Below the pieces are notes generated by a model. The model was not told the DNA's origin, made no database searches, and was given only the letters and a program-made list of their open reading frames with translations. The position numbers and the translations under genes were made by a program. From Actinacidiphila guanduensis (GTDB lineage Bacteria > Actinomycetota > Actinomycetes > Streptomycetales > Streptomycetaceae), in NCBI RefSeq assembly GCF_900103985.1, contig NZ_FNIE01000002.1:124001-188000 (forward strand): a DNA stretch of 64,000 bases, in the 5' to 3' direction. Numbering within the stretch: the first letter of the stretch is position 1; every line of letters begins with the position of its first letter. This document shows, piece by piece, positions 1-64,000 of the stretch.

Positions 1-484
1 CGTCCCGCACGTGCCCGTTGGGCGCCGCCTCGGCCACACCCGAACCCGCCGCTCCCGCCGCCCCGTGCCCCACCGCCGCGCTCACCGCCCGTACCCGGCG
101 GCGCCTCCTGCTGCTCGCGGCGCCCGTGCCGTACCCGACCAGCACGTTCCCCGAGCCCTCGTCGCCATCGCCCGGCCCGGACCCCGCGGAACCGCCGCCG
201 GGGCCCGGCGAGCCGCCCTGCTCGGCGGCGCCGTCGCCCGAGCCCACCGCGACCGTCACCAGTGGGCGCCCGACCTGCAGGACATCGCCCTCCGCGCCGA
301 AGCGGGCCGTCACCACCCCGCCGTAGGGGCACGGGACCTCGACCACCGCCTTGGCCGTCTCGACCTCGACCACGGGCTGGTCGACCTCGACCACCTCGCC
401 GACCGCCACCAGCCAGCGGACGACCTCCGCCTCGGTGAGGCCCTCGCCGAGGTCCGGCAGCAGGAACTCCTTGACCTCGGCCAT
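1..484 (-). CDS. bkdC: 2-oxoacid dehydrogenase E2 (dihydrolipoamide acyltransferase), N-terminal part
   Basis: Only the first ~161 residues are in the window; the acyltransferase core lies beyond base 1. The ATG at 484 opens a lipoyl domain (about residues 1-78) that starts with the typical MAEVKEFLLPDLGEGL. It contains ETAKA, whose lysine is the lipoylation site. A long Pro/Gly/Ala-rich hinge follows. The start overlaps the E1beta stop by one base (TGATG), so translation is coupled. E2 transfers the acyl group from E1 to CoA on the swinging lipoyl arm. Gene order E1alpha-E1beta-E2 beside an Lrp regulator matches Streptomyces branched-chain 2-oxoacid dehydrogenase loci, but a pyruvate-type substrate cannot be excluded from this fragment. 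Confidence 0.88.
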   Translation of the reverse strand, partial: MAEVKEFLLPDLGEGLTEAEVVRWLVAVGEVVEVDQPVVEVETAKAVVEVPCPYGGVVTARFGAEGDVLQVGRPLVTVAVGSGDGAAEQGGSPGPGGGSAGSGPGDGDEGSGNVLVGYGTGAASSRRRRRVRAVSAAVGHGAAGAAGSGVAEAAPNGHVRD

Positions 485-1524
485 CACGCCTCCTCCCACT
501 GCAGGCGGCCCACGGCGTCCAGGATGCGGTCGACCCCGGGCAGGTGGTGCCGCTCCAGCATCGGCGGCGGGTAGGGGATGTCGAAGCCCGCCACCCGCAG
601 CACCGGGGCCGACAGGTGGTGGAAGCAGCGCTCGGTGATCCGCGCGGCGATCTCCGCGCCGGCGCCGCCGAACCCGGACGACTCGTGGACGACGACCGCC
701 CGCCCGGTAGCCCGCACCGCGGCCGCGACCGTCTCCTCGTCGAAGGGCACCAGGCTGCGCAGGTCCACCACGCCCAGGTCCCAGCCTTCCTCCTTGGCGG
801 CCTCGGCGGCCTCCAGGCAGACCGGCACCGAGGGCCCGTAGGTGACCAGGGTGGCCGAGCGCCCGGTGCGCCGGACGACCGCGCGGCCGATGGGCGGCAC
901 CTGCGCCGGCTCCTGCGCCGACCAGTCCGCCTTCGACCAGTACAGCCGCTTGGGCTCCATGAAGACGACCGGGTCGTCGGAGGCGATGGCCGCCCGCAGC
1001 AGCCCGTAGGCGTCCTCGACGGTCGCGGGGGTGACGACGTGGAGGCCGGGGGTGTGCAGGTAGTACGCCTCGGAGGAGTCGCTGTGGTGCTCGACGCCGC
1101 CGATGCCGCCGCCGAAGGGGATGCGGATGGTCAGCGGCAGCGGCAGCGCGCCCCTGGTGCGGTTGCGCATCCGGGCCACGTGGCTGACCAGTTGCTCGAA
1201 GGCCGGGTACGCGAAGGCGTCGAACTGCATCTCGACCACCGGCCGCAGCCCGTACATCGCCATGCCGACCGCCGTGCCGAGGATGCCGGCCTCGGCGAGC
1301 GGGGTGTCGGTGCAGCGGTCCTCGCCGAACTCCGCGGCCAGCCCGTCGGTGATCCGGAAGACACCGCCCAGGGTCCCGACGTCCTCGCCCATCACGTGCA
1401 CGGACCGGTCGGCCGCCATGGCGTCGCGCAGCGCCTGGTTGAGCGCCTGCGCCATGGTGGTGGGCTTGGGAGGGGCGGGGGCCGGGGCCGGGCGCGCCGC
1501 CACACCGGGGGTTGCCGCGCTCAT
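484..1524 (-). CDS. bkdB: 2-oxoacid dehydrogenase E1 component, beta subunit
   Basis: 346 residues, full length for the family. After a Pro/Ala-rich leader comes the transketolase pyrimidine-binding domain, with MGEDVGTLGGVF (about residues 43-54) and the helix starting EAGILGTAVG. A C-terminal transketolase domain follows (about 210-335). With the alpha subunit it forms the thiamine-diphosphate E1 that decarboxylates branched-chain 2-oxoacids, feeding both energy metabolism and branched fatty-acid primers. The ATG at 1524 overlaps the E1alpha TGA in an ATGA, giving strict translational coupling. Substrate class is inferred from gene order and the neighbouring Lrp gene. Confidence 0.9.
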   Translation of the reverse strand: MSAATPGVAARPAPAPAPPKPTTMAQALNQALRDAMAADRSVHVMGEDVGTLGGVFRITDGLAAEFGEDRCTDTPLAEAGILGTAVGMAMYGLRPVVEMQFDAFAYPAFEQLVSHVARMRNRTRGALPLPLTIRIPFGGGIGGVEHHSDSSEAYYLHTPGLHVVTPATVEDAYGLLRAAIASDDPVVFMEPKRLYWSKADWSAQEPAQVPPIGRAVVRRTGRSATLVTYGPSVPVCLEAAEAAKEEGWDLGVVDLRSLVPFDEETVAAAVRATGRAVVVHESSGFGGAGAEIAARITERCFHHLSAPVLRVAGFDIPYPPPMLERHHLPGVDRILDAVGRLQWEEA

Positions 1525-2621
1525 GACTGCTGCTCCGCTTCCAGTTCGGCCCGCAGCATGGCCTCCTGCTCGCGCAGCTGCTGGGTGGGCTCGGCGTAGA
1601 CGTGGGCGAACAGCTCCGCCGGGTCGAGCCGCGGCTCCTCCTGCATCCGGGTGCGCAGGTCGGCCGCCAATGCCTCGGCCTCGTCGGCGGCGCGCTGCCG
1701 CAGCGCGTCGTCGAGCAGGCCGCGTCCGGCCAGTTCGCGCTCCAGGAGCGCGATCGGGTCGTGCGCCTGCCAGGCGGCGACCTCGTCGTCGGTGCGGTAG
1801 CGGGTCGCGTCGTCGGCGTTGGTGTGGGCCTCGACGCGGTAGGTGATCGCCTCCACGAGGGTGGGGCCGCCACCGGCGCGGGCGCGCGCGACCGCTTCGG
1901 TGAGCACCTGGTGGACGGCCGCCACGTCGTTTCCGTCCACCAGCCGGCCCGGCATGCCGTAGCCGACCGCCTTGTGGGCGAGGCTGGGGGCGGCGGTCTG
2001 CTTGGCGAGGGGGACGGAGATGGCGAAGCCGTTGTTCTGCACGAGGAAGACCACCGGGGCGTGCCAGACGGCCGCGAAGTTCAGCGCCTCGTGGAAGTCG
2101 CCCTCGCTGGTGCCGCCGTCGCCGACCATGGCGAGGGCCACCACGTCGTCCCCGCTGACGCGCGCGGCGTGGGCGAGGCCGACCGCGTGCGGGAGCTGGG
2201 TGGAAAGAGGGGTGCTCAGCGGGGCCACCCGGGTGGCGCGCGGGTCGTACCCGGTGTGCCAGTCGCCCCGCAGGAGGGTCAGGGCCTCGACCGGGTCCAC
2301 CCCGCGGGCGACCACGGCGAGGGTGTCGCGGTAGCTGGGGAAGAGCCAGTCCTGCGCGCCGAGCGCGAGCGCTGCGGCGACCTCGCACGCCTCCTGGCCG
2401 GTGCTGGACGGGTAGACCGCGAGGCGGCCCTGCCGGGTGAGGGCGGTGGCCTGCCGGTTGTACCTGCGGCCGCGGACCAGCTGCCCGTACAGCTCGCCGA
2501 GCAGCGCGGGGTCGAGCCGGGCGGCCTCGGGGGTGCCGAGCAGCCGGAACGGCTCCGGATCGGGCATCAGCGGCGCGGCGTCGGTGCGCGGGCGCCACGC
2601 GGGGGTGTCCAGCACGGTCAT
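1521..2621 (-). CDS. bkdA: 2-oxoacid dehydrogenase E1 component, alpha subunit
   Basis: 366 residues. The thiamine-diphosphate motif is complete: GDG at residues 167-169 and the paired NN at 196-197. The substrate-side sequence RQGRLAVYPSSTGQEA (about 64-79) is typical of BCKDH/PDH alpha subunits. The start at 2621 was chosen because AGGAGG lies just upstream; an ATG at 2714 in the same frame has no such site and would add 31 atypical residues. It is first in the E1alpha-E1beta-E2 operon and divergent from an Lrp/AsnC gene. A palindrome at 2689-2702 sits in its 5' region and recurs before the acyl-CoA dehydrogenase operon at 5468. Confidence 0.9.
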   Translation of the reverse strand: MTVLDTPAWRPRTDAAPLMPDPEPFRLLGTPEAARLDPALLGELYGQLVRGRRYNRQATALTRQGRLAVYPSSTGQEACEVAAALALGAQDWLFPSYRDTLAVVARGVDPVEALTLLRGDWHTGYDPRATRVAPLSTPLSTQLPHAVGLAHAARVSGDDVVALAMVGDGGTSEGDFHEALNFAAVWHAPVVFLVQNNGFAISVPLAKQTAAPSLAHKAVGYGMPGRLVDGNDVAAVHQVLTEAVARARAGGGPTLVEAITYRVEAHTNADDATRYRTDDEVAAWQAHDPIALLERELAGRGLLDDALRQRAADEAEALAADLRTRMQEEPRLDPAELFAHVYAEPTQQLREQEAMLRAELEAEQQS

Positions 2622-2688
2622 CGCAGAGCACCTCCTCGTGAATCGGTGACCGGGGTCGGTCGGACGGCGAGCGGGTCCCGCTCTCCCA

Positions 2689-2702
2689 ACCGATTGTTCG
2701 GT
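2689..2702. promoter_or_regulatory. Candidate TetR operator upstream of the E1alpha gene
   Basis: ACCGATTGTTCGGT, an inverted repeat of form ACCGA-N4-TCGGT, lies 68 bp upstream of the E1alpha start. The same form occurs at 5517-5530 before the hydroxyacyl-CoA dehydrogenase-TetR operon. Operator function and the regulator are inferred. Confidence 0.5.
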
Positions 2703-2738
2703 CGCCGGAGGCATTTTGGCTACGGGGTCGTCCGGCCT

Positions 2739-2747
2739 GTGGACAAA
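2739..2747 (-). promoter_or_regulatory. DnaA-box-like 9-mer
   Basis: TGTGGACAA, the complement of TTGTCCACA, which is the high-GC actinobacterial DnaA-box consensus. It lies in the divergent promoter region between the E1alpha and Lrp genes. Whether DnaA binds here is not shown. Confidence 0.35.
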
Positions 2748-2804
2748 CGGTTCTGCACAGCCTGAGATGGAGCCAGTACGTCCATGCTATGGAGCCCCCG
2801 GGGG

Positions 2805-3296
2805 ATGGCGAGCGAACAGATGGCCACAGACGGCGCCGACGAAGCAGAGGCCCGACCTCTCGACCCGATCGACCGGACGATCCTGCGCCTGCTCCAGGAG
2901 GACGGCAGGGCCTCGATACGCTCCGTGGCCGAGCGGGTGCACGTGTCACGGGCGAACGCGTACGCGCGGATCAACCGGCTGCTCGAGGACGGGATCATCC
3001 GAGGATTCACCGCCCGGGTGGACCACGAGCGGGCGGGCCACGGCGCCTCCGCCTACATCACGCTCAAGATCGTCCAGAACTCGTGGCGGACCGTCCGGGA
3101 GAAACTTGTCACCCTTCCGGGTGTCGTCCACATCGCCCTCGTCAGCGGCGACTTCGATGTGCTGCTGCTGGTGCACACCGTCGACAACCGCAGCCTGCGC
3201 GAACTGGTCCTGACCCGGCTGCAGGCGATCGAGGAAGTGCTCAGCAGCCGCACGCTGCTGGTCTTCGAGGAGACCGACCTCGTCCTCGGCGACTGA
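2805..3296 (+). CDS. Lrp/AsnC-family transcriptional regulator
   Basis: About 163 residues. The N-terminal AsnC-type HTH (about residues 15-70) begins LDPIDRTILRLLQEDGRASI, and the second helix region reads VAERVHVSRANAYARI. A C-terminal ligand-binding RAM domain follows (about 80-155), with GDFDVLLLVHT and an acidic end. It is divergent from the E1alpha-E1beta-E2 operon. By analogy with BkdR of Streptomyces it probably regulates that operon in response to amino or keto acids. Alternative in-frame starts are ATG 2784 and ATG 2820; 2805 was preferred for a GGAG at suitable distance. Confidence 0.85.
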   Translation: MASEQMATDGADEAEARPLDPIDRTILRLLQEDGRASIRSVAERVHVSRANAYARINRLLEDGIIRGFTARVDHERAGHGASAYITLKIVQNSWRTVREKLVTLPGVVHIALVSGDFDVLLLVHTVDNRSLRELVLTRLQAIEEVLSSRTLLVFEETDLVLGD

Positions 3297-3363
3297 GCCG
3301 GCCCGCCGGACGGGGCCGGACGCAGGCAGACGGGAGCCGGACGGGGGCGGACGCGGCCGCCCG

Positions 3364-3948
3364 CTACGTGCGCAGCCCGTCGAACGCCAGCCGCACCACC
3401 GCCGCGGCCACCTCCTCGTCCGCGCGGGCCCCGGCACCCGGCCGGTACCACTCCACCAGGGAGTTGATCATGCCGAACAGCAGCCGGGTGGCGAGCTTGA
3501 CGTCCATGTCCGCGCGCAGGTCGCCCTCGGCCACCGCGGCCGTCAGCAGGCCCGCCATCCGCTGGTCGAACTCGCGGCGGCGGGCGAGCGCCAGCCGCTC
3601 GGTGCGGGTGTTGCCGCGCACCCGCAGCAGCAGCGTGACGTAGGGCAGCTCGGCCATCAGCACCTGCGTGGTGCGCCGGGTGACGAACTCCAACCGCTCG
3701 ATCGCGCGGCCCCGCACGGCGCCGGGCTCGTCGAGGATGGCGAACAGGCCCTCCAGGGCGCGGCCCACCGCCCGCTCCAGCAGCTCCTCCTTGCCCCGGA
3801 CGTGGTGGTAGATCGAGGACTTGGAGATGCCCGCTGCCTGGGACAGGTGCTCCATGGAGGTGCCGTCGTAGCCGCGCTCGTTGAAGACCTCGACGGCCAC
3901 CGCGAGCAGCGAGTCGGGCGTGTAGGTGTCGCGCTTCGCCATGGTCAT
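3364..3948 (-). CDS. TetR-family regulator, translationally coupled to hydroxyacyl-CoA dehydrogenase
   Basis: 194 residues. The TetR N-terminal HTH is clear (about residues 8-55: SLLAVAVEVFNERGYDGTSM, then the recognition helix SKSSIYHHVRGKEELL). The C-terminal half resembles the TetR_C domain of fatty-acid and phenylacetate catabolic repressors. The ATG at 3948 overlaps the upstream stop in ATGA; a second ATG lies at 3942. As second gene of the dehydrogenase operon it is a natural autoregulator. The matching palindromes at 5517-5530 and 2689-2702 are candidate operators, which would extend its control to branched-chain keto-acid oxidation. Confidence 0.85.
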   Translation of the reverse strand: MTMAKRDTYTPDSLLAVAVEVFNERGYDGTSMEHLSQAAGISKSSIYHHVRGKEELLERAVGRALEGLFAILDEPGAVRGRAIERLEFVTRRTTQVLMAELPYVTLLLRVRGNTRTERLALARRREFDQRMAGLLTAAVAEGDLRADMDVKLATRLLFGMINSLVEWYRPGAGARADEEVAAAVVRLAFDGLRT

Positions 3949-5468
3949 GAGGAGATCACATCTTCGGACCGCGCGGCACGCCGTCTCAGCTCGGGGCAGG
4001 GGGCGTAGCGGCCGGAGGGGTACCAGACGTGCAGGGCGTCCAGCAGGTCGCGCACGTACGTCAGGGAGACGCGCTCGCCCCACTCCAGGGGCCCCAAGGG
4101 GTAGTTGACGCCCAGCCGCATCGCGGTGTCCACGTCCTGCGGGGTGGCCACCTCCCTGGCGACGGTGTCGAGGGCGAAGTCCACCAGCATCGCCGCCGTG
4201 CGCGCCACCACCATGCCGGGCACGTCCCGCACGACGCTGACCTCCTTGCCGAGCGCCTGGAAGAGCCCGGTGGCCTCGGCGACCGCGTCGGCGTGCACCC
4301 CGGCGGAGGGCGCGATGGCGATCCGGCCGGCCGCCCGGTAGTCCAGCGCGAGGTCGAACTGGATCGCCGGCGCCCCGGGCAGCCGCCCGTCGGCCAGGTG
4401 CAGGGGCGTGCCGCCGGGCAGCACGATCGCGCCGGTCCGCTCGCCGGGGGCGGCCGGCTCCTCGCGCACCTCGATCCGCGCCTCGCGCAGCAGACCGGGC
4501 AGGGCGCCCGCGGGCCCCAGGGTGCCGCGCACGGTGACGTACCCGGGTGCCATGGCCGGCTCCGCGGTGTGCGGCTGGACGGCGTCGCCATGGGCGCGCT
4601 CGTCGCCGTAGGGGTACCAGCCGCGGCCGCTCTTGCGGCCGAGCCGCCCGGACTCCACCAGGCGCCGCTGCGCCAGTGAGGGCGCGAACTTGGGGTCGCG
4701 GCCGAACGCCTCCCACACCGAGCGGGTGACCGCCTCGTTGACGTCCTGGCCGATCAGGTCGGTCAGCTCGAAGGCGCCCATGGCGAAGCCGCCGCTCTCG
4801 CGCAGCAGCGCGTCCACGGTGGCGGGGTCGGCGGCCCGCTCCTCGTAGACGCGCAGCGCCTCGGCGTAGAAGGGGCGGGCCACGCGGTTGACGAGGAAGC
4901 CGGGGGTGTCGGTGCAGCGCACGGGCACCTTGTCCCAGGCGGCCGCGGTGTCGCAGGCGGTGGTGACCGCCTGGGCGTCACCGGCCGCCCCGGCGACGAC
5001 CTCGACGAGCGGCAGCAGGGGCGCGGGGTTGAAGAAGTGCATGCCCACCAGGCGCCCTGGGCGGCGCAGGGCGGCCGCCACCGCGGTGACCGACAGGGAG
5101 GAGGTGTTGGTCGCCAGGAGGCAGTCGGCGGCGACGATGTCCTCCAGTTCGGCGAAGAGCCGCTGCTTGACGGCCAGGTCCTCGACCACGGCCTCCACGA
5201 CCAGGGCGGCGGGCGCGAGATCCGCGAGCCGGTCGGCGGCTGCCAGGCGGGCGAGCGCCGCCTTGTGCTCGGAGGCGCCGATCCGCCCCTTGGCGGCGAG
5301 CCGGTCCAGCCGCCCCGCGACGGCGTCGACGGCCGCCTCCGCCCGGCCCGGGACGGCGTCGAAGAGCAGCACCGGATGCCCGGCGACCAGCGCGACCTGT
5401 GCGATGCCCTGTCCCATGGTGCCGGCGCCGACGACTGCCACGGCGCTGCTGCGGTCCACTGCGGTCAC
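3945..5468 (-). CDS. 3-hydroxyacyl-CoA dehydrogenase (PaaH-like)
   Basis: 507 residues. The NAD-binding motif VVGAGTMGQGIAQ is near residues 12-24. The signature region around HFFNPAPLLPLVEVV (about 142-156) and a 3HCDH C-terminal domain follow. A second, degenerate 3HCDH C-terminal domain lies at about 400-490, as in two-domain PaaH/PaaC enzymes. It oxidises (S)-3-hydroxyacyl-CoA to 3-oxoacyl-CoA. The GTG at 5468 was chosen over an in-frame ATG at 5525 because GAGGAG precedes it and the ATG lies inside the operator-like palindrome. It forms an operon with the TetR gene through an ATGA overlap. Confidence 0.88.
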   Translation of the reverse strand: MTAVDRSSAVAVVGAGTMGQGIAQVALVAGHPVLLFDAVPGRAEAAVDAVAGRLDRLAAKGRIGASEHKAALARLAAADRLADLAPAALVVEAVVEDLAVKQRLFAELEDIVAADCLLATNTSSLSVTAVAAALRRPGRLVGMHFFNPAPLLPLVEVVAGAAGDAQAVTTACDTAAAWDKVPVRCTDTPGFLVNRVARPFYAEALRVYEERAADPATVDALLRESGGFAMGAFELTDLIGQDVNEAVTRSVWEAFGRDPKFAPSLAQRRLVESGRLGRKSGRGWYPYGDERAHGDAVQPHTAEPAMAPGYVTVRGTLGPAGALPGLLREARIEVREEPAAPGERTGAIVLPGGTPLHLADGRLPGAPAIQFDLALDYRAAGRIAIAPSAGVHADAVAEATGLFQALGKEVSVVRDVPGMVVARTAAMLVDFALDTVAREVATPQDVDTAMRLGVNYPLGPLEWGERVSLTYVRDLLDALHVWYPSGRYAPCPELRRRAARSEDVISS

Positions 5469-5481
5469 GGTTGACTCCTCG

Positions 5482-5490
5482 TTGTCCACA
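5482..5490 (+). promoter_or_regulatory. DnaA-box-like 9-mer
   Basis: TTGTCCACA, a perfect match to the actinobacterial DnaA-box consensus. It lies in the short leader between the hydroxyacyl-CoA dehydrogenase start and the palindrome at 5517. Confidence 0.35.
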
Positions 5491-5516
5491 GGGCCGGGTC
5501 CGCCCCTCGTGTCCCG

Positions 5517-5530
5517 ACCGAACATTCGGT
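5517..5530. promoter_or_regulatory. Candidate TetR operator upstream of hydroxyacyl-CoA dehydrogenase
   Basis: ACCGAACATTCGGT, with perfect arms ACCGAA/TTCGGT, lies 49 bp upstream of the GTG start and beside a minus-strand TAGATT that could be the -10 box. It has the same ACCGA-N4-TCGGT form as the site at 2689. Repression by the TetR encoded in this operon is inferred. Confidence 0.55.
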
Positions 5531-5634
5531 TAATCTAGCGGTGTCCCGGCGCCCGGGCACCGCGGGACGTCCATCGGGGTCCCCAAGTCCGCCCGGCTCA
5601 GGCCGATCCACCACGGTCCTCCCCGGTCCACCCC

Positions 5635-6480
5635 TCAAGCGCCCCCGCGGGACCCGCCGGACCGGCCCCCGGGTCCACCGGGTACCCGCGGGGAGCGCGA
5701 GGTCGCGGCCCAGTGGTAGAGCGCCATGCCCACGCTGGTGGCGAGGTTGTAGCTCGACACCTGGGCGCGCATGGGCAGCGCCACCAGGGCGTCGGCCCGC
5801 TCGCGCAGCGCGGCCGAGACGCCGTGCCGTTCGGAGCCGAAGACGACGAGCGCGTCGTCGGGCAGCGCGGTGCCGCGGATGTCCGCGCCCTCGGGGTCCA
5901 GGACGACGAGCGGGCCGGGCGGCAGTGCGCCGGGCTCGGCCCGCTCGACGGCTGTCGCGTAGTGCAGCCCGGCGCCGGAGCGCACGGCGTTGGGGTGCCA
6001 GGGGTCCAGCGGGCCGGTGGTCACCACCCCGGTGACGCCGAAGCCCGCCGCCAGGCGCACGACCGCGCCCACGTTGCCGAGGTTGCGCGGCTCGTCCAGG
6101 ACGACGAGGGGCGCCTGCCGGGGGAGCCGGTCGAGTACGGCGAGTTGGGCGGTGCGGTCGGGGCGGGGCGCCAGGGCGGCCACCCCGGTGGGATGGGGAC
6201 GCGGCACCAGGTCGCGCAGCCGGGGCGCGGGCAGCTCGGTGACCTGTGCGGCGAGTTCGGCCGCCAGGTCGGGCGCCAGTTCCTCGGCGAGCCGCAGCAC
6301 CGCCGCCCGGTCGTCGGTGACGGCGACCAGGACGTCGGCCCCGAAGCGCAGGGCGTGCTTGAGCGCGTGGAAGCCGTCGAGCAGCACCGCCCGGGGTGCG
6401 GCGGCCTGCCACCGGCGCACGGCCGCCTCGGCGTCGTCGGCCGGTCCGGTCCGCAGGCCGGCGCCCTGGTGCTCGGTCAT
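5635..6480 (-). CDS. TrmH/SpoU-family RNA 2'-O-methyltransferase
   Basis: 281 residues with the three SPOUT motifs. Motif 1 is DEPRNLGNVGAVVRLAAGFG (129-148). Motif 2 is VFGSERHGVS (213-222). Motif 3 is LPMRAQVSSYNLATSVGMAL (235-254), which forms the knotted SAM site. An N-terminal substrate-binding domain (about 25-105) is present. The family methylates ribose in rRNA or tRNA; the target base cannot be read from sequence. The C terminus ends in a Gly/Arg/Ser tail. Upstream on the same strand is the HTTM operon, separated by a strong hairpin at 6499-6568. Confidence 0.85.
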   Translation of the reverse strand: MTEHQGAGLRTGPADDAEAAVRRWQAAAPRAVLLDGFHALKHALRFGADVLVAVTDDRAAVLRLAEELAPDLAAELAAQVTELPAPRLRDLVPRPHPTGVAALAPRPDRTAQLAVLDRLPRQAPLVVLDEPRNLGNVGAVVRLAAGFGVTGVVTTGPLDPWHPNAVRSGAGLHYATAVERAEPGALPPGPLVVLDPEGADIRGTALPDDALVVFGSERHGVSAALRERADALVALPMRAQVSSYNLATSVGMALYHWAATSRSPRVPGGPGGRSGGSRGGA

Positions 6481-6498
6481 GCCGCCAGCCTAGGCGCA

Positions 6499-6568
6499 GG
6501 CCCTGTCCGGCGGGTCCCGCCGCCCCTGCGCTCGCAAGGGGGGCCGGGACCATGGGCCGGACAGGGCC
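6499..6568. terminator. Large hairpin between the HTTM operon and the TrmH gene
   Basis: Outer arms GGCCCTGTCCGGC (6499-6511) and GCCGGACAGGGCC (6556-6568) pair perfectly. An inner stem GGTCCCG/CGGGACC (6514-6520, 6545-6551) lies within. It sits just downstream of the HTTM stop. No T-tract follows on the minus strand, so it may be a transcript-end or stabilising hairpin rather than a classical intrinsic terminator. Confidence 0.6.
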
Positions 6569-6611
6569 TCTTGGGTTGGACCTCGCACGGTGCCTACGGG
6601 CCGGCGGCCCC

Positions 6612-8210
6612 TCAGGCGAGCGCCGTGGGCGGGTGCGGGCCCGCCGCGGGCTCCGCCTCCGATGCGGAGCCGTCCCCTGGCGCCGAACCGTTTCCGGAAC
6701 CGCTGGCCGAATCGTGGGCCCCCTGCGGCGGTCCGGCCGCCGGCTCCGGCTCCCCCGCCCGCTGCGCGGGCACGACCGCCGTGCGTCCCCGGCCCCGGGT
6801 GACCGCGCCGACCACCAGCCGCTCCAGCCAGAGCAGGAAGCTCGTCGGCAGGAAGACGGCGTCGGCGGTGATCATGGCGAGCGAGAAGAACGGCAGGCCC
6901 AGGACGACCGCGATCGAGGCGTGCTCCAGCATCATTCCGCCGAGCAGCACGTTCTTGACCCGGCGGTTGAAGAGCGTGAAGGGGAAGGCGACCTGGACGA
7001 TGACGGTGCCGTAGCTGATCAGCATCACCATCACGTCGCTGCTGCCGAGCGCGTGCGAGAGCGCGGGCCAGGGCGTGAAGTCGTCCAGGTGCAGCGGGTA
7101 GTAGAGCGCGGTGCCGTCCTGCCAGCGGCTGCCCTGGATCTTGTACCAGCCAGCGGTCGAGTAGATCAGGCAGACCTCGACGGCGATCACCAGCATGGCG
7201 CCGTTGTGGATGACGTTGCCCATGATGTCCATGACGGTGCGCGGCTCGCCCGGCGCCCAGCGCCGCACCGCCCACCAGACGGCCTGGCCAACCCAGCAGG
7301 CCCAGAAGATCAGCGCCCAGCCGGTGGAGAGCTTGCCCGCGGCGCCCGCGCCCACCAGCACGGCGCCGAACACCACCCACAGCGCGATCCCGACCGGGTC
7401 CAGCCCGGCCCGCCCACGGCCGCGCGCGGCCGCAGGAGCGGCTGTGGCGGGTGCGGAGCCCTCAGCCGAAGCAGTCCGGGCCAGGACCCCACCGGCGGCG
7501 CCGGAGTCCGCCGCAAGGCCCTTCCCGGCACCCTCCGACGGCACTTCGCCCGCTTCGGCCGCTTCAGCCGGTCGGCCCGCTTCCGGGGCCGTTTCGGGGG
7601 CCCCTTCCGCACCTGCTTCCGCAGCCGCCTTCTCCGCCGCCCGCCGGGCCCGCCTGCTGTCCAGCGACCAGACCTGCCCGCAGCGGGTGAAGGCCAGGTA
7701 GATCGCCATGATGTGGACGACGTTGTCGCCGCCGTCGCCGAGGAAGACGCTGCGGTTCTGCAGCGACAGCACGCCGACCATGAACATCAGCGCCGAGGTG
7801 CGGGTGCGCCAGCCCAGCAGCAGCGAGGCGCTGGCGAGCACGGCGAAGGCGTAGCCCAGCTCGAACCAGGCCCGGCTGTCGCTCCACAGCAGCACCGTGA
7901 AGGCGTGGTTGCCGGCGACCAGTTGCTTGGCGAGGTCGAAGCCCCAGGGGCTGTCGGGGCCGTAGAGCCGGCCGCGGTTGGGGTACTCGCGCAGCAGGAA
8001 GAGCAGCCAGGTCAGCGAGATGCCGATGCGCAGGACGGCGCTCTGGTAGCGGCCGATGGCGCCGGCGGTGACGGCGGTCAGGCCGCGTGTGACGGCGCGG
8101 TCGAGCCGGGCGCTGAGGTCGGCCAGCGTGGGCGTCTCGGGCGCGGCGGGCTTGACCGGCACGGCGGGCTCGGCGGGCACAGCCGCCGCGTGCGTACGGG
8201 GTGCGCTCAC
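6612..8210 (-). CDS. HTTM-domain integral membrane protein (vitamin K carboxylase-like fold)
   Basis: 532 residues. Several hydrophobic segments lie in an HTTM domain, including SAVLRIGISLTWLLFLL, WFELGYAFAVLASASLLLGW and MFMVGVLSL. The pattern FLGDGGDNVVHIMAIYLAF is typical of the family. An unusual ~80-residue Ala/Glu-rich insert (DNA about 7390-7650) splits the membrane domain. The C terminus is Pro/Gly/Ser-rich. The GTG at 8210 overlaps the DUF5819 stop (GTGA) and follows AGGAG. HTTM proteins are related to gamma-glutamyl carboxylase; their role in Streptomyces is unknown. Tight coupling with the DUF5819 gene suggests the two products work as a membrane pair. Confidence 0.82.
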   Translation of the reverse strand: MSAPRTHAAAVPAEPAVPVKPAAPETPTLADLSARLDRAVTRGLTAVTAGAIGRYQSAVLRIGISLTWLLFLLREYPNRGRLYGPDSPWGFDLAKQLVAGNHAFTVLLWSDSRAWFELGYAFAVLASASLLLGWRTRTSALMFMVGVLSLQNRSVFLGDGGDNVVHIMAIYLAFTRCGQVWSLDSRRARRAAEKAAAEAGAEGAPETAPEAGRPAEAAEAGEVPSEGAGKGLAADSGAAGGVLARTASAEGSAPATAAPAAARGRGRAGLDPVGIALWVVFGAVLVGAGAAGKLSTGWALIFWACWVGQAVWWAVRRWAPGEPRTVMDIMGNVIHNGAMLVIAVEVCLIYSTAGWYKIQGSRWQDGTALYYPLHLDDFTPWPALSHALGSSDVMVMLISYGTVIVQVAFPFTLFNRRVKNVLLGGMMLEHASIAVVLGLPFFSLAMITADAVFLPTSFLLWLERLVVGAVTRGRGRTAVVPAQRAGEPEPAAGPPQGAHDSASGSGNGSAPGDGSASEAEPAAGPHPPTALA

Positions 8211-8872
8211 GAGGCGTTCTCCTGCCCGGACGGCGCGGCGCTGACGTTCCACCACGGGAGCATGCGGTACGAGGTCGTGGTGCCGGTGGTCCCGGCGACC
8301 CACTTGGGCTGCGGCACCGGCGTGGTGGCCACGCGGGCCTGGATGCGGATAACTGTGCCGCCGTTGAGCGTGGGGCCGAAACGGTCCTGCAGGATGCGCT
8401 GGAGGTAGGTGCGGCTCAGGTCACTGCCAGAGCCGGCGGTCGGCTGGTCCTGCGCGTCATGGGTGTCGCTGTAGTACGACCAGGCGCGCCGCAGCTGGTT
8501 CTGGTTGGCGTGGCTGGGCAGCGGGTTGTGGCGGATGTCGGCGATGTCCATGGCGGTCATGTCCACCCAGCCGGTGGTCTCCTGGGCGCCGCCCGGCTTG
8601 ACCACCTCGGCGCGCGCCTGCACATGGATGTTCTGCTGCAGGGGGTCGGGGGCGAACAGCTTCCAGTTCTGCTCGAACTCCGGGTAGATGTAGTCGTTGA
8701 CCGCGGTGGCGTGCTCCTTGCTGAGCGTGTTCGAGGGCGCCACGTGCAGGAAGACCATCCCCAGGTGGAACAGGGCGCCGACGGTCACCGCGCCCACCGT
8801 CAGGGCCACGACTATGCGGGCCGGCAGTGACAGCCCCGCCGCACCGGGCGGCGGCCCCTCCCTTGGCTCCAT
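8207..8872 (-). CDS. DUF5819-family membrane-anchored protein
   Basis: 221 residues. One N-terminal transmembrane segment (about residues 15-42, ARIVVALTVGAVTVGALFHLGMVFL) is followed by an extracytoplasmic domain. That domain contains EFEQNWKLFAPDP and repeated aromatic/basic patches characteristic of DUF5819. No enzyme motif is recognisable. It is first in a two-gene operon with the HTTM protein, joined by a GTGA overlap. The ATG at 8872 was chosen with GGAGAG upstream; an in-frame ATG at 8926 has weaker support. Function unknown; the pairing suggests a substrate or partner of the HTTM protein. Confidence 0.75.
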   Translation of the reverse strand: MEPREGPPPGAAGLSLPARIVVALTVGAVTVGALFHLGMVFLHVAPSNTLSKEHATAVNDYIYPEFEQNWKLFAPDPLQQNIHVQARAEVVKPGGAQETTGWVDMTAMDIADIRHNPLPSHANQNQLRRAWSYYSDTHDAQDQPTAGSGSDLSRTYLQRILQDRFGPTLNGGTVIRIQARVATTPVPQPKWVAGTTGTTTSYRMLPWWNVSAAPSGQENAS

Positions 8873-8978
8873 CGTCTCTCCGCTCTCCGGCGTGCCCGGC
8901 TGCCGCCCGGCACGCTCCCGCCACACGCTCCGGCGGCGACCTTACCGAGTCGTCCACAGCCTCAGGAATGGCTTGGCG

Positions 8979-8987
8979 TTATCCACA
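8979..8987 (+). promoter_or_regulatory. DnaA-box-like 9-mer
   Basis: TTATCCACA in the intergenic region upstream of the DUF5819-HTTM operon, with a partial box (CGTCCACAG) about 30 bp away. Binding is not shown. Confidence 0.3.
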
Positions 8988-9110
8988 GGCGCGGGCGGGA
9001 CGCGGGTTTGCGGGCGCGGCGGGGCCGTCGCCTGGGCCGTAGTGCGGAAAGGGAGGAGAAGGGGGTTTCGGAAACTGTCCGGAAGTTCCCCTGCGGGAGG
9101 TGGCCTCGGG

Positions 9111-9440
9111 CTACAGGACGTGGCCCTGGGCGCCGCCGTCCATGACGACGGGACGGCCCGAGGCGGCCCAGTCGAGCATGCCGCCGTCCACGTTGACCGC
9201 GTCCACGCCCTGGGCGATCAGGTACTGGGTGACCTGGGCGGAGCGGCCGCCGGCCTTGCAGACCACGTGCACGCGACCCTCGGGCACCTCGCCGATCCGC
9301 TCGACGACCTCGCCCATCGGGATGTGCAGCGCGCCTTCGGCGTGCCCGGCCGCCCACTCGTCGTCCTCGCGGACGTCCAGGAGGGTCGCGTCGGCCGGGA
9401 CAGAAGCGGCATCCACCGAGGGCAGTTGGGAGCGGAACAT
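9111..9440 (-). CDS. Rhodanese-domain sulfurtransferase
   Basis: 109 residues forming a single rhodanese domain. LLDVREDDEWAAGHAEGALHI (about residues 20-40) is the CH2A-type motif. The active-site loop is VVCKAGGRSAQV, with catalytic Cys61. The family transfers sulfane sulfur via a cysteine persulfide. The ATG at 9440 has AGGAGG upstream; an in-frame ATG at 9470 does not. Single-domain cytoplasmic protein with no operon partner visible. Confidence 0.88.
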   Translation of the reverse strand: MFRSQLPSVDAASVPADATLLDVREDDEWAAGHAEGALHIPMGEVVERIGEVPEGRVHVVCKAGGRSAQVTQYLIAQGVDAVNVDGGMLDWAASGRPVVMDGGAQGHVL

Positions 9441-9503
9441 CGGGCGGGGCCTCCTGGGACACGGGAACACGGGGCGGGCGCCACTGCGGCGGTTCGCCCG
9501 CGG

Positions 9504-9594
9504 GGAACGCTGAGGAACGCTGAGGAACGCGGAGCAATACGGAACACGGAGAACACAGCGAACGCCGAGAACGCCGAGAACACAGCCAAGCTAC
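9504..9594. repeat. Short tandem GAACGC/GAACAC repeats
   Basis: An imperfect tandem array of 9-11-bp units built on GGAACGCTGA, GGAACGCGGA, GGAACACGGA and GAACGCCGA. It lies in the 179-bp gap between the rhodanese and J-domain genes. No gene is seen here. Confidence 0.6.
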
Positions 9595-9619
9595 CCCAGG
9601 CGCGCGGGCGCCCGGGCGG

Positions 9620-10474
9620 TCAGTCCCCCTCGGGCTCGGGCGGGGCGTCGCGGACGAGCTCGGCCAGCCGCGCCTCGCGCTGGGAGACCTGGGTGAGCAG
9701 TTGCTCGGCGATCTCGTTGAGCAGGGCGTCCGGGTCGTCGGGGGCGAGCTTCATCATCTGGCCGATGGCGCTCTCGTCCAGCTCCGCCGCCATGGCGGCG
9801 AGCTTCTCCTTGCGCTCGGCCAGCCACTCCAGGCGCGCGTAGAGGACCTCGGCCTCGCTGGGCAGCTCCTCCTCTGCGGGCGGGCCCGCCTCCCACTCCG
9901 CCGCAAGGGCGCGCAGGGCCTCCTCGTCGGCGTAGGCGTACGCCTCGTTGACCCGGGCGATGAAGGCGCTGCGGCGCTCCTTCTCGGCGTCGTCCTGGGC
10001 GAGGTCCGGGTGCGCCTTGCGGGCAAGCTCGCGGTAGAGGCGCTGGGCCTCCTTGCCGGGGCGGACCCGGCGCGGCGGGTCGGTGTCCTCCACGGGCCGC
10101 ACCCCGTCGGAGCCGAGCAGGCCGCCGAAGAGCTCCTCGACGCCGGGCATCGGCATCACCAGGGCGCGGGCCTCCCAGGCGCGCTCGATGTCGGCGCGAT
10201 CGCCGCTGTGGGCGGCCACGGCCTCGGCGATCAGGGCGTCCAGCTCGTCGAGCCGGGCGTACATCGGGCCGAGCCGCTGGTGGTGCAGCCGGGAGAAGTT
10301 CTCCACCTCCACGCGGAAGGTCTCCACGGCGATCTCGAACTCGATGAGCGCCTGCTCGGCGGCGCGCACCGCCTTCGCCAGCCGTTCCTCGCCGTCGGCG
10401 AACAGGTTGCCGGGCTCGGCACCCGGGTCGGCGGCGGAAGGGGTGGCGGGACCGGTTCCGGAGCTGTTGGTCAC
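9620..10474 (-). CDS. J-domain (DnaJ-like) protein
   Basis: 284 residues. The J-domain lies in the middle of the protein (about 135-185), with the diagnostic HPD at residues 155-157 in YRELARKAHPDLAQ. Long charged helices flank it: a coiled-coil-like stretch at about 25-105 and another at about 200-265. This is not a DnaJ with G/F and zinc-finger regions; it is a free J-protein that could stimulate DnaK for a specific client. The GTG at 10474 is the likely start and lacks a Shine-Dalgarno. A TACGCT lies close upstream, so the mRNA may be leaderless. Confidence 0.8.
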   Translation of the reverse strand: MTNSSGTGPATPSAADPGAEPGNLFADGEERLAKAVRAAEQALIEFEIAVETFRVEVENFSRLHHQRLGPMYARLDELDALIAEAVAAHSGDRADIERAWEARALVMPMPGVEELFGGLLGSDGVRPVEDTDPPRRVRPGKEAQRLYRELARKAHPDLAQDDAEKERRSAFIARVNEAYAYADEEALRALAAEWEAGPPAEEELPSEAEVLYARLEWLAERKEKLAAMAAELDESAIGQMMKLAPDDPDALLNEIAEQLLTQVSQREARLAELVRDAPPEPEGD

Positions 10475-10658
10475 CCGGACAGCGTAGTGGCGCCTCCGCG
10501 GGGGCGTAGTGCCGCCGGGCGCCGGGCGCCGGGGCGAACACGGTGACGTACAGTGTGTCGTACAAGGTGTTCGACCTTTGCCGGGAGCCGGCGGCGGCGC
10601 GGTGACCTGCGCGGCCACCGGTCCGCGGCCGGGAGCGGAGCAGGGGCAGGGCAGGGAC

Positions 10659-11681
10659 ATGGAGTACAGGCAGCTGGGCGGCACGGGTGTGTTCGTCTCG
10701 TCCATCGCACTGGGCGCGATGACCTTCGGAGGCGCGGATTCGCCCATCTGGGGGACTGTAGGCGGCCTCGGCGCCCAGGAGGCGGACGCCATCGTGGGCG
10801 CCGCCCTGGACGCGGGGGTGAACCTCGTGGACACCGCCGACGTCTACGGCGACGGCGAGAGCGAGTCGATCCTCGGCAAGGTGCTCGGCTCGCGCCGCGA
10901 CGACGTGGTGCTGGCGACGAAGGCGAGCGCGCGGACGGGCCCGGGCCCCAACGACGCGGGCGCCACCCGCTACCACCTGCTGCGCTCGATCGAGGCGAGC
11001 CTTTCGCGCCTGGGCACCGACCGCATCGACCTCTTCCAGATCCACGGCTTCGACCCGCTGACGCCCCTGGAGGAGACCCTGGGCGCGCTGGACGACGCGG
11101 TGCGCCAGGGCAAGGTGCGCTACATCGGCGCCTCCAACTTCGCCGCCCGGCAGCTCGTCAAGGCCCTCGGCGTCTCCGCCCGCGAGGGCCTGGCCCGTTT
11201 CGTGTCGCACCAGTGCTATTACTCGCTGGTCGGCCGCGACGTCGAGCACGAGATCCTGCCCGCCTCCAGGGAGGAGAACGTCGCCTTCCTGTCCTACGCA
11301 CCCCTGGCGTCGGGTCTGCTGTCGGGCAAGTTCGACCGCTCCGGCGCCACGGAGGAAGGCGCCCGCCGCAACACCACCGACTGGCCGCCGACCGACCGCG
11401 AGAAGGCATATGACGCCGTGGACGTGCTGCGGGTGGTGGCCGGGCGGCACGGGACCACGGTGGCGCGGGCCGCCCTCGCCTGGAACATCGCGCAGCCGGG
11501 CGTGACCAGCGCGATCGTCGGCGCGCGGCGGGTGCCGCAGCTGCTGGACAGCCTCGGCGCCGTGGAGGTCGCGCTCACCGCGCAGGACCTCGCCGAGCTG
11601 GACGCGGCCACCGCGCCGCCGACCGCCTACCCGGCGTGGATCCAGCAGCAGGTCGCCCCCTCCCGGCTCCCGCAGGCGTGA
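10659..11681 (+). CDS. Aldo/keto reductase
   Basis: 340 residues. The catalytic tetrad is complete: Asp58, Tyr63 (NLVDTADVYGDGE), Lys88 (ATKAS) and His129 (FQIHGFD). The C-terminal NADPH segment contains TSAIVGARRVPQL. It is a TIM-barrel cytosolic oxidoreductase reducing aldehydes or ketones; the substrate is unknown. A TetR gene starts 61 bp downstream on the same strand and is a likely regulator. The upstream region at 10541-10572 holds an imperfect repeat around two GTAC motifs that could be its operator. Confidence 0.9.
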   Translation: MEYRQLGGTGVFVSSIALGAMTFGGADSPIWGTVGGLGAQEADAIVGAALDAGVNLVDTADVYGDGESESILGKVLGSRRDDVVLATKASARTGPGPNDAGATRYHLLRSIEASLSRLGTDRIDLFQIHGFDPLTPLEETLGALDDAVRQGKVRYIGASNFAARQLVKALGVSAREGLARFVSHQCYYSLVGRDVEHEILPASREENVAFLSYAPLASGLLSGKFDRSGATEEGARRNTTDWPPTDREKAYDAVDVLRVVAGRHGTTVARAALAWNIAQPGVTSAIVGARRVPQLLDSLGAVEVALTAQDLAELDAATAPPTAYPAWIQQQVAPSRLPQA

Positions 11682-11742
11682 ACCGCCAGGTCGCAGAGGT
11701 GCGGGCGCTGGCGGCGCCCGCACCGCATCTAGACTGATCGCC

Positions 11743-12369
11743 ATGGCGTCCGTCACCCGCAGGCCCGCGAAGAGCGCAGAGCGGCGCGAGGCGGTCGAGG
11801 CGCGGGTCTTCGCGGCGGTGGAGAAGCTGCTCGGCGAGGGCCTGAGTTACACCGAGATCAGCGTCCAGCGGATCATCACCGAGGCGGGCGTGGCCCGCTC
11901 CACCTTCTACGGCTACTTCCACGACAAGTCCGACCTGCTGCAGCGGCTCGCGACGACGCTCCGGGAGAGCTTCTTCCTGTCCGCCGCGAGCTGGGACCCG
12001 GCTGAGGGCCTACCCGGGCTCGTCCGCGTCTTCGAGGAGATCCTGCGGCGGCACCGCGAGCACCTGCCCCTGCTGGCCGCGATCACCGAGACCGCCGCCT
12101 ACGACCCGGCCGTGCGCAGCTTCTACAACGCCGACCTGGACGCCTTCGAGGCCCGCGTGACCCAGGACCTGCGGGAGCTGCAGGCACAAGGGAGCACCGA
12201 CCCGGCGATCGACCCGGTGGCCACCGGCCGGGTGGTCGTGTGGGGCGGCGAGCAGGCCATCGCGCACCACATGTCCACCGACGACGGCAGCGGGGACGCC
12301 GCCTTCGCGGCACAGATGGCCGCCTTGTGGTGGTACGGCGCCTACCACCGGCTGCCAGGCGGCGAGTGA
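11743..12369 (+). CDS. TetR/AcrR-family regulator
   Basis: 208 residues. The N-terminal HTH (about 18-65) contains YTEISVQRIITEAGVARSTF and then YGYFHDKSDLLQRL. The C-terminal ligand domain is uncharacterised. A TAGACT six-mer ends 7 nt before the ATG and no Shine-Dalgarno is present, so this is a strong leaderless-transcript candidate with its own promoter. It likely controls the preceding aldo/keto reductase. Confidence 0.85.
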   Translation: MASVTRRPAKSAERREAVEARVFAAVEKLLGEGLSYTEISVQRIITEAGVARSTFYGYFHDKSDLLQRLATTLRESFFLSAASWDPAEGLPGLVRVFEEILRRHREHLPLLAAITETAAYDPAVRSFYNADLDAFEARVTQDLRELQAQGSTDPAIDPVATGRVVVWGGEQAIAHHMSTDDGSGDAAFAAQMAALWWYGAYHRLPGGE

Positions 12370-12688
12370 AGCCGCCGAACGGGTGACTCCCGGTCCGCCC
12401 GCACAAGCTGTCGGAGAAACCGCCGCGCAAGCCGCCACAGCCCTGCTGCGGACCGACCGCCCGACCGCCCGCCGTACCCCTGCCGTACCTCAGCCGACCG
12501 TCCGGCGTACCTAAGCCGTACCTCAGCCGACCGTCCCCTGACCGTCCGCCGGCCGCGCCCTCCCCCGACAGCCCGTCACGGTCCCACGACGGAGGGGCAA
12601 TCCGGCTATTCGGTCGACCCCGCCGCCCGATTCGTGCTTGCCTTGAGGGCCAGGACACTACTCAGCGCCGAACCGCAGGTGCACGACG
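12370..12688. repeat. Gene-free 319-bp spacer with a 21-bp direct repeat
   Basis: No gene is seen between the TetR stop and the phosphatase start. A 21-bp unit beginning CCGTACCTCAGCCGACCG occurs at 12483-12503 and again, identical, at 12516-12536. Related fragments (GACCGTCC, CCGTACC) scatter around it. The phosphatase promoter probably lies at the right end. Confidence 0.55.
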
Positions 12689-15517
12689 TTGGATGAGACC
12701 ACCCGGCACTCCGCTGCCACCGACCAGGACCCTCGCCCCGACCGTCCCACCGACCGTCCCACCGACCACGAACCGCGCGACGAGCGACCGCCCGCGAGCC
12801 GCCCGGACGGACTCCTGCCCGCACCCGGCAGGCGCCTGACCGGCATGGGCGCGCCAAGTCCCGCGCCGCGGCCGGAGGTCCGGCTCGCCCCGGCCCGAGG
12901 CGCGGCGGTCGCAGCCGCACCGGGGACACCCACGGCAGCCGCGGCACCGGCGCCGCACCCGGCGGCCGCCCCCCTCCCCGGCCTCGCCGCCCTCCTGCGC
13001 CTCGCCGTGCTCTGCGTGGACCCCGAGGGCCGGATCGCCTACTGGAACCGGGGCGCCGAGGAGCTGTTCGGCCACCGCTGGGAGCACGTCTTCGGGCAGC
13101 GCGCCTCCGGGCTGCTCAGCCCGGCCGGGTCGGCTGCCCGCTCCGCCGTCCGCCACGACACCCTCGACGTGCTGGACGAGCTGACGCAGCCCTCCTGGGC
13201 GGGCGCCCTGGCCGCCACCGACCGCGACGGCACCCTGCGGGACGTCCTGTGGTGGACGTACCGGCTGGTCGAGCCCGGCGGCCGCAGCCTGCTGGCCATC
13301 GCCACGCACGCCAAGCCGCTGCGCACCGGCAGCCTGCGGATCGCGCTGGGCGGGCGGCTGCTCCCGTACACCGCGGAGGGGCCGCAGCGCCAGGACATCG
13401 CGGTGGCCGCGGTGCTGTCCGCCGAGCCCGCCACGGACCCCGCCACCGGTCAGACGTTCACCGCACGGCTCGGAAGCGTGCTGCCGGGGGTCAGCCCCGG
13501 GCGGCAGGACCGCGTGGTGCGCCAGATCGCCGCTCTGGGCCACCCGGCGCTCGAGGTCGAGGGCGGGGTGCGGCTGCCCGTCGTCCCCCACGACCAGGGC
13601 GGCCGGCCCGCTCGCCCGCCGGCCCCCGTGCAGCGCGAACTGCTCCCCGGCCCGCGTCCCTTGGGGCCCGGAGGAGTGCCGGCCACCGCCGGCGCCGACC
13701 TCTCCAGCGCCTCGGCCCTCACCGCCGTGCCGCCGCCACTGCCCGCGTCGCCTCCGTCCGGCCTCCAGGGCGCGGGGCCCGGCCTCCATGGCGGCCGGAG
13801 CCGGCCGGACACCATGGCGGCGTACTCGCCGCCCCCCGCCGCCGAAACCCGGCCCGCGGGGAGCGCCCTGGACGAGCACCTGGCGCTGCTGCGGGCCGCC
13901 GGCTCCGTCGTGGGCTCCACGCTCGATCTGGACACCACCGCGCGCGAGCTGTGCGCCGTCACCGTGCCGCGGTTCGCCGACTTCGCCTCCGTCCTCGTCG
14001 TCGACCAGCTGTTCTCGGACGCCGAGCCGGTCAAGGACGACCCCCGCCACGGCACCGTGCTGGTGCGGCGGGTGGCCACCGCGCAGCACGACCGGCCGCC
14101 GGGCTGGGAGACGGCGCTGCCGGAGGGCGAGCTGCTCGCCCTGTCCGCCGACGGGATAGTGCCCCGGATCGGCGACCCCCTGCTGGTGCCCGTGGTGGAC
14201 CCGTCGATCGCGCAGGACATCGCCGTCGACCTCGGGGTGCCCGCGCTCGGCCACCTGCTCGCCGGGCACTCGATGATCGTGGCGCCGCTCACCGCGCGCG
14301 GCACCGTGCTCGGCCGGGTCTGCTTCCTGCGCCGCCCCGGCCGGCGCCCCTTCGACGCCAGGGACGCGGCCATCGCCGCGGAGGTGGCGGCCCGCGGGGC
14401 GGTCCACGTGGACAACGCGCGGCTGCACCGCCAGGAGTCCAGGGCCGCGGCCACCTTGCAGCGCTCCATGATGCCGACCCGCCCGCCGCGCATCCCCGGT
14501 GTGCGCATCGCCCACCACTACATGCCGGGCGACCGGCAGGCCCAGGTCGGCGGCGACTGGTTCGACGCGATCCAGCTGCCGGGCGGCCGGGTGGCGCTCA
14601 TCGTGGGCGACGTCATGGGCCACGGGCTCCAGGCGGCCGCCGTGATGGGCCAGTTCCGCACCGCGGTGATCACCATGGCCGGGCTCGACCTGCCGCCCGC
14701 CCAGCTGCTGCGCCACCTGGACAACCTCGCCCACCGACTGGGCACCGAGCACCTGGCGACCTGCGTGTACGCCGTCTACGACCCGATCCTGCGCACCCTG
14801 ACGCTCGCCAACGCCGGCCACATCCCGCCGGTGCTGGCGGGCTCGGACGGCCGCGGCGAGCTGCTGGCGATCCCCGGCGGCGCCCCGATCGGCGTGGGCG
14901 GGGTGCCCTTCGAGACGGTGGAGGTGCCCGCGCCGGACGGCAGTTGGCTGGTGCTGTGCACGGACGGCCTGGTGGAGGTCCGCGGCCAGGGGATAGACGC
15001 CGGGCTGGCCGCCCTGTGCGCGCACGTGATCGAGCCGCAGCAGTCGCCCGAGGACGTCTGCGCGCAGATCCTCGCCCGGGTGCACACCGAGGACCGCGGG
15101 GACGACGTGGCTCTGCTCGTCGCCCGCTTCGAGGGGGTGGCACCTCAGGACGTCATCCGCTGGACGCTGCTCATCGACTACGCGGAGGTCGCCAGGGCGC
15201 GCGAGCTGACCCGGCGCCAGCTGGCCGCCTGGGGCCTGGAACGGCTCAGCGAGACGGCCGAGCTGCTGGTCAGCGAGCTGGTCACCAATGCGATCAAGGC
15301 CGCGAACTACGAGGTGGAGCTGCGCCTGATGCGGGTCGGCAAGCTGCTGGTCGAGGTGAGCGACGACAACCACAACCTGCCGCAGCTCCAGCGGGCCGAC
15401 GCCGATGACGTCCAGGGCCGCGGCCTCGCCCTCGTCTCCCACCTGTCGCACCGCTGGGGTACGAGCCGCAAGGCGGTCGGCAAAGTGGTGTGGTTCGAGC
15501 TGCCGCTGCCGCAGTGA
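12689..15517 (+). CDS. PAS/GAF/SpoIIE-PP2C phosphatase with C-terminal HATPase domain
   Basis: 942 residues. A disordered Pro/Arg-rich head (1-95) is followed by a PAS domain (about 102-215), a proline-rich linker, and a GAF domain (about 392-585). A SpoIIE-type PP2C domain comes next (about 605-810), with metal-site motifs GDRQAQVGGDWFDAI, GDVMGHG, CTDGLVE and DRGDDVALLV. The C terminus is an anti-sigma-like HATPase (about 815-942) with SELVTNAIKAA and GRGLALV. This architecture both phosphorylates and dephosphorylates anti-anti-sigma partners in Streptomyces stress networks. The ATG at 12689 lacks a clear Shine-Dalgarno; ATG 12845 is an alternative. No adjacent anti-anti-sigma gene is seen. 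Confidence 0.88.
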   Translation: MDETTRHSAATDQDPRPDRPTDRPTDHEPRDERPPASRPDGLLPAPGRRLTGMGAPSPAPRPEVRLAPARGAAVAAAPGTPTAAAAPAPHPAAAPLPGLAALLRLAVLCVDPEGRIAYWNRGAEELFGHRWEHVFGQRASGLLSPAGSAARSAVRHDTLDVLDELTQPSWAGALAATDRDGTLRDVLWWTYRLVEPGGRSLLAIATHAKPLRTGSLRIALGGRLLPYTAEGPQRQDIAVAAVLSAEPATDPATGQTFTARLGSVLPGVSPGRQDRVVRQIAALGHPALEVEGGVRLPVVPHDQGGRPARPPAPVQRELLPGPRPLGPGGVPATAGADLSSASALTAVPPPLPASPPSGLQGAGPGLHGGRSRPDTMAAYSPPPAAETRPAGSALDEHLALLRAAGSVVGSTLDLDTTARELCAVTVPRFADFASVLVVDQLFSDAEPVKDDPRHGTVLVRRVATAQHDRPPGWETALPEGELLALSADGIVPRIGDPLLVPVVDPSIAQDIAVDLGVPALGHLLAGHSMIVAPLTARGTVLGRVCFLRRPGRRPFDARDAAIAAEVAARGAVHVDNARLHRQESRAAATLQRSMMPTRPPRIPGVRIAHHYMPGDRQAQVGGDWFDAIQLPGGRVALIVGDVMGHGLQAAAVMGQFRTAVITMAGLDLPPAQLLRHLDNLAHRLGTEHLATCVYAVYDPILRTLTLANAGHIPPVLAGSDGRGELLAIPGGAPIGVGGVPFETVEVPAPDGSWLVLCTDGLVEVRGQGIDAGLAALCAHVIEPQQSPEDVCAQILARVHTEDRGDDVALLVARFEGVAPQDVIRWTLLIDYAEVARARELTRRQLAAWGLERLSETAELLVSELVTNAIKAANYEVELRLMRVGKLLVEVSDDNHNLPQLQRADADDVQGRGLALVSHLSHRWGTSRKAVGKVVWFELPLPQ

Positions 15518-15613
15518 GGGGAGCGGTACGGCCGTAGGCAGGCGCTGCACGGGCTGCTGCGGCCGCGCTGCGACGGTCTGGCGGCGGCGCGGGTCGCCCC
15601 GGTACGGCGTCGC

Positions 15614-15659
15614 GATACGGCTCAAGTGCCGGGATACGGCCCTGGCCCCGGGATACGGC
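15614..15659. repeat. Three GATACGGC iterons at exact 19-bp spacing
   Basis: GATACGGC at 15614, 15633 and 15652. They lie downstream of the phosphatase gene and convergent with the TerD gene. A fourth copy is at 16477 on the other side of the TerD gene. Confidence 0.5.
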
Positions 15660-15793
15660 TCGGGGCCGCGGCCGCCGGCTGTACTGCCGGAGGTGGCCGC
15701 GGCCCCGTTGCCCGATCGGCGCCGCTCAGCTGCTGCGGGGCCGGGAACGCCCTGACATCACTCGGACATCGCCGACATCAGGCCGCCGTCACG

Positions 15794-16369
15794 TCAGAGG
15801 TTGACGCCGAAGTCCTGGGCGATACCGCGCAGGCCGGAGGCGTAGCCCTGGCCGACGGCGCGGAACTTCCACTCCGCCCCGTTGCGGTACAGCTCGCCGA
15901 AGACCATGGCGGTCTCGGTGGAGGCGTCCTCGGTGAGGTCATAACGGGCGATCTCGGCGCCCCCCGCCTGGTTCACCACGCGGATGAACGCGTTGCGGAC
16001 CTGGCCGAAGCTCTGCTGGCGGGTCTCGCCCTCGTAGATCGAGACCGGGAAGACGATCTTGTCCACCTCGGCGGGGACACCCGCGAGGTTCACCTTGATC
16101 GCCTCGTCGTCACCCTCGCCCTCACCGGTGAGGTTGTCGCCGGTGTGCTCCACGGAGCCGTCGGGGCTCTTGAGGTTGTTGAAGAAGACGAAGTGCTTGT
16201 CCGACACGACCTTGCCCGTGGCGTCGAGCAGCAGCGCGCTCGCGTCGAGGTCGAAGTCCGCGCCGGTGGTCGTGCGCACATCCCAGCCCAGACCGACGGT
16301 GACCGCCGTGAGTCCGGGGGCCTCCTTCGTCAGCGAGACGTTGCCGCCCTTGGAGAGGCTGACACCCAT
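15794..16369 (-). CDS. TerD-family tellurium-resistance/calcium-binding stress protein
   Basis: 191 residues, the standard TerD length. It opens [20 protein letters not shown]. It carries acidic calcium-site clusters [14 protein letters not shown] (about 37-50) and the region ending [17 protein letters not shown]. Streptomyces encode many such proteins, linked to stress response and differentiation. The start at 16369 is supported by GGGAG seven bases upstream. It is monocistronic, with about 150 bp to the next gene upstream. Confidence 0.93.
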
Positions 16370-16517
16370 GGTGGATCTCCCTGCTCGGTTCGGCGCGGGC
16401 CGCGCCGCTTGACGATTCCTTTGCCCAATGGGACCAACGCTCACCACCCTGCCCCGGTTCCCGCCACCGCGCCATCGATACGGCCATCCATACGCCGTCG
16501 ATCCGGGGAACGGTCCC

Positions 16518-17105
16518 TCACGTCCGCCGGGACGGGGCGGCGGCCTCCCAGGCGGCTTCGATCATCGAGAAGACCTCGTCCACGGTGGCCTCGGGCGCGT
16601 CCGATTCGCGGGCCAGCGCGTAGGCGTCGATGACGAAGCGCGCGATCGTCCGGCTCGCCGTTTCGGTCCGCGACAGCGCCGGGTCGGCGGCGATGGCGGC
16701 CGCGAGGGTGCGCGCGCAGCGCTGCCGCATCGACTCCTCGTACGCCCGCAGGGCGGGGGTCGCGTCGATCATGCGCCAGACCGGGGCGGTGCTGTCCGCC
16801 GTGCAGTGGCGCACCAGGGCCTGGATCTCACCGCGCAGCGCGGGGATGAGCGGCTCGTCGGGCGCCCGGTCGGTGACCGCCGCGGCGAGGCGCTGCTCGA
16901 AGTCCTCGCCCTGCTCGAAGACCAGGGCCTCCTTGCAGGCGAAGTGGGAGAAGAGCGTGGTGACGGCGACGTCGGCCTCGGCGGCCACCTCGCGGATGCC
17001 CACGGCGTCGTACCCGCGGTCCAGGAAGAGACGCAGGGCGGTGTCGGCGATCTTCTGGCGGGTCGCGGCCTTCTTGCGCTCACGGCGGCCGGTCGGCACG
17101 GTCAT
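16518..17105 (-). CDS. TetR-family regulator divergent from a quinone oxidoreductase
   Basis: About 195 residues. The HTH (about 12-58) includes [18 protein letters not shown] and [18 protein letters not shown]. The C-terminal domain has [20 protein letters not shown]. It starts only 71 bp from the divergent oxidoreductase gene, and inverted repeats fill that gap, so it very likely represses both. An in-frame GTG at 17114 is an alternative start. A TAGTGT element close to the start suggests a leaderless mRNA. Confidence 0.87.
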
Positions 17106-17126
17106 GCGGCTCACACTACCAAGTGC

Positions 17127-17142
17127 GAACCTGTATCGGTTC
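17127..17142. promoter_or_regulatory. Candidate operator in the TetR/oxidoreductase divergent promoter
   Basis: GAACCTGTATCGGTTC has perfect 5-bp outer arms GAACC/GGTTC. A second, weaker ACCGT...ACGGT element lies at 17153-17169. Both fall in the 71-bp divergent gap. Confidence 0.4.
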
Positions 17143-17176
17143 TAAAAAGCTAACCGTTAGTGTTACGGTCGCCGGC

Positions 17177-18070
17177 ATGAAGAAAGTCAGCTTCGCCGAG
17201 TTCGGCGGTCCGGAGGTCCTGCGCCTCATCGATGCCGAGGAGCCGCACGCCGGCCCCGGGCGGATACGCATTGCCGTGCGGGCGGCGGGCGTGAACCCCG
17301 TCGACTGGAGGCTCCGCGAGGGCCAGGTGCTGGGCGCCCATCCCGTCGTGCTGCCCGCCGGGGTCGGGCAGGATGCCGCCGGGGTGGTGGACGAGGTCGG
17401 GGAGGGGGTCGACGGGGTGGCGGTCGGCGACCGCGTGTTCGGCGAAGGGACCGCCACCTATGCGGAGTTCGCCGTGCTGTCGGCCTGGGCGCTGATGCCC
17501 GGGGGGCTGACGTTCGAGGAGGCCGCCGGGTATCCGTCCGTGGTGGAGACCGCGCTGCGGATCATCCGCGAGGTCGGAGTACGGCCCGGGGAGACGCTGC
17601 TGGTCGGCGGCGCGGCCGGAGGAGTCGGGTCGGCGGTGCTGCAGATCGCCCGCGACCGGGGCATCGCCGTGATCGGCACGGCAAGCGCGGCGAACCAGGA
17701 TTACCTGCGGGGTCTGGGCGCCCTTGCCACCACGTACGGCGAGGGCTGGGTGGAACGGGTGCGGCGGCTCGGCCGTGTCGACGCCGCCCTCGACCTCGCC
17801 GGGTCCGGGGTGATCCGCGAGCTCGTCGAACTGACCGGGGACCCGCGGCGGGTGGTCTCCATCGCCGACCTCGACGCGCCCGCGCTCGGCGTCCGGTTCT
17901 CCGGCGTGGCCGGCAGCGTCCCGGACGCCCTCGCCGAGGCAGCCGCGCTCATCACGCGAGGACGGCTCCACATCCCGGTCGAGAAGTCCTACCCCCTCGC
18001 GGAGGCGGCAGCCGCCCACACCGACAGCCAAAGCGGCCACACAAGGGGCCGCCGCGTAATGATCCCCTGA
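17177..18070 (+). CDS. NADP-dependent quinone oxidoreductase-like MDR protein
   Basis: 297 residues. It has a GroES-like N domain (about 25-110, with AAGVNPVDWRLREG). The nucleotide site is LLVGGAAGGVGSAVLQIA (about 143-160). No zinc-ligand cysteine set is present, so it belongs to the zinc-free quinone oxidoreductase branch. The family reduces quinones or enones with NADPH. The ATG at 17177 lacks a Shine-Dalgarno. Divergent TetR regulation is likely. Confidence 0.87.
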   Translation: MKKVSFAEFGGPEVLRLIDAEEPHAGPGRIRIAVRAAGVNPVDWRLREGQVLGAHPVVLPAGVGQDAAGVVDEVGEGVDGVAVGDRVFGEGTATYAEFAVLSAWALMPGGLTFEEAAGYPSVVETALRIIREVGVRPGETLLVGGAAGGVGSAVLQIARDRGIAVIGTASAANQDYLRGLGALATTYGEGWVERVRRLGRVDAALDLAGSGVIRELVELTGDPRRVVSIADLDAPALGVRFSGVAGSVPDALAEAAALITRGRLHIPVEKSYPLAEAAAAHTDSQSGHTRGRRVMIP

Positions 18071-18209
18071 GCCGCGCCCCTCTTACGGTGCGGCTTCCCG
18101 CCGTCCGGGTTCGCCGCCGTCGCCGCCTGCCGCGGCAATGGGGCTACGGGGCGGCTTCCCGCCCTTGGGGTTCGCCGCCGTCGCCGACAGCCGCGCCATC
18201 GTGGCTTGT

Positions 18210-18438
18210 CGCGCAGTTCCTCCCCCAGAGCTTCGCCTGGGAGGTACCCCCAGCGCCGCTGGGTTATACGGCCTCGCCGTTCGCACGAAGGGCAAGGTTT
18301 TCAGGGGCGCGGGGAACTGCGCGGGACGAGGCCACCGGCCTCTGGACGGCAGACAACCCCCGTGGGGCAGACGGGAACCCGAAAGGGGCGCTGGGGGTAC
18401 CCCCAGGCGAAGCTCTGGGGGAGGAACTGCGCGCGCAA
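18210..18438. repeat. Dispersed palindromic repeat cluster A (gene-free 18071-18522)
   Basis: The 452-bp gap has no gene. It holds an inverted long copy (18210-18256), a short copy (18302-18330) and a direct long copy (18384-18438) of one repeat. Short form: AGGGGCG-CGGG-GAACTGCGCG. In the long form CGGG is replaced by CTGGGGG-TA-CCCCCAG-GCGAAGCT-CTGGGGG-AG. In copy 18384 the middle CCCCCAG (18400-18406) can pair with either flank (18391-18397 or 18415-18421). A second direct repeat with cores around 18090 and 18151 (GCGGCTTCCCGCC and GGTTCGCCGCCGTCGCCG) lies to the left. Confidence 0.75.
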
Positions 18439-18522
18439 CCGGTCACCGGGCGGCAGGCGGCGACGAGACAGGAACCCCAACGGCGAGAAGCCGCACCCGC
18501 CCGCTCAAGCGGCCGCCCCCGC

Positions 18523-19728
18523 TCAAGCGGAACGCACTTCCGGGGAGAGGAGCGCCGCACAGGTCGCGAGCGTGACGACGAGGGCGCAGCCCGCCAGGGC
18601 CGCGCGGGTGCCGACGGCCGCGGCGATCGGTCCCGCGACCAGGAGGCCGAGCGGGGCAAGCGACAGGGAACCGAAGGCGTCGTAGGAGCTGACCCGGGAA
18701 AGCACCTCGTCCGGGATCTCGCGCTGCAGCGTGGTGGACCACAGCACCCCGAAGACGTCCGTGGCGAGCCCGGAGCAGAACATCGCCACGCAGATCGTCC
18801 ACACAGGGGCCGGCAGCGCGAGCAGCGCCATCGGCACCGCCATGGGAAAAGTCGCGAGCACCGCCACCAGGACGGGCCGCCCCACCCTGATCCGCACCGC
18901 GAGCCCCGCCCCCGCGATCATCCCGAACGCCTGCGCGGCAACGATCGCCGACCACGCCCGCGCCCCACCCAAGTGCTGCTCCGCGGTGAGCGGCCCCAGC
19001 ACCCCGGCGTTCGCGTTGAGCGCGGCCACCACGAAGGAGAACTGCGCGACGACCGCCCACAGCCACTGCCGCGAGGCGAACTCCTTCCAGCCGACCCGCA
19101 GATCGTGCAGCCCCGAGGTGGCCCCGCGGGGCCGGGCCGGCAACCGCAGCCCGCGCAGCAGCAACGCGCTCAGCCCGAAGGAGGCCGCGTTGAGCGCCAG
19201 CGCCCAACCCGCGCCCAGGAAAGCGACGGTGACGCCGGAGAGGGCGAGCCCCAGCAGCATCGCCCCATTGGTGCCCAGCCGCAGCAGGCCGTTGGCCTCC
19301 TGGAGCCGTTCCGCGGGGACGATCTGCGGGACGACGCCGGCTGCCGCGGGGGCGAAGAGGGCGGTGCCCGTCCCGGCGAGGACGGCGAGCAGGCACATCG
19401 CCGCTAGGGGCGCGTGGGAGGTGAGCACCATGGCGGCGAGGCAGCCGTAAGCGGTGAGGCCGACGAGGTCGGAACCCACCATCAGCCGCGAGCGGGAGAC
19501 GCGGTCGGCGATCACCCCGCCGACCAGGACGAAGGCGAGTTGCGGCAGCGCCTGGCAGGCCAGCACGAGCGAGAGCCGTCCCGGCCCGGCCCCCGGAAGC
19601 GCCAGCACCGCGAAGGCGAGGGCCACTTGGGCGAAGGCGTTACCGAGGACCGAGACGGTACGGGCCGAGGCGAGCAGCAGGAACCGACGCTCGCGCCACA
19701 CCGTCGCCGTCACCGAAGTGGCCGTCAT
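18523..19728 (-). CDS. MFS transporter (MFS_3, EntS-like exporter)
   Basis: 401 residues with about 11-12 hydrophobic helices. The N-terminal part reads SARTVSVLGNAFAQVALAFA. The loop-2 motif GGVIADRVSRSRLM (about 70-83) is the MFS signature. MFS_3 members export small molecules, including siderophores and drugs; the substrate here is unknown. It starts 7 bp after the stop of the dienelactone-hydrolase-like gene, so the two probably form an operon. Confidence 0.87.
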   Translation of the reverse strand: MTATSVTATVWRERRFLLLASARTVSVLGNAFAQVALAFAVLALPGAGPGRLSLVLACQALPQLAFVLVGGVIADRVSRSRLMVGSDLVGLTAYGCLAAMVLTSHAPLAAMCLLAVLAGTGTALFAPAAAGVVPQIVPAERLQEANGLLRLGTNGAMLLGLALSGVTVAFLGAGWALALNAASFGLSALLLRGLRLPARPRGATSGLHDLRVGWKEFASRQWLWAVVAQFSFVVAALNANAGVLGPLTAEQHLGGARAWSAIVAAQAFGMIAGAGLAVRIRVGRPVLVAVLATFPMAVPMALLALPAPVWTICVAMFCSGLATDVFGVLWSTTLQREIPDEVLSRVSSYDAFGSLSLAPLGLLVAGPIAAAVGTRAALAGCALVVTLATCAALLSPEVRSA

Positions 19729-19734
19729 GCGGCC

Positions 19735-20463
19735 TCACCCTAAGTCCAGGGGCAGGCACTCGGCGAGGAGGTCGAGGACGTCCCGCCAGGCGCGCTGGGC
19801 GTGCTGGGGGTGGTAGCCGACGCCGGGCAGTACGACGTGGCCGACCGTCGGGTGGTGGAAGGCGTGCAGGGCGCCGCCGTAGACCACGAGACGCCAGTCG
19901 ACGCCCGCGGACTGCATCTCGGCGGTGAACGCGTCCCGTTGCGCGGGGGCCATGATCGGGTCCTCCGACCCGACCCCGGACCACACCGGGCAGCGAATGC
20001 GCGCCGCCTCGCCCGGCCGGCCCGTGATCAGTCCGTTGACGGTGGCGATCGCGCGCAGGTCGACGCCGTCGCGCCCGAGTTCCAGGGCGATCGCGCCTCC
20101 GGTGCCGTAGCCGATGGCGGCGACCCGGTCCGGGTCGGTGCGCGGCTCGGCGCGGAGTACGTCGAGTGCCGCGTGGCCGATGTCCCGCATCCGCTCGGGG
20201 TCGGCGAGCAGCGGCATGCAGCGGGCCAGCATCTCCTCGGGGTCGCCCAGGTAGCGCCCGCCGTGGAGGTCGAACGCCAGCGCCACGTATCCCAACTCGG
20301 CGAGCGCGTCGGCCCGGCCTCGCTCGACGTCGCTGAGCCCCACGCCCTCGGGCCCGACCAGGACCGCGGGCCGCCGTCCGGCACCGCCCGGGACCGCGAG
20401 GTGCCCGACCATCGTCAGCCCATCGGCCGCGTACTCGACCGTGCGCGTGGTGACTGTCGTCAT
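19735..20463 (-). CDS. Dienelactone hydrolase-like protein lacking the nucleophile
   Basis: 242 residues with an alpha/beta-hydrolase fold of the DLH type. The nucleophile elbow, normally GYCxGG, reads GYGTGG at 118-123: Gly120 sits where Cys (or Ser) should be (codon at 20104-20106). The acid (VGSEDPIMA) and histidine (GALHAFHH) positions remain. The protein may therefore be inactive, or use another residue, or bind rather than cleave. Codon 241 is TTA (19741-19743), the rare leucine codon read by bldA tRNA. The ATG at 20463 lacks a strong Shine-Dalgarno and lies just after a TACAGT, so it may be leaderless. First gene of an operon with the MFS exporter. Confidence 0.85.
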   Translation of the reverse strand: MTTVTTRTVEYAADGLTMVGHLAVPGGAGRRPAVLVGPEGVGLSDVERGRADALAELGYVALAFDLHGGRYLGDPEEMLARCMPLLADPERMRDIGHAALDVLRAEPRTDPDRVAAIGYGTGGAIALELGRDGVDLRAIATVNGLITGRPGEAARIRCPVWSGVGSEDPIMAPAQRDAFTAEMQSAGVDWRLVVYGGALHAFHHPTVGHVVLPGVGYHPQHAQRAWRDVLDLLAECLPLDLG

Positions 20464-20590
20464 GAACCCGGACTGTAGTGATCGCCGCCCCACCCCAACG
20501 GATGTTCCGCCCCCGGCAGAACCCAGCCCCCTCAGCCCGCCCAGCCGGCCCGCACCAGGGAACGCGGAGGCCGGGGCAGACGGGCTGCCG

Positions 20591-20944
20591 CAGGGGCGCT
20601 GGGGGTACCGCCCAGGCGAAGCTCTGGGGGAGGAACTGCACGCGCACCGGCTGGCCTACGGCCGGAGACGGACAGGCAGGGGCAACCCCCGTACCCGAGG
20701 GGCGCTGGGGGCACCCCCCAGGCGAAGTTCTGGGGGAGGAACCGCGCGCCCAGCCCACGACGGGCCGCGGTCGGGAACGCCGAGGTCGGGGCAAACGCAT
20801 CGCCGAAGGGGCGCGGGGAACTGCGCGAGAAGAGGCCACAGACCCGGCGACGGCATCGCACCCCGTGGGGCACACGGGAGCCCGAAAGGGGCGCTGGGGG
20901 TACCTCCCAGGCGAAGCCCTGGGGGAGGAACTGCGCGCCCAGCC
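20591..20944. repeat. Dispersed palindromic repeat cluster B (gene-free 20464-21116)
   Basis: The 653-bp gap has no gene. It carries four same-orientation copies: long 20591-20646, long 20698-20755, short 20806-20830 and long 20887-20944. Spacers are also partly repeated: blocks like GGAACGCCGAGGTCGGGGCA and CGTGGGGCACACGGGAGCCC recur here and at 18351-18380. This shows that units of about 100 bp, not only the core, were duplicated. Loop and stem bases vary between copies (for example GGGTACC, GGGCACC, GGGTACCG). Confidence 0.75.
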
Positions 20945-21116
20945 AGGACGGCCCGGCAGTCGGCAACGGCGGCCCACCCCAACGGCGAGTAGCCACCGCT
21001 TAGTGGCGGAGCCCCCCGGCAGTGGTCTCGCCCACCGCCGGAAGGCAACCGGCACCGCCCTCCCTCGACCCGCCGACCCGCCACCACGCATTCCGCTGGC
21101 CGGACGGGCACGATCT

Positions 21117-21326
21117 TCAAACGGAGGGGAATTCGCCCGCCTTCACGCCGGCCACGAAATCGGCCCACGCGGCAGGCGCGAAGGCCAGCGCGGGACCGCT
21201 CGGGTCCTTGGAATCGCGGACGGGAACCACACCGCGCGAAGCGGCGAGGTTGGCGGCGACCTCGACGCAGGTGCCGCCGTTGTCGCTGTACGAGGACGTG
21301 AACCAACGCGGAGTCTCAGTGGTCAC
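21117..21326 (-). CDS. DUF397 protein, copy 2 of a tandem pair
   Basis: 69 residues (GTG start), a single DUF397 domain: WFTSSYSDNGGTCVEVA, then VVPVRDSKDPSGPALAF and AWADFVAGVKAGEF. It is about 85 percent identical by eye to the DUF397 copy at 21392-21601, so it is a recent duplicate. DUF397 proteins (BldB/WhiJ-associated family) are encoded beside XRE/DUF5753 regulators in Streptomyces and are thought to modulate them. The gap to copy 1 is 65 bp. Confidence 0.85.
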   Translation of the reverse strand: MTTETPRWFTSSYSDNGGTCVEVAANLAASRGVVPVRDSKDPSGPALAFAPAAWADFVAGVKAGEFPSV

Positions 21327-21391
21327 GGAGTGCCCCGTTCGCAGCTCGCCGATCGTGGCAAACGGTGCCCGTCCGAAATGGCCGAGGGCCC

Positions 21392-21601
21392 TCAGACGGT
21401 CGGGAAGTCGCCCGCCTTCACGCCCGCCACGAACGCCGCCCACGCAGCGGTCGGGAAGGCGAGGGCGGGGCCGCTCGGGTCCTTGGAGTCACGGACGGGG
21501 ACCACACCGCGCGAAGCGATGAGGTTTGCGGCAACCTCGACGCAGGTGCCGCCGTTGTTGCTGTACGAGGACTTGAACCAACGCGGGGTTTCGGTCGTCA
21601 C
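21392..21601 (-). CDS. DUF397 protein, copy 1 of a tandem pair
   Basis: 69 residues: WFKSSYSNNGGTCVEVA, VVPVRDSKDPSGPALAF and AWAAFVAGVKAGDF. Its GTG start overlaps the stop of the XRE/DUF5753 gene (GTGA, 21598-21601), so the two are translationally coupled, the classic WhiJ-type arrangement. The DUF397 product probably acts as small antagonist or partner of that regulator. Function of the family is only partly known. Confidence 0.88.
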   Translation of the reverse strand: MTTETPRWFKSSYSNNGGTCVEVAANLIASRGVVPVRDSKDPSGPALAFPTAAWAAFVAGVKAGDFPTV

Positions 21602-22437
21602 GGGGTGCCCTTTCGCAACTTGCTGATCATGGCCACGGTGGCTGCCTGCGACAGCGATTCGGCCTGTAGCTGATGGTAGGCCGTCAACATGGGCTGTACC
21701 GACGTCGTTTCCCGGTCGAGGTGCCCTTGGGCATGGGACTCCGCGTAGCAGACCACGGACCTGTCCGGCAGCATCAGAAGGTTGACAGCCCGGTCAAACG
21801 TCCTGCGCTCACCGATCTCGTACGGGGCCACCTGCAGCTGCGTGTTCGGCAGCTCGGCGAACTCGATCAGCCGCGCCAACTGGCCGTCCATCACGGCAGG
21901 TCCGCCGATGGGCCGACGGATGCAGCTCTCGTCCATGATCACGAACACCATCGGTGGTCGCGGCCGTACGAGTGCCTTCTGCCGGTCCGCCACAAGCGCC
22001 ACGCGCTCCTCAGCCTGCTTGGGCGTGATGGCTCCGCGCCTGACCGCGCTGTTCGCCAGCACCTGTGCGTACTCCGGCGTCTGCAGCAGCCCCGGAATGA
22101 TGCCGACTTCGAACACCCGGATCTCGGTGGCTCGCCCTTCACGATCCACGTACTCGGGGAACCCTTCGAGCAGGGAGCCCCGGCGCATTTCGTAGAACTC
22201 CCGCTCGAAGGACTCGGGGCCGCCGCCGGTCCCGAGGACGGTGTCCAGCCGCCGGGCGAACGTAAGAGTTGGCGGCTTCCGGCCGGTTTCGATCGCCGAA
22301 ATGTGCTGGCCGGAATACTCCGTCTCCTCGGCAAGCTCCTCCTGGCTCCATCCGCGAGCCTCGCGCAAGCTGCGCACACGGTAGCCGAAGGCCGCTCGCG
22401 GGCTGCTCTCCGGGTGAAGTTCCTTGCGGTTGACCAT
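21598..22437 (-). CDS. XRE-family regulator with DUF5753 (WhiJ-like)
   Basis: 279 residues. The HTH_31/XRE domain (about 16-75) reads FGYRVRSLREARGWSQEELA and YSGQHISAIETGRKPPTLTF. DUF5753 (about 95-270) includes EIRVFEVGIIPGLLQTPEYA and DESCIRRPIGGPAVMDGQLA. It is visibly lower in GC than its neighbours. The ATG at 22437 is the likely start. It is coupled to DUF397 copy 1 by GTGA and divergent from a second XRE set; the palindrome at 22512-22527 in the gap may be its operator. Confidence 0.9.
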   Translation of the reverse strand: MVNRKELHPESSPRAAFGYRVRSLREARGWSQEELAEETEYSGQHISAIETGRKPPTLTFARRLDTVLGTGGGPESFEREFYEMRRGSLLEGFPEYVDREGRATEIRVFEVGIIPGLLQTPEYAQVLANSAVRRGAITPKQAEERVALVADRQKALVRPRPPMVFVIMDESCIRRPIGGPAVMDGQLARLIEFAELPNTQLQVAPYEIGERRTFDRAVNLLMLPDRSVVCYAESHAQGHLDRETTSVQPMLTAYHQLQAESLSQAATVAMISKLRKGTP

Positions 22438-22511
22438 GTCGTCCCCAACTCTTCCTTCGCTGTTGACCAGTTGAAGGATCGCCTGATCCTCCGTCACCCT
22501 GGCCGGGTTCC

Positions 22512-22527
22512 GTAGTGGAAACGCTAC
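22512..22527. promoter_or_regulatory. Inverted repeat between two XRE gene sets
   Basis: GTAGTGGAAACGCTAC has arms GTAGTG/CGCTAC (one mismatch) around GAAA. It lies 15 bp before the small-protein start and 75 bp before the divergent XRE start. A shared operator for the XRE proteins is inferred. Confidence 0.45.
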
Positions 22528-22541
22528 AGAGAGGTGCGGAC

Positions 22542-22745
22542 ATGAGTATGACGATTGCCGTATATCGGATCGACGCAACGTCCGGAGAACGCATTACCGT
22601 TCGGGACCGCTATGACGTCCGCCCCGCGACCACGCCGCCGCCCCTGACCACCGCGTTGCCGCCGTGCGACTGCGAGCGGTGCCGGAAGGGGGCGCGGAGC
22701 GGGGCGCCGCGGGACAAGTGGGGGACGGTGCGTTCCCGTGCCTAG
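22542..22745 (+). CDS. Small hypothetical protein with a CxCxxC motif
   Basis: 67 residues, MSMTIAVYRID..., with a Pro-rich middle and PPCDCERCRKGA near residue 45, a possible metal-binding CxCxxC. A GAGAGGTG Shine-Dalgarno precedes the ATG. It overlaps the next XRE gene by 8 bp, so it is part of that operon. No family is recognised with confidence. The protein is small and soluble, without a signal peptide. Confidence 0.6.
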   Translation: MSMTIAVYRIDATSGERITVRDRYDVRPATTPPPLTTALPPCDCERCRKGARSGAPRDKWGTVRSRA

Positions 22746-23100
22746 TCCGTTACCGAACCAGAGCATCCACCCGCGAAAAGGCCCGCACAAGGGCTCTCAA
22801 AGCAGCACCGCCGGGCGGCTGCGGCCGAACGGCGCGGCGATGCGGGCGCTGCGGGTGGCGCTGAAGGTGAGTCTGCGTCAGGTGCAGCAGCTCACCGGCC
22901 TCGACCGGGGCCACCTGTCCCGTCTGGAGCGCGGGCTCGCGGGCGCCGGCCCGGAGACGATCCGCCGGTACGCGGCCGCCCTCGACGTACCGACCGCGGC
23001 CATCACGCACGCACCGCACCCCACGTACGCAACGCACGACATCACCAGCGACATCACCAGCGGCGTCGCCGGCGACGTCCCGCACGACGGAAAGGTGTGA
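22738..23100 (+). CDS. Small XRE-family HTH protein
   Basis: 120 residues from the GTG at 22738; an internal ATG at 22840 would give 86. The HTH spans about residues 32-78 (MRALRVALKVSLRQVQQLTG, then GHLSRLERGLAGAGPETI). The tail contains THDITSDITSG repeats. Its TGA overlaps the next gene start as GTGA, so the regulator pair is co-translated. Probably a DNA-binding partner of the downstream DUF5753 protein. Confidence 0.75.
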   Translation: MPSPLPNQSIHPRKGPHKGSQSSTAGRLRPNGAAMRALRVALKVSLRQVQQLTGLDRGHLSRLERGLAGAGPETIRRYAAALDVPTAAITHAPHPTYATHDITSDITSGVAGDVPHDGKV

Positions 23101-23936
23101 GGAACGTGATCACGGCGGACGGCCTGCTCCCCGACTGCTCCTGGCTGCGGTTCTTCGGCGAGGAACTGCGCACCGTGCGCGAGGCGCTGGGCCTGACCCT
23201 GCGGGAGGTGGCACGCGGGACGACGTACAGCTTCCAGCAGATCTCCAATGTGGAGGCGGCCCGCAGGACGCCCTCCGAGGACCTCGCCCGCGAACTGGAC
23301 CGCACGCTGAACACCGGCGACCGCTTCCAGCGCATCCTGCGCCGGGTGCTGGCCGACACCTATCCGAACTGGTTCAGGGGCGTCTCCGTGGAGGAGGGCC
23401 GGGCCACGCAGATCCGGATCTACCAGCCCTGCGTCCTGCCCGGCCTGTTCCAGACCGAGGAGTACACCCGCGCGCGGCTGCGCTGGGCCCGGCCGGGCAT
23501 CACCCGCCAGGAGCTGGACGCCGCCGTGGCCGCCCGCGCCGCCCGCCAGGAGGTGCTGAACCGCGCGGACCGGCCGTACATCTGGCTGATCCTGGACGAG
23601 GCGGTGCTCCACCGCCCCATCGGCGGTCCCGCCGTCATGGCCCGCCAGCTCCGCCGGCTCACCGAGGCGGCCGAGCAGCCGGGCGTCACCCTCCAGGTCG
23701 TCCCCCTGAGCGCCCCCGACCACCCGGGCCTGGACGGCCCCTTCACCGTCTGGAGCTACGCCGGCCACCCCGACGTCGTCCACGCGGGCCCCGCCCACGC
23801 CCCCCGCCTGATCGAATCCCCCCACGAGGTCGCCGCCACCGCCCTCACCCACAGCCTCCTGGCAGCGGCCGCCCTGAACCCCACCGCCTCCCTGACCCAC
23901 ATCCAGTCCCTCACCCCATCCCCGGCCACCTCCTGA
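23097..23936 (+). CDS. XRE-family regulator with DUF5753 (second copy)
   Basis: 279 residues. HTH at about 18-75 (FFGEELRTVREALGLTLREV, YSFQQISNVEAARRTPSEDL). DUF5753 at about 95-270 (YQPCVLPGLFQTEEYTRARL, DEAVLHRPIGGPAVMARQLR). It has the same length and plan as the protein at 21598 but is diverged, so it is a paralogue rather than a recent copy. No DUF397 gene follows it. It is third in the 22542-23936 operon and upstream of the NLR operon, which it may regulate. An alternative GTG start is at 23106. Confidence 0.88.
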   Translation: MRNVITADGLLPDCSWLRFFGEELRTVREALGLTLREVARGTTYSFQQISNVEAARRTPSEDLARELDRTLNTGDRFQRILRRVLADTYPNWFRGVSVEEGRATQIRIYQPCVLPGLFQTEEYTRARLRWARPGITRQELDAAVAARAARQEVLNRADRPYIWLILDEAVLHRPIGGPAVMARQLRRLTEAAEQPGVTLQVVPLSAPDHPGLDGPFTVWSYAGHPDVVHAGPAHAPRLIESPHEVAATALTHSLLAAAALNPTASLTHIQSLTPSPATS

Positions 23937-24055
23937 CCCCCGCCCCCGCCTTCCTCCTCTGCCGAGGCAACCCGCAGCCAGACAAACACCCTGGGTGATA
24001 ATCTCGTCACGCTCAGGGCTGGGCCAACCGCAGTTGCCGGCACAGGGAGAAACCC

Positions 24056-24325
24056 ATGGCCACGAAGTGGGAGGCCGATCCCTCGGCCTCCTTCGCACGA
24101 CGGCTGGGCAAGTCGTCGCATGAGCTGGGGCAGACATCGGGCGACGCGAGCTGCCCGGACGTCTGGGAGTTGGACAACGGTGACGTCGCCGTCATCGGAA
24201 CGGACCTGACCGCCGCGTACGAGGGGCGGTTGCCCGACGGGGTGAGCGTCGATCCCGGGGAACGGCTGGTCGTCATCCCGAGGGCGACGATCACGGCGGC
24301 CAAGGCGGACATCCCCGATGCCTAG
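24056..24325 (+). CDS. 89-residue protein, first gene of the NLR operon
   Basis: Soluble, mixed alpha/beta by eye: SFARRLGKSSHELGQTSGDA, PDVWELDNGDVAVIGTDLTA, VSVDPGERLVVIPRATITAA. I know similar short proteins next to DUF6879 genes in Streptomyces but cannot name a domain. GGGAGA precedes the ATG, and a GATAAT -10-like element lies at 23997-24002, so a promoter between 23937 and 24050 is likely. It overlaps the next gene by 8 bp (ATGCCTAG). Confidence 0.7.
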   Translation: MATKWEADPSASFARRLGKSSHELGQTSGDASCPDVWELDNGDVAVIGTDLTAAYEGRLPDGVSVDPGERLVVIPRATITAAKADIPDA

Positions 24326-24932
24326 CCCGCTGGACGGTGCCACGGGTGAGCGCCTGGAACTGGACGCCTACTACCCCGACTTCGACAAGCACTTCTGGGC
24401 GAGCGGCGACCTCGGGTTCTGGAAGCTGGAGCGGCAGCAGGACTTCAAGGAACCCGGCTACGACAGCTGGGAGGCGTTCGCGCGCGGCGACTGGGAGGAA
24501 TCGCTGCGCCTGTTGGAGGCGGGCCGCGCGGGCCTGGAGGAGTACCACCGCAGAATCAGCCGGCACGGGTTCGTGGCCCGCCGGATCCGCGTGGTCGAGG
24601 AGCCGCTGAGCGCCTACATGCAGTGGGAGTTGCACGCCCTGCACGTGCGGCAGCAGAGCGGCGGCTCGATCCGCGTCATCGGCGCGGACAAGGTCGCGCG
24701 GTACGAGGACGACGGCCCCCTGCCGGAGATCTACACGCTCGGCTCGCAGGTGATGTACGAAGCGGTTTACGACGAACAGGGCGTCCTGGAAGCGGCGCGG
24801 AAGTTCACCGACCCCGACCTCGTCCTGCGCTGCCGGCGGTTCATCGCCGATCTCTACGACGACGGCGAGCCGCTGGAAGGGTGGTTCGACCAGCACGTGG
24901 CGCCCCCGCCCCCGCCACCGCGCCGGGCCTAG
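24318..24932 (+). CDS. DUF6879-like protein, second gene of the NLR operon
   Basis: 204 residues. Features typical of this Streptomyces family: an N-terminal FDKHFWASGDLGFWKLERQQ, a central RRIRVVEEPLSAYMQWELHA, then GGSIRVIGADKV and a charged C-terminal half ending in PPPPPPRRA. It has no catalytic motif that I recognise. It overlaps the upstream small gene by 8 bp, and the NB-ARC gene begins 2 bp after its stop. Co-translation with the NLR suggests a sensor, effector or antagonist role; this is inference. Confidence 0.7.
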   Translation: MPSPLDGATGERLELDAYYPDFDKHFWASGDLGFWKLERQQDFKEPGYDSWEAFARGDWEESLRLLEAGRAGLEEYHRRISRHGFVARRIRVVEEPLSAYMQWELHALHVRQQSGGSIRVIGADKVARYEDDGPLPEIYTLGSQVMYEAVYDEQGVLEAARKFTDPDLVLRCRRFIADLYDDGEPLEGWFDQHVAPPPPPPRRA

Positions 24933-24934
24933 GG

Positions 24935-27319
24935 ATGGACGGCGGCGCTGGGCACACGAACCGGTTCGAGGGTTCGGCTTCGGCGCACACCGTCGTACAG
25001 GCCGGGCAGGTCCACGGCGGAGTGCACTTCCACCAGGAGCCCATGCCCACCGTGGTGCCCCGGCAACTGCGCGGCGACGTGCGCCACTTCGTCAACCGGG
25101 GCCGGGAGCTGAGCCGTCTCGGCACTCTCCTGGCGGAAGACCGCCAGGACGCGCAGGCCGTACCCGTCGCGGTCATCACCGGGACCGCCGGCGTCGGCAA
25201 GACCTCGCTGGCCCTGCACTGGGCCCACGCCGTGCGATCCCGATTCCCCGACGGCCAGCTCTACGCGAACCTGCGCGGCCACTCCGCTGCCTCACCCGCG
25301 TCGCCGGAAGCGGTACTGAGCGGTTTCCTCCAGGACCTCGGCGTTCCCTCCGCACACGTGCCGGCCGAACCGGAGCGACGGGAGACGATGTTCCGGTCGC
25401 TGCTGGCGGATCGGCGCATGCTCGTGGTCCTCGACAACGCGGCCGACAGCGCGCAGGTCCGGCCACTACTGCCCGCCGCCCCCGGCTGCCTCGTCGTCGT
25501 GACCAGCCGCGACGACCTGTCCGGCCTGGTCTCCCGGCTGGGCGCGCTGCGGCTGGAGGTGACGACGTTGCAGACAGCGGACGCCGTCGCGCTGCTGCGG
25601 GCGGCCACCGCCGACTACCGGGCCCGCGACCGGCGCGCCGATCTGGCGGAACTGGCCCGGCTGTGCGCGGGACTGCCGCTCGCGCTGCGCATCGCCGCGG
25701 AGCGGGCGGCGACTTGGGCGACGATGCCGATGGGCGAGTTGATCGACGACCTGCGCGAGGAGTCGGCACGGTGGAACCTGCTCACCGTCGACGCGGAGGA
25801 GGGAGCCGACGCGATGCGCAGCGTGTTCGAGTGGTCCTACCAGGCCCTGCCCGCCCCTGCGGCCCGGCTGTTCCGGCTCCTCGGCCTTCATCCCGGGAAC
25901 GAGTTCGGTCTCCCGGCCGTCGCGAGCCTGACCGGAAGCACGCCACCGCAGGCACGCGCCCTGCTGGACACCCTGGTCCGTGCGCATCTGCTGGAGCGGC
26001 GCCCCGCCGGGCGCTACGAGTTCCACGACCTGCTGCGGGACTTCGCCGCCGAGCTGGTCCGGCGGGAGGAGAGCGAGGCCGAGCGCACCAAAGCCCTCGG
26101 GCGCTGCCTCGCCTGGTACCTCCACACCGCGGACGCGGCCCAGAGCACCCTCGCGCCCTTCGACCGCTACCGCCTCGACGACCGGATCCCGGCACCGGCC
26201 GCGACCTTGGCCTTCGACGGCCACGACGCCGCGTTCCGCTGGTACCGGACGGAGTCGGCCAACCTCGTCACCGCGGTCCGCACCGCCGCCGACACCGGAT
26301 TCCCCGCGATCGCCTGGCGCCTGGCCGTGGTGCTGCGCGCCGTCTACATGCACCACAACGCCTTCGACGACTGGGTGGCGACCGCCAGGATCGCCGTCGA
26401 CGCCGCCGGGCGCGCCCGAGAGCCGGCGGGCCGGGCGGAAGCGCTCGAGAACCTGGGCAAGGCCGCATTCCAGGCACTGCGGCTGGACGAGGCCGAGGAG
26501 TCCCACCGCGCGGCGCTCGCCATCCGCCGGCACATCGGCGACCGGCGCGGCACCGCGAGGTCCATCAACGCCCTCGGCCTGCTCGGGCTGCGCCGCCGTC
26601 GCCTGGACGAGGCCGCATCCCACTTCGCCGAGAGCGCCGAGATCTTCCGCGAGCTGGGCGACAGCCGGTGGACGGCGTTGATGCGGTGCAACCTCGCGGA
26701 GGCGCTGTGCGAACTGGGCCGCCACGAAGAGGCAGTGGAGATCGTCGAGCGGGCGCTGACCGATTTCCGCCGGCTCGGCGATCACTTCGGCGAGGGCAAC
26801 GCCCTGTGGCTGCTGAGCTGGGCGCGACGGCAGGCGGGGGATCCGGATGCCGCCGATCGCGCGATCAGCAATGCCCTGGCGATCGCCGGGAGAGAGGACA
26901 ACCAGGTCTGGCGCGGTCACTGGCTGGCAGAGGCGGCGAAGGTCAAGCAGGCACAGGGAGATCCGGCGGAGGCATTGCGGCTGTTCCAGGAATCGGCCGC
27001 CGTACAGAGACGGCTCGGCGATGCCGCCCGGGAGGCCGCGGCACTGGACGGCGCCGGCGAGGCGTACCAGGCGCTCGGCCGTCACGACGAAGCGGCGGAA
27101 CTGCACAGCCGCGCGGTCGCCGCTCTCCGCGCCCTCGACGCCCCCTGGCGCCTCGCCGGAGCCCTGGAGCATCTCGCAGCCGCGTTCGGGCCTCTCGGTC
27201 GGGCCGAGGCCGCGCGTGCCGCCCGCACGGAGGCGCTGCGCCTCCTGGGCACCTTCGACGACCCGCAGGCGGTCGAGTCGGCCCGGCGCGTGGCCCGGCA
27301 CCTGGACGACGGTGCCTAG
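24935..27319 (+). CDS. NB-ARC/TPR STAND ATPase (NLR-like) with RHIM-like N-terminal motif
   Basis: 794 residues. The N terminus (17-33) reads AHTVVQAGQVHGGVHFH, with VVQAG at 20-24. This resembles RHIM/amyloid signalling motifs reported in bacterial NLR-like proteins. NB-ARC follows: Walker A GTAGVGKTS (about 83-91), Walker B MLVVLDNAA (about 162), TSRDDL, and GLPLAL (about 246). A winged-helix region (about 290-365) leads to a TPR array (about 490-770). STAND proteins oligomerise on ligand binding and activate an effector by proximity. No enzymatic effector domain is fused, so output must be in trans. The start ATG at 24935 is 2 bp after the upstream stop. It ends in a CTAG shared with the convergent formyltransferase stop. 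Confidence 0.88.
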   Translation: MDGGAGHTNRFEGSASAHTVVQAGQVHGGVHFHQEPMPTVVPRQLRGDVRHFVNRGRELSRLGTLLAEDRQDAQAVPVAVITGTAGVGKTSLALHWAHAVRSRFPDGQLYANLRGHSAASPASPEAVLSGFLQDLGVPSAHVPAEPERRETMFRSLLADRRMLVVLDNAADSAQVRPLLPAAPGCLVVVTSRDDLSGLVSRLGALRLEVTTLQTADAVALLRAATADYRARDRRADLAELARLCAGLPLALRIAAERAATWATMPMGELIDDLREESARWNLLTVDAEEGADAMRSVFEWSYQALPAPAARLFRLLGLHPGNEFGLPAVASLTGSTPPQARALLDTLVRAHLLERRPAGRYEFHDLLRDFAAELVRREESEAERTKALGRCLAWYLHTADAAQSTLAPFDRYRLDDRIPAPAATLAFDGHDAAFRWYRTESANLVTAVRTAADTGFPAIAWRLAVVLRAVYMHHNAFDDWVATARIAVDAAGRAREPAGRAEALENLGKAAFQALRLDEAEESHRAALAIRRHIGDRRGTARSINALGLLGLRRRRLDEAASHFAESAEIFRELGDSRWTALMRCNLAEALCELGRHEEAVEIVERALTDFRRLGDHFGEGNALWLLSWARRQAGDPDAADRAISNALAIAGREDNQVWRGHWLAEAAKVKQAQGDPAEALRLFQESAAVQRRLGDAAREAAALDGAGEAYQALGRHDEAAELHSRAVAALRALDAPWRLAGALEHLAAAFGPLGRAEAARAARTEALRLLGTFDDPQAVESARRVARHLDDGA

Positions 27320-28197
27320 ACGGTGCCCTGGTCCGTGCCTGGTTCCGTTGCCTCGACGGGCTCCGACGCCGTGATCCACAGGGGTCCGTCCGCGCAGTCG
27401 AGACGGAGCCCGTCAGCGGGCGTGAGGCTGGTGCGCAGCACTTTCAGCCCGCGGCCCCCGATCGTGACGACAGGGCCGCGCCCCGGGCCGATGAACCGGA
27501 ACGTCCGCACCTGGTTGTGCACCTCGCGGGCCGTCCTCGCCGTGTCGACCACGGAGAACTCCGGTTCCATCAGGCCGGCGTAGCTGACGCCCTCGGCGGA
27601 CTGGGGCTCACCGGCCGACGGGTCGGGAGCACGGTCCAGGGCGACGGCCAACTGGGCGCGCAGCACCGGCGACAGGCCCGTCCACAGGCTCTCGGGGGTC
27701 ACGTCGTCCGGAATCGGGACGCCGTCCTGCTGCGCGAGGACCGGCCCGGTGTCGAACAGCTCGTCCATGCGGTGGACCGTCACGCCCAGATGCGAATCGC
27801 CGTTGCGGATCGCCCACAGCACCGGGGCGGGCCCCCGGTACTTGGGCAGCATCGAGCAGTGGATGTTGAGCACGCCGTGGCGCGGGATGCGCAGCACGGA
27901 ACGGGGCAACCGCCACGAGAACCCGTAGCAGACGAGGAGATCGAGCCCGTACCCGCGCAGCGCCGCGCCCAGCCCCTCGGAACTGCCCGGCAGCAACAGG
28001 TCCATGCCCGCGGGCAGCGCCGCGGTGATCGCCGCGACGGCACGTGCCGCGCCACTGTCGGTGGGCGTCCGCGGCCGCATGGAGCGGGAGTAGGCGTAGA
28101 CGACCGGCGAATGCCCGGCACGGACGCACGTCTCGTGCAGAGCGGTGAACTCCGACACACCGAAGGAGATCAAGCCGATACGCATACCGTCCGCCAT
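27316..28197 (-). CDS. Methionyl-tRNA formyltransferase-like protein
   Basis: 293 residues. The formyl-transfer site is intact: Asn111 and His113 in NIHCSMLPKYRGPAP and Asp149 in FDTGPV. A C-terminal Fmt-like domain (about 205-285) is present. It is shorter than housekeeping Fmt and is not next to def or other translation genes. It may act on an amino sugar or other metabolite. TACGCT lies 7 nt before the ATG at 28197, so the mRNA is probably leaderless. It converges with the NLR gene, sharing CTAG as both stop codons. Confidence 0.8.
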   Translation of the reverse strand: MADGMRIGLISFGVSEFTALHETCVRAGHSPVVYAYSRSMRPRTPTDSGAARAVAAITAALPAGMDLLLPGSSEGLGAALRGYGLDLLVCYGFSWRLPRSVLRIPRHGVLNIHCSMLPKYRGPAPVLWAIRNGDSHLGVTVHRMDELFDTGPVLAQQDGVPIPDDVTPESLWTGLSPVLRAQLAVALDRAPDPSAGEPQSAEGVSYAGLMEPEFSVVDTARTAREVHNQVRTFRFIGPGRGPVVTIGGRGLKVLRTSLTPADGLRLDCADGPLWITASEPVEATEPGTDQGTV

Positions 28198-28261
28198 GGA
28201 GGTCAGCGTAGTGAGCGCCCGGCGACCGGGAGCAACCGCGGCGGGGGGCGGGCACAACGAG

Positions 28262-28308
28262 AAGCGGGCTCCCGGTGGGCGACTTTCGTCACCACCGGGG
28301 GCCCGCTT
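28262..28308 (-). terminator. Terminator of tRNA-Leu
   Basis: 17-bp arms AAGCGGGC...GGTGG (28262-28278) and CCACC...GCCCGCTT (28292-28308), with one mismatch and a 13-base loop. It lies just downstream of tRNA-Leu on the minus strand. Confidence 0.8.
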
Positions 28309-28324
28309 GCTCGGTACTGCCTTG

Positions 28325-28408
28325 TGCGCGAGGGGGGAGTTGAACCCCCACGCCCTTTCGGGCACTGGAACCTGAATCCAGCGCGTCTGCCTATTCCGCC
28401 ACCCGCGC
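28325..28408 (-). tRNA. tRNA-Leu(CAG)
   Basis: 84-nt class II tRNA. The acceptor GCGCGGG pairs with the 3' CTCGCGC, with A73 at 28325. The anticodon loop is TTCAGGT (anticodon CAG), a variable arm is present, and the T-loop is GTTCAACTC. CCA is not encoded. It decodes the dominant leucine codon CTG of this GC-rich genome. Confidence 0.97.
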
Positions 28409-28951
28409 ATGGGTGCTGCCGTTGTGAATCTCACACACCCCCTGGACCAGCTGGTCCGTGTAGTGCAGGAGCTCCGTCCGACATGCAGAAGATTAGCACG
28501 GCGCCCGGAGTGGAATCACATCCGTTTCGAGGCGCCCGCCGGAGGCACACGCCCAAGGGGAGCGGCGCGGCGGATGCGCCCCGCCGGTGCGGGACACTGG
28601 GGACACTGGACGCGGCCCCCCGAACCGGGGACCGCGGACAGGCGCCCCCTCTACCATCGCAGGGGGGCGGGAAGGCATCAGGCAGGCAGCGGGCACGTCG
28701 CGGACGATTCGCGGACGCGGCCGCGCGCAGGCCACCGGCAGGGCAGGGGACAAGGCAGCGGAGACCAGGGGACGCCCCGGGGAACAGCCGGCGCACGAGC
28801 AGGTCGTGCCGGCGCACACGGCCGGATGTGAGTGATGACACCGGCTCCTGGAGCAAGATCGGGGAACCGCCTGTTTTTCCCGCGCGTGGATACGATCAGT
28901 AAGCAGTATCGGAAATGACAGCCAGGACGGTCCGTAGGAGGGAGGTGCCCG
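28409..28951. other. Gene-free 543-bp leader of the fha-pkn cluster
   Basis: Reading frames here have no Shine-Dalgarno or protein-like composition, and I see no gene. The right end holds the fhaA promoter region: TACGAT (28891-28896) is a plausible -10 box, and AGGAGGGAGG precedes the fhaA ATG. The long leader could carry regulation of the whole fhaA-pknB cluster. Confidence 0.5.
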
Positions 28952-29836
28952 ATGGGTGTACTGAAGCGCTTTGAACAGCGGTTGGAGGGCATGGTGAACG
29001 GCACCTTCGCCAAGGTCTTCAAGAGCGAGGTGCAGCCCGTCGAGATCGCGGGCGCGCTGCAGCGCGAGTGCGACAACAACGCCACCATCTGGAACCGCGA
29101 GCGGACCGTCGTGCCCAACGACTTCGTGGTCGAGCTCAGCGCCCCCGACTACGAGCGGCTCAGCCCGTACGCGGTCCAGCTCGGCGACGAGCTGGCCGGC
29201 ATGGTCCGCGACTACGCCAAACAGCAGCGGTACACCTTCATGGGCACCATCAAGGTCCACCTGGAGCGCGCCGACGACCTGGACACCGGCCTGTACCGGG
29301 TGCGCAGCCGCACCCTGGCCTCCAGCGAGTCGCAGTACCAGCAGCCGGGCGGCCAGCCCTACGGTGCCCCGCCCGGCCCGCAGGCGTACCAGCCCCCGGC
29401 CCCCGCGCCGCACCCGCCGGCCCGCCCCGCCCGCCCGGACCGCTCCGGCGCCCCCCCGCGCCCGGCCGGCGTCCCGCCGATGCCCGCCGCACCGCCCCCC
29501 GGCGGCGCCGGCGTGACCCGCCTGCCGGGCACCGGCTTCGCGCCCGGCACCGCCGACGTCCGCCGCTGGATCGAGATCAACGGCACCCGGCACCAACTCA
29601 CCCGGCCAACACTCGTTCTCGGCCGTTCCACCGAGGCCGACGTGCGGGTGGACGACCCGGGTGTCTCCCGCCGGCACTGCGAGATCCGGGTCGGCAGCCC
29701 CTCGGTCGTCCAGGATCTCGGGTCGACAAACGGCATCGTGGTGGACGGGCAGCACACCCAGCGCGCTACGCTCCGCGACGGCTCCCGCATCGTCGTGGGG
29801 AGCACCACCATCGTCTACCGGCAAGCCGAAGGGTGA
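28952..29836 (+). CDS. fhaA: FhaA: DUF3662 and FHA-domain phosphopeptide-binding protein
   Basis: 294 residues. The N-terminal DUF3662 (about 1-115) reads MGVLKRFEQRLEGMVNGTFA and VVPNDFVVELSAPDYERL. A Pro/Tyr/Gln-rich linker follows (about 125-195), then the FHA domain (about 205-293) with LVLGRSTEADVRVDDPGVSR and DLGSTNGIVVDG. FHA binds phosphothreonine on PknB substrates; the mycobacterial counterpart regulates peptidoglycan precursor export. First gene of the conserved cluster fhaA-fhaB-pstP-rodA-pbpA-pknB. Strong AGGAGG Shine-Dalgarno. Confidence 0.95.
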   Translation: MGVLKRFEQRLEGMVNGTFAKVFKSEVQPVEIAGALQRECDNNATIWNRERTVVPNDFVVELSAPDYERLSPYAVQLGDELAGMVRDYAKQQRYTFMGTIKVHLERADDLDTGLYRVRSRTLASSESQYQQPGGQPYGAPPGPQAYQPPAPAPHPPARPARPDRSGAPPRPAGVPPMPAAPPPGGAGVTRLPGTGFAPGTADVRRWIEINGTRHQLTRPTLVLGRSTEADVRVDDPGVSRRHCEIRVGSPSVVQDLGSTNGIVVDGQHTQRATLRDGSRIVVGSTTIVYRQAEG

Positions 29837-29846
29837 AGCGGGGCCA

Positions 29847-30371
29847 ATGTCAGAGCTGACCCTGACGGTCATGCGGTTGGGTTTCCTCGCCGTGCTGTGG
29901 CTGTTCGTCATCGTGGCCGTCCAGGTCATCCGCAGCGACCTGTTCGGCACGCGGGTGACCCAGCGCGGTGCCCGCCGCGCCGACGGCGGCTCCCGCCCGC
30001 CCCAGCAGCGGCAGCAGCAGGTGCAGCAGCAGCCCCGGCACCAGCAGCCGCAGGGCGGCGGCCGCCAGCGCCGCAACGCCCCCACCAAACTGGTGGTCGC
30101 CGAGGGCTCGCTGGCCGGCACCACGGTCGCGCTCCAGGGCCAGACGATCACCCTGGGCCGGGCGCACGACTCGACAATCGTGCTCGATGACGACTACGCG
30201 TCCAGCAGGCATGCCAGGATCTACCCGGACGTCGACGGCCAGTGGATCGTCGAGGACCTCGGCTCCACCAACGGCACCTATCTGGACCGCAACCGGTTGA
30301 CCACACCCACGCCGGTCCCGCTGGGTGCGCCGATCCGCATCGGCAAGACCGTCATCGAGCTGCGGAAGTAG
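29847..30371 (+). CDS. fhaB: FhaB: membrane-anchored FHA-domain protein
   Basis: 174 residues. One N-terminal transmembrane helix (about 7-27, VMRLGFLAVLWLFVIVAVQV). A Gln-rich linker with runs of glutamine follows (about 48-75). The FHA domain (about 78-173) has ITLGRAHDSTIVLDDDYASS and DLGSTNGTYLDRN. The mycobacterial homologue FhaB (FipA) is a PknA/B substrate linked to septation. It lies 10 bp after fhaA and before pstP, in the same operon. Confidence 0.94.
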   Translation: MSELTLTVMRLGFLAVLWLFVIVAVQVIRSDLFGTRVTQRGARRADGGSRPPQQRQQQVQQQPRHQQPQGGGRQRRNAPTKLVVAEGSLAGTTVALQGQTITLGRAHDSTIVLDDDYASSRHARIYPDVDGQWIVEDLGSTNGTYLDRNRLTTPTPVPLGAPIRIGKTVIELRK

Positions 30372-30461
30372 TCGCACAATGGGGCAGCAGCGAAGCCACG
30401 ACGCGCGAGCGAGAGGGTGGGCAGCGTGCGGATGTACCCGGAACCGACGGGGGAGGTACGC

Positions 30462-31973
30462 ATGTCACTGAGCCTGCGTTTCGCCGCCGGTTCGCACAAG
30501 GGCATGATCCGCGAGGGGAACGAGGACTCCGGCTACGCCGGCCCCCGTCTGCTCGCGATCGCCGACGGCATGGGCGGCCAGGCCGCCGGCGAGGTCGCCT
30601 CCTCCGAGGTGATCTCCACCATCGTCACGCTCGACGACGACATCCCCGGCTCGGACATCCTGACCTCGCTCGGCACCGCCGTGCAGCGGGCCAACGACCA
30701 GCTGCTGCAGATGGTCCAGGAGGACCCGCAGCTGGAAGGCATGGGCACCACGCTCACCGCCCTGCTGTGGACCGGCCAGCGGCTCGGCCTGGTGCACGTC
30801 GGCGACTCCCGGGCCTACCTGCTGCGCGACGGCGTCCTCACCCAGATCACCCAGGACCACACGTGGGTGCAGCGGCTGGTGGACGAGGGCCGGATCACCG
30901 AGGAGGAGGCCACCACCCACCCCCAGCGCTCGCTGCTGATGCGCGCGCTCGGCAGCGGCGAGCGGGTCGAGCCCGACCTGTCGATCCGCGAGGTGCGGGT
31001 CGGCGACCGCTACCTGATCTGCTCCGACGGCCTGTCCGGCGTGGTCAGCCACCAGACGCTGGAGGACACCCTCGCCGGCTACCAGGCGCCGCACGAGACC
31101 GTCCAGGAGCTGATCCAGCTCGCGCTGCGCGGCGGCGGCCCGGACAACATCACCTGCATCGTCGCCGACGTCCTGGACACCGACGACAACGACACGCCGG
31201 CCGCCCAGTTCAACGACACCCCCGTCGTGGTCGGCGCGGTCGCCGAGCACCAGTCGCCGCTGAACGACCAGCGGCACCTGCAGACCCCGGCCGGCCGCGC
31301 CTCCGAACTCGGCCGCGCCCCGCACCAGGCGGGCCCCGGCGGCACGTTCGGCCCGCCCGGCAGCGGCGAGCCGCGGGGCGGCCCGCTCGGCTCCTTCGGC
31401 GCCTACGACGACTCCGACTTCGACAAGCCCGGCAAGCAGCGCAAGTGGGTCAAGCGCAGCGTGATCACCCTGGTGGTGCTCGCGGTCGTGGCCGGCGGCC
31501 TGTACGGCGCCTACGCCTGGACGCAGACGCAGTACTACGTCGGCGCCAAGGACGACCACGTCGCCGTCTACCAGGGCATCGACCAGAAGCTGGTGGGGCT
31601 GAGCCTGTCGAAGGTGCACAACGACCGCACGGACATCCCCCTGAAGTACCTGCCCGCCTACCAGCGCAAGCAGGTCCAGGACACCATCGCCGTCAGCAGC
31701 CTCGGCCAGGCCAAGGACAAGGCCGACGAGCTGGCGCAGCAGGCCGACGTCTGCAAGAAGGTCGCCACCGCCAAGAGCGTCACCGACCAGGCCAAGAGCG
31801 CCGCCAAGAACGCCGAGAACTCGGTCGGCTCCGGCGGCGCGGCGGGCAAGGCCACGGGCACTCCTGGCGCGAAGAAGACCACCACGGGCACGACCCCCAC
31901 GGCCGACCCCGGTCCGTCCCTGACACCCGAAGAGAAGAAGCTCGCCGGCCAGTGCGGCTCGGGCCAGCAGTAG
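30462..31973 (+). CDS. pstP: PstP: PP2C-type Ser/Thr phosphatase
   Basis: 503 residues. The PP2C catalytic domain (1-235) has the metal motifs REGNEDSGY, ADGMGGQAAGE, HVGDSRAYLLRDG, CSDGLSGVV and GPDNITC. A flexible linker leads to one transmembrane helix (about 332-354) and an extracellular Lys/Ala-rich tail. It reverses phosphorylation by PknB and acts on FHA proteins. ATG 30462 was chosen because GGGGGAGG lies 5 bp upstream; starts at 30417 to 30432 would add 10-15 atypical residues. Confidence 0.95.
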   Translation: MSLSLRFAAGSHKGMIREGNEDSGYAGPRLLAIADGMGGQAAGEVASSEVISTIVTLDDDIPGSDILTSLGTAVQRANDQLLQMVQEDPQLEGMGTTLTALLWTGQRLGLVHVGDSRAYLLRDGVLTQITQDHTWVQRLVDEGRITEEEATTHPQRSLLMRALGSGERVEPDLSIREVRVGDRYLICSDGLSGVVSHQTLEDTLAGYQAPHETVQELIQLALRGGGPDNITCIVADVLDTDDNDTPAAQFNDTPVVVGAVAEHQSPLNDQRHLQTPAGRASELGRAPHQAGPGGTFGPPGSGEPRGGPLGSFGAYDDSDFDKPGKQRKWVKRSVITLVVLAVVAGGLYGAYAWTQTQYYVGAKDDHVAVYQGIDQKLVGLSLSKVHNDRTDIPLKYLPAYQRKQVQDTIAVSSLGQAKDKADELAQQADVCKKVATAKSVTDQAKSAAKNAENSVGSGGAAGKATGTPGAKKTTTGTTPTADPGPSLTPEEKKLAGQCGSGQQ

Positions 31974-32004
31974 CAGCGGGAGCAGCAGGAGGAACCGGCT
32001 CGCC

Positions 32005-33402
32005 ATGAGCGCCAGCAACACCACCACCATCACGTCGATCGGTGCGCCCAACCGGCGCAACACCGAGCTCGCCCTGCTGCTCTTCGCCGTCGCGATCCCC
32101 ACCTACGCATTCGCCGACGCGGGGCTGGCCAAGCACGGCTCGGTGCCGGCCGGACTCGCCGAGTACGGGCTGGGGCTGGGCTTCCTGGCGGGCATAGCGC
32201 ACCTGCTGGTACGGAAGTTCGCGCCGTACTCCGATCCGCTGATGCTGCCGATCGCGACCCTGCTCAACGGCCTCGGCCTGGTGCTGATCTGGCGGCTGGA
32301 CCAGGAGCCGTCCATCACCACCCCGCAGCTCGGCGGGGCGATGGCGCCCAAGCAGCTGATCTGGTCGGCGCTGGGGCTGGCGCTCTTCGCCGGCGTGCTG
32401 GTCTTCCTCAAGGACCACCGCATCCTGCAGCGCTACACCTACATCTCGATGTTCCTGGCGCTGCTGCTGCTGGTCTCCCCGATCTTCTTCCCGGCCCGCT
32501 ACGGCGCCCGCATCTGGATCACCCTGCCGGGCATCGGCTCGCTGCAGCCCGGCGAGTTCGCCAAGATCATCATCACCGTCTTCTTCTCCGGCTACCTCAT
32601 GGTCAAGCGGGACGCCCTGGCGCTGGCCAGCCGCCGCTTCATGGGCCTGTACCTGCCGCGCGGCCGCGACCTCGGCCCGATCCTGGTGATCTGGGCGATG
32701 AGCATGCTGATCCTGGTCTTCGAGACCGACCTCGGCACCTCGCTGCTCTTCTTCGGCCTCTTCGTGATCATGCTCTACGTGGCCACCGAGCGGACCAGCT
32801 GGATCGTCTTCGGCCTGGTGCTCAGCGGCGCCGGCGCCTTCGTGGTCGGCTCCACCGAGCCGCACGTGAAGGTCCGCGTCCAGGACTGGCTGCACCCGCT
32901 GGCGCTGCAGAACGGCGGCGTCACCGAGACCGCCCAGTCGATGTACGCCTTCGGCTCCGGCGGCCTGTTCGGCTCCGGCCTGGGCCAGGGCTACTCGCGG
33001 CTGATCGGCGGCATCGCCCCCAAGAGCGACTACATCCTGGCCACGGTGGGCGAGGAGCTGGGCCTGGCCGGGCTGATGGCCATCCTGCTGCTGTACGCGC
33101 TGCTGATCGAGCGCGGCATCCGCACGGCGCTGGCCGCGCGCGACCCGTTCGGCAAGCTGCTCGCGATCGGCCTGTCCGGCGGTTTCGCGCTCCAGGTGTT
33201 CGTGGTGGCAGGCGGTGTGACCGGGCTCATCCCGCTCACCGGTATGACGATGCCCTTCCTCGCGCAGGGCGGCTCCTCGGTGATCGCCAACTGGGCGCTG
33301 GTCGCGATCCTGCTGCGGATCAGCGACACCGCCCGCCGGCCGGCCCCCGCGCCCGCCCCCTCTCCCGACGCCGAAGCGACCCAGGTGGTGCGTACCCAGT
33401 GA
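32005..33402 (+). CDS. rodA: SEDS-family peptidoglycan glycosyltransferase (RodA/FtsW-like)
   Basis: 465 residues with about 12 transmembrane helices. SEDS motifs are visible: LPGIGSLQPGEFAKI, the ETDLGTSLLFFG segment carrying the catalytic-type Asp, GGIAPKSDYILATVGEELG and MPFLAQGGSS. It polymerises glycan strands together with the class B PBP encoded next. AGGAGG Shine-Dalgarno. Its stop overlaps the PBP start (GTGA), so the two subunits are made together. RodA versus FtsW naming is by position in this cluster; ftsW proper lies in the dcw cluster. Confidence 0.93.
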   Translation: MSASNTTTITSIGAPNRRNTELALLLFAVAIPTYAFADAGLAKHGSVPAGLAEYGLGLGFLAGIAHLLVRKFAPYSDPLMLPIATLLNGLGLVLIWRLDQEPSITTPQLGGAMAPKQLIWSALGLALFAGVLVFLKDHRILQRYTYISMFLALLLLVSPIFFPARYGARIWITLPGIGSLQPGEFAKIIITVFFSGYLMVKRDALALASRRFMGLYLPRGRDLGPILVIWAMSMLILVFETDLGTSLLFFGLFVIMLYVATERTSWIVFGLVLSGAGAFVVGSTEPHVKVRVQDWLHPLALQNGGVTETAQSMYAFGSGGLFGSGLGQGYSRLIGGIAPKSDYILATVGEELGLAGLMAILLLYALLIERGIRTALAARDPFGKLLAIGLSGGFALQVFVVAGGVTGLIPLTGMTMPFLAQGGSSVIANWALVAILLRISDTARRPAPAPAPSPDAEATQVVRTQ

Positions 33403-34859
33403 ACAAGCCCCTGCGACGGGTCGCGGTCTTCTGCGGCCTGCTCGTCCTCGCCCTGCTGCTGCGCGTGAACTACGTGCAGTACGTCAAGGCCGACCAGCTC
33501 TCCAACGACCCGCACAACCGCCGGGTGGCGATCAACCAGTACAAGCAGCCGCGCGGCGACATCATCGTCGACGGCAAGGCGATCACCGGGCACACCACCA
33601 CCACCGGCAGCGACTTCAAGTACAAGCGCACCTACACCGACGGCCCGATGTGGGCGCCGGTGACGGGGTACGCCTCGCAGGCGTACAGCACCACGATGCT
33701 GGAGGGCGTGGAGGACAAGTTCCTCACCGGCGACGACGACCGGCTCTTCTTCAACCGCACCATCGACCTGCTCACCGGCAAGGAGAAGCAGGGCGGCAAC
33801 GTGGTGACCACGCTCAACGCCAAGGCCCAGGCGGCCGCGTACCACGGCCTGGGCAAGAAGAAGGGCGCGGTGGTCGCCCTCGACCCGCGCACCGGCGCGA
33901 TCCTGGCGATGGCCAGCACCCCCTCGTACGACCCCGGCTCCTTCGCCGGGAACTCGGCGACGGACGAGAAGAACTGGCTGGCGCTGGACAAGAAGAACGA
34001 CCCGGACGACCCGACGCTCAACCGGGCGCTGCGCCAGACCTACCCGCCGGGCTCGACGTTCAAGCTGGTCACCGCGGCGGCCGCGCTGCAGAGCGGCAAG
34101 GTCACCGACATCAAGCAGGCCACGAACTCGCCCGACCCGTACACGCTGCCCAACACCGCCACCAAGCTGGTCAACGAGGGCAGCATCCCCTGCCGCAACG
34201 CCAGCCTGGAGAACGCGCTGAAGTACTCCTGCAACACGGTCTTCGGCAAGCTCGGCGCCGACCTGGGGCTGGACACGATGGTGAAGGAAGCCGAGCAGTT
34301 CGGCTTCAACAAGCAGCAGTTCGTCCCGGTCCGCGCGGACGCCAGCAACTTCGACACCAAGATGTCCCCGGACCAGGTCGCCCTCTCCTCGATCGGCCAG
34401 TTCGACACCGCGGCCACCCCGCTGCAGATGGCGATGGTCGCCTCCGCGATCGCCAACAACGGCACCCTGATGCAGCCCTACGAGGTGGACAAGCTGGTGG
34501 CGCCCAACCTCAGCACCATCTCGCAGACCAGCCCGAAGGTGATGAGCAAGCCGCTCTCCCCGGACAATGCCCAAAAGCTCCAGCAGATGATGGAGACCGT
34601 GGTCAACTCCGGTACCGGCACCAACGCCCGGATCCCCGGCGTGACGGTCGGCGGCAAGACCGGCACCGCGCAGCACGGCATCGGGAACAAGGGCCTGCCC
34701 TACGCCTGGTTCGTCTCGTACGCCAAGACCGACCAGGGCTCCCCCGTGGCGGTGGCCGTCGTGGTCGAGGACGCCTCGGCCAACCGCGACGACATCTCCG
34801 GCGGCGGCTTCGCGGCCCCGATCGCCAAGAGCGTGATGGAGGCGGTCCTCAACAAGTGA
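33399..34859 (+). CDS. pbpA: Class B penicillin-binding protein (PbpA-like)
   Basis: 486 residues (GTG start). An N-terminal membrane anchor (about 7-25) precedes a short dimerisation domain. The transpeptidase domain has Ser219-T-F-Lys222 (SxxK), S-C-N near 277 and KTG at 420-422 (VGGKTGTAQ). All active-site motifs are intact. It cross-links peptidoglycan as partner of the SEDS protein encoded just upstream, with GTGA overlap. Part of the PknB-regulated growth cluster. Confidence 0.95.
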   Translation: MNKPLRRVAVFCGLLVLALLLRVNYVQYVKADQLSNDPHNRRVAINQYKQPRGDIIVDGKAITGHTTTTGSDFKYKRTYTDGPMWAPVTGYASQAYSTTMLEGVEDKFLTGDDDRLFFNRTIDLLTGKEKQGGNVVTTLNAKAQAAAYHGLGKKKGAVVALDPRTGAILAMASTPSYDPGSFAGNSATDEKNWLALDKKNDPDDPTLNRALRQTYPPGSTFKLVTAAAALQSGKVTDIKQATNSPDPYTLPNTATKLVNEGSIPCRNASLENALKYSCNTVFGKLGADLGLDTMVKEAEQFGFNKQQFVPVRADASNFDTKMSPDQVALSSIGQFDTAATPLQMAMVASAIANNGTLMQPYEVDKLVAPNLSTISQTSPKVMSKPLSPDNAQKLQQMMETVVNSGTGTNARIPGVTVGGKTGTAQHGIGNKGLPYAWFVSYAKTDQGSPVAVAVVVEDASANRDDISGGGFAAPIAKSVMEAVLNK

Positions 34860-35056
34860 GGACGATGAGACAAGCATCACGTCGGGTTTTCGGCCCGGCC
34901 AGGTACCGGTCAGGTATCAGGGGCCGGCGGGGACCGAGTTGCGCAGGACGCGCCCGGTAGCGTATGCCCGTGCAGGCGCAGGGCAAGGGTTGACGCGATC
35001 CGGGACGATCCGGTCGGGTGTGGACACGAGAACGGGATTGAGGAGAGGGCAGAGCT

Positions 35057-37066
35057 ATGGAAGAGCCGCGTCGCCTCGGCGGCCGGTACGAGCTGGGCTC
35101 GGTGCTCGGCCGCGGTGGCATGGCCGAGGTGTACCTCGCCCACGACACCCGGCTCGGCCGCACCGTCGCCGTGAAGACGCTGCGGGTGGACCTCGCCCGC
35201 GACCCGTCCTTCCAGGCCCGGTTCCGCCGTGAGGCCCAGTCGGCCGCCTCCCTCAACCACCCGTCGATCGTCGCCGTCTACGACACCGGCGAGGACTACG
35301 TCGACGGGGTCTCGATCCCGTACATCGTCATGGAGTACGTGGACGGCTCCACCCTGCGCGAGCTGCTGCACTCCGGACGCAAGCTGCTGCCGGAACGCTC
35401 GCTGGAGATGACCGTCGGCATCCTGCAGGCCCTGGAGTACAGCCACCGGGCCGGCATCGTGCACCGCGACATCAAGCCCGCCAACGTCATGCTCACCCGG
35501 ACCGGCCAGGTCAAGGTCATGGACTTCGGCATCGCCCGCGCGATGGGCGACTCCGGCATGACGATGACGCAGACCGCCGCGGTGATCGGCACCGCCCAGT
35601 ACCTCTCGCCCGAGCAGGCCAAGGGCGAGCAGGTGGACGCGCGCTCCGACCTGTACTCCACCGGCTGCCTGCTCTACGAGCTGCTGACGGTCCGGCCGCC
35701 CTTCGTCGGCGACTCGCCGGTCGCGGTGGCCTACCAGCACGTGCGCGAGGAGCCGCAGCCGCCGTCGGTGTACGACCCCGAGGTCACGCCGGCGATGGAC
35801 GCCATCGTACTGAAGGCGCTCACCAAGGACCCGGACTACCGCTACCAGTCGGCCGACGAGATGCGGGCCGACGTGGAGGCGGCGCTGGACGGCCAGCCGG
35901 TCGGCGCCACCGCCGTGATGGGCGCGGCCGGCTACGGCTACCCGCACGGCTACGGCGACGGCGGCGCCACCACCGCCATGCCGCAGCAGCAGGAGGCCGC
36001 GCACACCTCGATGCTGCCGCCGATGCGCGACGACGACGGCGGCTACGGCTACGACGAGCGCCCGGACCGCCGGCGGCAGAAGAAGAAGGGCGGCAGCACC
36101 TCCACGGTGCTGCTCGTCGTGGCCGCGATCCTGGTGCTGATCGGCGCGATCTTCCTCGGCAAGGCGCTCTTCGGCGGCCACGGCCCGTCCGGCAACGACT
36201 CCGTGCCGAACTTCGTGAACTCCTCCTTCACCGACGCCGAGCGCACGGCGGGCAACGTCGACCTGAAGCTGGTCAAGGGCCCCGACGTGTTCTGCGACAA
36301 CGTGGACAAGGGCCTGGTCTGCAAGCAGAACCCGGCCGCGAACTCCGCGGTGCCCTCGGACAAGACGATCACCGTCAACCTCTCCAAGGGCGCGGCCCCG
36401 GTCGCGGTGCCCGACGTGAAGAACGACAAGGTCGCCGATGCCCAGGCCGAGCTGACCGCCAAGGGCTTCGAGTACGACGTCAAGTACTCCTCGACCACCA
36501 CGCAGGACCCGGGCATCGTCCTGGACCAGAACCCGGCGGGCGGCACCAAGAAGCCCAAGGGCTCCAAGGTCGTGCTGACCGTCTCGCAGGCGCCCCAGCA
36601 GGTCGAGGTGCCCAACGTCCAGAACCTGCCGAAGGCGGACGCCGAGAGCCAGCTCAAGGACAAGGGCTTCACCAACATCCAGGAGCAGAGCCAGGCGTCG
36701 GACTCCGTGCCGGCCGGCAGCGTGATCAGCCAGACCCCGGCGCCGCTGAGCAAGCAGACCCTGGACACGCAGATCGTGCTGACCATCTCCACCGGCCAGC
36801 AGACCACGGCCCCGCCGCAGACGATGCCCGATCTTCGAGGTCAGACAGTCGGCCAGGCCAAGGCCCAGCTCCAGGCGATGGGGCTCAACCTGCAGATCAA
36901 CGCGACGCTGATGAACGGCCAGCCGGCACCTGACAACGCCCAGGTGATCAACACCAACCCGGGCCAGGGCCAGCAGCTGTCCGAGGGCGAGCCGGTGAAC
37001 CTCACCGCCTTCCAGGCCGGAGGCGGCGGGGGCAACGGCGGACCCGGCGGTGGGCTGGGCGGCTAG
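35057..37066 (+). CDS. pknB: PknB: PASTA-domain Ser/Thr protein kinase
   Basis: 669 residues. Kinase domain (about 11-275) with GRGGMAEVY, VAVKTL lysine, HRDIKPANVM and DFGIARA. The activation loop contains MTMTQTAAVIGTAQYLSPEQ, with likely autophosphorylated threonines. After a Tyr/Gly-rich juxtamembrane region and RRRQKKK comes one transmembrane helix (about 349-371), then four extracellular PASTA repeats (about 380-655) that sense muropeptide or lipid II. The C terminus is Gly-rich. A GAGGAG Shine-Dalgarno precedes. It lies 197 bp after pbpA, so it may have its own promoter as well. Confidence 0.97.
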   Translation: MEEPRRLGGRYELGSVLGRGGMAEVYLAHDTRLGRTVAVKTLRVDLARDPSFQARFRREAQSAASLNHPSIVAVYDTGEDYVDGVSIPYIVMEYVDGSTLRELLHSGRKLLPERSLEMTVGILQALEYSHRAGIVHRDIKPANVMLTRTGQVKVMDFGIARAMGDSGMTMTQTAAVIGTAQYLSPEQAKGEQVDARSDLYSTGCLLYELLTVRPPFVGDSPVAVAYQHVREEPQPPSVYDPEVTPAMDAIVLKALTKDPDYRYQSADEMRADVEAALDGQPVGATAVMGAAGYGYPHGYGDGGATTAMPQQQEAAHTSMLPPMRDDDGGYGYDERPDRRRQKKKGGSTSTVLLVVAAILVLIGAIFLGKALFGGHGPSGNDSVPNFVNSSFTDAERTAGNVDLKLVKGPDVFCDNVDKGLVCKQNPAANSAVPSDKTITVNLSKGAAPVAVPDVKNDKVADAQAELTAKGFEYDVKYSSTTTQDPGIVLDQNPAGGTKKPKGSKVVLTVSQAPQQVEVPNVQNLPKADAESQLKDKGFTNIQEQSQASDSVPAGSVISQTPAPLSKQTLDTQIVLTISTGQQTTAPPQTMPDLRGQTVGQAKAQLQAMGLNLQINATLMNGQPAPDNAQVINTNPGQGQQLSEGEPVNLTAFQAGGGGGNGGPGGGLGG

Positions 37067-37090
37067 CCGCCCGGGATCGGATGTCGGTGA

Positions 37091-37118
37091 GGGGGGTCGG
37101 CCCGCGGGCCGGCCCCCC
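37091..37118. terminator. Bidirectional terminator between pknB and the sortase operon
   Basis: GGGGGG-(T)CGGCCC-GC-GGGCCGG-CCCCCC forms a near-perfect 28-bp palindrome followed by TCTTCC. It sits in the 109-bp convergent gap. Confidence 0.8.
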
Positions 37119-37175
37119 TCTTCCGTGTCCGCGGCCTGCCAGGCCCGCAGGCCAGGCGGGATTGTCGGGCACGCC

Positions 37176-37925
37176 CTAGCGGAGCTCGGGCGGCGGGGTG
37201 CGCAGCGCGTCGACCTTCTGGGTGCGCACCAGCTGGCCCCACACCACGTAGCGGTAGCGCGAGGTGTAGACCGGCGTGCAGGTCGTCAGCGTGATGTAGC
37301 GGCCCGGCTTGGTCTTGCCGGACTCCTTGGGGACCTGGTCGGTGACGGCGACGTTGTACTTCGAGGTCTGGTCGAGCACGTTGTAGACCTTGTAGACGTA
37401 CCAGGTGTCCTTGGACTCGAAGACGATCGGGTCCCCGACGTGGATCTTGTCGATGTTGTGGAACTTGGCGCCGTGGCCGTCCCGGTGGGCGGCCAGCGTG
37501 AAGTTGCCGTTGGCGTCCCAGGGCATCGCGGCCGGCGTCGGGTCGGTGTAGTAGCCGGCGACGCCCTCGTTGAGCACCTTGGTGGACGTGCCCTTCTTCA
37601 CCAGCACCTCGTAGTGCTTGCCCATCGCCGGGACGTGCAGGAAGCCGATGCCGTCCTTGGTGTCCAGGCCGCGGGGGGCCACCCCCTTCGCGGGAGTCTG
37701 CGCCCACTCCTTGCGGACCTTGCGGCTCGCCGCCTGCTCGTGCCGGTCCGCCACCACGTTCGTCCACCACAGCGAGTAGACGACGAACAGCGCCAGGATC
37801 AGCCCGGCGGTGATCAGCACCTCGCCGATGACGCTGACGGTGGCCGCGATCGGGCCGCGTCTGCGGGGTCCTTCGCCCTGCGGGGCCCCCGTGCCGTCCT
37901 GCAACTCCTGCGTTGTGTCAGCCAT
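37176..37925 (-). CDS. Class E sortase (compact copy)
   Basis: 249 residues. An N-terminal transmembrane helix (about 28-52, TVSVIGEVLITAGLILALFV) is followed by the sortase barrel (about 90-240). The catalytic His is in AAHRDG (about 145) and Cys in ITLTTCTP (about 216); an Arg follows in YTSRYRYVVWG. Streptomyces class E sortases anchor LAXTG proteins such as long chaplins to the wall. It starts 19 bp after the larger sortase gene, in one operon. Confidence 0.93.
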   Translation of the reverse strand: MADTTQELQDGTGAPQGEGPRRRGPIAATVSVIGEVLITAGLILALFVVYSLWWTNVVADRHEQAASRKVRKEWAQTPAKGVAPRGLDTKDGIGFLHVPAMGKHYEVLVKKGTSTKVLNEGVAGYYTDPTPAAMPWDANGNFTLAAHRDGHGAKFHNIDKIHVGDPIVFESKDTWYVYKVYNVLDQTSKYNVAVTDQVPKESGKTKPGRYITLTTCTPVYTSRYRYVVWGQLVRTQKVDALRTPPPELR

Positions 37926-37944
37926 GACCCCGCCGTTTCAGCTT

Positions 37945-39582
37945 TCAGCCGTTGACCAGCGCGTCCGGCTTCCCCTTGCTGCGCGGGCGCTCCTCGATCA
38001 TCTTGCCCCAGACGATCAGCCGATTGGTGCTGGTGAACTCCGGCGTGCAGGTGGTCAGCGTCAGATAGCGGCCGGGACCGGTGAACCCGGAGCCGACCGG
38101 CACCGGCTGGAGCACGCTGATGTTCGTCGGCGGGGTGGAGGCCAGCGAGCTGGTGATCTCGTAGGTGTAGTACGTGGTGGCCGTCTCGACCACCACCTTG
38201 TCGCCCGGGACCAGCTTGTTGATGTAGCGGAACGGCTCACCGTGGGTGTTGCGGTGGGCGGCGACCGCGAAGTTGCCGGTCTTGTCCCAGGGCATCGCGG
38301 TGTTCAGGGCGCCGTCGTAGTGGCCGATCATGCCGTGGTCGAGCACCTTGGTCTTGCTCACGCCCTGCGCGATGGGCGCCTTGACGTCCAGCTTCGGGAT
38401 GTACATGATCGCGAAGCCCTGGCCGGGCGAGAAGGTACCGGGCGCCCGGTTCGGGTCGGACTCGTCGGTCTTCCACTGCTGCTCGAGCTTGTTGGAGGCG
38501 CTGTTGGCCTGGGCGTGGGCGCGGACGTTGGTCCACCACAGCTGGTAGGCGACGAACAGCAGCATCAGCACGCCGGCGGTGATGAACAGCTCGCCGACCA
38601 CCCGGCTGGCCACGACCGCGGGGCTGTCCTTGGCCGCCTTCGCCGCACGGCGGGCCTCGACCCGGCTCAACGGCTGCGCGGGCGCGGTGCCTTCCCCCGT
38701 GGCCGCGGCCGCGCTCGCGTTCGCCGCCGGGACACCGCGGTTCCTGGCCCGGTGGCCGCCCTTGGCCGCCTTGCGCCGGGCGGCGCGCCCGCCCTCGACG
38801 GAGGGCGGCCCGAGCACGGGCGGCGCGGGGTCGGCGGGGGTGTCGGCGACAGCGGCCGCGGGCGGCTCCTCGGGCAGGGAGATCTGCGGGAGCTGCGCGG
38901 TGGCGTCGGTCTCGGCGAGCGGTGTGGGCCCAGCGGACGCGGCCGGTGCGGGGGGCTCGGGCCGTACGGCACTGTGACGGCCCAGGGAGACCTGCGGGAG
39001 CTGCGCGGTGGCGTCGGTCTCGGCGAGCGGTGTCGACGCGGCGGGCGCGGGCGGCTCCGGACGTACGGCGCTGTGGCGGCCCTGCGGCCGCGGCGGTTCG
39101 GGCTGCTGCGGCTGCGGGGCCAGCGGCGGTGACACCTGCTGCTGCGGCGCAATCTGCTGGACGGGCTGCTGCGGTGCCGCAGGTTGCTGCGGGACGACCG
39201 GCTGCGACGGAGCCGTCGGCTGCGGCACTGTCTGCTGGATCGGCTGCGCCTGGACGGGCTGCGGCGGCACCGGGGGCTGCGCGGGTCTCGCGTGCTGGCG
39301 CGGCGGGCGGGCCTGCTGCGGCGGCTCCGGCTGCCGGGGCGGTGCCTGGGGGGCGGGCCCCGCGAACCACGGGGAGGCCGGCTGCGGCGGCTGCGGCGCC
39401 GCCTGCTGGAGGGGCTGCGGCTGGACGGGCTGCGGCCGGGGGGGTTCCTCGACCGCCGGGGGGCGGCCGGGAAGGGGGTCGTTGAGCGGGTCGTTCAGCT
39501 GACCCACGACGACCTCGAACTGCCCGGTGTCCTCGTAGGACATCGGGCCGTCGGCGGGACGCTCCGGTCGGAGCGTGGTCAC
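37945..39582 (-). CDS. Class E sortase with very long Pro/Gln-rich N-terminal extension
   Basis: 545 residues. Residues 1-320 are a low-complexity Pro/Gln/Ala region, predicted cytoplasmic, that includes a duplicated ~33-residue block. A transmembrane helix follows (about 328-350). The sortase domain is intact: AAHRNTHG His (about 440), LTLTTCTP Cys (about 511) and NRLIVWG. Class E sortases are usually 220-350 residues, so the extension is unusual. GTG 39582 overlaps the pabA stop (GTGA) with GGGAGG upstream; ATG 39543 is an alternative. Confidence 0.9.
   Translation of the reverse strand: MTTLRPERPADGPMSYEDTGQFEVVVGQLNDPLNDPLPGRPPAVEEPPRPQPVQPQPLQQAAPQPPQPASPWFAGPAPQAPPRQPEPPQQARPPRQHARPAQPPVPPQPVQAQPIQQTVPQPTAPSQPVVPQQPAAPQQPVQQIAPQQQVSPPLAPQPQQPEPPRPQGRHSAVRPEPPAPAASTPLAETDATAQLPQVSLGRHSAVRPEPPAPAASAGPTPLAETDATAQLPQISLPEEPPAAAVADTPADPAPPVLGPPSVEGGRAARRKAAKGGHRARNRGVPAANASAAAATGEGTAPAQPLSRVEARRAAKAAKDSPAVVASRVVGELFITAGVLMLLFVAYQLWWTNVRAHAQANSASNKLEQQWKTDESDPNRAPGTFSPGQGFAIMYIPKLDVKAPIAQGVSKTKVLDHGMIGHYDGALNTAMPWDKTGNFAVAAHRNTHGEPFRYINKLVPGDKVVVETATTYYTYEITSSLASTPPTNISVLQPVPVGSGFTGPGRYLTLTTCTPEFTSTNRLIVWGKMIEERPRSKGKPDALVNG
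38875..39082. repeat. Internal duplication in the long sortase gene
   Basis: Two ~100-bp in-frame copies (about 38875-38982 and 38983-39082). Each encodes GRHSAVRPEPPAPAAS followed by TPLAETDATAQLPQ and V/I-SL. They differ by one AGP insertion and a few synonymous changes, so the duplication is fairly recent. Confidence 0.8.
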
Positions 39583-40235
39583 GCCCCGGCCCTCCCGCCG
39601 GAACCGCCCGCCCCCACGACCGGGGCCAGCCCCTGCGAGCGCTCGACCGCGCCCGGATCGCCGCACTCGGCCAGCCAGTTGGCGAGCATCCGGTGCCCCC
39701 ACTCGGTGAGCACCGACTCGGGGTGGAACTGCACCCCCTCGACCGCTGCGTCGCGGTGCCGAAGCCCCATGATGATCCCGTTCTCGGTCCAGGCGGTGAC
39801 CCGCAGTTCGTCGGGGAGGCTGTCCCGCTCGACCGCGAGCGAGTGGTAGCGGGTCGCGGTGAAGGGCGTCGGCAGCCCGGCGAAGACCCCGCCGCCCTCG
39901 TGCGTGACGAGCGACGTCTTGCCGTGCAGCAGTTCCGGCGCGCGGCCGACGACCCCGCCGTACGCCACCGCCATCGACTGCACACCCAGGCAGACGCCGA
40001 AGACGGGCACCGCGGTTTCCGCGCAGTGCCGCACCATGTCCACGCACACCCCGGCCTCTTCGGGGGTGCCGGGGCCGGGGGAGAGCAGCACCCCGTCGAA
40101 GCCGTCGTCGGCGTGCGCCGGCGAGACCTCGTCGTTGCGCAGCACTTCGCACTCGGCGCCGAGCTGGTAGAGGTACTGGACCAGGTTGAAGACGAAGGAG
40201 TCGTAGTTGTCGACCACGAGGATGCGTGTGCTCAT
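39579..40235 (-). CDS. pabA: Aminodeoxychorismate/anthranilate synthase glutamine amidotransferase subunit
   Basis: 218 residues of class I glutamine amidotransferase. ILVVDNYDSFVFNLVQYL opens the protein. The nucleophile Cys is in VFGVCLGVQSMA (about residue 80), and the His/Glu pair is in VQFHPESVL (about 174). It supplies ammonia for p-aminobenzoate or anthranilate synthesis. Its start overlaps the upstream small-membrane-protein stop (ATGA), and its stop overlaps the sortase start (GTGA). No synthase partner subunit is encoded in the window. Confidence 0.92.
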   Translation of the reverse strand: MSTRILVVDNYDSFVFNLVQYLYQLGAECEVLRNDEVSPAHADDGFDGVLLSPGPGTPEEAGVCVDMVRHCAETAVPVFGVCLGVQSMAVAYGGVVGRAPELLHGKTSLVTHEGGGVFAGLPTPFTATRYHSLAVERDSLPDELRVTAWTENGIIMGLRHRDAAVEGVQFHPESVLTEWGHRMLANWLAECGDPGAVERSQGLAPVVGAGGSGGRAGA

Positions 40236-40435
40236 CGGACGGCGGCCACTCCGTACAGGACACCGAGGCCGTCGTTGTTGTTGTCGACGGTCACGTCGTT
40301 GAAGGGCAGCAGCGGTTCCGCCCAGGGGAAGACGTACTGGAAGAGTATGTAGACGATCAGGACGACCAGGGCGAGTGAGATCAACGCCCTCACCCACGCG
40401 TTCCCCGGCAGGTGTCGCCAGATCCAGCCGTACAT
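40232..40435 (-). CDS. Small single-pass membrane protein
   Basis: 67 residues: MYGWIWRHLPGNAWVRALIS leads into a transmembrane helix (about 18-38, ALISLALVVLIVYILFQYVF). An external tail with FNDVTVDNNNDG follows. It is conserved at this position in Streptomyces but of unknown function. The ATG at 40435 has AAGGAAGG upstream. Coupled to pabA by ATGA. Confidence 0.85.
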   Translation of the reverse strand: MYGWIWRHLPGNAWVRALISLALVVLIVYILFQYVFPWAEPLLPFNDVTVDNNNDGLGVLYGVAAVR

Positions 40436-40601
40436 GCGGTGTGCCTTCCTTAGGTGTCCCCGCAACAGGGTAAGGGGAGATGGGCGACCTGGGGGCGTCC
40501 ACCGGACAAAGGTTGGGCATGGGGCCCGCCGCCGGCCGGCCCGCGATCGGCCTGTGCGCAAGGGCTGTTCAGGGCGGCTTCAGGGTCACCCCATGGCGGC
40601 T

Positions 40602-41384
40602 TCACGGCTGCTGCACAGGCTGCGCATAGGACAGGCCGACCGACCCGTCATAGCCGGGCAGTGTGGTGCGGTGCTGGGTGGCGACCTTCCAGCCGAGGCC
40701 GTACGCCCGCACGTACTGCAGGTAGTTGGTGATCGCGGGGCTGGTGTCCAGGGCGTGGCGCAGTTTGTCCTGGTCGCCGACGGCGGTGATGCGGTAGGGC
40801 GGGGAGTAGACGCGGCCCTGCAGGATCAGGGTGTTGCCGACGCAGCGGACCGCGCTGGTGGAGATCAGCCGCTGGTCCATGACCCGGATGCCCTGGGCGC
40901 CGCCCTGCCACAGGGCGTTGACCACGGCCTGCAGGTCCTGCTGGTGGATGACGAGGTCGTTGGGCTGCGGGTCGGGGACGCCGGGGACGAGCGCGGTGGC
41001 GTCCGGTGGCGCGTCGTTCAGCGTGACCTGCAGGCCCGGGCCGGTGAGCGGCGCGGTGCCGGCGGCCTTCTCCAGGTCCTCGATGTGCCGGCGCTCGGCG
41101 GGGCTCAGGCCGCTGCCCTGCCGGGTGAGCCGGTCGACGTCGGCCCGTACGCCGGCGACCTGCTTCTCCAGCTTCTCGTTCTGCGCGTTTTTGCTGCGCA
41201 CGTTGTCCGACAGCTTGGGCAGCGGGTCGTCGCTGCGGATGTCGACGCCCTTGGCGGTGTCGAAGCTGGTCCAGAAGATGAGGCCGGCCAGGGCGAAGAC
41301 GGCGCCGCTGAGCACGCGCAGCCCTGCCGCCCGCCGCCCGCGCGAAGGCGTACGGGCGGGGGAGGTGCCACCGGCTCCGGTCAC
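40602..41384 (-). CDS. DUF881-family membrane protein
   Basis: About 260 residues. One transmembrane helix (about 23-42) is followed by a coiled-coil-like stretch with leucine heptads (about 55-105). The DUF881 domain has VTLNDAPPDA, VIHQQDLQAVVNALWQGGAQ and INGR-like region LQGRVYSPPYRITAVGD. DUF881 proteins cluster with division and sortase genes in actinobacteria; function unknown. GTG 41384 was chosen; a TTG at 41387 has slightly better spacing from AAGGAG. Divergent from crgA with a 143-bp shared promoter region. Confidence 0.88.
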   Translation of the reverse strand: MTGAGGTSPARTPSRGRRAAGLRVLSGAVFALAGLIFWTSFDTAKGVDIRSDDPLPKLSDNVRSKNAQNEKLEKQVAGVRADVDRLTRQGSGLSPAERRHIEDLEKAAGTAPLTGPGLQVTLNDAPPDATALVPGVPDPQPNDLVIHQQDLQAVVNALWQGGAQGIRVMDQRLISTSAVRCVGNTLILQGRVYSPPYRITAVGDQDKLRHALDTSPAITNYLQYVRAYGLGWKVATQHRTTLPGYDGSVGLSYAQPVQQP

Positions 41385-41527
41385 CAAATACCCTGCTCCT
41401 TACAACCTGGGGAAGCACTACGCTAACGGACGCCCGGAAGCGGCAGCGCCTCCACTTGGCCCCTCAACCGCCAAGCTGACCCCGCAGAACCGTGCGGTGA
41501 CGCAGCGCATCGACAGGAGAGTCCCTC

Positions 41528-41782
41528 GTGCCGAAGTCACGTATCCGCAAGAAGGCGGACTTCACCCCGCCGCCCACGAAGTCGGGCACCGCGATAAAGC
41601 TGGGCAACCGGGCCTGGGTGGCGCCCCTGATGCTCGCGTTCTTCGTGGTCGGCCTCGCCTGGATCGTGCTCTTCTACGTGACGCAGGGCGATCTGCCGGT
41701 GGACGCGCTCGGCAACTGGAACATCGTGGTCGGCTTCGGCTTCATCGCGGGCGGGTTCGTCGTCTCCACGCAGTGGAAGTAG
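41528..41782 (+). CDS. crgA: CrgA, cell-division coordination protein
   Basis: 84 residues (GTG start, AGGAG upstream), the expected CrgA length. The N terminus is positively charged ([15 protein letters not shown]). Two transmembrane helices lie at about 30-50 and 62-81, with [20 protein letters not shown]. In Streptomyces it coordinates aerial growth and septation and affects FtsZ ring formation. It is divergent from the DUF881 gene. The downstream spacer carries a cluster of DnaA-box-like 9-mers. Confidence 0.96.
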
Positions 41783-41800
41783 CGACCGCGCTCCCCACAC

Positions 41801-42019
41801 TTATCCACAGCCGTATCCACAGTGGGGAAAAGGTCAGACGATCTGTGGATAACCTCTACGAGGTTGACGCCGGTACGACCGGTGGCCGAGACCGCGGCCA
41901 CCGGTCTTTCCTTGATCGTGCAGGGATCTTGCGGGAAAACCCTGACAGGTCACCCTGCGCACAACGCCTCGCACAGGTTGTGCACATGACGCACAGGCGC
42001 GCCGTCCCACTGTGGATAA
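41801..42019. promoter_or_regulatory. DnaA-box-like cluster between crgA and the rhomboid gene
   Basis: Three perfect TTATCCACA boxes: 41801-41809 (+), 41844-41852 (-) and 42011-42019 (-). Near-matches are GTATCCACA (41813-41821) and TTGTGCACA (41978-41986). The whole 276-bp gap is otherwise gene-free. DnaA binding is inferred from the consensus only. Confidence 0.5.
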
Positions 42020-42058
42020 CGTGTGATCAACGCCAGGGGACACGGGCGGACCGCACCC

Positions 42059-42919
42059 CTATGACGTGACCTGCGCCACAGCGACAGCGGTGAGGGCGAG
42101 CGAGACCACCAGCACGGCCGCGGTGGTCCCCCACTGCACCAGGACCCGGCGCCGCTGGGGCGCGTAGAGCATGCCGATCGCCACCAGGGTGCCGGCCACC
42201 AGGCCGCCGAGGTGCGCCTGCCAACTGACGTTCGCCCACGTGAAGCTGAAGATGATGTTGAGCACGAGCAGGATCATGATCGGCCGCATGTCGTAGCGCA
42301 GGCGCCGCATGTAGACCGCGGTGGCGCCGAAGAGGCCGAAGATCGCGCCCGAGGCGCCGATGGTGAGCGAGTCCGGGGCGAGCAGCAGCACCGCCGCGCT
42401 GCCGCCGAGCGCCGCCACCAGGTACAGCGCCGAGTAGTGCCACCGGCCTATCCGCTGCTCCAGCGGGGCGCCGATCCACCACAGCGAGAGCATGTTGAAG
42501 CCGATGTGCGCGGGGTTGGTGCGGTCGTGCAGGAAGGCGGAGGTGATCACCCGGTACCACTCGCCGTTCGCCACGCCGCCGCACACGTTGTTGTACGGCG
42601 GGCTGTCGCAGTACGCGTAGAGGCCGAGGTCGGTCAGCAGCTTGTTGCCGACGGCGAGTTCGAGCAGCCACACCGCGACATTGAGGCCGATGAGGATCTT
42701 CGTGACCAGGAACGGGTCGCCGTGCCCGACCCGGCCGCCGGCCACCGTGCGCGGCTGGGAGGCGTGGTGGGAGGAGTTGCTCTCGCTGACGCACGAGGGG
42801 CACTGGAAGCCGACCGACGCGCTGACCATGCAGGACGGGCAGATCGGCCGCTCGCACCGGGTGCAGCGGATGCCGGTCTCCCGGTCCGGATGCCGATAGC
42901 AGCACAGAGTCTGCTCCAT
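42059..42919 (-). CDS. Rhomboid-family intramembrane serine protease with N-terminal zinc finger
   Basis: 286 residues. N-terminal B-box-like zinc-binding segment with CC, H10, C19, C22, C27, C30, C40 and C43. Six or seven transmembrane helices follow. The catalytic Ser is in LTIGASGAIFGLFG (about 190-203) and the catalytic His is in WQAHLGGLVAG. The HIGFNMLSLWW loop is also typical. The family cleaves substrates within the membrane. ATG 42919 is supported by GGGGAG. Conserved neighbour of crgA and the cyclophilin gene in Streptomyces. Confidence 0.93.
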   Translation of the reverse strand: MEQTLCCYRHPDRETGIRCTRCERPICPSCMVSASVGFQCPSCVSESNSSHHASQPRTVAGGRVGHGDPFLVTKILIGLNVAVWLLELAVGNKLLTDLGLYAYCDSPPYNNVCGGVANGEWYRVITSAFLHDRTNPAHIGFNMLSLWWIGAPLEQRIGRWHYSALYLVAALGGSAAVLLLAPDSLTIGASGAIFGLFGATAVYMRRLRYDMRPIMILLVLNIIFSFTWANVSWQAHLGGLVAGTLVAIGMLYAPQRRRVLVQWGTTAAVLVVSLALTAVAVAQVTS

Positions 42920-43059
42920 GACGCCCACTCCCCTGACGACGGGCCTCGCACTCACGCGCCCCGTCCGTTCGTACCGGAAGTACGAGCGGGCGGGGCGCGG
43001 TGTTCCCGTACCGTACGGGAGGCTCCCGACGAAGGGTACGGGATCGTGCGGCGGGGGGG

Positions 43060-43593
43060 TCAGCCCTCGCGCTTCTCGATCGTCACCGTCTCGATGACGA
43101 CCTCCTCCAGCGGGCGGTCGGTGCGCGGATTGGTCGGGGTGCCGACGATGGCGTCCACGACCTTCCGGCTGGCGTCGTCGGCGACCTCGCCGAAGATGGT
43201 GTGCTTGCGGGTCAGCCAGGTGGTGGGGGCGACCGTGACGAAGAACTGCGAGCCGTTGGTGTGGGGGCCCGCGTTGGCCATCGCCAGCAGGTAGGGCCGG
43301 TCGAAGGACAGGTCGGGGTGGAACTCGTCCGGGAACTCGTAGCCCGGACCTCCGGTGCCGTTCCCCAGCGGGTCCCCGCCCTGGATCATGAAGCCGGAGA
43401 TCACCCGGTGGAACACCGTGCCGTCGTAGAGCCTGCCGGTGGACGGCTCGCCGGTGCGCGGGTCGGTCCACTCCTTGGTGCCCTCCGCGAGCCCGACGAA
43501 GTTCGCCACCGTCTTGGGCGCGTGGTTCGGCAGCAGCCGGATCACGATGTCGCCGTGGTTGGTCCTCAAGGTGGCGTAGAGCTGCTCGGCCAC
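43060..43593 (-). CDS. Cyclophilin-type peptidyl-prolyl cis-trans isomerase
   Basis: 177 residues (GTG start, GGAAGG upstream). Signature GTVFHRVISGFMIQGGDPLG (about 58-77), including the catalytic Arg in FHRV, then NGSQFFVTVAPTTWL and KHTIFGEV. It is cytoplasmic, with no signal peptide. It catalyses proline isomerisation during folding. Lies upstream of the rhomboid gene with a 140-bp gap, probably a separate transcript. Confidence 0.95.
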   Translation of the reverse strand: MAEQLYATLRTNHGDIVIRLLPNHAPKTVANFVGLAEGTKEWTDPRTGEPSTGRLYDGTVFHRVISGFMIQGGDPLGNGTGGPGYEFPDEFHPDLSFDRPYLLAMANAGPHTNGSQFFVTVAPTTWLTRKHTIFGEVADDASRKVVDAIVGTPTNPRTDRPLEEVVIETVTIEKREG

Positions 43594-43965
43594 GATCTAC
43601 CTTCCGTGGAGTCTTCGTTGACAGTCTTCGCTGTCAGTTGCCGACAGGCCGACAGGCGTCGACAGTCGTTGACAGGGGACAAATCCTTGCACGCCGCGAC
43701 CGCTCCGGGCGGCCCTCCGGCGGCACCGGTGGCCGGCACCGACGGAAATAGGGGTCGCCCGCCCCTGCGGAGCCGGCTCCGGCCGCGGCTGACGGGGGGC
43801 GGGTCCGGCTCCGGTCCGGACATGACCCCGGCTGACCCGCCTCTCACCCGGCCCTGACCCGGATGGCTTGCCGCACATGCCGGGCCGGAGGGGGCCGGGC
43901 ATGATTTCAAACCGGGTGGATAGGCGAAAACCGTACGCCACCGAGCCACCGAGGAGGAGGTTCCT
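43594..43965. other. Gene-free 372-bp spacer with GACAG repeats
   Basis: Between the divergent cyclophilin and DUF5324 genes. A block at about 43617-43680 has seven or so GACAG or TGACAG motifs, including a perfect inverted repeat TGACAG-TCTTCG-CTGTCA (43619-43636). It abuts the cyclophilin start, so it is a likely promoter or operator zone. The remaining part is plain GC-rich sequence. Confidence 0.5.
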
Positions 43966-44772
43966 GTGACCCGCATCGACAGCGTGCGCCACGCGGCCGA
44001 CGTGACGAAGGACAGCGTGCGGCACGCCGCGGAGGTGGCGGCACCGTACGCGAGCGCGGCCAAGGAGAACGCCGTGGTCTACGGCCGGCAGGCCGGGACC
44101 TACGCCGGGACGTACGGGCGCCAGGCCGGCGTCCTCGCCCGGCAGCAGTACGACGCGAAGCTCGCCGCCCGCGTCGAGCAGGCCCGCGACCAGGCGCGTG
44201 CGGCCGTGCCCCCGAAGGCCGCCGCGGCGGTCGAGACCGCGGCCCGCCGCACCCGCAAGGGCGCGCGGGCGGCCGCGGAGTTCGCGGTGCCGAAGGCCGC
44301 CGCCGCGGTCGCGGTCACGCGGCTGGCCGCGGGCCCGGCCCGCGAGGAGGTCGTGCTGCGCGGTTCGGCCGCCCTGCACGCCCTGCGCGGCCAGGTCTCC
44401 GCGGAGGACATCGACCGCCTGGTCCGGCGCCGGCTGCGCCGCCAGAAGGCCGGCCGGATCGCCCGGGACGCGGTCTTCGCGGCCGCGGTCGCCGCGGCGG
44501 GCATCGCCGTGTGGAAGTGGTGGGCCCGGCAGAGCAGCCCGGAGTGGGTGGTCGAGCCGAGCGAGGCCACCGAGGTCGGCGACCGTGCCGCCATGAACGG
44601 CAGCGCGACCCTCACGGTCGTGGACCCGCTGGACACGGGCGGGCAGTCGGTCAACGGCTCGTCGGCGAAGATCGACAAGGTCGACGGGACAGCGGGGGCG
44701 GGCGATCTCGACCCCGAGGTCGAGGCCAAGCAGGCGGAGGCCGACCGCAAGCGCGAGAAGGGCGACGAGTGA
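43966..44772 (+). CDS. DUF5324-family protein
   Basis: 268 residues (GTG start, GAGGAGGAGG upstream). The Ala-rich helical N half contains imperfect repeats (DSVRHAADVTKDSVRHAAEV, then YGRQAGTYAGTYGRQAGVLA). A Lys/Arg region leads to one hydrophobic helix (about 165-182, AVFAAAVAAAGIAVWKWW). An acidic C-terminal tail follows. Conserved in Streptomyces at this locus; function unknown. Topology suggests a membrane-anchored helical protein. Confidence 0.85.
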   Translation: MTRIDSVRHAADVTKDSVRHAAEVAAPYASAAKENAVVYGRQAGTYAGTYGRQAGVLARQQYDAKLAARVEQARDQARAAVPPKAAAAVETAARRTRKGARAAAEFAVPKAAAAVAVTRLAAGPAREEVVLRGSAALHALRGQVSAEDIDRLVRRRLRRQKAGRIARDAVFAAAVAAAGIAVWKWWARQSSPEWVVEPSEATEVGDRAAMNGSATLTVVDPLDTGGQSVNGSSAKIDKVDGTAGAGDLDPEVEAKQAEADRKREKGDE

Positions 44773-45135
44773 GGCGGTGCCCTTGAGCGGGGCCCTCTCT
44801 TGTGCGGGCGGGGTCCTTCCCGCGCAGGCGGGGCTCCTTTCCTGCGGGTAGGGCGCTCCGCTCCTGCACGAGGGGTGGCGCGGCCGCTCGGGGAGGGGCG
44901 CCGCTTCCGCGTGGAGGGTGCCGCCGCTCGGCAAGGAGCAGCGCCGCCGGCTCGTGAACGGTGCCGGCGCATCGAGCGCCCTGGGTTGCCGGACCTGTCG
45001 GTACGGCGGGACGGCAGCCCAGGGCGCTCGGTCTTTTCGTGCCCGGGTGGACCCGGGTGGGCGCTCTTTCCGTACCCGGGCGGGCGGGGCCTCGGGCGGA
45101 AGGTCCCGCCCGCGGTGGCCCGAGTGGCGCGGAGG
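44773..45135. other. Gene-free 363-bp spacer
   Basis: G-rich imperfect repeats (GGCGGGG-TCCTT-like units at 44808-44850) are followed by the hairpin at 44973-45037. No gene or RNA gene is recognised here. Confidence 0.5.
44973..45037 (+). terminator. Long-stem terminator downstream of the DUF5324 gene
   Basis: 18-bp arms CGAGCGCCCTGGG-TTGCC (44973-44990) and GGCAG-CCCAGGGCGCTCG (45013-45030) pair with one mismatch. GTCTTTTCG follows. A T-run directly after the stem supports intrinsic termination on the plus strand. Confidence 0.75.
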
Positions 45136-46125
45136 TCAGTGCAGCGGCAGGCTCGCGAGCGTGAACGCCGGGCTGGTCAGCGGGGTGCCGTACAAGTAGG
45201 TGTCCATCTGCGAGTTGGTCACCAGCAGCCGGTTCCCGCTCACGGCGACGCCGGTGGTCGTATCGGCTCCCGGGTAGGTGCGCTCGGAGACAACGGTGGC
45301 CCGGCTGCCGTGCTCCTGGAGACGGACCGTGGCGACCTCGTTGTTCACGGAGCGGTCGATGTAGAGGGTGTCCCCCCACCGTGTGATGCCGTCGGCGCTG
45401 GTGAGCGCCGGGGCGGCGATTTCGCGGATCTCGCCGGTGGCGAGGGTGAGCCGGTAGAGCGCGCCGCTGTACCAGTAGCCGATGATCAGGGACCTGCCGT
45501 CCGGGCTCGTGGTGATGCCGTTGCCGTTGGACTGGCCGGCCACGTAGTCCGGCAGGTGGTAGGCCACTTGCAGGGTCCGGTGGGCTCCGGTGGCGGGGGC
45601 GTTCACCTCGGCGGCGGGGATCCGGTAGACCACGGGGCGGAAGGAATCGGTGATGTACACATCCCCGTCGGGCGCGACGACCTCGTCGTTGACCAGGGTC
45701 TTCTCCCCCGTGTCGGGGACGGTGTAGGAGGAGACGAGCCTCCCGGTGCCGGTGTAGACGAAGAAGCGCCCGGTGAAGGCGCCCGCGGCCAGCAGGCGGT
45801 CGCCGTCGGTCTTGAGCCCGGTGACCTGGGTGCGGCCGTCCTGGCCGCCGGGCAGGAAGGGCTCGAGTGTCTTCGCCCCGACGGGCCCGCGGTAGACGGT
45901 GCCGTCGGCGATGCTGCCGGTGTAGACGTAGCGATGGTCGGCCGTGACGCTCTCGGGGAAGGCGTTGTCGCCGTCGACGGCGATCGTCCGCACGCTGCCT
46001 TCGCGGCCCGTCGGCGCGGCCGTGGCGGAGGCGGGGATCACGAGGGCGGCCAGGACGGCGAACGTCGCGGTCGAGACGAACAGCATGCGCCGCCGGGTGG
46101 CGTGCGCGGTGGTGCCGGTGGACAT
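45136..46125 (-). CDS. Secreted SMP-30/gluconolactonase-like beta-propeller protein
   Basis: 329 residues. A signal peptide is present (about 1-37: twin-Arg-like RRRML, a hydrophobic core, then ASATAAPT). The mature protein has propeller blades with recurring motifs VAPDGDVYITDSFRPVVYRI, NGITTSPDGRSLIIGYWYSG, ADGITRWGDTLYIDRSVNNE and VAVSGNRLLVTNSQ. Related proteins are lactonases or simply binding propellers; catalytic metal ligands cannot be assigned with certainty. Exported and monocistronic. Confidence 0.82.
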   Translation of the reverse strand: MSTGTTAHATRRRMLFVSTATFAVLAALVIPASATAAPTGREGSVRTIAVDGDNAFPESVTADHRYVYTGSIADGTVYRGPVGAKTLEPFLPGGQDGRTQVTGLKTDGDRLLAAGAFTGRFFVYTGTGRLVSSYTVPDTGEKTLVNDEVVAPDGDVYITDSFRPVVYRIPAAEVNAPATGAHRTLQVAYHLPDYVAGQSNGNGITTSPDGRSLIIGYWYSGALYRLTLATGEIREIAAPALTSADGITRWGDTLYIDRSVNNEVATVRLQEHGSRATVVSERTYPGADTTTGVAVSGNRLLVTNSQMDTYLYGTPLTSPAFTLASLPLH

Positions 46126-46323
46126 GAGGAGTTGCCTTCTGACGTGCTCGGAGGGATTCGGAGAGATTCAGAGGGATTCACAGGGGTGCGTTCTCTCGCG
46201 ACCGCGACGCGTATGCCGCCGGGCTGGGCGGTGATCGCAGCCGATGGCGGGCCGGGCCGGCGCAGCGCGTGAGCGGTGTCAGCGCGGGGTGTCGGCGGTG
46301 GCCGCCGCAGGGCGTCGGTGGTG

Positions 46324-47181
46324 TCAGCGCAGGGCGTCGGCGATCGCGTCGGCGAGGGACGTGGTGGGCCGGCCGATCAACCGGCTCAGGTCGCCCGAGT
46401 CGGTGAACAGCTCGCCCCGGCTCATGCCGAGGTCGGCGTCGGCGAGGACGTCGGCCAGCGCGGCGGGAAGGCCGGTGCCGGTCAGTACCTGGGCGAGTTC
46501 CGCGGCCGGGGTATCGGTGTAGCCGATCCGCCTGCCGGTGGCGGCCGAGACGGCCGCGGCGAACTCCGCCAGGGTGAAGGCCTCGTCGCCGCCCAGCTCG
46601 TACACCGCGCCGGCATGCCCCTCGGTGGTCAGCACCGCCGCGGCGGCCTCGGCGTAGTCGGCGCGGGCAGCGGCGCTGATCCTCCCCTGGCCCGCGGCTC
46701 CGGTCACCGCGCCCTGCTTGAGGATCACGGGGAGCTGCCCGGTGTGGTTCTCCAGGTACCAGCTGTTGCGCAGCAGCACGCTGGGCGCGTCGCGCTCCCG
46801 CAGGTACTCCTCGGTGGCGCGGTGCGTGGCGGCGAGGATCGTGGTGGCCGTGTCGGCGTGCACCATGCTCGTGTACGCCACCAGCGACACACCCGCGGCC
46901 AGCGCGGCGTCGATGGCGCGCCGGTGGTTGCCCAGGCGCTCGTCCACCGTGGTGGTGGAGATCAGGAGCAGCTTGTCGGCCCCGGCGAAGGCCGCCGCGA
47001 GGCTGTCCGGGTCGGCGAAGTCGGCCCTGCGCACCACGACGCCGCGGTCGGCAAGATCCTTGATCCTCGCGATGTCCCGGCCGGTGGCGACGATCTCGGA
47101 GGCGGGGACTCCCCGCCGCAGGAGCGCCTCCACGGCAAGCCTGCCCATCTGTCCGGTGGCTCCGGTGACGACGGTTGACAT
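46324..47181 (-). CDS. NmrA-like NAD(P)H-dependent oxidoreductase (QOR2/QorB-like)
   Basis: 285 residues. Rossmann motif VVTGATGQMGRLAVEALL (4-21), then ATGRDIARIKDLA, YTSMVHADTA and LLRNSWYLENHTGQLP are characteristic of the QorB/NmrA branch. It probably reduces quinones or senses NADP. GAGGAA lies 6 bp before the ATG. Divergent from the HxlR regulator with a clear inverted repeat at 47255-47281, so redox or quinone-responsive control is likely. About 45 bp beyond its stop, a copy of its last codons and stop recurs (46277-46296). Confidence 0.88.
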   Translation of the reverse strand: MSTVVTGATGQMGRLAVEALLRRGVPASEIVATGRDIARIKDLADRGVVVRRADFADPDSLAAAFAGADKLLLISTTTVDERLGNHRRAIDAALAAGVSLVAYTSMVHADTATTILAATHRATEEYLRERDAPSVLLRNSWYLENHTGQLPVILKQGAVTGAAGQGRISAAARADYAEAAAAVLTTEGHAGAVYELGGDEAFTLAEFAAAVSAATGRRIGYTDTPAAELAQVLTGTGLPAALADVLADADLGMSRGELFTDSGDLSRLIGRPTTSLADAIADALR

Positions 47182-47254
47182 GGGTGTTCCTCATTCCTGC
47201 CGCGTCCTCCCGCGGCACGTTCCCCACGTTGACCTGGGCGCTCTCCATAGGGAA

Positions 47255-47281
47255 GTGACCACTTTTTGGTAAGGTGGCCAC
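47255..47281. promoter_or_regulatory. Candidate HxlR operator
   Basis: GTGACCAC-N11-GTGGCCAC, arms with one mismatch, in the 118-bp divergent gap between the NmrA and HxlR genes. The position, next to both promoters, fits an autoregulated HxlR site. Confidence 0.6.
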
Positions 47282-47299
47282 CCGCGGGAAAGGAACGAG

Positions 47300-47713
47300 G
47301 TGAATGCCGTGGCGTCCGGAGCGGCCGTGACCGAGCCCACACCGCCATGGGACCCGTACACGCGTGGCTGCCCCTCGCGCGACCTGCTCGACCAGATCGG
47401 CAGCAAGTGGGCCGTTCTCGTGGTGGGCGAACTCGGCAGGCACGGGGCGTGCCGCTTCACCCAACTGCGGAAGCAACTGGCGGGGGTGAGCGAGAAGATG
47501 CTCACCCAGACGCTGCGCGCCCTCGAACGCGACGGCCTGGTCCTGCGCACGGTCTATCCGGAGGCCCCGGTGCGTGTGGAGTACGCGCTGACCCCGCTCG
47601 GCCAGACGGTCCGGGAACCGCTGCGGGCGCTTGCCGACTGGTCGGTGCGGCACACGGACGAGGTCATCGCCGCCCGCGAGAGGTACGACACCCGCACCGG
47701 GCCGACCGGCTGA
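47300..47713 (+). CDS. HxlR-family transcriptional regulator
   Basis: 137 residues (GTG start, AAAGGAACGAG upstream). It has the HxlR core: GCPSRDLLDQIGSKWAVLVV, RFTQLRKQLAGVSEKMLTQT and LRALERDGLVLRTVYPEAPV, plus the conserved Cys in TRGCPSR that senses quinones or aldehydes in several family members. Divergent from the NmrA/QorB-like gene, mirroring known HxlR/QorR-QorB pairs. Confidence 0.93.
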   Translation: MNAVASGAAVTEPTPPWDPYTRGCPSRDLLDQIGSKWAVLVVGELGRHGACRFTQLRKQLAGVSEKMLTQTLRALERDGLVLRTVYPEAPVRVEYALTPLGQTVREPLRALADWSVRHTDEVIAARERYDTRTGPTG

Positions 47714-47784
47714 CTCCTTGCCGCCGCGGTCTCCGGGAGCGGGCCGGCGCCTGGGTTGGGAGCGGGCCGTCGCCTGCGTTCCTG

Positions 47785-48789
47785 CTAGGCGAGGCCGTGG
47801 GAGAGCAGGCTGCGGGCGCAGTCGACCACGGTCTCGCGGGCCGGGCGCGGCTGCCATCCGAGGATGCTGTGCGCCTTGGCCGTGCTGTGCCGGTTGCGGC
47901 GCCCGAGGGCCGGGGCGATCTCGCTCATCGCGGGATTGCCGCGGACGACGTCGTCAGGGATCTCCTGCGTGGAGACGCGCTCGCCGTCCTCGCCCAGCTC
48001 TTCCTTCAGGGCGCGGGCCATGTCCAGCATCCAGGTGAACTCGCCCGTGGCGAGGAAGCGTTCGCCCGCGGCCTTGGCGGAGGTCATTGCGCGGATGTGG
48101 ATGTCGGCGAGGTCGCGGACATCCACGATCTCCAGACCGATACGGGGTACGCCGCTCATGGCGCCGGTGAGCATCTGCTGGACGATGCCGGTCGAGCCCA
48201 TGCTGCTTGTGGACAGGATCGGCCCGAAGACGGCGCCGGGCAGGATCGTGGTGAGTTCGGTGGGGCCGTCACAGGTGGCCATGTAGTCCCACACGGCCCG
48301 CTCGGCCAGCGTCTTGGAACGGCGGTACGGGATCAGTGTCGGGTCGTCGGGGTCGGTCCACAGCGTCTCGTCGGTGACGCCGTCCTCGGCGTACGAGGAG
48401 GGGCTCGCGGTGTTCGCCGCGGACGTCATCACCACCCGCCGCACTCCGGCCTCGGCGGCCGCGCGCACCACGCGCAGTGCGCCGCCGCGGGCGACGGCGA
48501 CGAGTTTGTCCGGGTCGGCGTCCGCGCCGCCCATGGGGGAGGCGACGTGCAGGACATGGTCCACGCCCCTGACGGCCGTGTCCCAGCCTTCGTCCGATGT
48601 GAGGTCGGCGACCGCGAACTCCAGGCGGCCGTCCGCGTCCACCTGGCCGGCCACGGCGTCGCGCACCGCCTGTTCCCTGCCGCGGCTGCGCACGGTGGTG
48701 CGCACCTGGTAGCCGCGCCTCAGCAACTCGGCGACGCACCAGCCGCCGACATAGCCGGTGCCTCCGGTGACCAGAACCGTTTCCGGCAT
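47785..48789 (-). CDS. NAD-dependent epimerase/dihydroflavonol-4-reductase-like protein
   Basis: 334 residues of the extended SDR type. VLVTGGTGYVGGWC (5-18) is the cofactor site; the catalytic pair is Tyr155 and Lys159 in PYRRSK. DVRDLADIHIRAM is typical of the dihydroflavonol-reductase branch. Substrate unknown. GGAGG lies before the ATG. It is divergent from a TetR gene 96 bp away, with two operator-like palindromes between them. Confidence 0.9.
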   Translation of the reverse strand: MPETVLVTGGTGYVGGWCVAELLRRGYQVRTTVRSRGREQAVRDAVAGQVDADGRLEFAVADLTSDEGWDTAVRGVDHVLHVASPMGGADADPDKLVAVARGGALRVVRAAAEAGVRRVVMTSAANTASPSSYAEDGVTDETLWTDPDDPTLIPYRRSKTLAERAVWDYMATCDGPTELTTILPGAVFGPILSTSSMGSTGIVQQMLTGAMSGVPRIGLEIVDVRDLADIHIRAMTSAKAAGERFLATGEFTWMLDMARALKEELGEDGERVSTQEIPDDVVRGNPAMSEIAPALGRRNRHSTAKAHSILGWQPRPARETVVDCARSLLSHGLA

Positions 48790-48821
48790 GCCCGTCCTCC
48801 AGGTGATGTGACAAACTTAAG

Positions 48822-48869
48822 CGGAAGCCCTTCCGGTACTTCCCCGCGAACGTAACGGAAGCCTCTCCG
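48822..48869. promoter_or_regulatory. Two TetR operator-like palindromes
   Basis: CGGAAGCCCTTCCG (48822-48835) and CGGAAGCCTCTCCG (48856-48869), 34 bp apart centre to centre. They lie between the epimerase and TetR genes. The shared consensus CGGAAGCC-N2-TCCG suggests paired binding of the adjacent TetR. Confidence 0.65.
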
Positions 48870-48885
48870 TTTTGCAACCGAGCCG

Positions 48886-49536
48886 ATGGGACCAGCTGTG
48901 ACCGCGTCCTCCTCCCGCGCCAGGCGCACCGACGCGCTGAGCAACCGGGCGCGCATCCTCGCCGTCGCGGGCGACGCCTTCGCCGCGTCCTCGGGCGCCT
49001 CGATGACCGCGATCGCCAAGCAGGCCGGGGTGGGCGTCGGGACGCTGTACCGGCACTTCCCCACCCGCGAGGCGCTGATCGTCGAGCTCTACCACCACGA
49101 GATCCAGAAGGTCATCGACCTCGCCCACACTCTCGCCGCCGAGTTGCCCCCGCTGGACGCCCTGCGCCGCTGGTTCGAGGAAGTGGCCCGGTACGGCACG
49201 TTCAAGTACGGCGTGTCCGAGGTCATCCACGCGGCGACCAACGGCGGCCTGGACGACAAGAACTACGCGCCCTTTCTCGGCGCCATCACGGCCCTTCTCG
49301 ACGCCGGCACCGCCTTGGGCGACCTGAAACCGGGCCTCGACGCGGAGGACGTCCTGCTCCAGCTCAGCGTCCTGTGGCGCATCCCCCCGGGCGACGACGC
49401 GGCAGCCCGCGCCACCCGCCTGCTGACCCTCATCCTCGACGGCCTCCGCGCCCGCCCCGAGGAGCACGTGGGGCATCCCGGTCCCCCACCAGCTCCGCCA
49501 GCCTGCGGAGGATCACCTCCAGCTCCCGGTCGGTGA
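48886..49536 (+). CDS. TetR-family regulator with extended C terminus
   Basis: 216 residues from ATG 48886 (a GTG at 48898 is an alternative). HTH at about 22-70: RARILAVAGDAFAASSGASM and VGVGTLYRHFPTREALIVEL. The ligand domain ends near LILDGLRARP (about 185), where most relatives stop. Here the frame continues 30 residues of Pro/Gly-rich sequence and runs 107 bp into the convergent PLP-enzyme gene. It probably represses the divergent epimerase gene through the two palindromes. Confidence 0.86.
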   Translation: MGPAVTASSSRARRTDALSNRARILAVAGDAFAASSGASMTAIAKQAGVGVGTLYRHFPTREALIVELYHHEIQKVIDLAHTLAAELPPLDALRRWFEEVARYGTFKYGVSEVIHAATNGGLDDKNYAPFLGAITALLDAGTALGDLKPGLDAEDVLLQLSVLWRIPPGDDAAARATRLLTLILDGLRARPEEHVGHPGPPPAPPACGGSPPAPGR

Positions 49537-50596
49537 GGGGGACGAGTTCGAGCGTCAGCTCGCCCTTCTCCTTGGCCTCGGACATGACCCAGATCGGCGG
49601 GGAACCGCTTGCGAGCGCCTCGGCCAAGGCGGCGGCGGTCAGCCCCGCCGTGGCGGAGTCGACGTCGAGCCGTGCGCGCGGGAACGGCAGCCCGGTCGGG
49701 TCCGCGACGACCGTGGTGCTGATCCCCGGCAGCCGCCCTGCCGCTTCGGCGAAGCGCGCGGCCTTGTCGTACTGCTCCTGTTCCCACGCGGGCCGGTCCA
49801 TCTCCTGCCGTGCTTTCAGGGCGGCGACCACACCGACGATGGCCTCCTTGCTCGGCTTCATCGCCCGGCCGATCCCCTTCTCCTGCGCCCGGACGGCCCG
49901 AACGAGGTCCGCACGGCCGATGACCAGCCCGGCGGTGGGCGAACCGAGGTACTTCTGACCACTGACAGCCACAAGGTCGGCACCCGTGGCCAGCAGTTCC
50001 TTGATCCGGAAGTCCTGGGCCGCGCCGTCGACGATCACGGGGACGCCGTGCCGGTGGGCCAGTTCCGTCGCCTCCGCGATCGGCAGGTCGTCTCCCCGGG
50101 TCAGCCGGGAGGAGACCATCAGCAGGCACGCCACATCCGGGCGCGCGAGGCCGTCCTCCAGTTCGCCGAGGGAGCATCCGGCATCCGACCCCAGGAGAAC
50201 CGGGGTCGCTCCGGTCAGCCGGATGTCCTGGACGATCGGATGTCCGTAGTCGACAGCGTGCCCGGCCGGGAGGAGAACGGTCCCGGGCATCCCCTCGGTG
50301 TGCGGCAGGGCCGCGATCCGCGACGGTGCGGCACCGGTCATCGACGCGGCGACGGACAGAGTGATGGCCGCGGACGTGCAGTGCACGACGGTGCCCGCTT
50401 CCGCCCCCGTGACCTGGACGATGGTGCGATCGGCGAGGTCCTTCAGCTCCTCCATGACGAAGAAGCCGGACAGCGCCGCAGCCGCAGCCGCGGCGACCTC
50501 CTCCGTACTCCGCGAGACACCGAGCGGGGTGAACGTCCCCCGCGCGTTGATGACCGGTGTCAGGCCGTACTGGTCGTGCAGCTCCATGCTTCTCAT
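49430..50596 (-). CDS. PLP-dependent SelA/DgaE-like lyase
   Basis: 388 residues. It matches the selenocysteine-synthase-like PLP family that includes D-glucosaminate-6-phosphate ammonia-lyase. It opens QYGLTPVINARGTFTPLGVS. PLP contacts include Asp190 (VPVIVDGAAQDFR), and the Schiff-base lysine is Lys215 in AVSGQKYLGS. Real SelA is unlikely because no selB or selC is seen. Substrate unknown. ATG 50587 is an alternative start. The last 36 codons overlap the convergent TetR gene; the tail after GDRDAP is Arg/Gly-rich and may be readthrough-derived. Confidence 0.8.
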   Translation of the reverse strand: MRSMELHDQYGLTPVINARGTFTPLGVSRSTEEVAAAAAAALSGFFVMEELKDLADRTIVQVTGAEAGTVVHCTSAAITLSVAASMTGAAPSRIAALPHTEGMPGTVLLPAGHAVDYGHPIVQDIRLTGATPVLLGSDAGCSLGELEDGLARPDVACLLMVSSRLTRGDDLPIAEATELAHRHGVPVIVDGAAQDFRIKELLATGADLVAVSGQKYLGSPTAGLVIGRADLVRAVRAQEKGIGRAMKPSKEAIVGVVAALKARQEMDRPAWEQEQYDKAARFAEAAGRLPGISTTVVADPTGLPFPRARLDVDSATAGLTAAALAEALASGSPPIWVMSEAKEKGELTLELVPLTDRELEVILRRLAELVGDRDAPRAPRGGRGGRRG

Positions 50597-50829
50597 CTTC
50601 GCTGTGCCGCCCCCTGGTGATCCACATACCAGGAGAGACGTTGCCTCGGCCGGATAAGGTGGCGCGATCACCTGCGGACGCGAGGAGCGAGGGCGAGGCA
50701 TCGGAAGGCCACCTGCCGGTGTTCGCCGGACAGCTCCGGAGGAGCAGGCTCACAGGATCGAGGCAGTCCCGTCGAGATCGCCGCCGTCGCCACGGCCGAG
50801 GACGGGTACGAAGGCCCGCAGGAGTGACC

Positions 50830-51393
50830 ATGACGCACCACCGAGCACGCAGTGAGCAGCAGGAGCCCCTGATCCGACCCAGAACCGAGGACGACCTCGG
50901 GGACTGCGCCCGCGCCCTCGCCGAGGTCCACCGGCAGGACGGCTATCCGCTGAACTGGCCCGAGCAGCCCGCCGAGTGGATCGCGGAGGCCGGTGGGCTC
51001 GGCGCCTGGGTCGCCGAACTCGACGGCCGGTTGGCAGGCCACGTCGGGCTGTCCCCGAGCGGACCGGGAGACCTCGCCCCGGTGCTCTGGGGCGACCGGA
51101 ACGGCACAGGGCCGGAGCGGGCCGCCGTCGTGAGCCGGCTCTTCGTCGCCCCGGGAGCACGGGGTCACGGGATCGGGGCGCTGCTGATCGGCAGGGCCGA
51201 ACGGGAGGCCCGGCGGCGGGGCTTGCACCCGGTGCTGGACGTGGCGGCTTCCGACAAGGCCGCCGCGGCCCTGTACGAACGGCTGGGCTGGGAACGGCTG
51301 GCCACGATGGAGCAGCAGTGGAGCCCGCGGCAGACCGTGACCGTCCACTGCTATGCCGCCGGCTCCCGCACCATCGCCCCCGCACGTCCGTAG
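50830..51393 (+). CDS. GNAT-family N-acetyltransferase
   Basis: 187 residues. GNAT motif A reads VVSRLFVAPGARGHGIGALLIGRAEREAR (positions about 97-125), with the acetyl-CoA loop ARGHGIG. Motif B is near ALYERLGWERLA. The N terminus starts PLIRPRTEDDLGDCARALAE. Substrate cannot be assigned. AGGAG is 5 bp before ATG 50830. The gene ends before a strong hairpin and tRNA-Ala. Confidence 0.88.
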   Translation: MTHHRARSEQQEPLIRPRTEDDLGDCARALAEVHRQDGYPLNWPEQPAEWIAEAGGLGAWVAELDGRLAGHVGLSPSGPGDLAPVLWGDRNGTGPERAAVVSRLFVAPGARGHGIGALLIGRAEREARRRGLHPVLDVAASDKAAAALYERLGWERLATMEQQWSPRQTVTVHCYAAGSRTIAPARP

Positions 51394-51440
51394 CCGACTG
51401 CGGCCGACAGCGGCCGACACAGCGGGTGCCCGGACGCCGA

Positions 51441-51473
51441 CGACCCTCCTGCCCGAATCGGGCAGGAGGGTCG
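51441..51473. terminator. Perfect hairpin between GNAT and tRNA-Ala
   Basis: 15-bp arms CGACCCTCCTGCCCG (51441-51455) and CGGGCAGGAGGGTCG (51459-51473), loop AAT. It can terminate both the plus-strand GNAT transcript and the minus-strand tRNA-Ala. Confidence 0.85.
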
Positions 51474-51494
51474 CTGACGTGCACAAGCCGCTTG

Positions 51495-51567
51495 TGGAGC
51501 CTAGGAGATTCGAACTCCTGACATCTGCCTTGCAAAGGCAGCGCTCTACCAACTGAGCTAAGGCCCC
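51495..51567 (-). tRNA. tRNA-Ala(TGC)
   Basis: 73 nt. Acceptor GGGGCCT pairs with AGGCTCC, with A73 at 51495. Anticodon loop TTTGCAA (anticodon TGC). T-loop GTTCGAATC. CCA not encoded. This is a canonical cloverleaf. Confidence 0.97.
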
Positions 51568-51807
51568 GTGTCGGAGACAGCGTACCGGGTTCCGGGGCGG
51601 GAGCCGAGTCGGTATCGGCGAGGGAGGCGGGGGAACGGGGGGTGCGGGGCGGGGGAACGGGGAGGCGGGCGGGACGGGAAGCCGTGGGGCCTCGCCCGAG
51701 CGGGGGCGTACCTGGCAGAGTTTGTGCGTGCACCAGGAGTGAGCGGGCACCGCAACGGGATCGCCGCGGGCCGCGCGGACGGCGGAGAAGGGAGCGGGCG
51801 GCCGACC

Positions 51808-53301
51808 ATGGGTGAGGTCTTCGCGGGCCGGTACGAACTGGTGGACCCGATCGGGCGCGGCGGGGTCGGGGCGGTCTGGCGTTCCTGGGACCACCGCCGG
51901 CGCCGCTACGTGGCCGCCAAAGTGCTCCAGCAACGGGACGCGCACGCCCTGCTGCGCTTCGTCCGCGAGCAGGCGCTGCGCATCGACCACCCGCACGTCC
52001 TCGCCCCCGCGAGCTGGGCCGCCGACGACGACAAGGTGCTCTTCACGATGGACCTGGTGCGCGGCGGCTCGCTGTCGCACCTGATCGGCGACCACGGCCC
52101 GCTGCCGCCCCGCCAAGTGACCGTCCTGCTCGACCAGTTGCTCGCCGGCCTGGGCGCCGTGCACGCCGAGGGCGTCGTCCACCGCGACATCAAGCCGGCC
52201 AACGTCCTGCTGGAGGCGACCGGCACCGGCACCCCGCACGTACGCCTGTCGGACTTCGGCATCTCCATGCGCAAGGGCGACCCCCGGCTGACCGAGGCGG
52301 ACTATGTCGTGGGCACCCCCGGCTACTTCGCCCCGGAGCAACTGCTCGGCGCCGAGCCGGACTTCCCCGCCGACCTGTACGCCGTCGGCCTCGTCGCCCT
52401 GTACCTGCTCAGCGGCCGCAAGCCCGACGCCCAGGCGATCCAGGAGCGGTTCCTGGCTTCGGGCATGCCGCCGGCCCCGCTGGGCGTCCCCGATCCGCTG
52501 TGGCAGGTGGTCGGCGCGCTGCTCCAGCCGGACCCGTACGCCCGGTTCCGTACGGCGACCGGGGCGCGCAAAGCGCTGGCCGCCGCGGTGGAACTGCTAC
52601 CGGATGCCGAGGGCGAGCCGCCGATCGAGGTGTTCGACCGGATCGGCCCGCTCCCGGAGGGCTTCGGCCCGGACGGCCCGCTGACCGCGAGCTCCGGACG
52701 GCACGCGATGGGGCCGCCGCTGGCCTTCGGGGCGGCCATCGGGGGGCAGCAACTGCCCGCGCCGGGCGACCGGGCGCCGAGTCCGCAGCCCCCGGCCGGC
52801 CCGCCGACCTTCCCGCCGGTCCCGCTCACCCCGCCCGACCCGACACCGGCCGGCGCCCTGCCGCCGCCCCCGCGTACGCCCCCACTGGCCCCGCCGCCGT
52901 CTCCGCCGAGCACCCCGCCGAACGCCCCACGAAGCGCGCCGCCCAAGCCCGCCGAGGCGCCGTCCTCCGGGGTGCCCCTCCTCCCGGCCCCGGCCCAGCA
53001 GCCCCTGCCGGACAGCGGCCCCGCCGCACACGTCCCCGCGGGCAGCCCCACCGGCGAGCCGCTGACCCACCCCCGCACCCGCCTCGACGTGCCCGCGCCC
53101 CTCCCGCTGCCGAGCCCCGCCCCCGGCCCCGTCCCGCCCGCGGCACCGACACCCGCGCCCGCGGCCCAGGCCGACACCGCCTCCGCCCGGCTCCCCGCGA
53201 CCCGTCCGCGCCCCGGCCCCCCGGCGAGGATCGCGATCCCCGTCCTGCTCCTCGCGCTGATCTGCTTCGCCGTGGGCATCGCGGCCCTGGCAGCGTCCTG
53301 A
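51808..53301 (+). CDS. Membrane-anchored Ser/Thr protein kinase with Pro-rich linker
   Basis: 497 residues. Kinase domain (about 6-270): GRGGVGAVWRSWD, VAAKVLQ lysine, HRDIKPANVLLE, LSDFGIS and the activation segment VVGTPGYFAPEQLLG. A ~190-residue proline-rich linker follows (about 300-475). A single transmembrane helix ends the protein (about 477-495, RIAIPVLLLALICFAVGIAA), with almost no extracellular part, so it lacks a sensor domain. The ATG at 51808 is the conserved start (MGEVFAGRYELVDPIGRGGV). Lies beside two exported paralogues that could be substrates or partners. Confidence 0.93.
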   Translation: MGEVFAGRYELVDPIGRGGVGAVWRSWDHRRRRYVAAKVLQQRDAHALLRFVREQALRIDHPHVLAPASWAADDDKVLFTMDLVRGGSLSHLIGDHGPLPPRQVTVLLDQLLAGLGAVHAEGVVHRDIKPANVLLEATGTGTPHVRLSDFGISMRKGDPRLTEADYVVGTPGYFAPEQLLGAEPDFPADLYAVGLVALYLLSGRKPDAQAIQERFLASGMPPAPLGVPDPLWQVVGALLQPDPYARFRTATGARKALAAAVELLPDAEGEPPIEVFDRIGPLPEGFGPDGPLTASSGRHAMGPPLAFGAAIGGQQLPAPGDRAPSPQPPAGPPTFPPVPLTPPDPTPAGALPPPPRTPPLAPPPSPPSTPPNAPRSAPPKPAEAPSSGVPLLPAPAQQPLPDSGPAAHVPAGSPTGEPLTHPRTRLDVPAPLPLPSPAPGPVPPAAPTPAPAAQADTASARLPATRPRPGPPARIAIPVLLLALICFAVGIAALAAS

Positions 53302-53508
53302 GCGGCCCTCCGGGGCCAGGACGGACCGCAATTCGCCGCGCCCACGAAGGCCGCTTCGCGATGCCGCCCCACCAGGAACGGCTCAGCCAGTAACCCGTGT
53401 GCCGGCACCGCGCTACAAGCCCGCCCCCTCACAAGCCGCCCAAAGCCAGCCCTGCCAGGCACCCGCCCCACGAGCCCGTCCCCCCACCAGCCCGGCCCGC
53501 GAACCGCC

Positions 53509-54822
53509 CTACGACGCCGTTCGGCCCGAGCGGAGCGCCTGGCGGCGGGCCAGTACGTACCAAGCCGCCAGGCTGAGCAGCAGCACCGTCCCCGCCCCGA
53601 TCGCCCCGAACCCGAGCAGCCGCAACGCGGAGGAGGAGGGCGCGGCGGAGGCCGAAGAGCCCCCCGTCGCCGTACCGTCCGCCGCTTCGGCCGCACGGCG
53701 GCTCAGCCCGATGCCCGAGGACGCCGGATCACCGGAGTAGTGCGGCCCCGCCTGGGCCGCGCCCCCGACCTCCACCCGCAGCGTGATCGGCAGCGCGCCC
53801 TTGACCATCCGCGCCACATCCGGGTGCACGGTCACCGCGAGGTAGTACCAGCCGGCGTAGCGGACGCGCTGGACGGTGTCGTCGTCCGAGGTGCGGTTCG
53901 CGTACGCGACCGGCGCCAACTGCTCGACGAGCGCAGCCGGATCGCCGTCGTACCCGGCGTCGACGCCGTCCACGTACTGCCGGGTGGGGCTGAAGACGGT
54001 CAGCCGGGTCCCCTCGCCCACCAGGTCGAAGCCCTTGCGGTCCGGGGCGCTGGAGAAGTCCGCGAAGACGGTGGCCTGCTGGCCCCAGTCGACGGGGACC
54101 TTGTAGAAGCGGGTCTCACCGGGCAGCACCCGGTCCGTCCAGATCCCGGTCCGCACCGCGGCGGCCGTCTCGAAGCTCGCCCCGCCGCTCGCCGGGCGCG
54201 GGGTGCCGGCGGTGAGCGGGGTCGGGGAGGCGCTGGGGGTCGTGGGCACCGGGCCCGGTACAGCGCCGGAAGCCAGCGGCGGTTCGAGGACGAGCCGCAC
54301 CTCCAGCGGCCAGGGCGCGGGATCGGAGGTGCCCGCGCTGGTGCGGTGCACCTGGAGCGTGTAGGCGTTGGCGTCCTGGCAGATGTCGTCCGGGTCGGTG
54401 ATCGTGCGGGCCACCGCGGTGCCGATCGGGCGGGCGTCCCCGTCGTCGTCGAAGTGTTCCTCGCCGCTGTCGCACTGCGTGCCGTCCGCGCTGGTCAGCT
54501 CGATCTCGATGCCGTCGTTGTAGGCGACCCGGGAGCCGGCCGGCGGGACGGCGAACGCCGAGGCGTAGGCGGAGGACCGGGCGTCCAGCGCGACGCCGTA
54601 CATCCGGGTCTGGCCGGGCCGGATGCTGTCCCGGTAGGTGGTGCCGGGCTTCAGCGCGGGCGCGTCGGCGCTCGTGGCGGTCCCGCTGATCGCCGTGCCC
54701 TGCGGCTGCCAGACGACAGGGGCCGCGGGGGACGGCGGGGCCGTGGTGTCCGCGGCCGCCCGGCCCGGGAGGGCGGCCACCGCCAGCAGCGCGGCCGCGG
54801 CGGCGAACATCGTGCGCTTCAT
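53509..54822 (-). CDS. Exported protein with C-terminal transmembrane helix, paralogue B
   Basis: 437 residues. Signal peptide (about 1-24, MFAAAAALLAVAALPGRAAA). Two similar extracellular modules: YRDSIRPGQTRMYGVALDAR and then TDRVLPGETRFYKVPVDWGQ. The second motif type recurs in the neighbouring paralogue as RDRLRPGRTRWYRLHLGWGQ. A Ser/Ala-rich stretch leads to one transmembrane helix (about 400-425) and a short Arg-rich cytoplasmic tail (LARRQALRSGR). Modules resemble PPC-type beta-sandwich domains, but the family is uncertain. Its ATG overlaps the paralogue A stop (ATGA) with AGGAG upstream. Confidence 0.75.
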   Translation of the reverse strand: MKRTMFAAAAALLAVAALPGRAAADTTAPPSPAAPVVWQPQGTAISGTATSADAPALKPGTTYRDSIRPGQTRMYGVALDARSSAYASAFAVPPAGSRVAYNDGIEIELTSADGTQCDSGEEHFDDDGDARPIGTAVARTITDPDDICQDANAYTLQVHRTSAGTSDPAPWPLEVRLVLEPPLASGAVPGPVPTTPSASPTPLTAGTPRPASGGASFETAAAVRTGIWTDRVLPGETRFYKVPVDWGQQATVFADFSSAPDRKGFDLVGEGTRLTVFSPTRQYVDGVDAGYDGDPAALVEQLAPVAYANRTSDDDTVQRVRYAGWYYLAVTVHPDVARMVKGALPITLRVEVGGAAQAGPHYSGDPASSGIGLSRRAAEAADGTATGGSSASAAPSSSALRLLGFGAIGAGTVLLLSLAAWYVLARRQALRSGRTAS

Positions 54823-56204
54823 GCCCTGCTCCTGTCCGTACGGGTCCGTGCGCGGTGCAGAAGTGCGGTGGCGGTCATCCCGGCGAGCGCGAGCGCCCCG
54901 CCCACGCCGAAGGCCGCGAGGTCGGCCCCGTGCAGACCGCCGGGCAGCGTGCCGCCATCGGACGCGGCCTCCCGGGTGCGGCCCGAAGTGCCGTGGGGAC
55001 CCCGGGAGTTGCCGGCGGCCGGGGAAGCGGTCGATGAGGCATGCGCGCCCGCCGGTCCTGCCAGCGGTGGCGCCTTGTACTGGGGCCCCGCCAGTTCGGT
55101 GCCGGTGACCTCCACCCGCAGCACCACGCCCACCGAGGTGTCCTGCCCGGACGCGACCGGGCCGAGGGTGACCGCGATCCAGTAGTCCCCCGCCTGGTGC
55201 ACCGGCTGCGAAGTGGCGTCGTCCGTCCAGCGGTTGGTCCAGGTCACGGGTACGGTGCCGAGGCCCGCGGTGACCGGGGTGCCGTCGTAGGCGTGGGCGG
55301 TGCCCCCGGCCGCGCCGGCCGAGGCGTCCGCGACCGGCAGCCGGCCCGGGGCGTAGGCGCCGGTGGTGACGTAGGTGTCCACGTGGCCGCCGAGCGCGGG
55401 CGCGTTGGCGAACTGCGCGGCATAGCTGAGCTGCTGCCCCCAGCCGAGGTGCAGCCTGTACCAGCGGGTGCGGCCGGGCCGCAGCCGGTCCCGCCAGACA
55501 CCGGCGCCGATCCGGGCGGCGTCGTCGAAGCCGCTGCCGCCGGCGGTGTCCCGCGGGGTGCCGGTGGCGGGTGCGGGCGCGGTGCCGTAGTCGGTGCGGG
55601 CGGCGGCCGGGGTGGTGCCGGCGGGCAGCGGCGGCTCGGTGGAGACGAGCAGGGCGAGCGGCCAGCGGGCCCGGTCTGAGCCGTCGCCGGTGGTGCGGTG
55701 GACGGCGAGGAGGTACGGGCCGGCCTTGTCGCACGGATCGGTGCCGTCGTGGCTCGGCACGCGGCTGACCGCGGCGGTCAGTGGAGCCGCGGCCGCATCC
55801 TGGCCGAAAGGCGCCGTTCCGGTGCCGCATGGGTCGCCTGAGGCGGTGGTCAGCGCCACATCGATGCCGTCGCCGTAGCCGGTGGCGGCGCCCGGCTCGG
55901 GCACGGCGGTGACGGCGAGGTCGGCGGTGGCGGAGGCGTCCAGGGCGATCCGGTACCAGCGGGTCTGGCCGGGGCCGATGGTGTCGCGGGAGCGGCCGGG
56001 GCCGATCATGGCGGCGGTCCGGGCGCTGCGGCCGCCCGAGACGGCGGTCCCGGCGACAGGGAAGGTGCCGGGTGGGGCGGCCGTGGCGGGCCCGGCGGCG
56101 GATAAGGCGGTGAAGGAGGCGAGCAGGGCGGCGGCGCCCGCTATGAGGCCGCGGGGGCGGCGCTCGCCGCTCGTACGGGCCGTGCCGGCTGCCCCTGCTG
56201 CCAT
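54819..56204 (-). CDS. Exported protein with C-terminal transmembrane helix, paralogue A
   Basis: 461 residues. N-terminal signal/anchor (about 22-45, GLIAGAAALLASFTALSAAG). It has the same two-module plan as paralogue B: RDTIGPGQTRWYRIALDASA and RDRLRPGRTRWYRLHLGWGQ, each followed by a Cys-containing or Tyr-rich block. A Ser/Gly/Pro linker leads to a C-terminal helix (about 430-452, LAAFGVGGALALAGMTATAL) and RARTRTDRSRA. No catalytic motif seen. Co-translated with paralogue B. ATG 56204 chosen; GTG 56213 is an alternative. Position beside a Ser/Thr kinase suggests cell-envelope signalling. Confidence 0.75.
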   Translation of the reverse strand: MAAGAAGTARTSGERRPRGLIAGAAALLASFTALSAAGPATAAPPGTFPVAGTAVSGGRSARTAAMIGPGRSRDTIGPGQTRWYRIALDASATADLAVTAVPEPGAATGYGDGIDVALTTASGDPCGTGTAPFGQDAAAAPLTAAVSRVPSHDGTDPCDKAGPYLLAVHRTTGDGSDRARWPLALLVSTEPPLPAGTTPAAARTDYGTAPAPATGTPRDTAGGSGFDDAARIGAGVWRDRLRPGRTRWYRLHLGWGQQLSYAAQFANAPALGGHVDTYVTTGAYAPGRLPVADASAGAAGGTAHAYDGTPVTAGLGTVPVTWTNRWTDDATSQPVHQAGDYWIAVTLGPVASGQDTSVGVVLRVEVTGTELAGPQYKAPPLAGPAGAHASSTASPAAGNSRGPHGTSGRTREAASDGGTLPGGLHGADLAAFGVGGALALAGMTATALLHRARTRTDRSRA

Positions 56205-56395
56205 GGCGTCCACCCCCTCACGTCCCTCGCCCTGCGTCAGCCAGCACCGTATGCGATGTGCGGCGGAACTCAAGGGCGCTCCCGGCAGGTGGGCCCGAAC
56301 GCCCAGGCCGCGCCGGGGAACGGCGAAGCCCCGGCCGCGCTGCGACCGGGGCCCGAAAGGACGCCCGCGCGCCTTGCGGCGCTACCGTCGGCGTC

Positions 56396-56536
56396 TCACA
56401 CGTTCGTGCCGGAACCGCCCGGGACCGAGTCCGTGGCTTCCGTCCACAGGTCCTGCTCGGCGCGGTCCGCCTGAATCTGTCGGTACACGAACAGCCCGGC
56501 GACGGCGGCCAGTGCGATCAGGAGAATCTTCTTCAT
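56396..56536 (-). CDS. DLW-39 family small membrane protein
   Basis: 46 residues. It starts MKKILLIALAAVAGLFVYRQ, a membrane helix at 3-18, followed by the IQADRAEQDLWTEATD segment with the family's DLW motif. GGAGG lies 8-12 bp before the ATG (56536). The family is named for this motif and is conserved upstream of tRNA-Ile and gyrA in Streptomyces. Function unknown. Located between exported paralogue A and tRNA-Ile. Confidence 0.9.
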   Translation of the reverse strand: MKKILLIALAAVAGLFVYRQIQADRAEQDLWTEATDSVPGGSGTNV

Positions 56537-56700
56537 CCCGTGACCCTCCTCCTTCTAGTGCGAGACAGGCTCTGACGCGCCCGACTATACACAGCGACCG
56601 ATACCGAACGGTTACCTGCCACCGGTTTGACGCGACCGGCCCCGTGATCGGTCCGCGGAGCAGCGCACCGCGCCCGCTCACAACCGAGCCGGACAACGAC

Positions 56701-56736
56701 GAAGGTGGTGCCGGTCCGGAGACCGGCACCACCTTC
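56701..56736. terminator. Hairpin downstream of tRNA-Ile
   Basis: GAAGGTGGTGCCGGTC and GACCGGCACCACCTTC are perfect 16-bp arms around a CGGA tetraloop. It follows tRNA-Ile on the minus strand and precedes the DLW-39 gene. Confidence 0.85.
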
Positions 56737-56744
56737 GATGCCTG

Positions 56745-56818
56745 TGGGGCTAAGAGGACTTGAACCTCTGGCCTCTTCCTTATCAGGGAAGCGCTCTAAC
56801 CGTCTGAGCTATAGCCCC
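56745..56818 (-). tRNA. tRNA-Ile(GAT)
   Basis: 74 nt. Acceptor GGGGCTA pairs with TAGCCCC, with A73 at 56745. Anticodon loop CTGATAA (anticodon GAT). T-loop GTTCAAGTC. CCA not encoded. Confidence 0.97.
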
Positions 56819-56866
56819 GCGCTGCACGGAAAGATTAGCGCACGTCAGGCCGAGCCCCAAAATCGG

Positions 56867-57481
56867 TTACTCGTCCTCCGCGAGGGTCAGCTCCACACCG
56901 CCGACGAAGCCCGCCGACAGGTTGTAGATGAAGGACCCCAGCGTGGCCAGCGCGGTGGCCAGCACCACGTCGATCACCGCGATGATCGTGGTGAAGGTGA
57001 GCACGCGGGACAGCGAGAGGAACGACACCAGGTCGAAGCCGCCCTTGCCGTTGTCGGTGGAGGTGGCGTCGTTGATGGTGGAGCCCACCGTACTGAAGAC
57101 GCCCATGGTGTCCAGCACCATCCACAGCACCGCCACCGCCACGATCGTGCAGATGCCGAGCGCGATCGACAGCAGGAAGCTGACCTTCATCACCGACCAC
57201 GGGTCGGCCTTGGCGACGCGCAGCCGCGCCTTGCGGGTGCGCGGCACGGACCGGGCGGCCGGCCTCGGTCTGCGCACCCCCGCGGCGGCCGCGGACCCGG
57301 GCGTGCCCGGCGGCTGCGGCGGCGCGTAGGCCGACGGCGGCTGGTGCGGCGCCTGTCGGGTGTCCGTCACGGTGTATCCCCCCTCTTGCGGACCGCTGCC
57401 GCCGGCCGAGCCGGCTGAGCCATGGGCACCGCCCGTCCTGCCGGATCGATCCCCGCCCGCGGCGCCCATGGCTCCACTCAC
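56867..57481 (-). CDS. DUF3566 membrane protein
   Basis: 204 residues. A Gly/Pro-rich disordered N terminus (1-80) and basic VPRTRKARLRV lead to DUF3566 (about 83-200). That domain has two transmembrane helices: VSFLLSIALGICTIVAVAVL and VLTFTTIIAVIDVVLATALA. The TLAEDE tail is acidic. The GTG start lies 3 bp after the gyrA stop, with GGAGGAG inside the gyrA end, so it is co-transcribed with gyrB-gyrA. The mycobacterial homologue (CwsA-region membrane protein) is linked to envelope growth; the exact role is unknown. Confidence 0.92.
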   Translation of the reverse strand: MSGAMGAAGGDRSGRTGGAHGSAGSAGGSGPQEGGYTVTDTRQAPHQPPSAYAPPQPPGTPGSAAAAGVRRPRPAARSVPRTRKARLRVAKADPWSVMKVSFLLSIALGICTIVAVAVLWMVLDTMGVFSTVGSTINDATSTDNGKGGFDLVSFLSLSRVLTFTTIIAVIDVVLATALATLGSFIYNLSAGFVGGVELTLAEDE

Positions 57482-57484
57482 GGC

Positions 57485-60151
<2,667 letters not shown>

Positions 60152-60196
60152 CGCTTCGTTCAAGTCCTTTCACACGGCCGGTGGGTCGGGGCCGAC

Positions 60197-62655
<2,459 letters not shown>

Positions 62656-63204
62656 TCACCCGTAGGTGTCGCCGGGTCCCTTGCTGCCGGGGGCGCGCAG
62701 CCGCCCGTACGAGCGGGGCGGGCCGGCCGGGCCGAGCACCTTGAGCAGCTTCACCGTGCCGTGGCCGAGGTCGGAGTTGAGCCGCGCTACCAGTGTGGGG
62801 GCGAGCAGCCGCAGTTGGGTCGCCCAGGCCGTGGAGTCGCACTGGACGGTGAGGACGCGCGCCTCCTCGTCGTAGGTGTCCGGGGCGCAGTGCTGCGCGA
62901 CCTCGGGCCCCACCAGCTGCGGCCAGCGGCCCATCACCCCGCCGACCGCGGCCGGCGCCTCCCAGCCGCGCTCGGTGATCAGCCGGCTGATCGCGGCGCC
63001 CAGCGGCAGCGGGTCACGGCCGTCCGCGCGCGCTCCGCTGCGCAGCCCGCCGCGCCGGGCCTGCTTCTTCTGCATCGCGGCGTTCCCCCGGGCGCGGGCC
63101 TGCTCCTTGGCCGCCCGCAGCGCCACCCGGGCCAGGTCCACGCCCGAGGCGCCCTCCTGCCGCGGTACGGCGGCCCCGTCCCCCAGCTGCTCCGCGTCAG
63201 TCAC
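62656..63204 (-). CDS. DUF721 (DciA-like) protein
   Basis: 182 residues (GTG start). The basic N terminus (AAKEQARARGNAAMQKKQAR) is followed by DUF721 (about 70-150): LGAAISRLITERGWEAPAAV, GRWPQLVGPEVAQHC, VLTVQCDSTAWATQLRLLAP. Distant relatives of DciA load the replicative helicase. Position between recF and gyrB is universal in Streptomyces. It starts 6 bp after the recF stop and is coupled to it. Confidence 0.93.
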   Translation of the reverse strand: MTDAEQLGDGAAVPRQEGASGVDLARVALRAAKEQARARGNAAMQKKQARRGGLRSGARADGRDPLPLGAAISRLITERGWEAPAAVGGVMGRWPQLVGPEVAQHCAPDTYDEEARVLTVQCDSTAWATQLRLLAPTLVARLNSDLGHGTVKLLKVLGPAGPPRSYGRLRAPGSKGPGDTYG

Positions 63205-63210
63205 TGTCGC

Positions 63211-64000
63211 TCACTGCCGTTCCACCGTCCCGTTCTCCACCGAGAACCGCGCCCCCACCAGCACGTCCGGTACGTCGTCGTCCACCGCGGCGGTGACCAG
63301 CACCTGCTCGCCGTGGGCGACCAGCTCCGCCAGCCGGTTGCGCCGGGCGGCGTCCAGCTCGGCGAACACATCGTCCAGCACCAGCACCGGCTCGCGGCCG
63401 TCCGCGCACAGCAGCTCGTAGGAGGCCAGCCGCAGCGCCAGGGCGTACGACCAGGACTCGCCATGGCTGGCGTAGCCCTTGGCGGGCAGCGGGCCGAGCC
63501 GCAGCACCAGGTCGTCGCGGTGCGGGCCGACCAGGGTCACCCCGCGCTCGATCTCCTGCCGCCGGGCCTCGCCGAGCGCGGCCAGCAGCCGCTCGTAGAG
63601 CTCCTCGCGGCCGAGGGAGGCCGGCTCCTGCGGGTCGGCCGGGGCGCCCGGTTCGCCGAGCGAGTCCTTGTAGTCCAGGCCCACCGGCCCGCCGCCGGGT
63701 GCCAGTTGCTCGTACGCCTTGTCGGCCAGCGGCTGCAGGGCCGCCACCAGGTCCAGCCGCTGGGCGAGCAGTTCGGCGCCGGCCCGGGCCAGGTGCTGGT
63801 CCCACACGTCGAGGGTGGACAGGTCGGCGCCGCCGGTGCGGCCGCCGGGGCCCGCCGCGGTCCTGGCCCCGTGCCGGCGGGCCAGGGCGGCGCTCTTCAG
63901 CAGGGTGTTGCGCTGCTTGAGCACCCGGTCGTAGTCGGCCCGCACCCCGGCCAGTCGCGGGGCGCGGGCGGTGACCAGCTCGTCCAGGAACCGGCGGCGT
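63211..64000 (-). CDS. recF: RecF recombination mediator, C-terminal part
   Basis: The window ends within the gene; 262 C-terminal residues are present of an expected ~375. They include the coiled arm region ([20 protein letters not shown]), the ABC-type signature [19 protein letters not shown] (an actinobacterial variant of SxGQ) and Walker B with D-loop [15 protein letters not shown]. RecF loads RecA at gaps. The missing N terminus (Walker A) lies beyond base 64000, toward dnaN. Confidence 0.96.

Follow-up and report, generated by a model that had tools for sequence, protein, structure and literature searches.

Dispersed stem-loop repeats with a nested hairpin module in Actinacidiphila guanduensis: a probable REP/BIME-like family of Streptomycetaceae

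The window, the 64,000-nucleotide stretch of Actinacidiphila guanduensis DNA analysed here, carries genes for an MFS transporter and a dienelactone hydrolase (DLH) family protein with palindromic repeats on both sides, and the seven copies reported in a preliminary description of this DNA are all present, five of them long and two short. Positions within the window are as follows.

17123-18070, plus strand: zinc-binding alcohol dehydrogenase / quinone oxidoreductase-like gene that converges with the MFS gene
18084-18205, minus strand: outer arm in two tandem copies that share 84% identity (18084-18144 and 18145-18205), lying between long copy 1 and the stop codon of the oxidoreductase gene
18210-18259, minus strand: long copy 1, with CCTCCCAG as module centre and GCGAAGCT as loop
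18260-18303: spacer separating inverted copies, holding a CTTGCCCTTCGCGCGAAGGGCAAG-type inverted repeat
18304-18323, plus strand: short copy 1, GGGGCGCGGGGAACTGCGCG, predicted hairpin GCGCGG-GGAA-CTGCGC
18385-18433, plus strand: long copy 2, CTGGGGG-TA-CCCCCAG-GCGAAGCT-CTGGGGG
18391-18423, plus strand: hairpin module within long copy 2, CTGGGGG...CTGGGGGAG
18434-18493, plus strand: outer arm belonging to long copy 2, with CGGCGAGAAGCCG at its end; it faces the MFS stop codon
18523-19728, minus strand: MFS transporter gene (Pfam MFS_1)
19735-20493, minus strand: DLH gene (Pfam DLH)
20593-20642, plus strand: long copy 3
20699-20748, plus strand: long copy 4
20808-20827, plus strand: short copy 2
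20888-20937, plus strand: long copy 5
20938-20996, plus strand: outer arm 3' of long copy 5

The constant unit consists of a self-folding 20-mer, GGGGCGCGGGGAACTGCGCG, and an outer arm roughly 65 nt long, and the units are arranged in tandem arrays and in inverted pairs with linkers, giving composites whose palindrome is imperfect and whose outer arms match. The CTTGCCCTTCGCGCGAAGGGCAAG-type inverted repeat recurs in many spacers of the window's genome. The long form is the short core with a hairpin module of about 32 nt in its apical loop, which follows the pattern TGGGGG-NNCC(T)CC-RG-loop-CYGGGGGAG. The pairing scheme first proposed for the long form, CTGGGGG-TA-CCCCCAG-8-base loop-CTGGGGG, is that of long copy 2 and is not present in exactly this form in the other four of the window's five long copies; among 75 sampled long copies the module centre was CCTCCCAG in 41, CCCCCAG in 19 and another sequence in 15, and 17 had perfect left pairing. 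Most module loops are of the c(GNA)g or c(GNNA)g type, with GNA/GNNA loops closed by C-G in 51 of 81 combinations of genome and interior and the inverse in 2 of 81. The module translates as ...PPPELRLGGTPSAP... in false ORFs, which misleads gene prediction.

Genome-wide searches returned 261 short matches (up to two mismatches; one for the reversed-pattern control) and 63 long matches (up to three mismatches; none for the control), and since these counts are far above those of the controls the repeats in the window are not a product of chance. Of 297 sampled Streptomycetaceae genomes, 171 contain the exact 20-mer, in up to 471 copies; 37 have 100 copies or more and 126 have none. The long form was found by exact pattern in at least 7 of the 297, a lower bound given that this pattern misses the variants in genomes G004 and G005. 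Six Streptomyces plasmids had matches, including one without annotation (H1) and one (H6) where a weak match within a gene is probably due to chance. Three exact patterns had no match in IMG/VR, nor were any found in phages, giving no sign of a phage or virus origin, and an Rfam search of 17500-21500 (E up to 1) yielded no match.

At one syntenic junction, 29 of 30 relatives are without a full core and have 6-175 bp (median 30), whereas the window's genome (280 bp) and genome G033 (228 bp) hold an inverted repeat pair. In genomes G023, G001 and G006 the MFS relatives lack an adjacent repeat; as their neighbours differ, these loci are not clean empty sites, and intergenic DNA is too diverged between species for a target-site duplication or exact empty site to be defined. 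The short form had been said to lack exactly the module; in fact it has CGGG between GGGGCG and GAACTGCGCG, where the long copies of the window have 33-34 nt. Short copies might still be deletion products of long ones, as the two forms share their flanks and the direct CTGGGGG repeats would be able to recombine. However, such recombination should yield GGGGCGCTGGGGGAGGAAC, which is rare (L049 minus 3398, L061 plus 9727 and the flank of L098), and the exact short form is present in far more genomes than the long form (171 against at least 7 by exact pattern), so that we regard an origin of short copies by deletion as highly improbable.

To assess the proposed switch, in which the centre arm CCCCCAG would pair with its left or its right partner in the transcript and so control gene expression, 40 distinct long copies were aligned. 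An interior-open scan gave at least 107 loci, of which 80 were used: 57 Streptomycetaceae loci provided 63 matches (35 distinct), and the remaining 23 (19 from other taxa, four from Streptomyces) had unrelated interiors. L181, L151, L192 and L144:1556, with arms missing or sequence added, were left out of the alignment. The further 27 loci, which are outside these counts, are similar, with 21 of 28 matches passing a strict hairpin test compared to 58 of 86 in the 80 loci. The rows of the alignment are mutually related; 31 stem from the scan, and the other nine were taken from the window or found with patterns in which part of the stem is fixed. Two-sided (compensatory) changes occur in 15 cells of the centre-right helix, a number reached by none of 500 shuffles, and in no cell of the left-centre helix. 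The expected covariation in the stems was thus borne out for the module hairpin and not for the alternative helix, whereas a two-state RNA switch should show it in both. Both helices are paired in about 97% of cells across the 40 copies (97.4% for centre-right), as a switch would require. The alignment was not structure-aware, so that copies with a GGTA loop were lost from one pair. The left helix exists because CTGGGGG is repeated. Moreover, in each of the seven long sequences folded the centre-right helix came out as more stable than the left one, with both RNA and DNA parameters, and the consensus fold takes the centre-right helix, nested in the loop of the short core's own hairpin, leaving the left arm dispensable. 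Nearby inverted copies pair copy against copy far more strongly still (z -12.6 for the one window region folded). A structural switch is therefore not supported, and we attach very little probability to it.

With genes called by a simple script on stretches picked for holding copies, the repeats are almost exclusively intergenic (138 of 139 short and 74 of 75 long copies; 212 of 214 sampled). Among intergenic regions of at least 100 bp, long copies are present in 26 of 73 convergent, 32 of 229 tandem and 3 of 116 divergent ones, so that the repeats are enriched between convergent genes and depleted between divergent ones. Among copies whose arm ends within 110 nt of the nearest gene, 43 face a stop codon and nine a start codon, and on the opposite side of the element there were 11 stop codons and no start codons. 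Copies are enriched at the 3' ends of genes. Four plasmid copies with annotated neighbours also face the stop codon of a gene. This position, together with predicted folds that are very stable, would suit dedicated bidirectional terminators or 3'-end stabilisers, kept for ending transcription or protecting mRNA between convergent genes, and a published Term-seq re-analysis (PMC12207403) reports that 3' ends in Streptomyces lie at median distances of 66-76 nt from the CDS, and describes long, U-poor hairpins. The repeats resemble these U-poor intrinsic terminators in being strong GC hairpins close after stop codons, but differ in being sequence-conserved, dispersed and patchy. No terminator-like site was found in 17900-21200, and the hairpin is not followed by the U-tract of an intrinsic terminator, the next 10 nt holding a mean of 0.9-1.2 T. 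The 126 genomes with no exact copy and the 29 relatives that manage without a repeat at the tested junction also argue against a dedicated terminator, as does the loop class, which suits stable DNA better than the GNRA loops of RNA. We consider this role unlikely, albeit less so than a switch.

The family most closely recalls the REP/BIME elements of Escherichia and Pseudomonas (Di Nocera, 2013, PMC3733652; TnpAREP, PMC8266576; Tobes and Pareja, 2006, PMC1525189), which are likewise short extragenic palindromes in hundreds of copies, often between convergent genes and in inverted pairs with linkers or tandem arrays. In common with them, the repeats are extragenic palindromes of 20-50 nt in high copy number. 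Streptomyces is not mentioned by name in the main text of either PMC3733652 or PMC8266576. Unlike REPs, the core here holds a second hairpin, and a GTAG or CGTC tetranucleotide lies at most a few bases away from the hairpin, on either side, in only eight of 139 short and three of 75 long copies. The copy number, the intergenic palindromes and the BIME-like pairs and arrays would fit ordinary REPs moved by a RAYT, a Y1 transposase of the IS200/IS605 kind, but a profile search for Y1_Tnp (PF01797), which matched five of 14 named control genomes, found none in the window's genome. Nor does Y1_Tnp track the presence or abundance of the 20-mer: the seven of 35 genomes of the genus that encode it have 0, 0, 0, 22, 0, 0 and 0 exact copies, and it occurs in 10 of the 37 family genomes with at least 100 exact copies compared to 98 of 297 overall. 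Of the 171 genomes that have the 20-mer 54 encode it, as do 44 of the 126 that lack the 20-mer. With tags at so few copies as well, mobilisation by a RAYT appears most improbable, and a family without a link to the Y1 enzyme of other REPs points to another mode of spreading.

Across species, the module is not bound to the core. An insertion or excision of the module had been suspected; the short form is not an exact empty or excision site, but insertion gains partial support, since 12 of the 14 genomes examined also have the module in places other than the core. Of 30 module loci read (28 distinct), 19 lie outside the core, five in another repeat, two are nested in a core module and four are core variants, and in other species the module also occurs within the outer arm, as tandem copies, nested inside another module, within a different repeat and, in some cases, in frame in genes. 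The window's genome is among the exceptions. Its module stays in the core, except for tandem doubles and a loop-less relative that follows GGAACTGC; the four sites not covered by the strict pattern proved to be variants or remnants of the core, and no module was read there beyond cores and their remnants, one degenerate match (L064 minus 17402) aside. One in-gene case is an AhpD-like gene from a metagenome-assembled Streptomyces, where an in-frame insert of 27 nt is absent from all 30 homologues compared and corresponds to a nine-residue gap against PDB relatives. The other cases were compared with distant proteins only: in a PcrA/UvrD-type gene from an isolate the module gives nine extra residues against 1pjr (the gap is not clean against UvrD1), in a BirA-type gene, also from an isolate, 10 extra residues against PDB relatives in an alignment with further gaps, in LipB it lies in a region wholly absent from PDB relatives and in an SDR at the N-terminus. 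The module in the AhpD-like gene and, against PDB relatives, those in the PcrA- and BirA-type genes show the in-frame insertion without counterpart in homologues that is seen with Rickettsia palindromic elements (RPEs). It is possible, though doubtful, that the module of about 32 bp moves independently as a mini-hairpin of Streptomycetaceae, among the smallest mobile units known. Some enzyme would recognise it as single-stranded DNA, its c(GNA)g and c(GNNA)g loops belonging to the stable DNA loop classes, and it would invade protein genes as well as intergenic repeats and copies of itself, adding to the proteins in-frame Gly/Ser/Thr-rich linkers such as GGTSRTKSGGG.

RPEs, too, are palindromic elements found both in frame within genes and between genes, but they are longer than the module, which is about 27-33 nt and is also found inside another repeat. 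The repeats share with MITEs a non-coding, palindromic nature and a lineage-specific presence at a syntenic site, but no target-site duplication was seen, the elements are a mosaic of sub-units, and a parental transposon was sought only as Y1_Tnp. The family is not described in the accessible parts of PMC3733652, PMC12306157, PMC1590033, PMC8269248, PMC12207403, PMC1525189, PMC11678152 and PMC8266576, and literature searches on the exact sequences and on RAYT, MITE, REP, palindromic repeats and terminators of Streptomyces, which left most subscription papers outside their reach, found no description.

Taken together, our data suggests that these repeats are probably a REP/BIME-like, non-coding stem-loop family of Streptomycetaceae, and that the module is a separate, smaller palindromic element. 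The units, each a self-folding 20-mer with an outer arm that often ends next to a stop codon, host the module in the apical loop of the core to give the long form, and both levels look like non-autonomous elements, spreading through a genome in bursts and tolerated for the most part at the 3' ends of genes. What is recognised may be the single-stranded DNA hairpin, as the predominance of c(GNA)g and c(GNNA)g loops suggests, and any effect on mRNA 3' ends would be secondary. That the 20-mer is conserved exactly in many genera counts against this reading and allows for a host function. Despite the intense study of these bacteria for antibiotics, a widespread exact 20-mer whose family marks gene 3' ends thus seems to have gone undescribed in the literature searched, and the module, if mobile, would in conserved genes be a natural supplier of new protein linkers.

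The window holds seven copies of the repeat around the MFS and DLH genes, as described previously. Five are of the long form and two of the short form, and all lie in two stretches for which no gene is predicted:

18071-18522, separating the MFS gene from a convergent oxidoreductase gene
20494-21116, between the DLH gene and the DUF397 gene

Across the 8.22-Mb genome of this streptomycete relative (G000), the short form gave 261 matches (at most two mismatches) and the long form 63 (at most three), far above the reversed-pattern controls (1 and 0, respectively). Each unit consists of a 20-mer core (short form) or a ~50-mer carrying the hairpin module (long form), followed by an arm of ~65 nt that is less conserved than the core and contains hairpin-forming parts. 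The short core is predicted to fold as a hairpin (GCGCGG-GGAA-CTGCGC, RNA and DNA folding), and in a consensus structure calculated from 40 distinct long copies the GCGC stem is retained, with the module hairpin nested in its loop. Tandem units are spaced about 80 bp apart and inverted pairs are separated by a spacer of about 45 nt. An inverted core ends within 70 nt upstream in 46 of 210 copies, which underestimates the true number, since inverted long copies extend further than this, and in the stretches read from two relatives (G001, G003) most pairs are in opposite orientation, mostly 119-129 bp in total. Several reading frames run open through the long copies and give rise to false ORFs (e.g., 18088-19407, plus strand; 18264-18659 and 20532-20996, minus strand) with motifs such as VPPPELRLGGTPSAP or FLPQSFAWEVPPAP, which is an annotation trap. 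Next to the second stretch, a DUF397-type region is tandemly duplicated (window 21117-21610; 21117-21335 and 21392-21610, 87% identical) and adjoins a helix-turn-helix regulator-like ORF (21598-22578).

The preliminary description proposed a structural switch, in which the centre arm of the long form would pair with the CTGGGGG on its left or on its right. Scored on one common alignment, the left-centre helix is paired in 97.1% of cells and the centre-right helix in 97.4%. Covariation is confined to the latter, with 15 cells changed on both sides (reached by 0/500 shuffles), whereas no two-sided change was found in the left-centre helix in the same alignment, nor in its shuffles. Sliding the partner reduces all centre-right scores, and the pair types include A-U, G-U and G-C at one position and C-G, G-U, A-U and G-C at another. 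The numbers of centre-right pairs with two-sided changes (two; 125/500) and of pair types (five; 88/500) fall within the shuffles, and six of the 15 two-sided cells are the G-U of G000 and its relative G026, for which a bulge is more probable.

Predicted fold energies in kcal/mol (RNA parameters, plus strand, each arm folded as a piece of its own)
G000 majority form: left-centre -9.0, centre-right -13.0
G000 minority form: left-centre -10.0, centre-right -12.9
A. alni form: left-centre -9.0, centre-right -15.6
Streptomyces GAA form: left-centre -9.3, centre-right -16.0

In each of the seven long sequences the centre-right helix is the more stable, with DNA as well as RNA parameters, and the window's two inverted long copies fold onto one another (-102.6 kcal/mol as DNA, z -12.6). 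Because of the missing two-sided changes, the weaker energy and this copy-to-copy pairing, the most plausible reading of the left-centre helix is that it results incidentally from the repetition of CTGGGGG, and the proposed switch is not upheld.

An association with transcript ends had also been considered; in terms of predicted genes, the copies are enriched at gene 3' ends. Our context sample covered 859 kb (the window and 40 G000 stretches picked because copies were listed there) and 713 genes, predicted by a simple caller based on codon usage that overlooked at least one small gene. Intergenic positions account for 138 of 139 short and 74 of 75 long copies. If the arm ends within 110 nt of a gene, the near end of that gene is a stop codon in 43 cases and a start codon in nine, and 25 of the 43 stop codons are 58-73 nt from the core. 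Among regions of at least 100 bp, long copies occur in 26/73 convergent, 32/229 tandem and 3/116 divergent ones (Fisher convergent vs. divergent 9e-10), and among all regions in 26/121, 32/344 and 3/126 (2e-6). The corresponding values for short copies in regions of at least 100 bp are 21/73, 42/229 and 4/116, the difference between convergent and tandem not being significant for this form (p 0.07 and 0.17). On plasmids, too, each of the four copies whose neighbours are annotated (H2-H5) faces a stop codon.

The suggestion that the module had been inserted or excised holds in part. A pattern excluding the usual core continuation, which lets core variants through, matched in all 15 genome handles (14 genomes) at 3-33 places each (controls 0). 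The 30 loci given (28 distinct) comprise 19 outside the core, five in another repeat after GGGTGGGCGC, two nested in a core module and four core variants; together with a further locus (L136), a copy outside the core is found in 12 of the 14 genomes. Only nested modules were read in S. morookaense, and in G000 all four places read are core variants or remnants, with no module outside the core. The module hairpin also occurs in the 3' arm of units (loci L278, L283), twice in tandem within one core (L064, 17266 and 17298; another such pair lies near 19139) and nested within a further module (L205, L196). Of 18 listed copies of a relative lacking the loop, CTCCCCCAGAGGGGGCACCCCCA, 16 are preceded, with slight variation, by GGAACTGC or GGAACGGC. 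A second repeated context, ...GCAGGGCGGCACGGGTGGGCGC-module-GCACCC..., was seen in four Streptomyces genomes (L340, L347, L348, L357), and longer module versions with an added hairpin-forming GCGAGCGAAGCKAG in G004 (L283, 9342-9507 and 13027-13192) and in the folP-side gap of G013.

The module also lies within six genes and one further reading frame (a count leaving out L346, which is not clear). In all seven the frame is open and the coding strand is the module plus strand; the one listed first comes from a metagenome-assembled genome, the six others from records not marked as metagenomic:

AhpD-like carboxymuconolactone decarboxylase gene, MAG SH_71_13: 27 nt absent from 30/30 family homologues fetched; 9-residue gap in PDB relatives
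PcrA/UvrD-type helicase gene, S. hyaluromycini: 9-residue gap vs. 1pjr, messier alignment vs. 9dci
BirA-type gene, Streptomyces CBMA29: 10-residue gap vs. 9drn and 3rux, in alignments containing other gaps
LipB-type gene, S. fuscichromogenes: carries module
PucR-type gene, S. humi: carries module
SDR-type gene, S. shenzhenensis: module at N-terminus
Frame without Pfam match, CBMA29: carries module

Whole units vary at syntenic junctions. The gap between a gene that we take, from its sequence, to be dihydropteroate-synthase-like and its convergent neighbour was readable in 30 of the 32 relatives retrieved, out of 34 in the genus. It measures 6-175 bp (median 30) without a full core in 29 of these, that of G014 containing the 11-mer GGAACGGCGCG, compared with 228 bp and an inverted pair of short cores in A. 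yanglinensis (G033) and 280 bp in G000, which carries a long copy there together with a degraded partner in inverted orientation. By these presence/absence counts, two gains would be simpler than 28 or so losses. A second gap measures 252 bp in G000 and contains one long and one short copy; beside the same gene end, one short-like core is present in G026 and two in G031. For relatives with gaps >500 bp, inspection covered 260 nt at each side. The composite of the G033 gap (L246) ends in inverted repeats GGGTGCCCCTGACCCCC / GGGGGTCAGGGGCACCC beside the two stop codons, and parts of that repeat sequence also occur in the short gaps of G026 and G011.

The exact 20-mer is present in 171 of 297 Streptomycetaceae genomes (an even draw from a larger group) and 9 of 17 genera, the control being 0 in every listed genome. 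The long form (exact pattern, free loop) was found in at least 7/297 genomes and 2/17 genera, a lower bound because G004 and G005 carry variants missed by the pattern. Within Actinacidiphila, 27 of 35 genomes have the short form (one mismatch) and three of 35 the long form (GCGAAG loop, at most three mismatches), exact short counts ranging from 0 to 471. Two named species of the genus were assigned by identity of repeat contexts, A. alni to G003 (L079/L142) and A. yanglinensis to G033 (L096/L178). Searches of IMG/VR and phage records gave no matches; six Streptomyces plasmids carry one.

The module loop is GNA or GNNA closed by C-G in 51 of 81 (genome, interior) combinations from 18 labels (50/80 if G016 and CBMA29 are one genome, as seems the case), the inverse in two, and of mixed type, largely variants seen once, in the remaining 28; owing to the relatedness of the copies, these are not independent events. 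The GNNA tetraloops observed (GGTA, GGCA, GATA, GTCA, GTTA, GCCA) include no RNA GNRA loop. Published work describes d(cGNNAg) tetraloops as a stable class in DNA (Nakano 2002, as cited in PMC8373063) and GCGAAGC as an extraordinarily stable DNA hairpin (PMC6582339). Together, these loop features would favour a role for single-stranded DNA. In rare copies (L169, L135, G016:C216) the stem is unaltered but the apical loop reads in reverse (TTC, TACC), as though it had been flipped over.

Ordinary REPs are moved by RAYT, a Y1 transposase. Y1_Tnp, the one candidate enzyme searched for, is absent from G000; among the family genomes it occurs in 98/297 (54/171 with the 20-mer, 44/126 without) and in 10 of the 37 whose exact copies number 100 or more. 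RAYT is therefore not a requirement. Exact short copies number 0, 0, 0, 22, 0, 0 and 0 in those seven genomes of the genus that have Y1_Tnp; few or no copies in IS200-type Y1 genomes (7/7 at most 22) is the opposite of what RAYT would predict, and shared ancestry may explain the coincidence. The family is a REP/BIME-like mosaic repeat with an inserted hairpin rather than a switch, and, judging from the sequences compared, the inserted hairpin looks separately mobile in related species.
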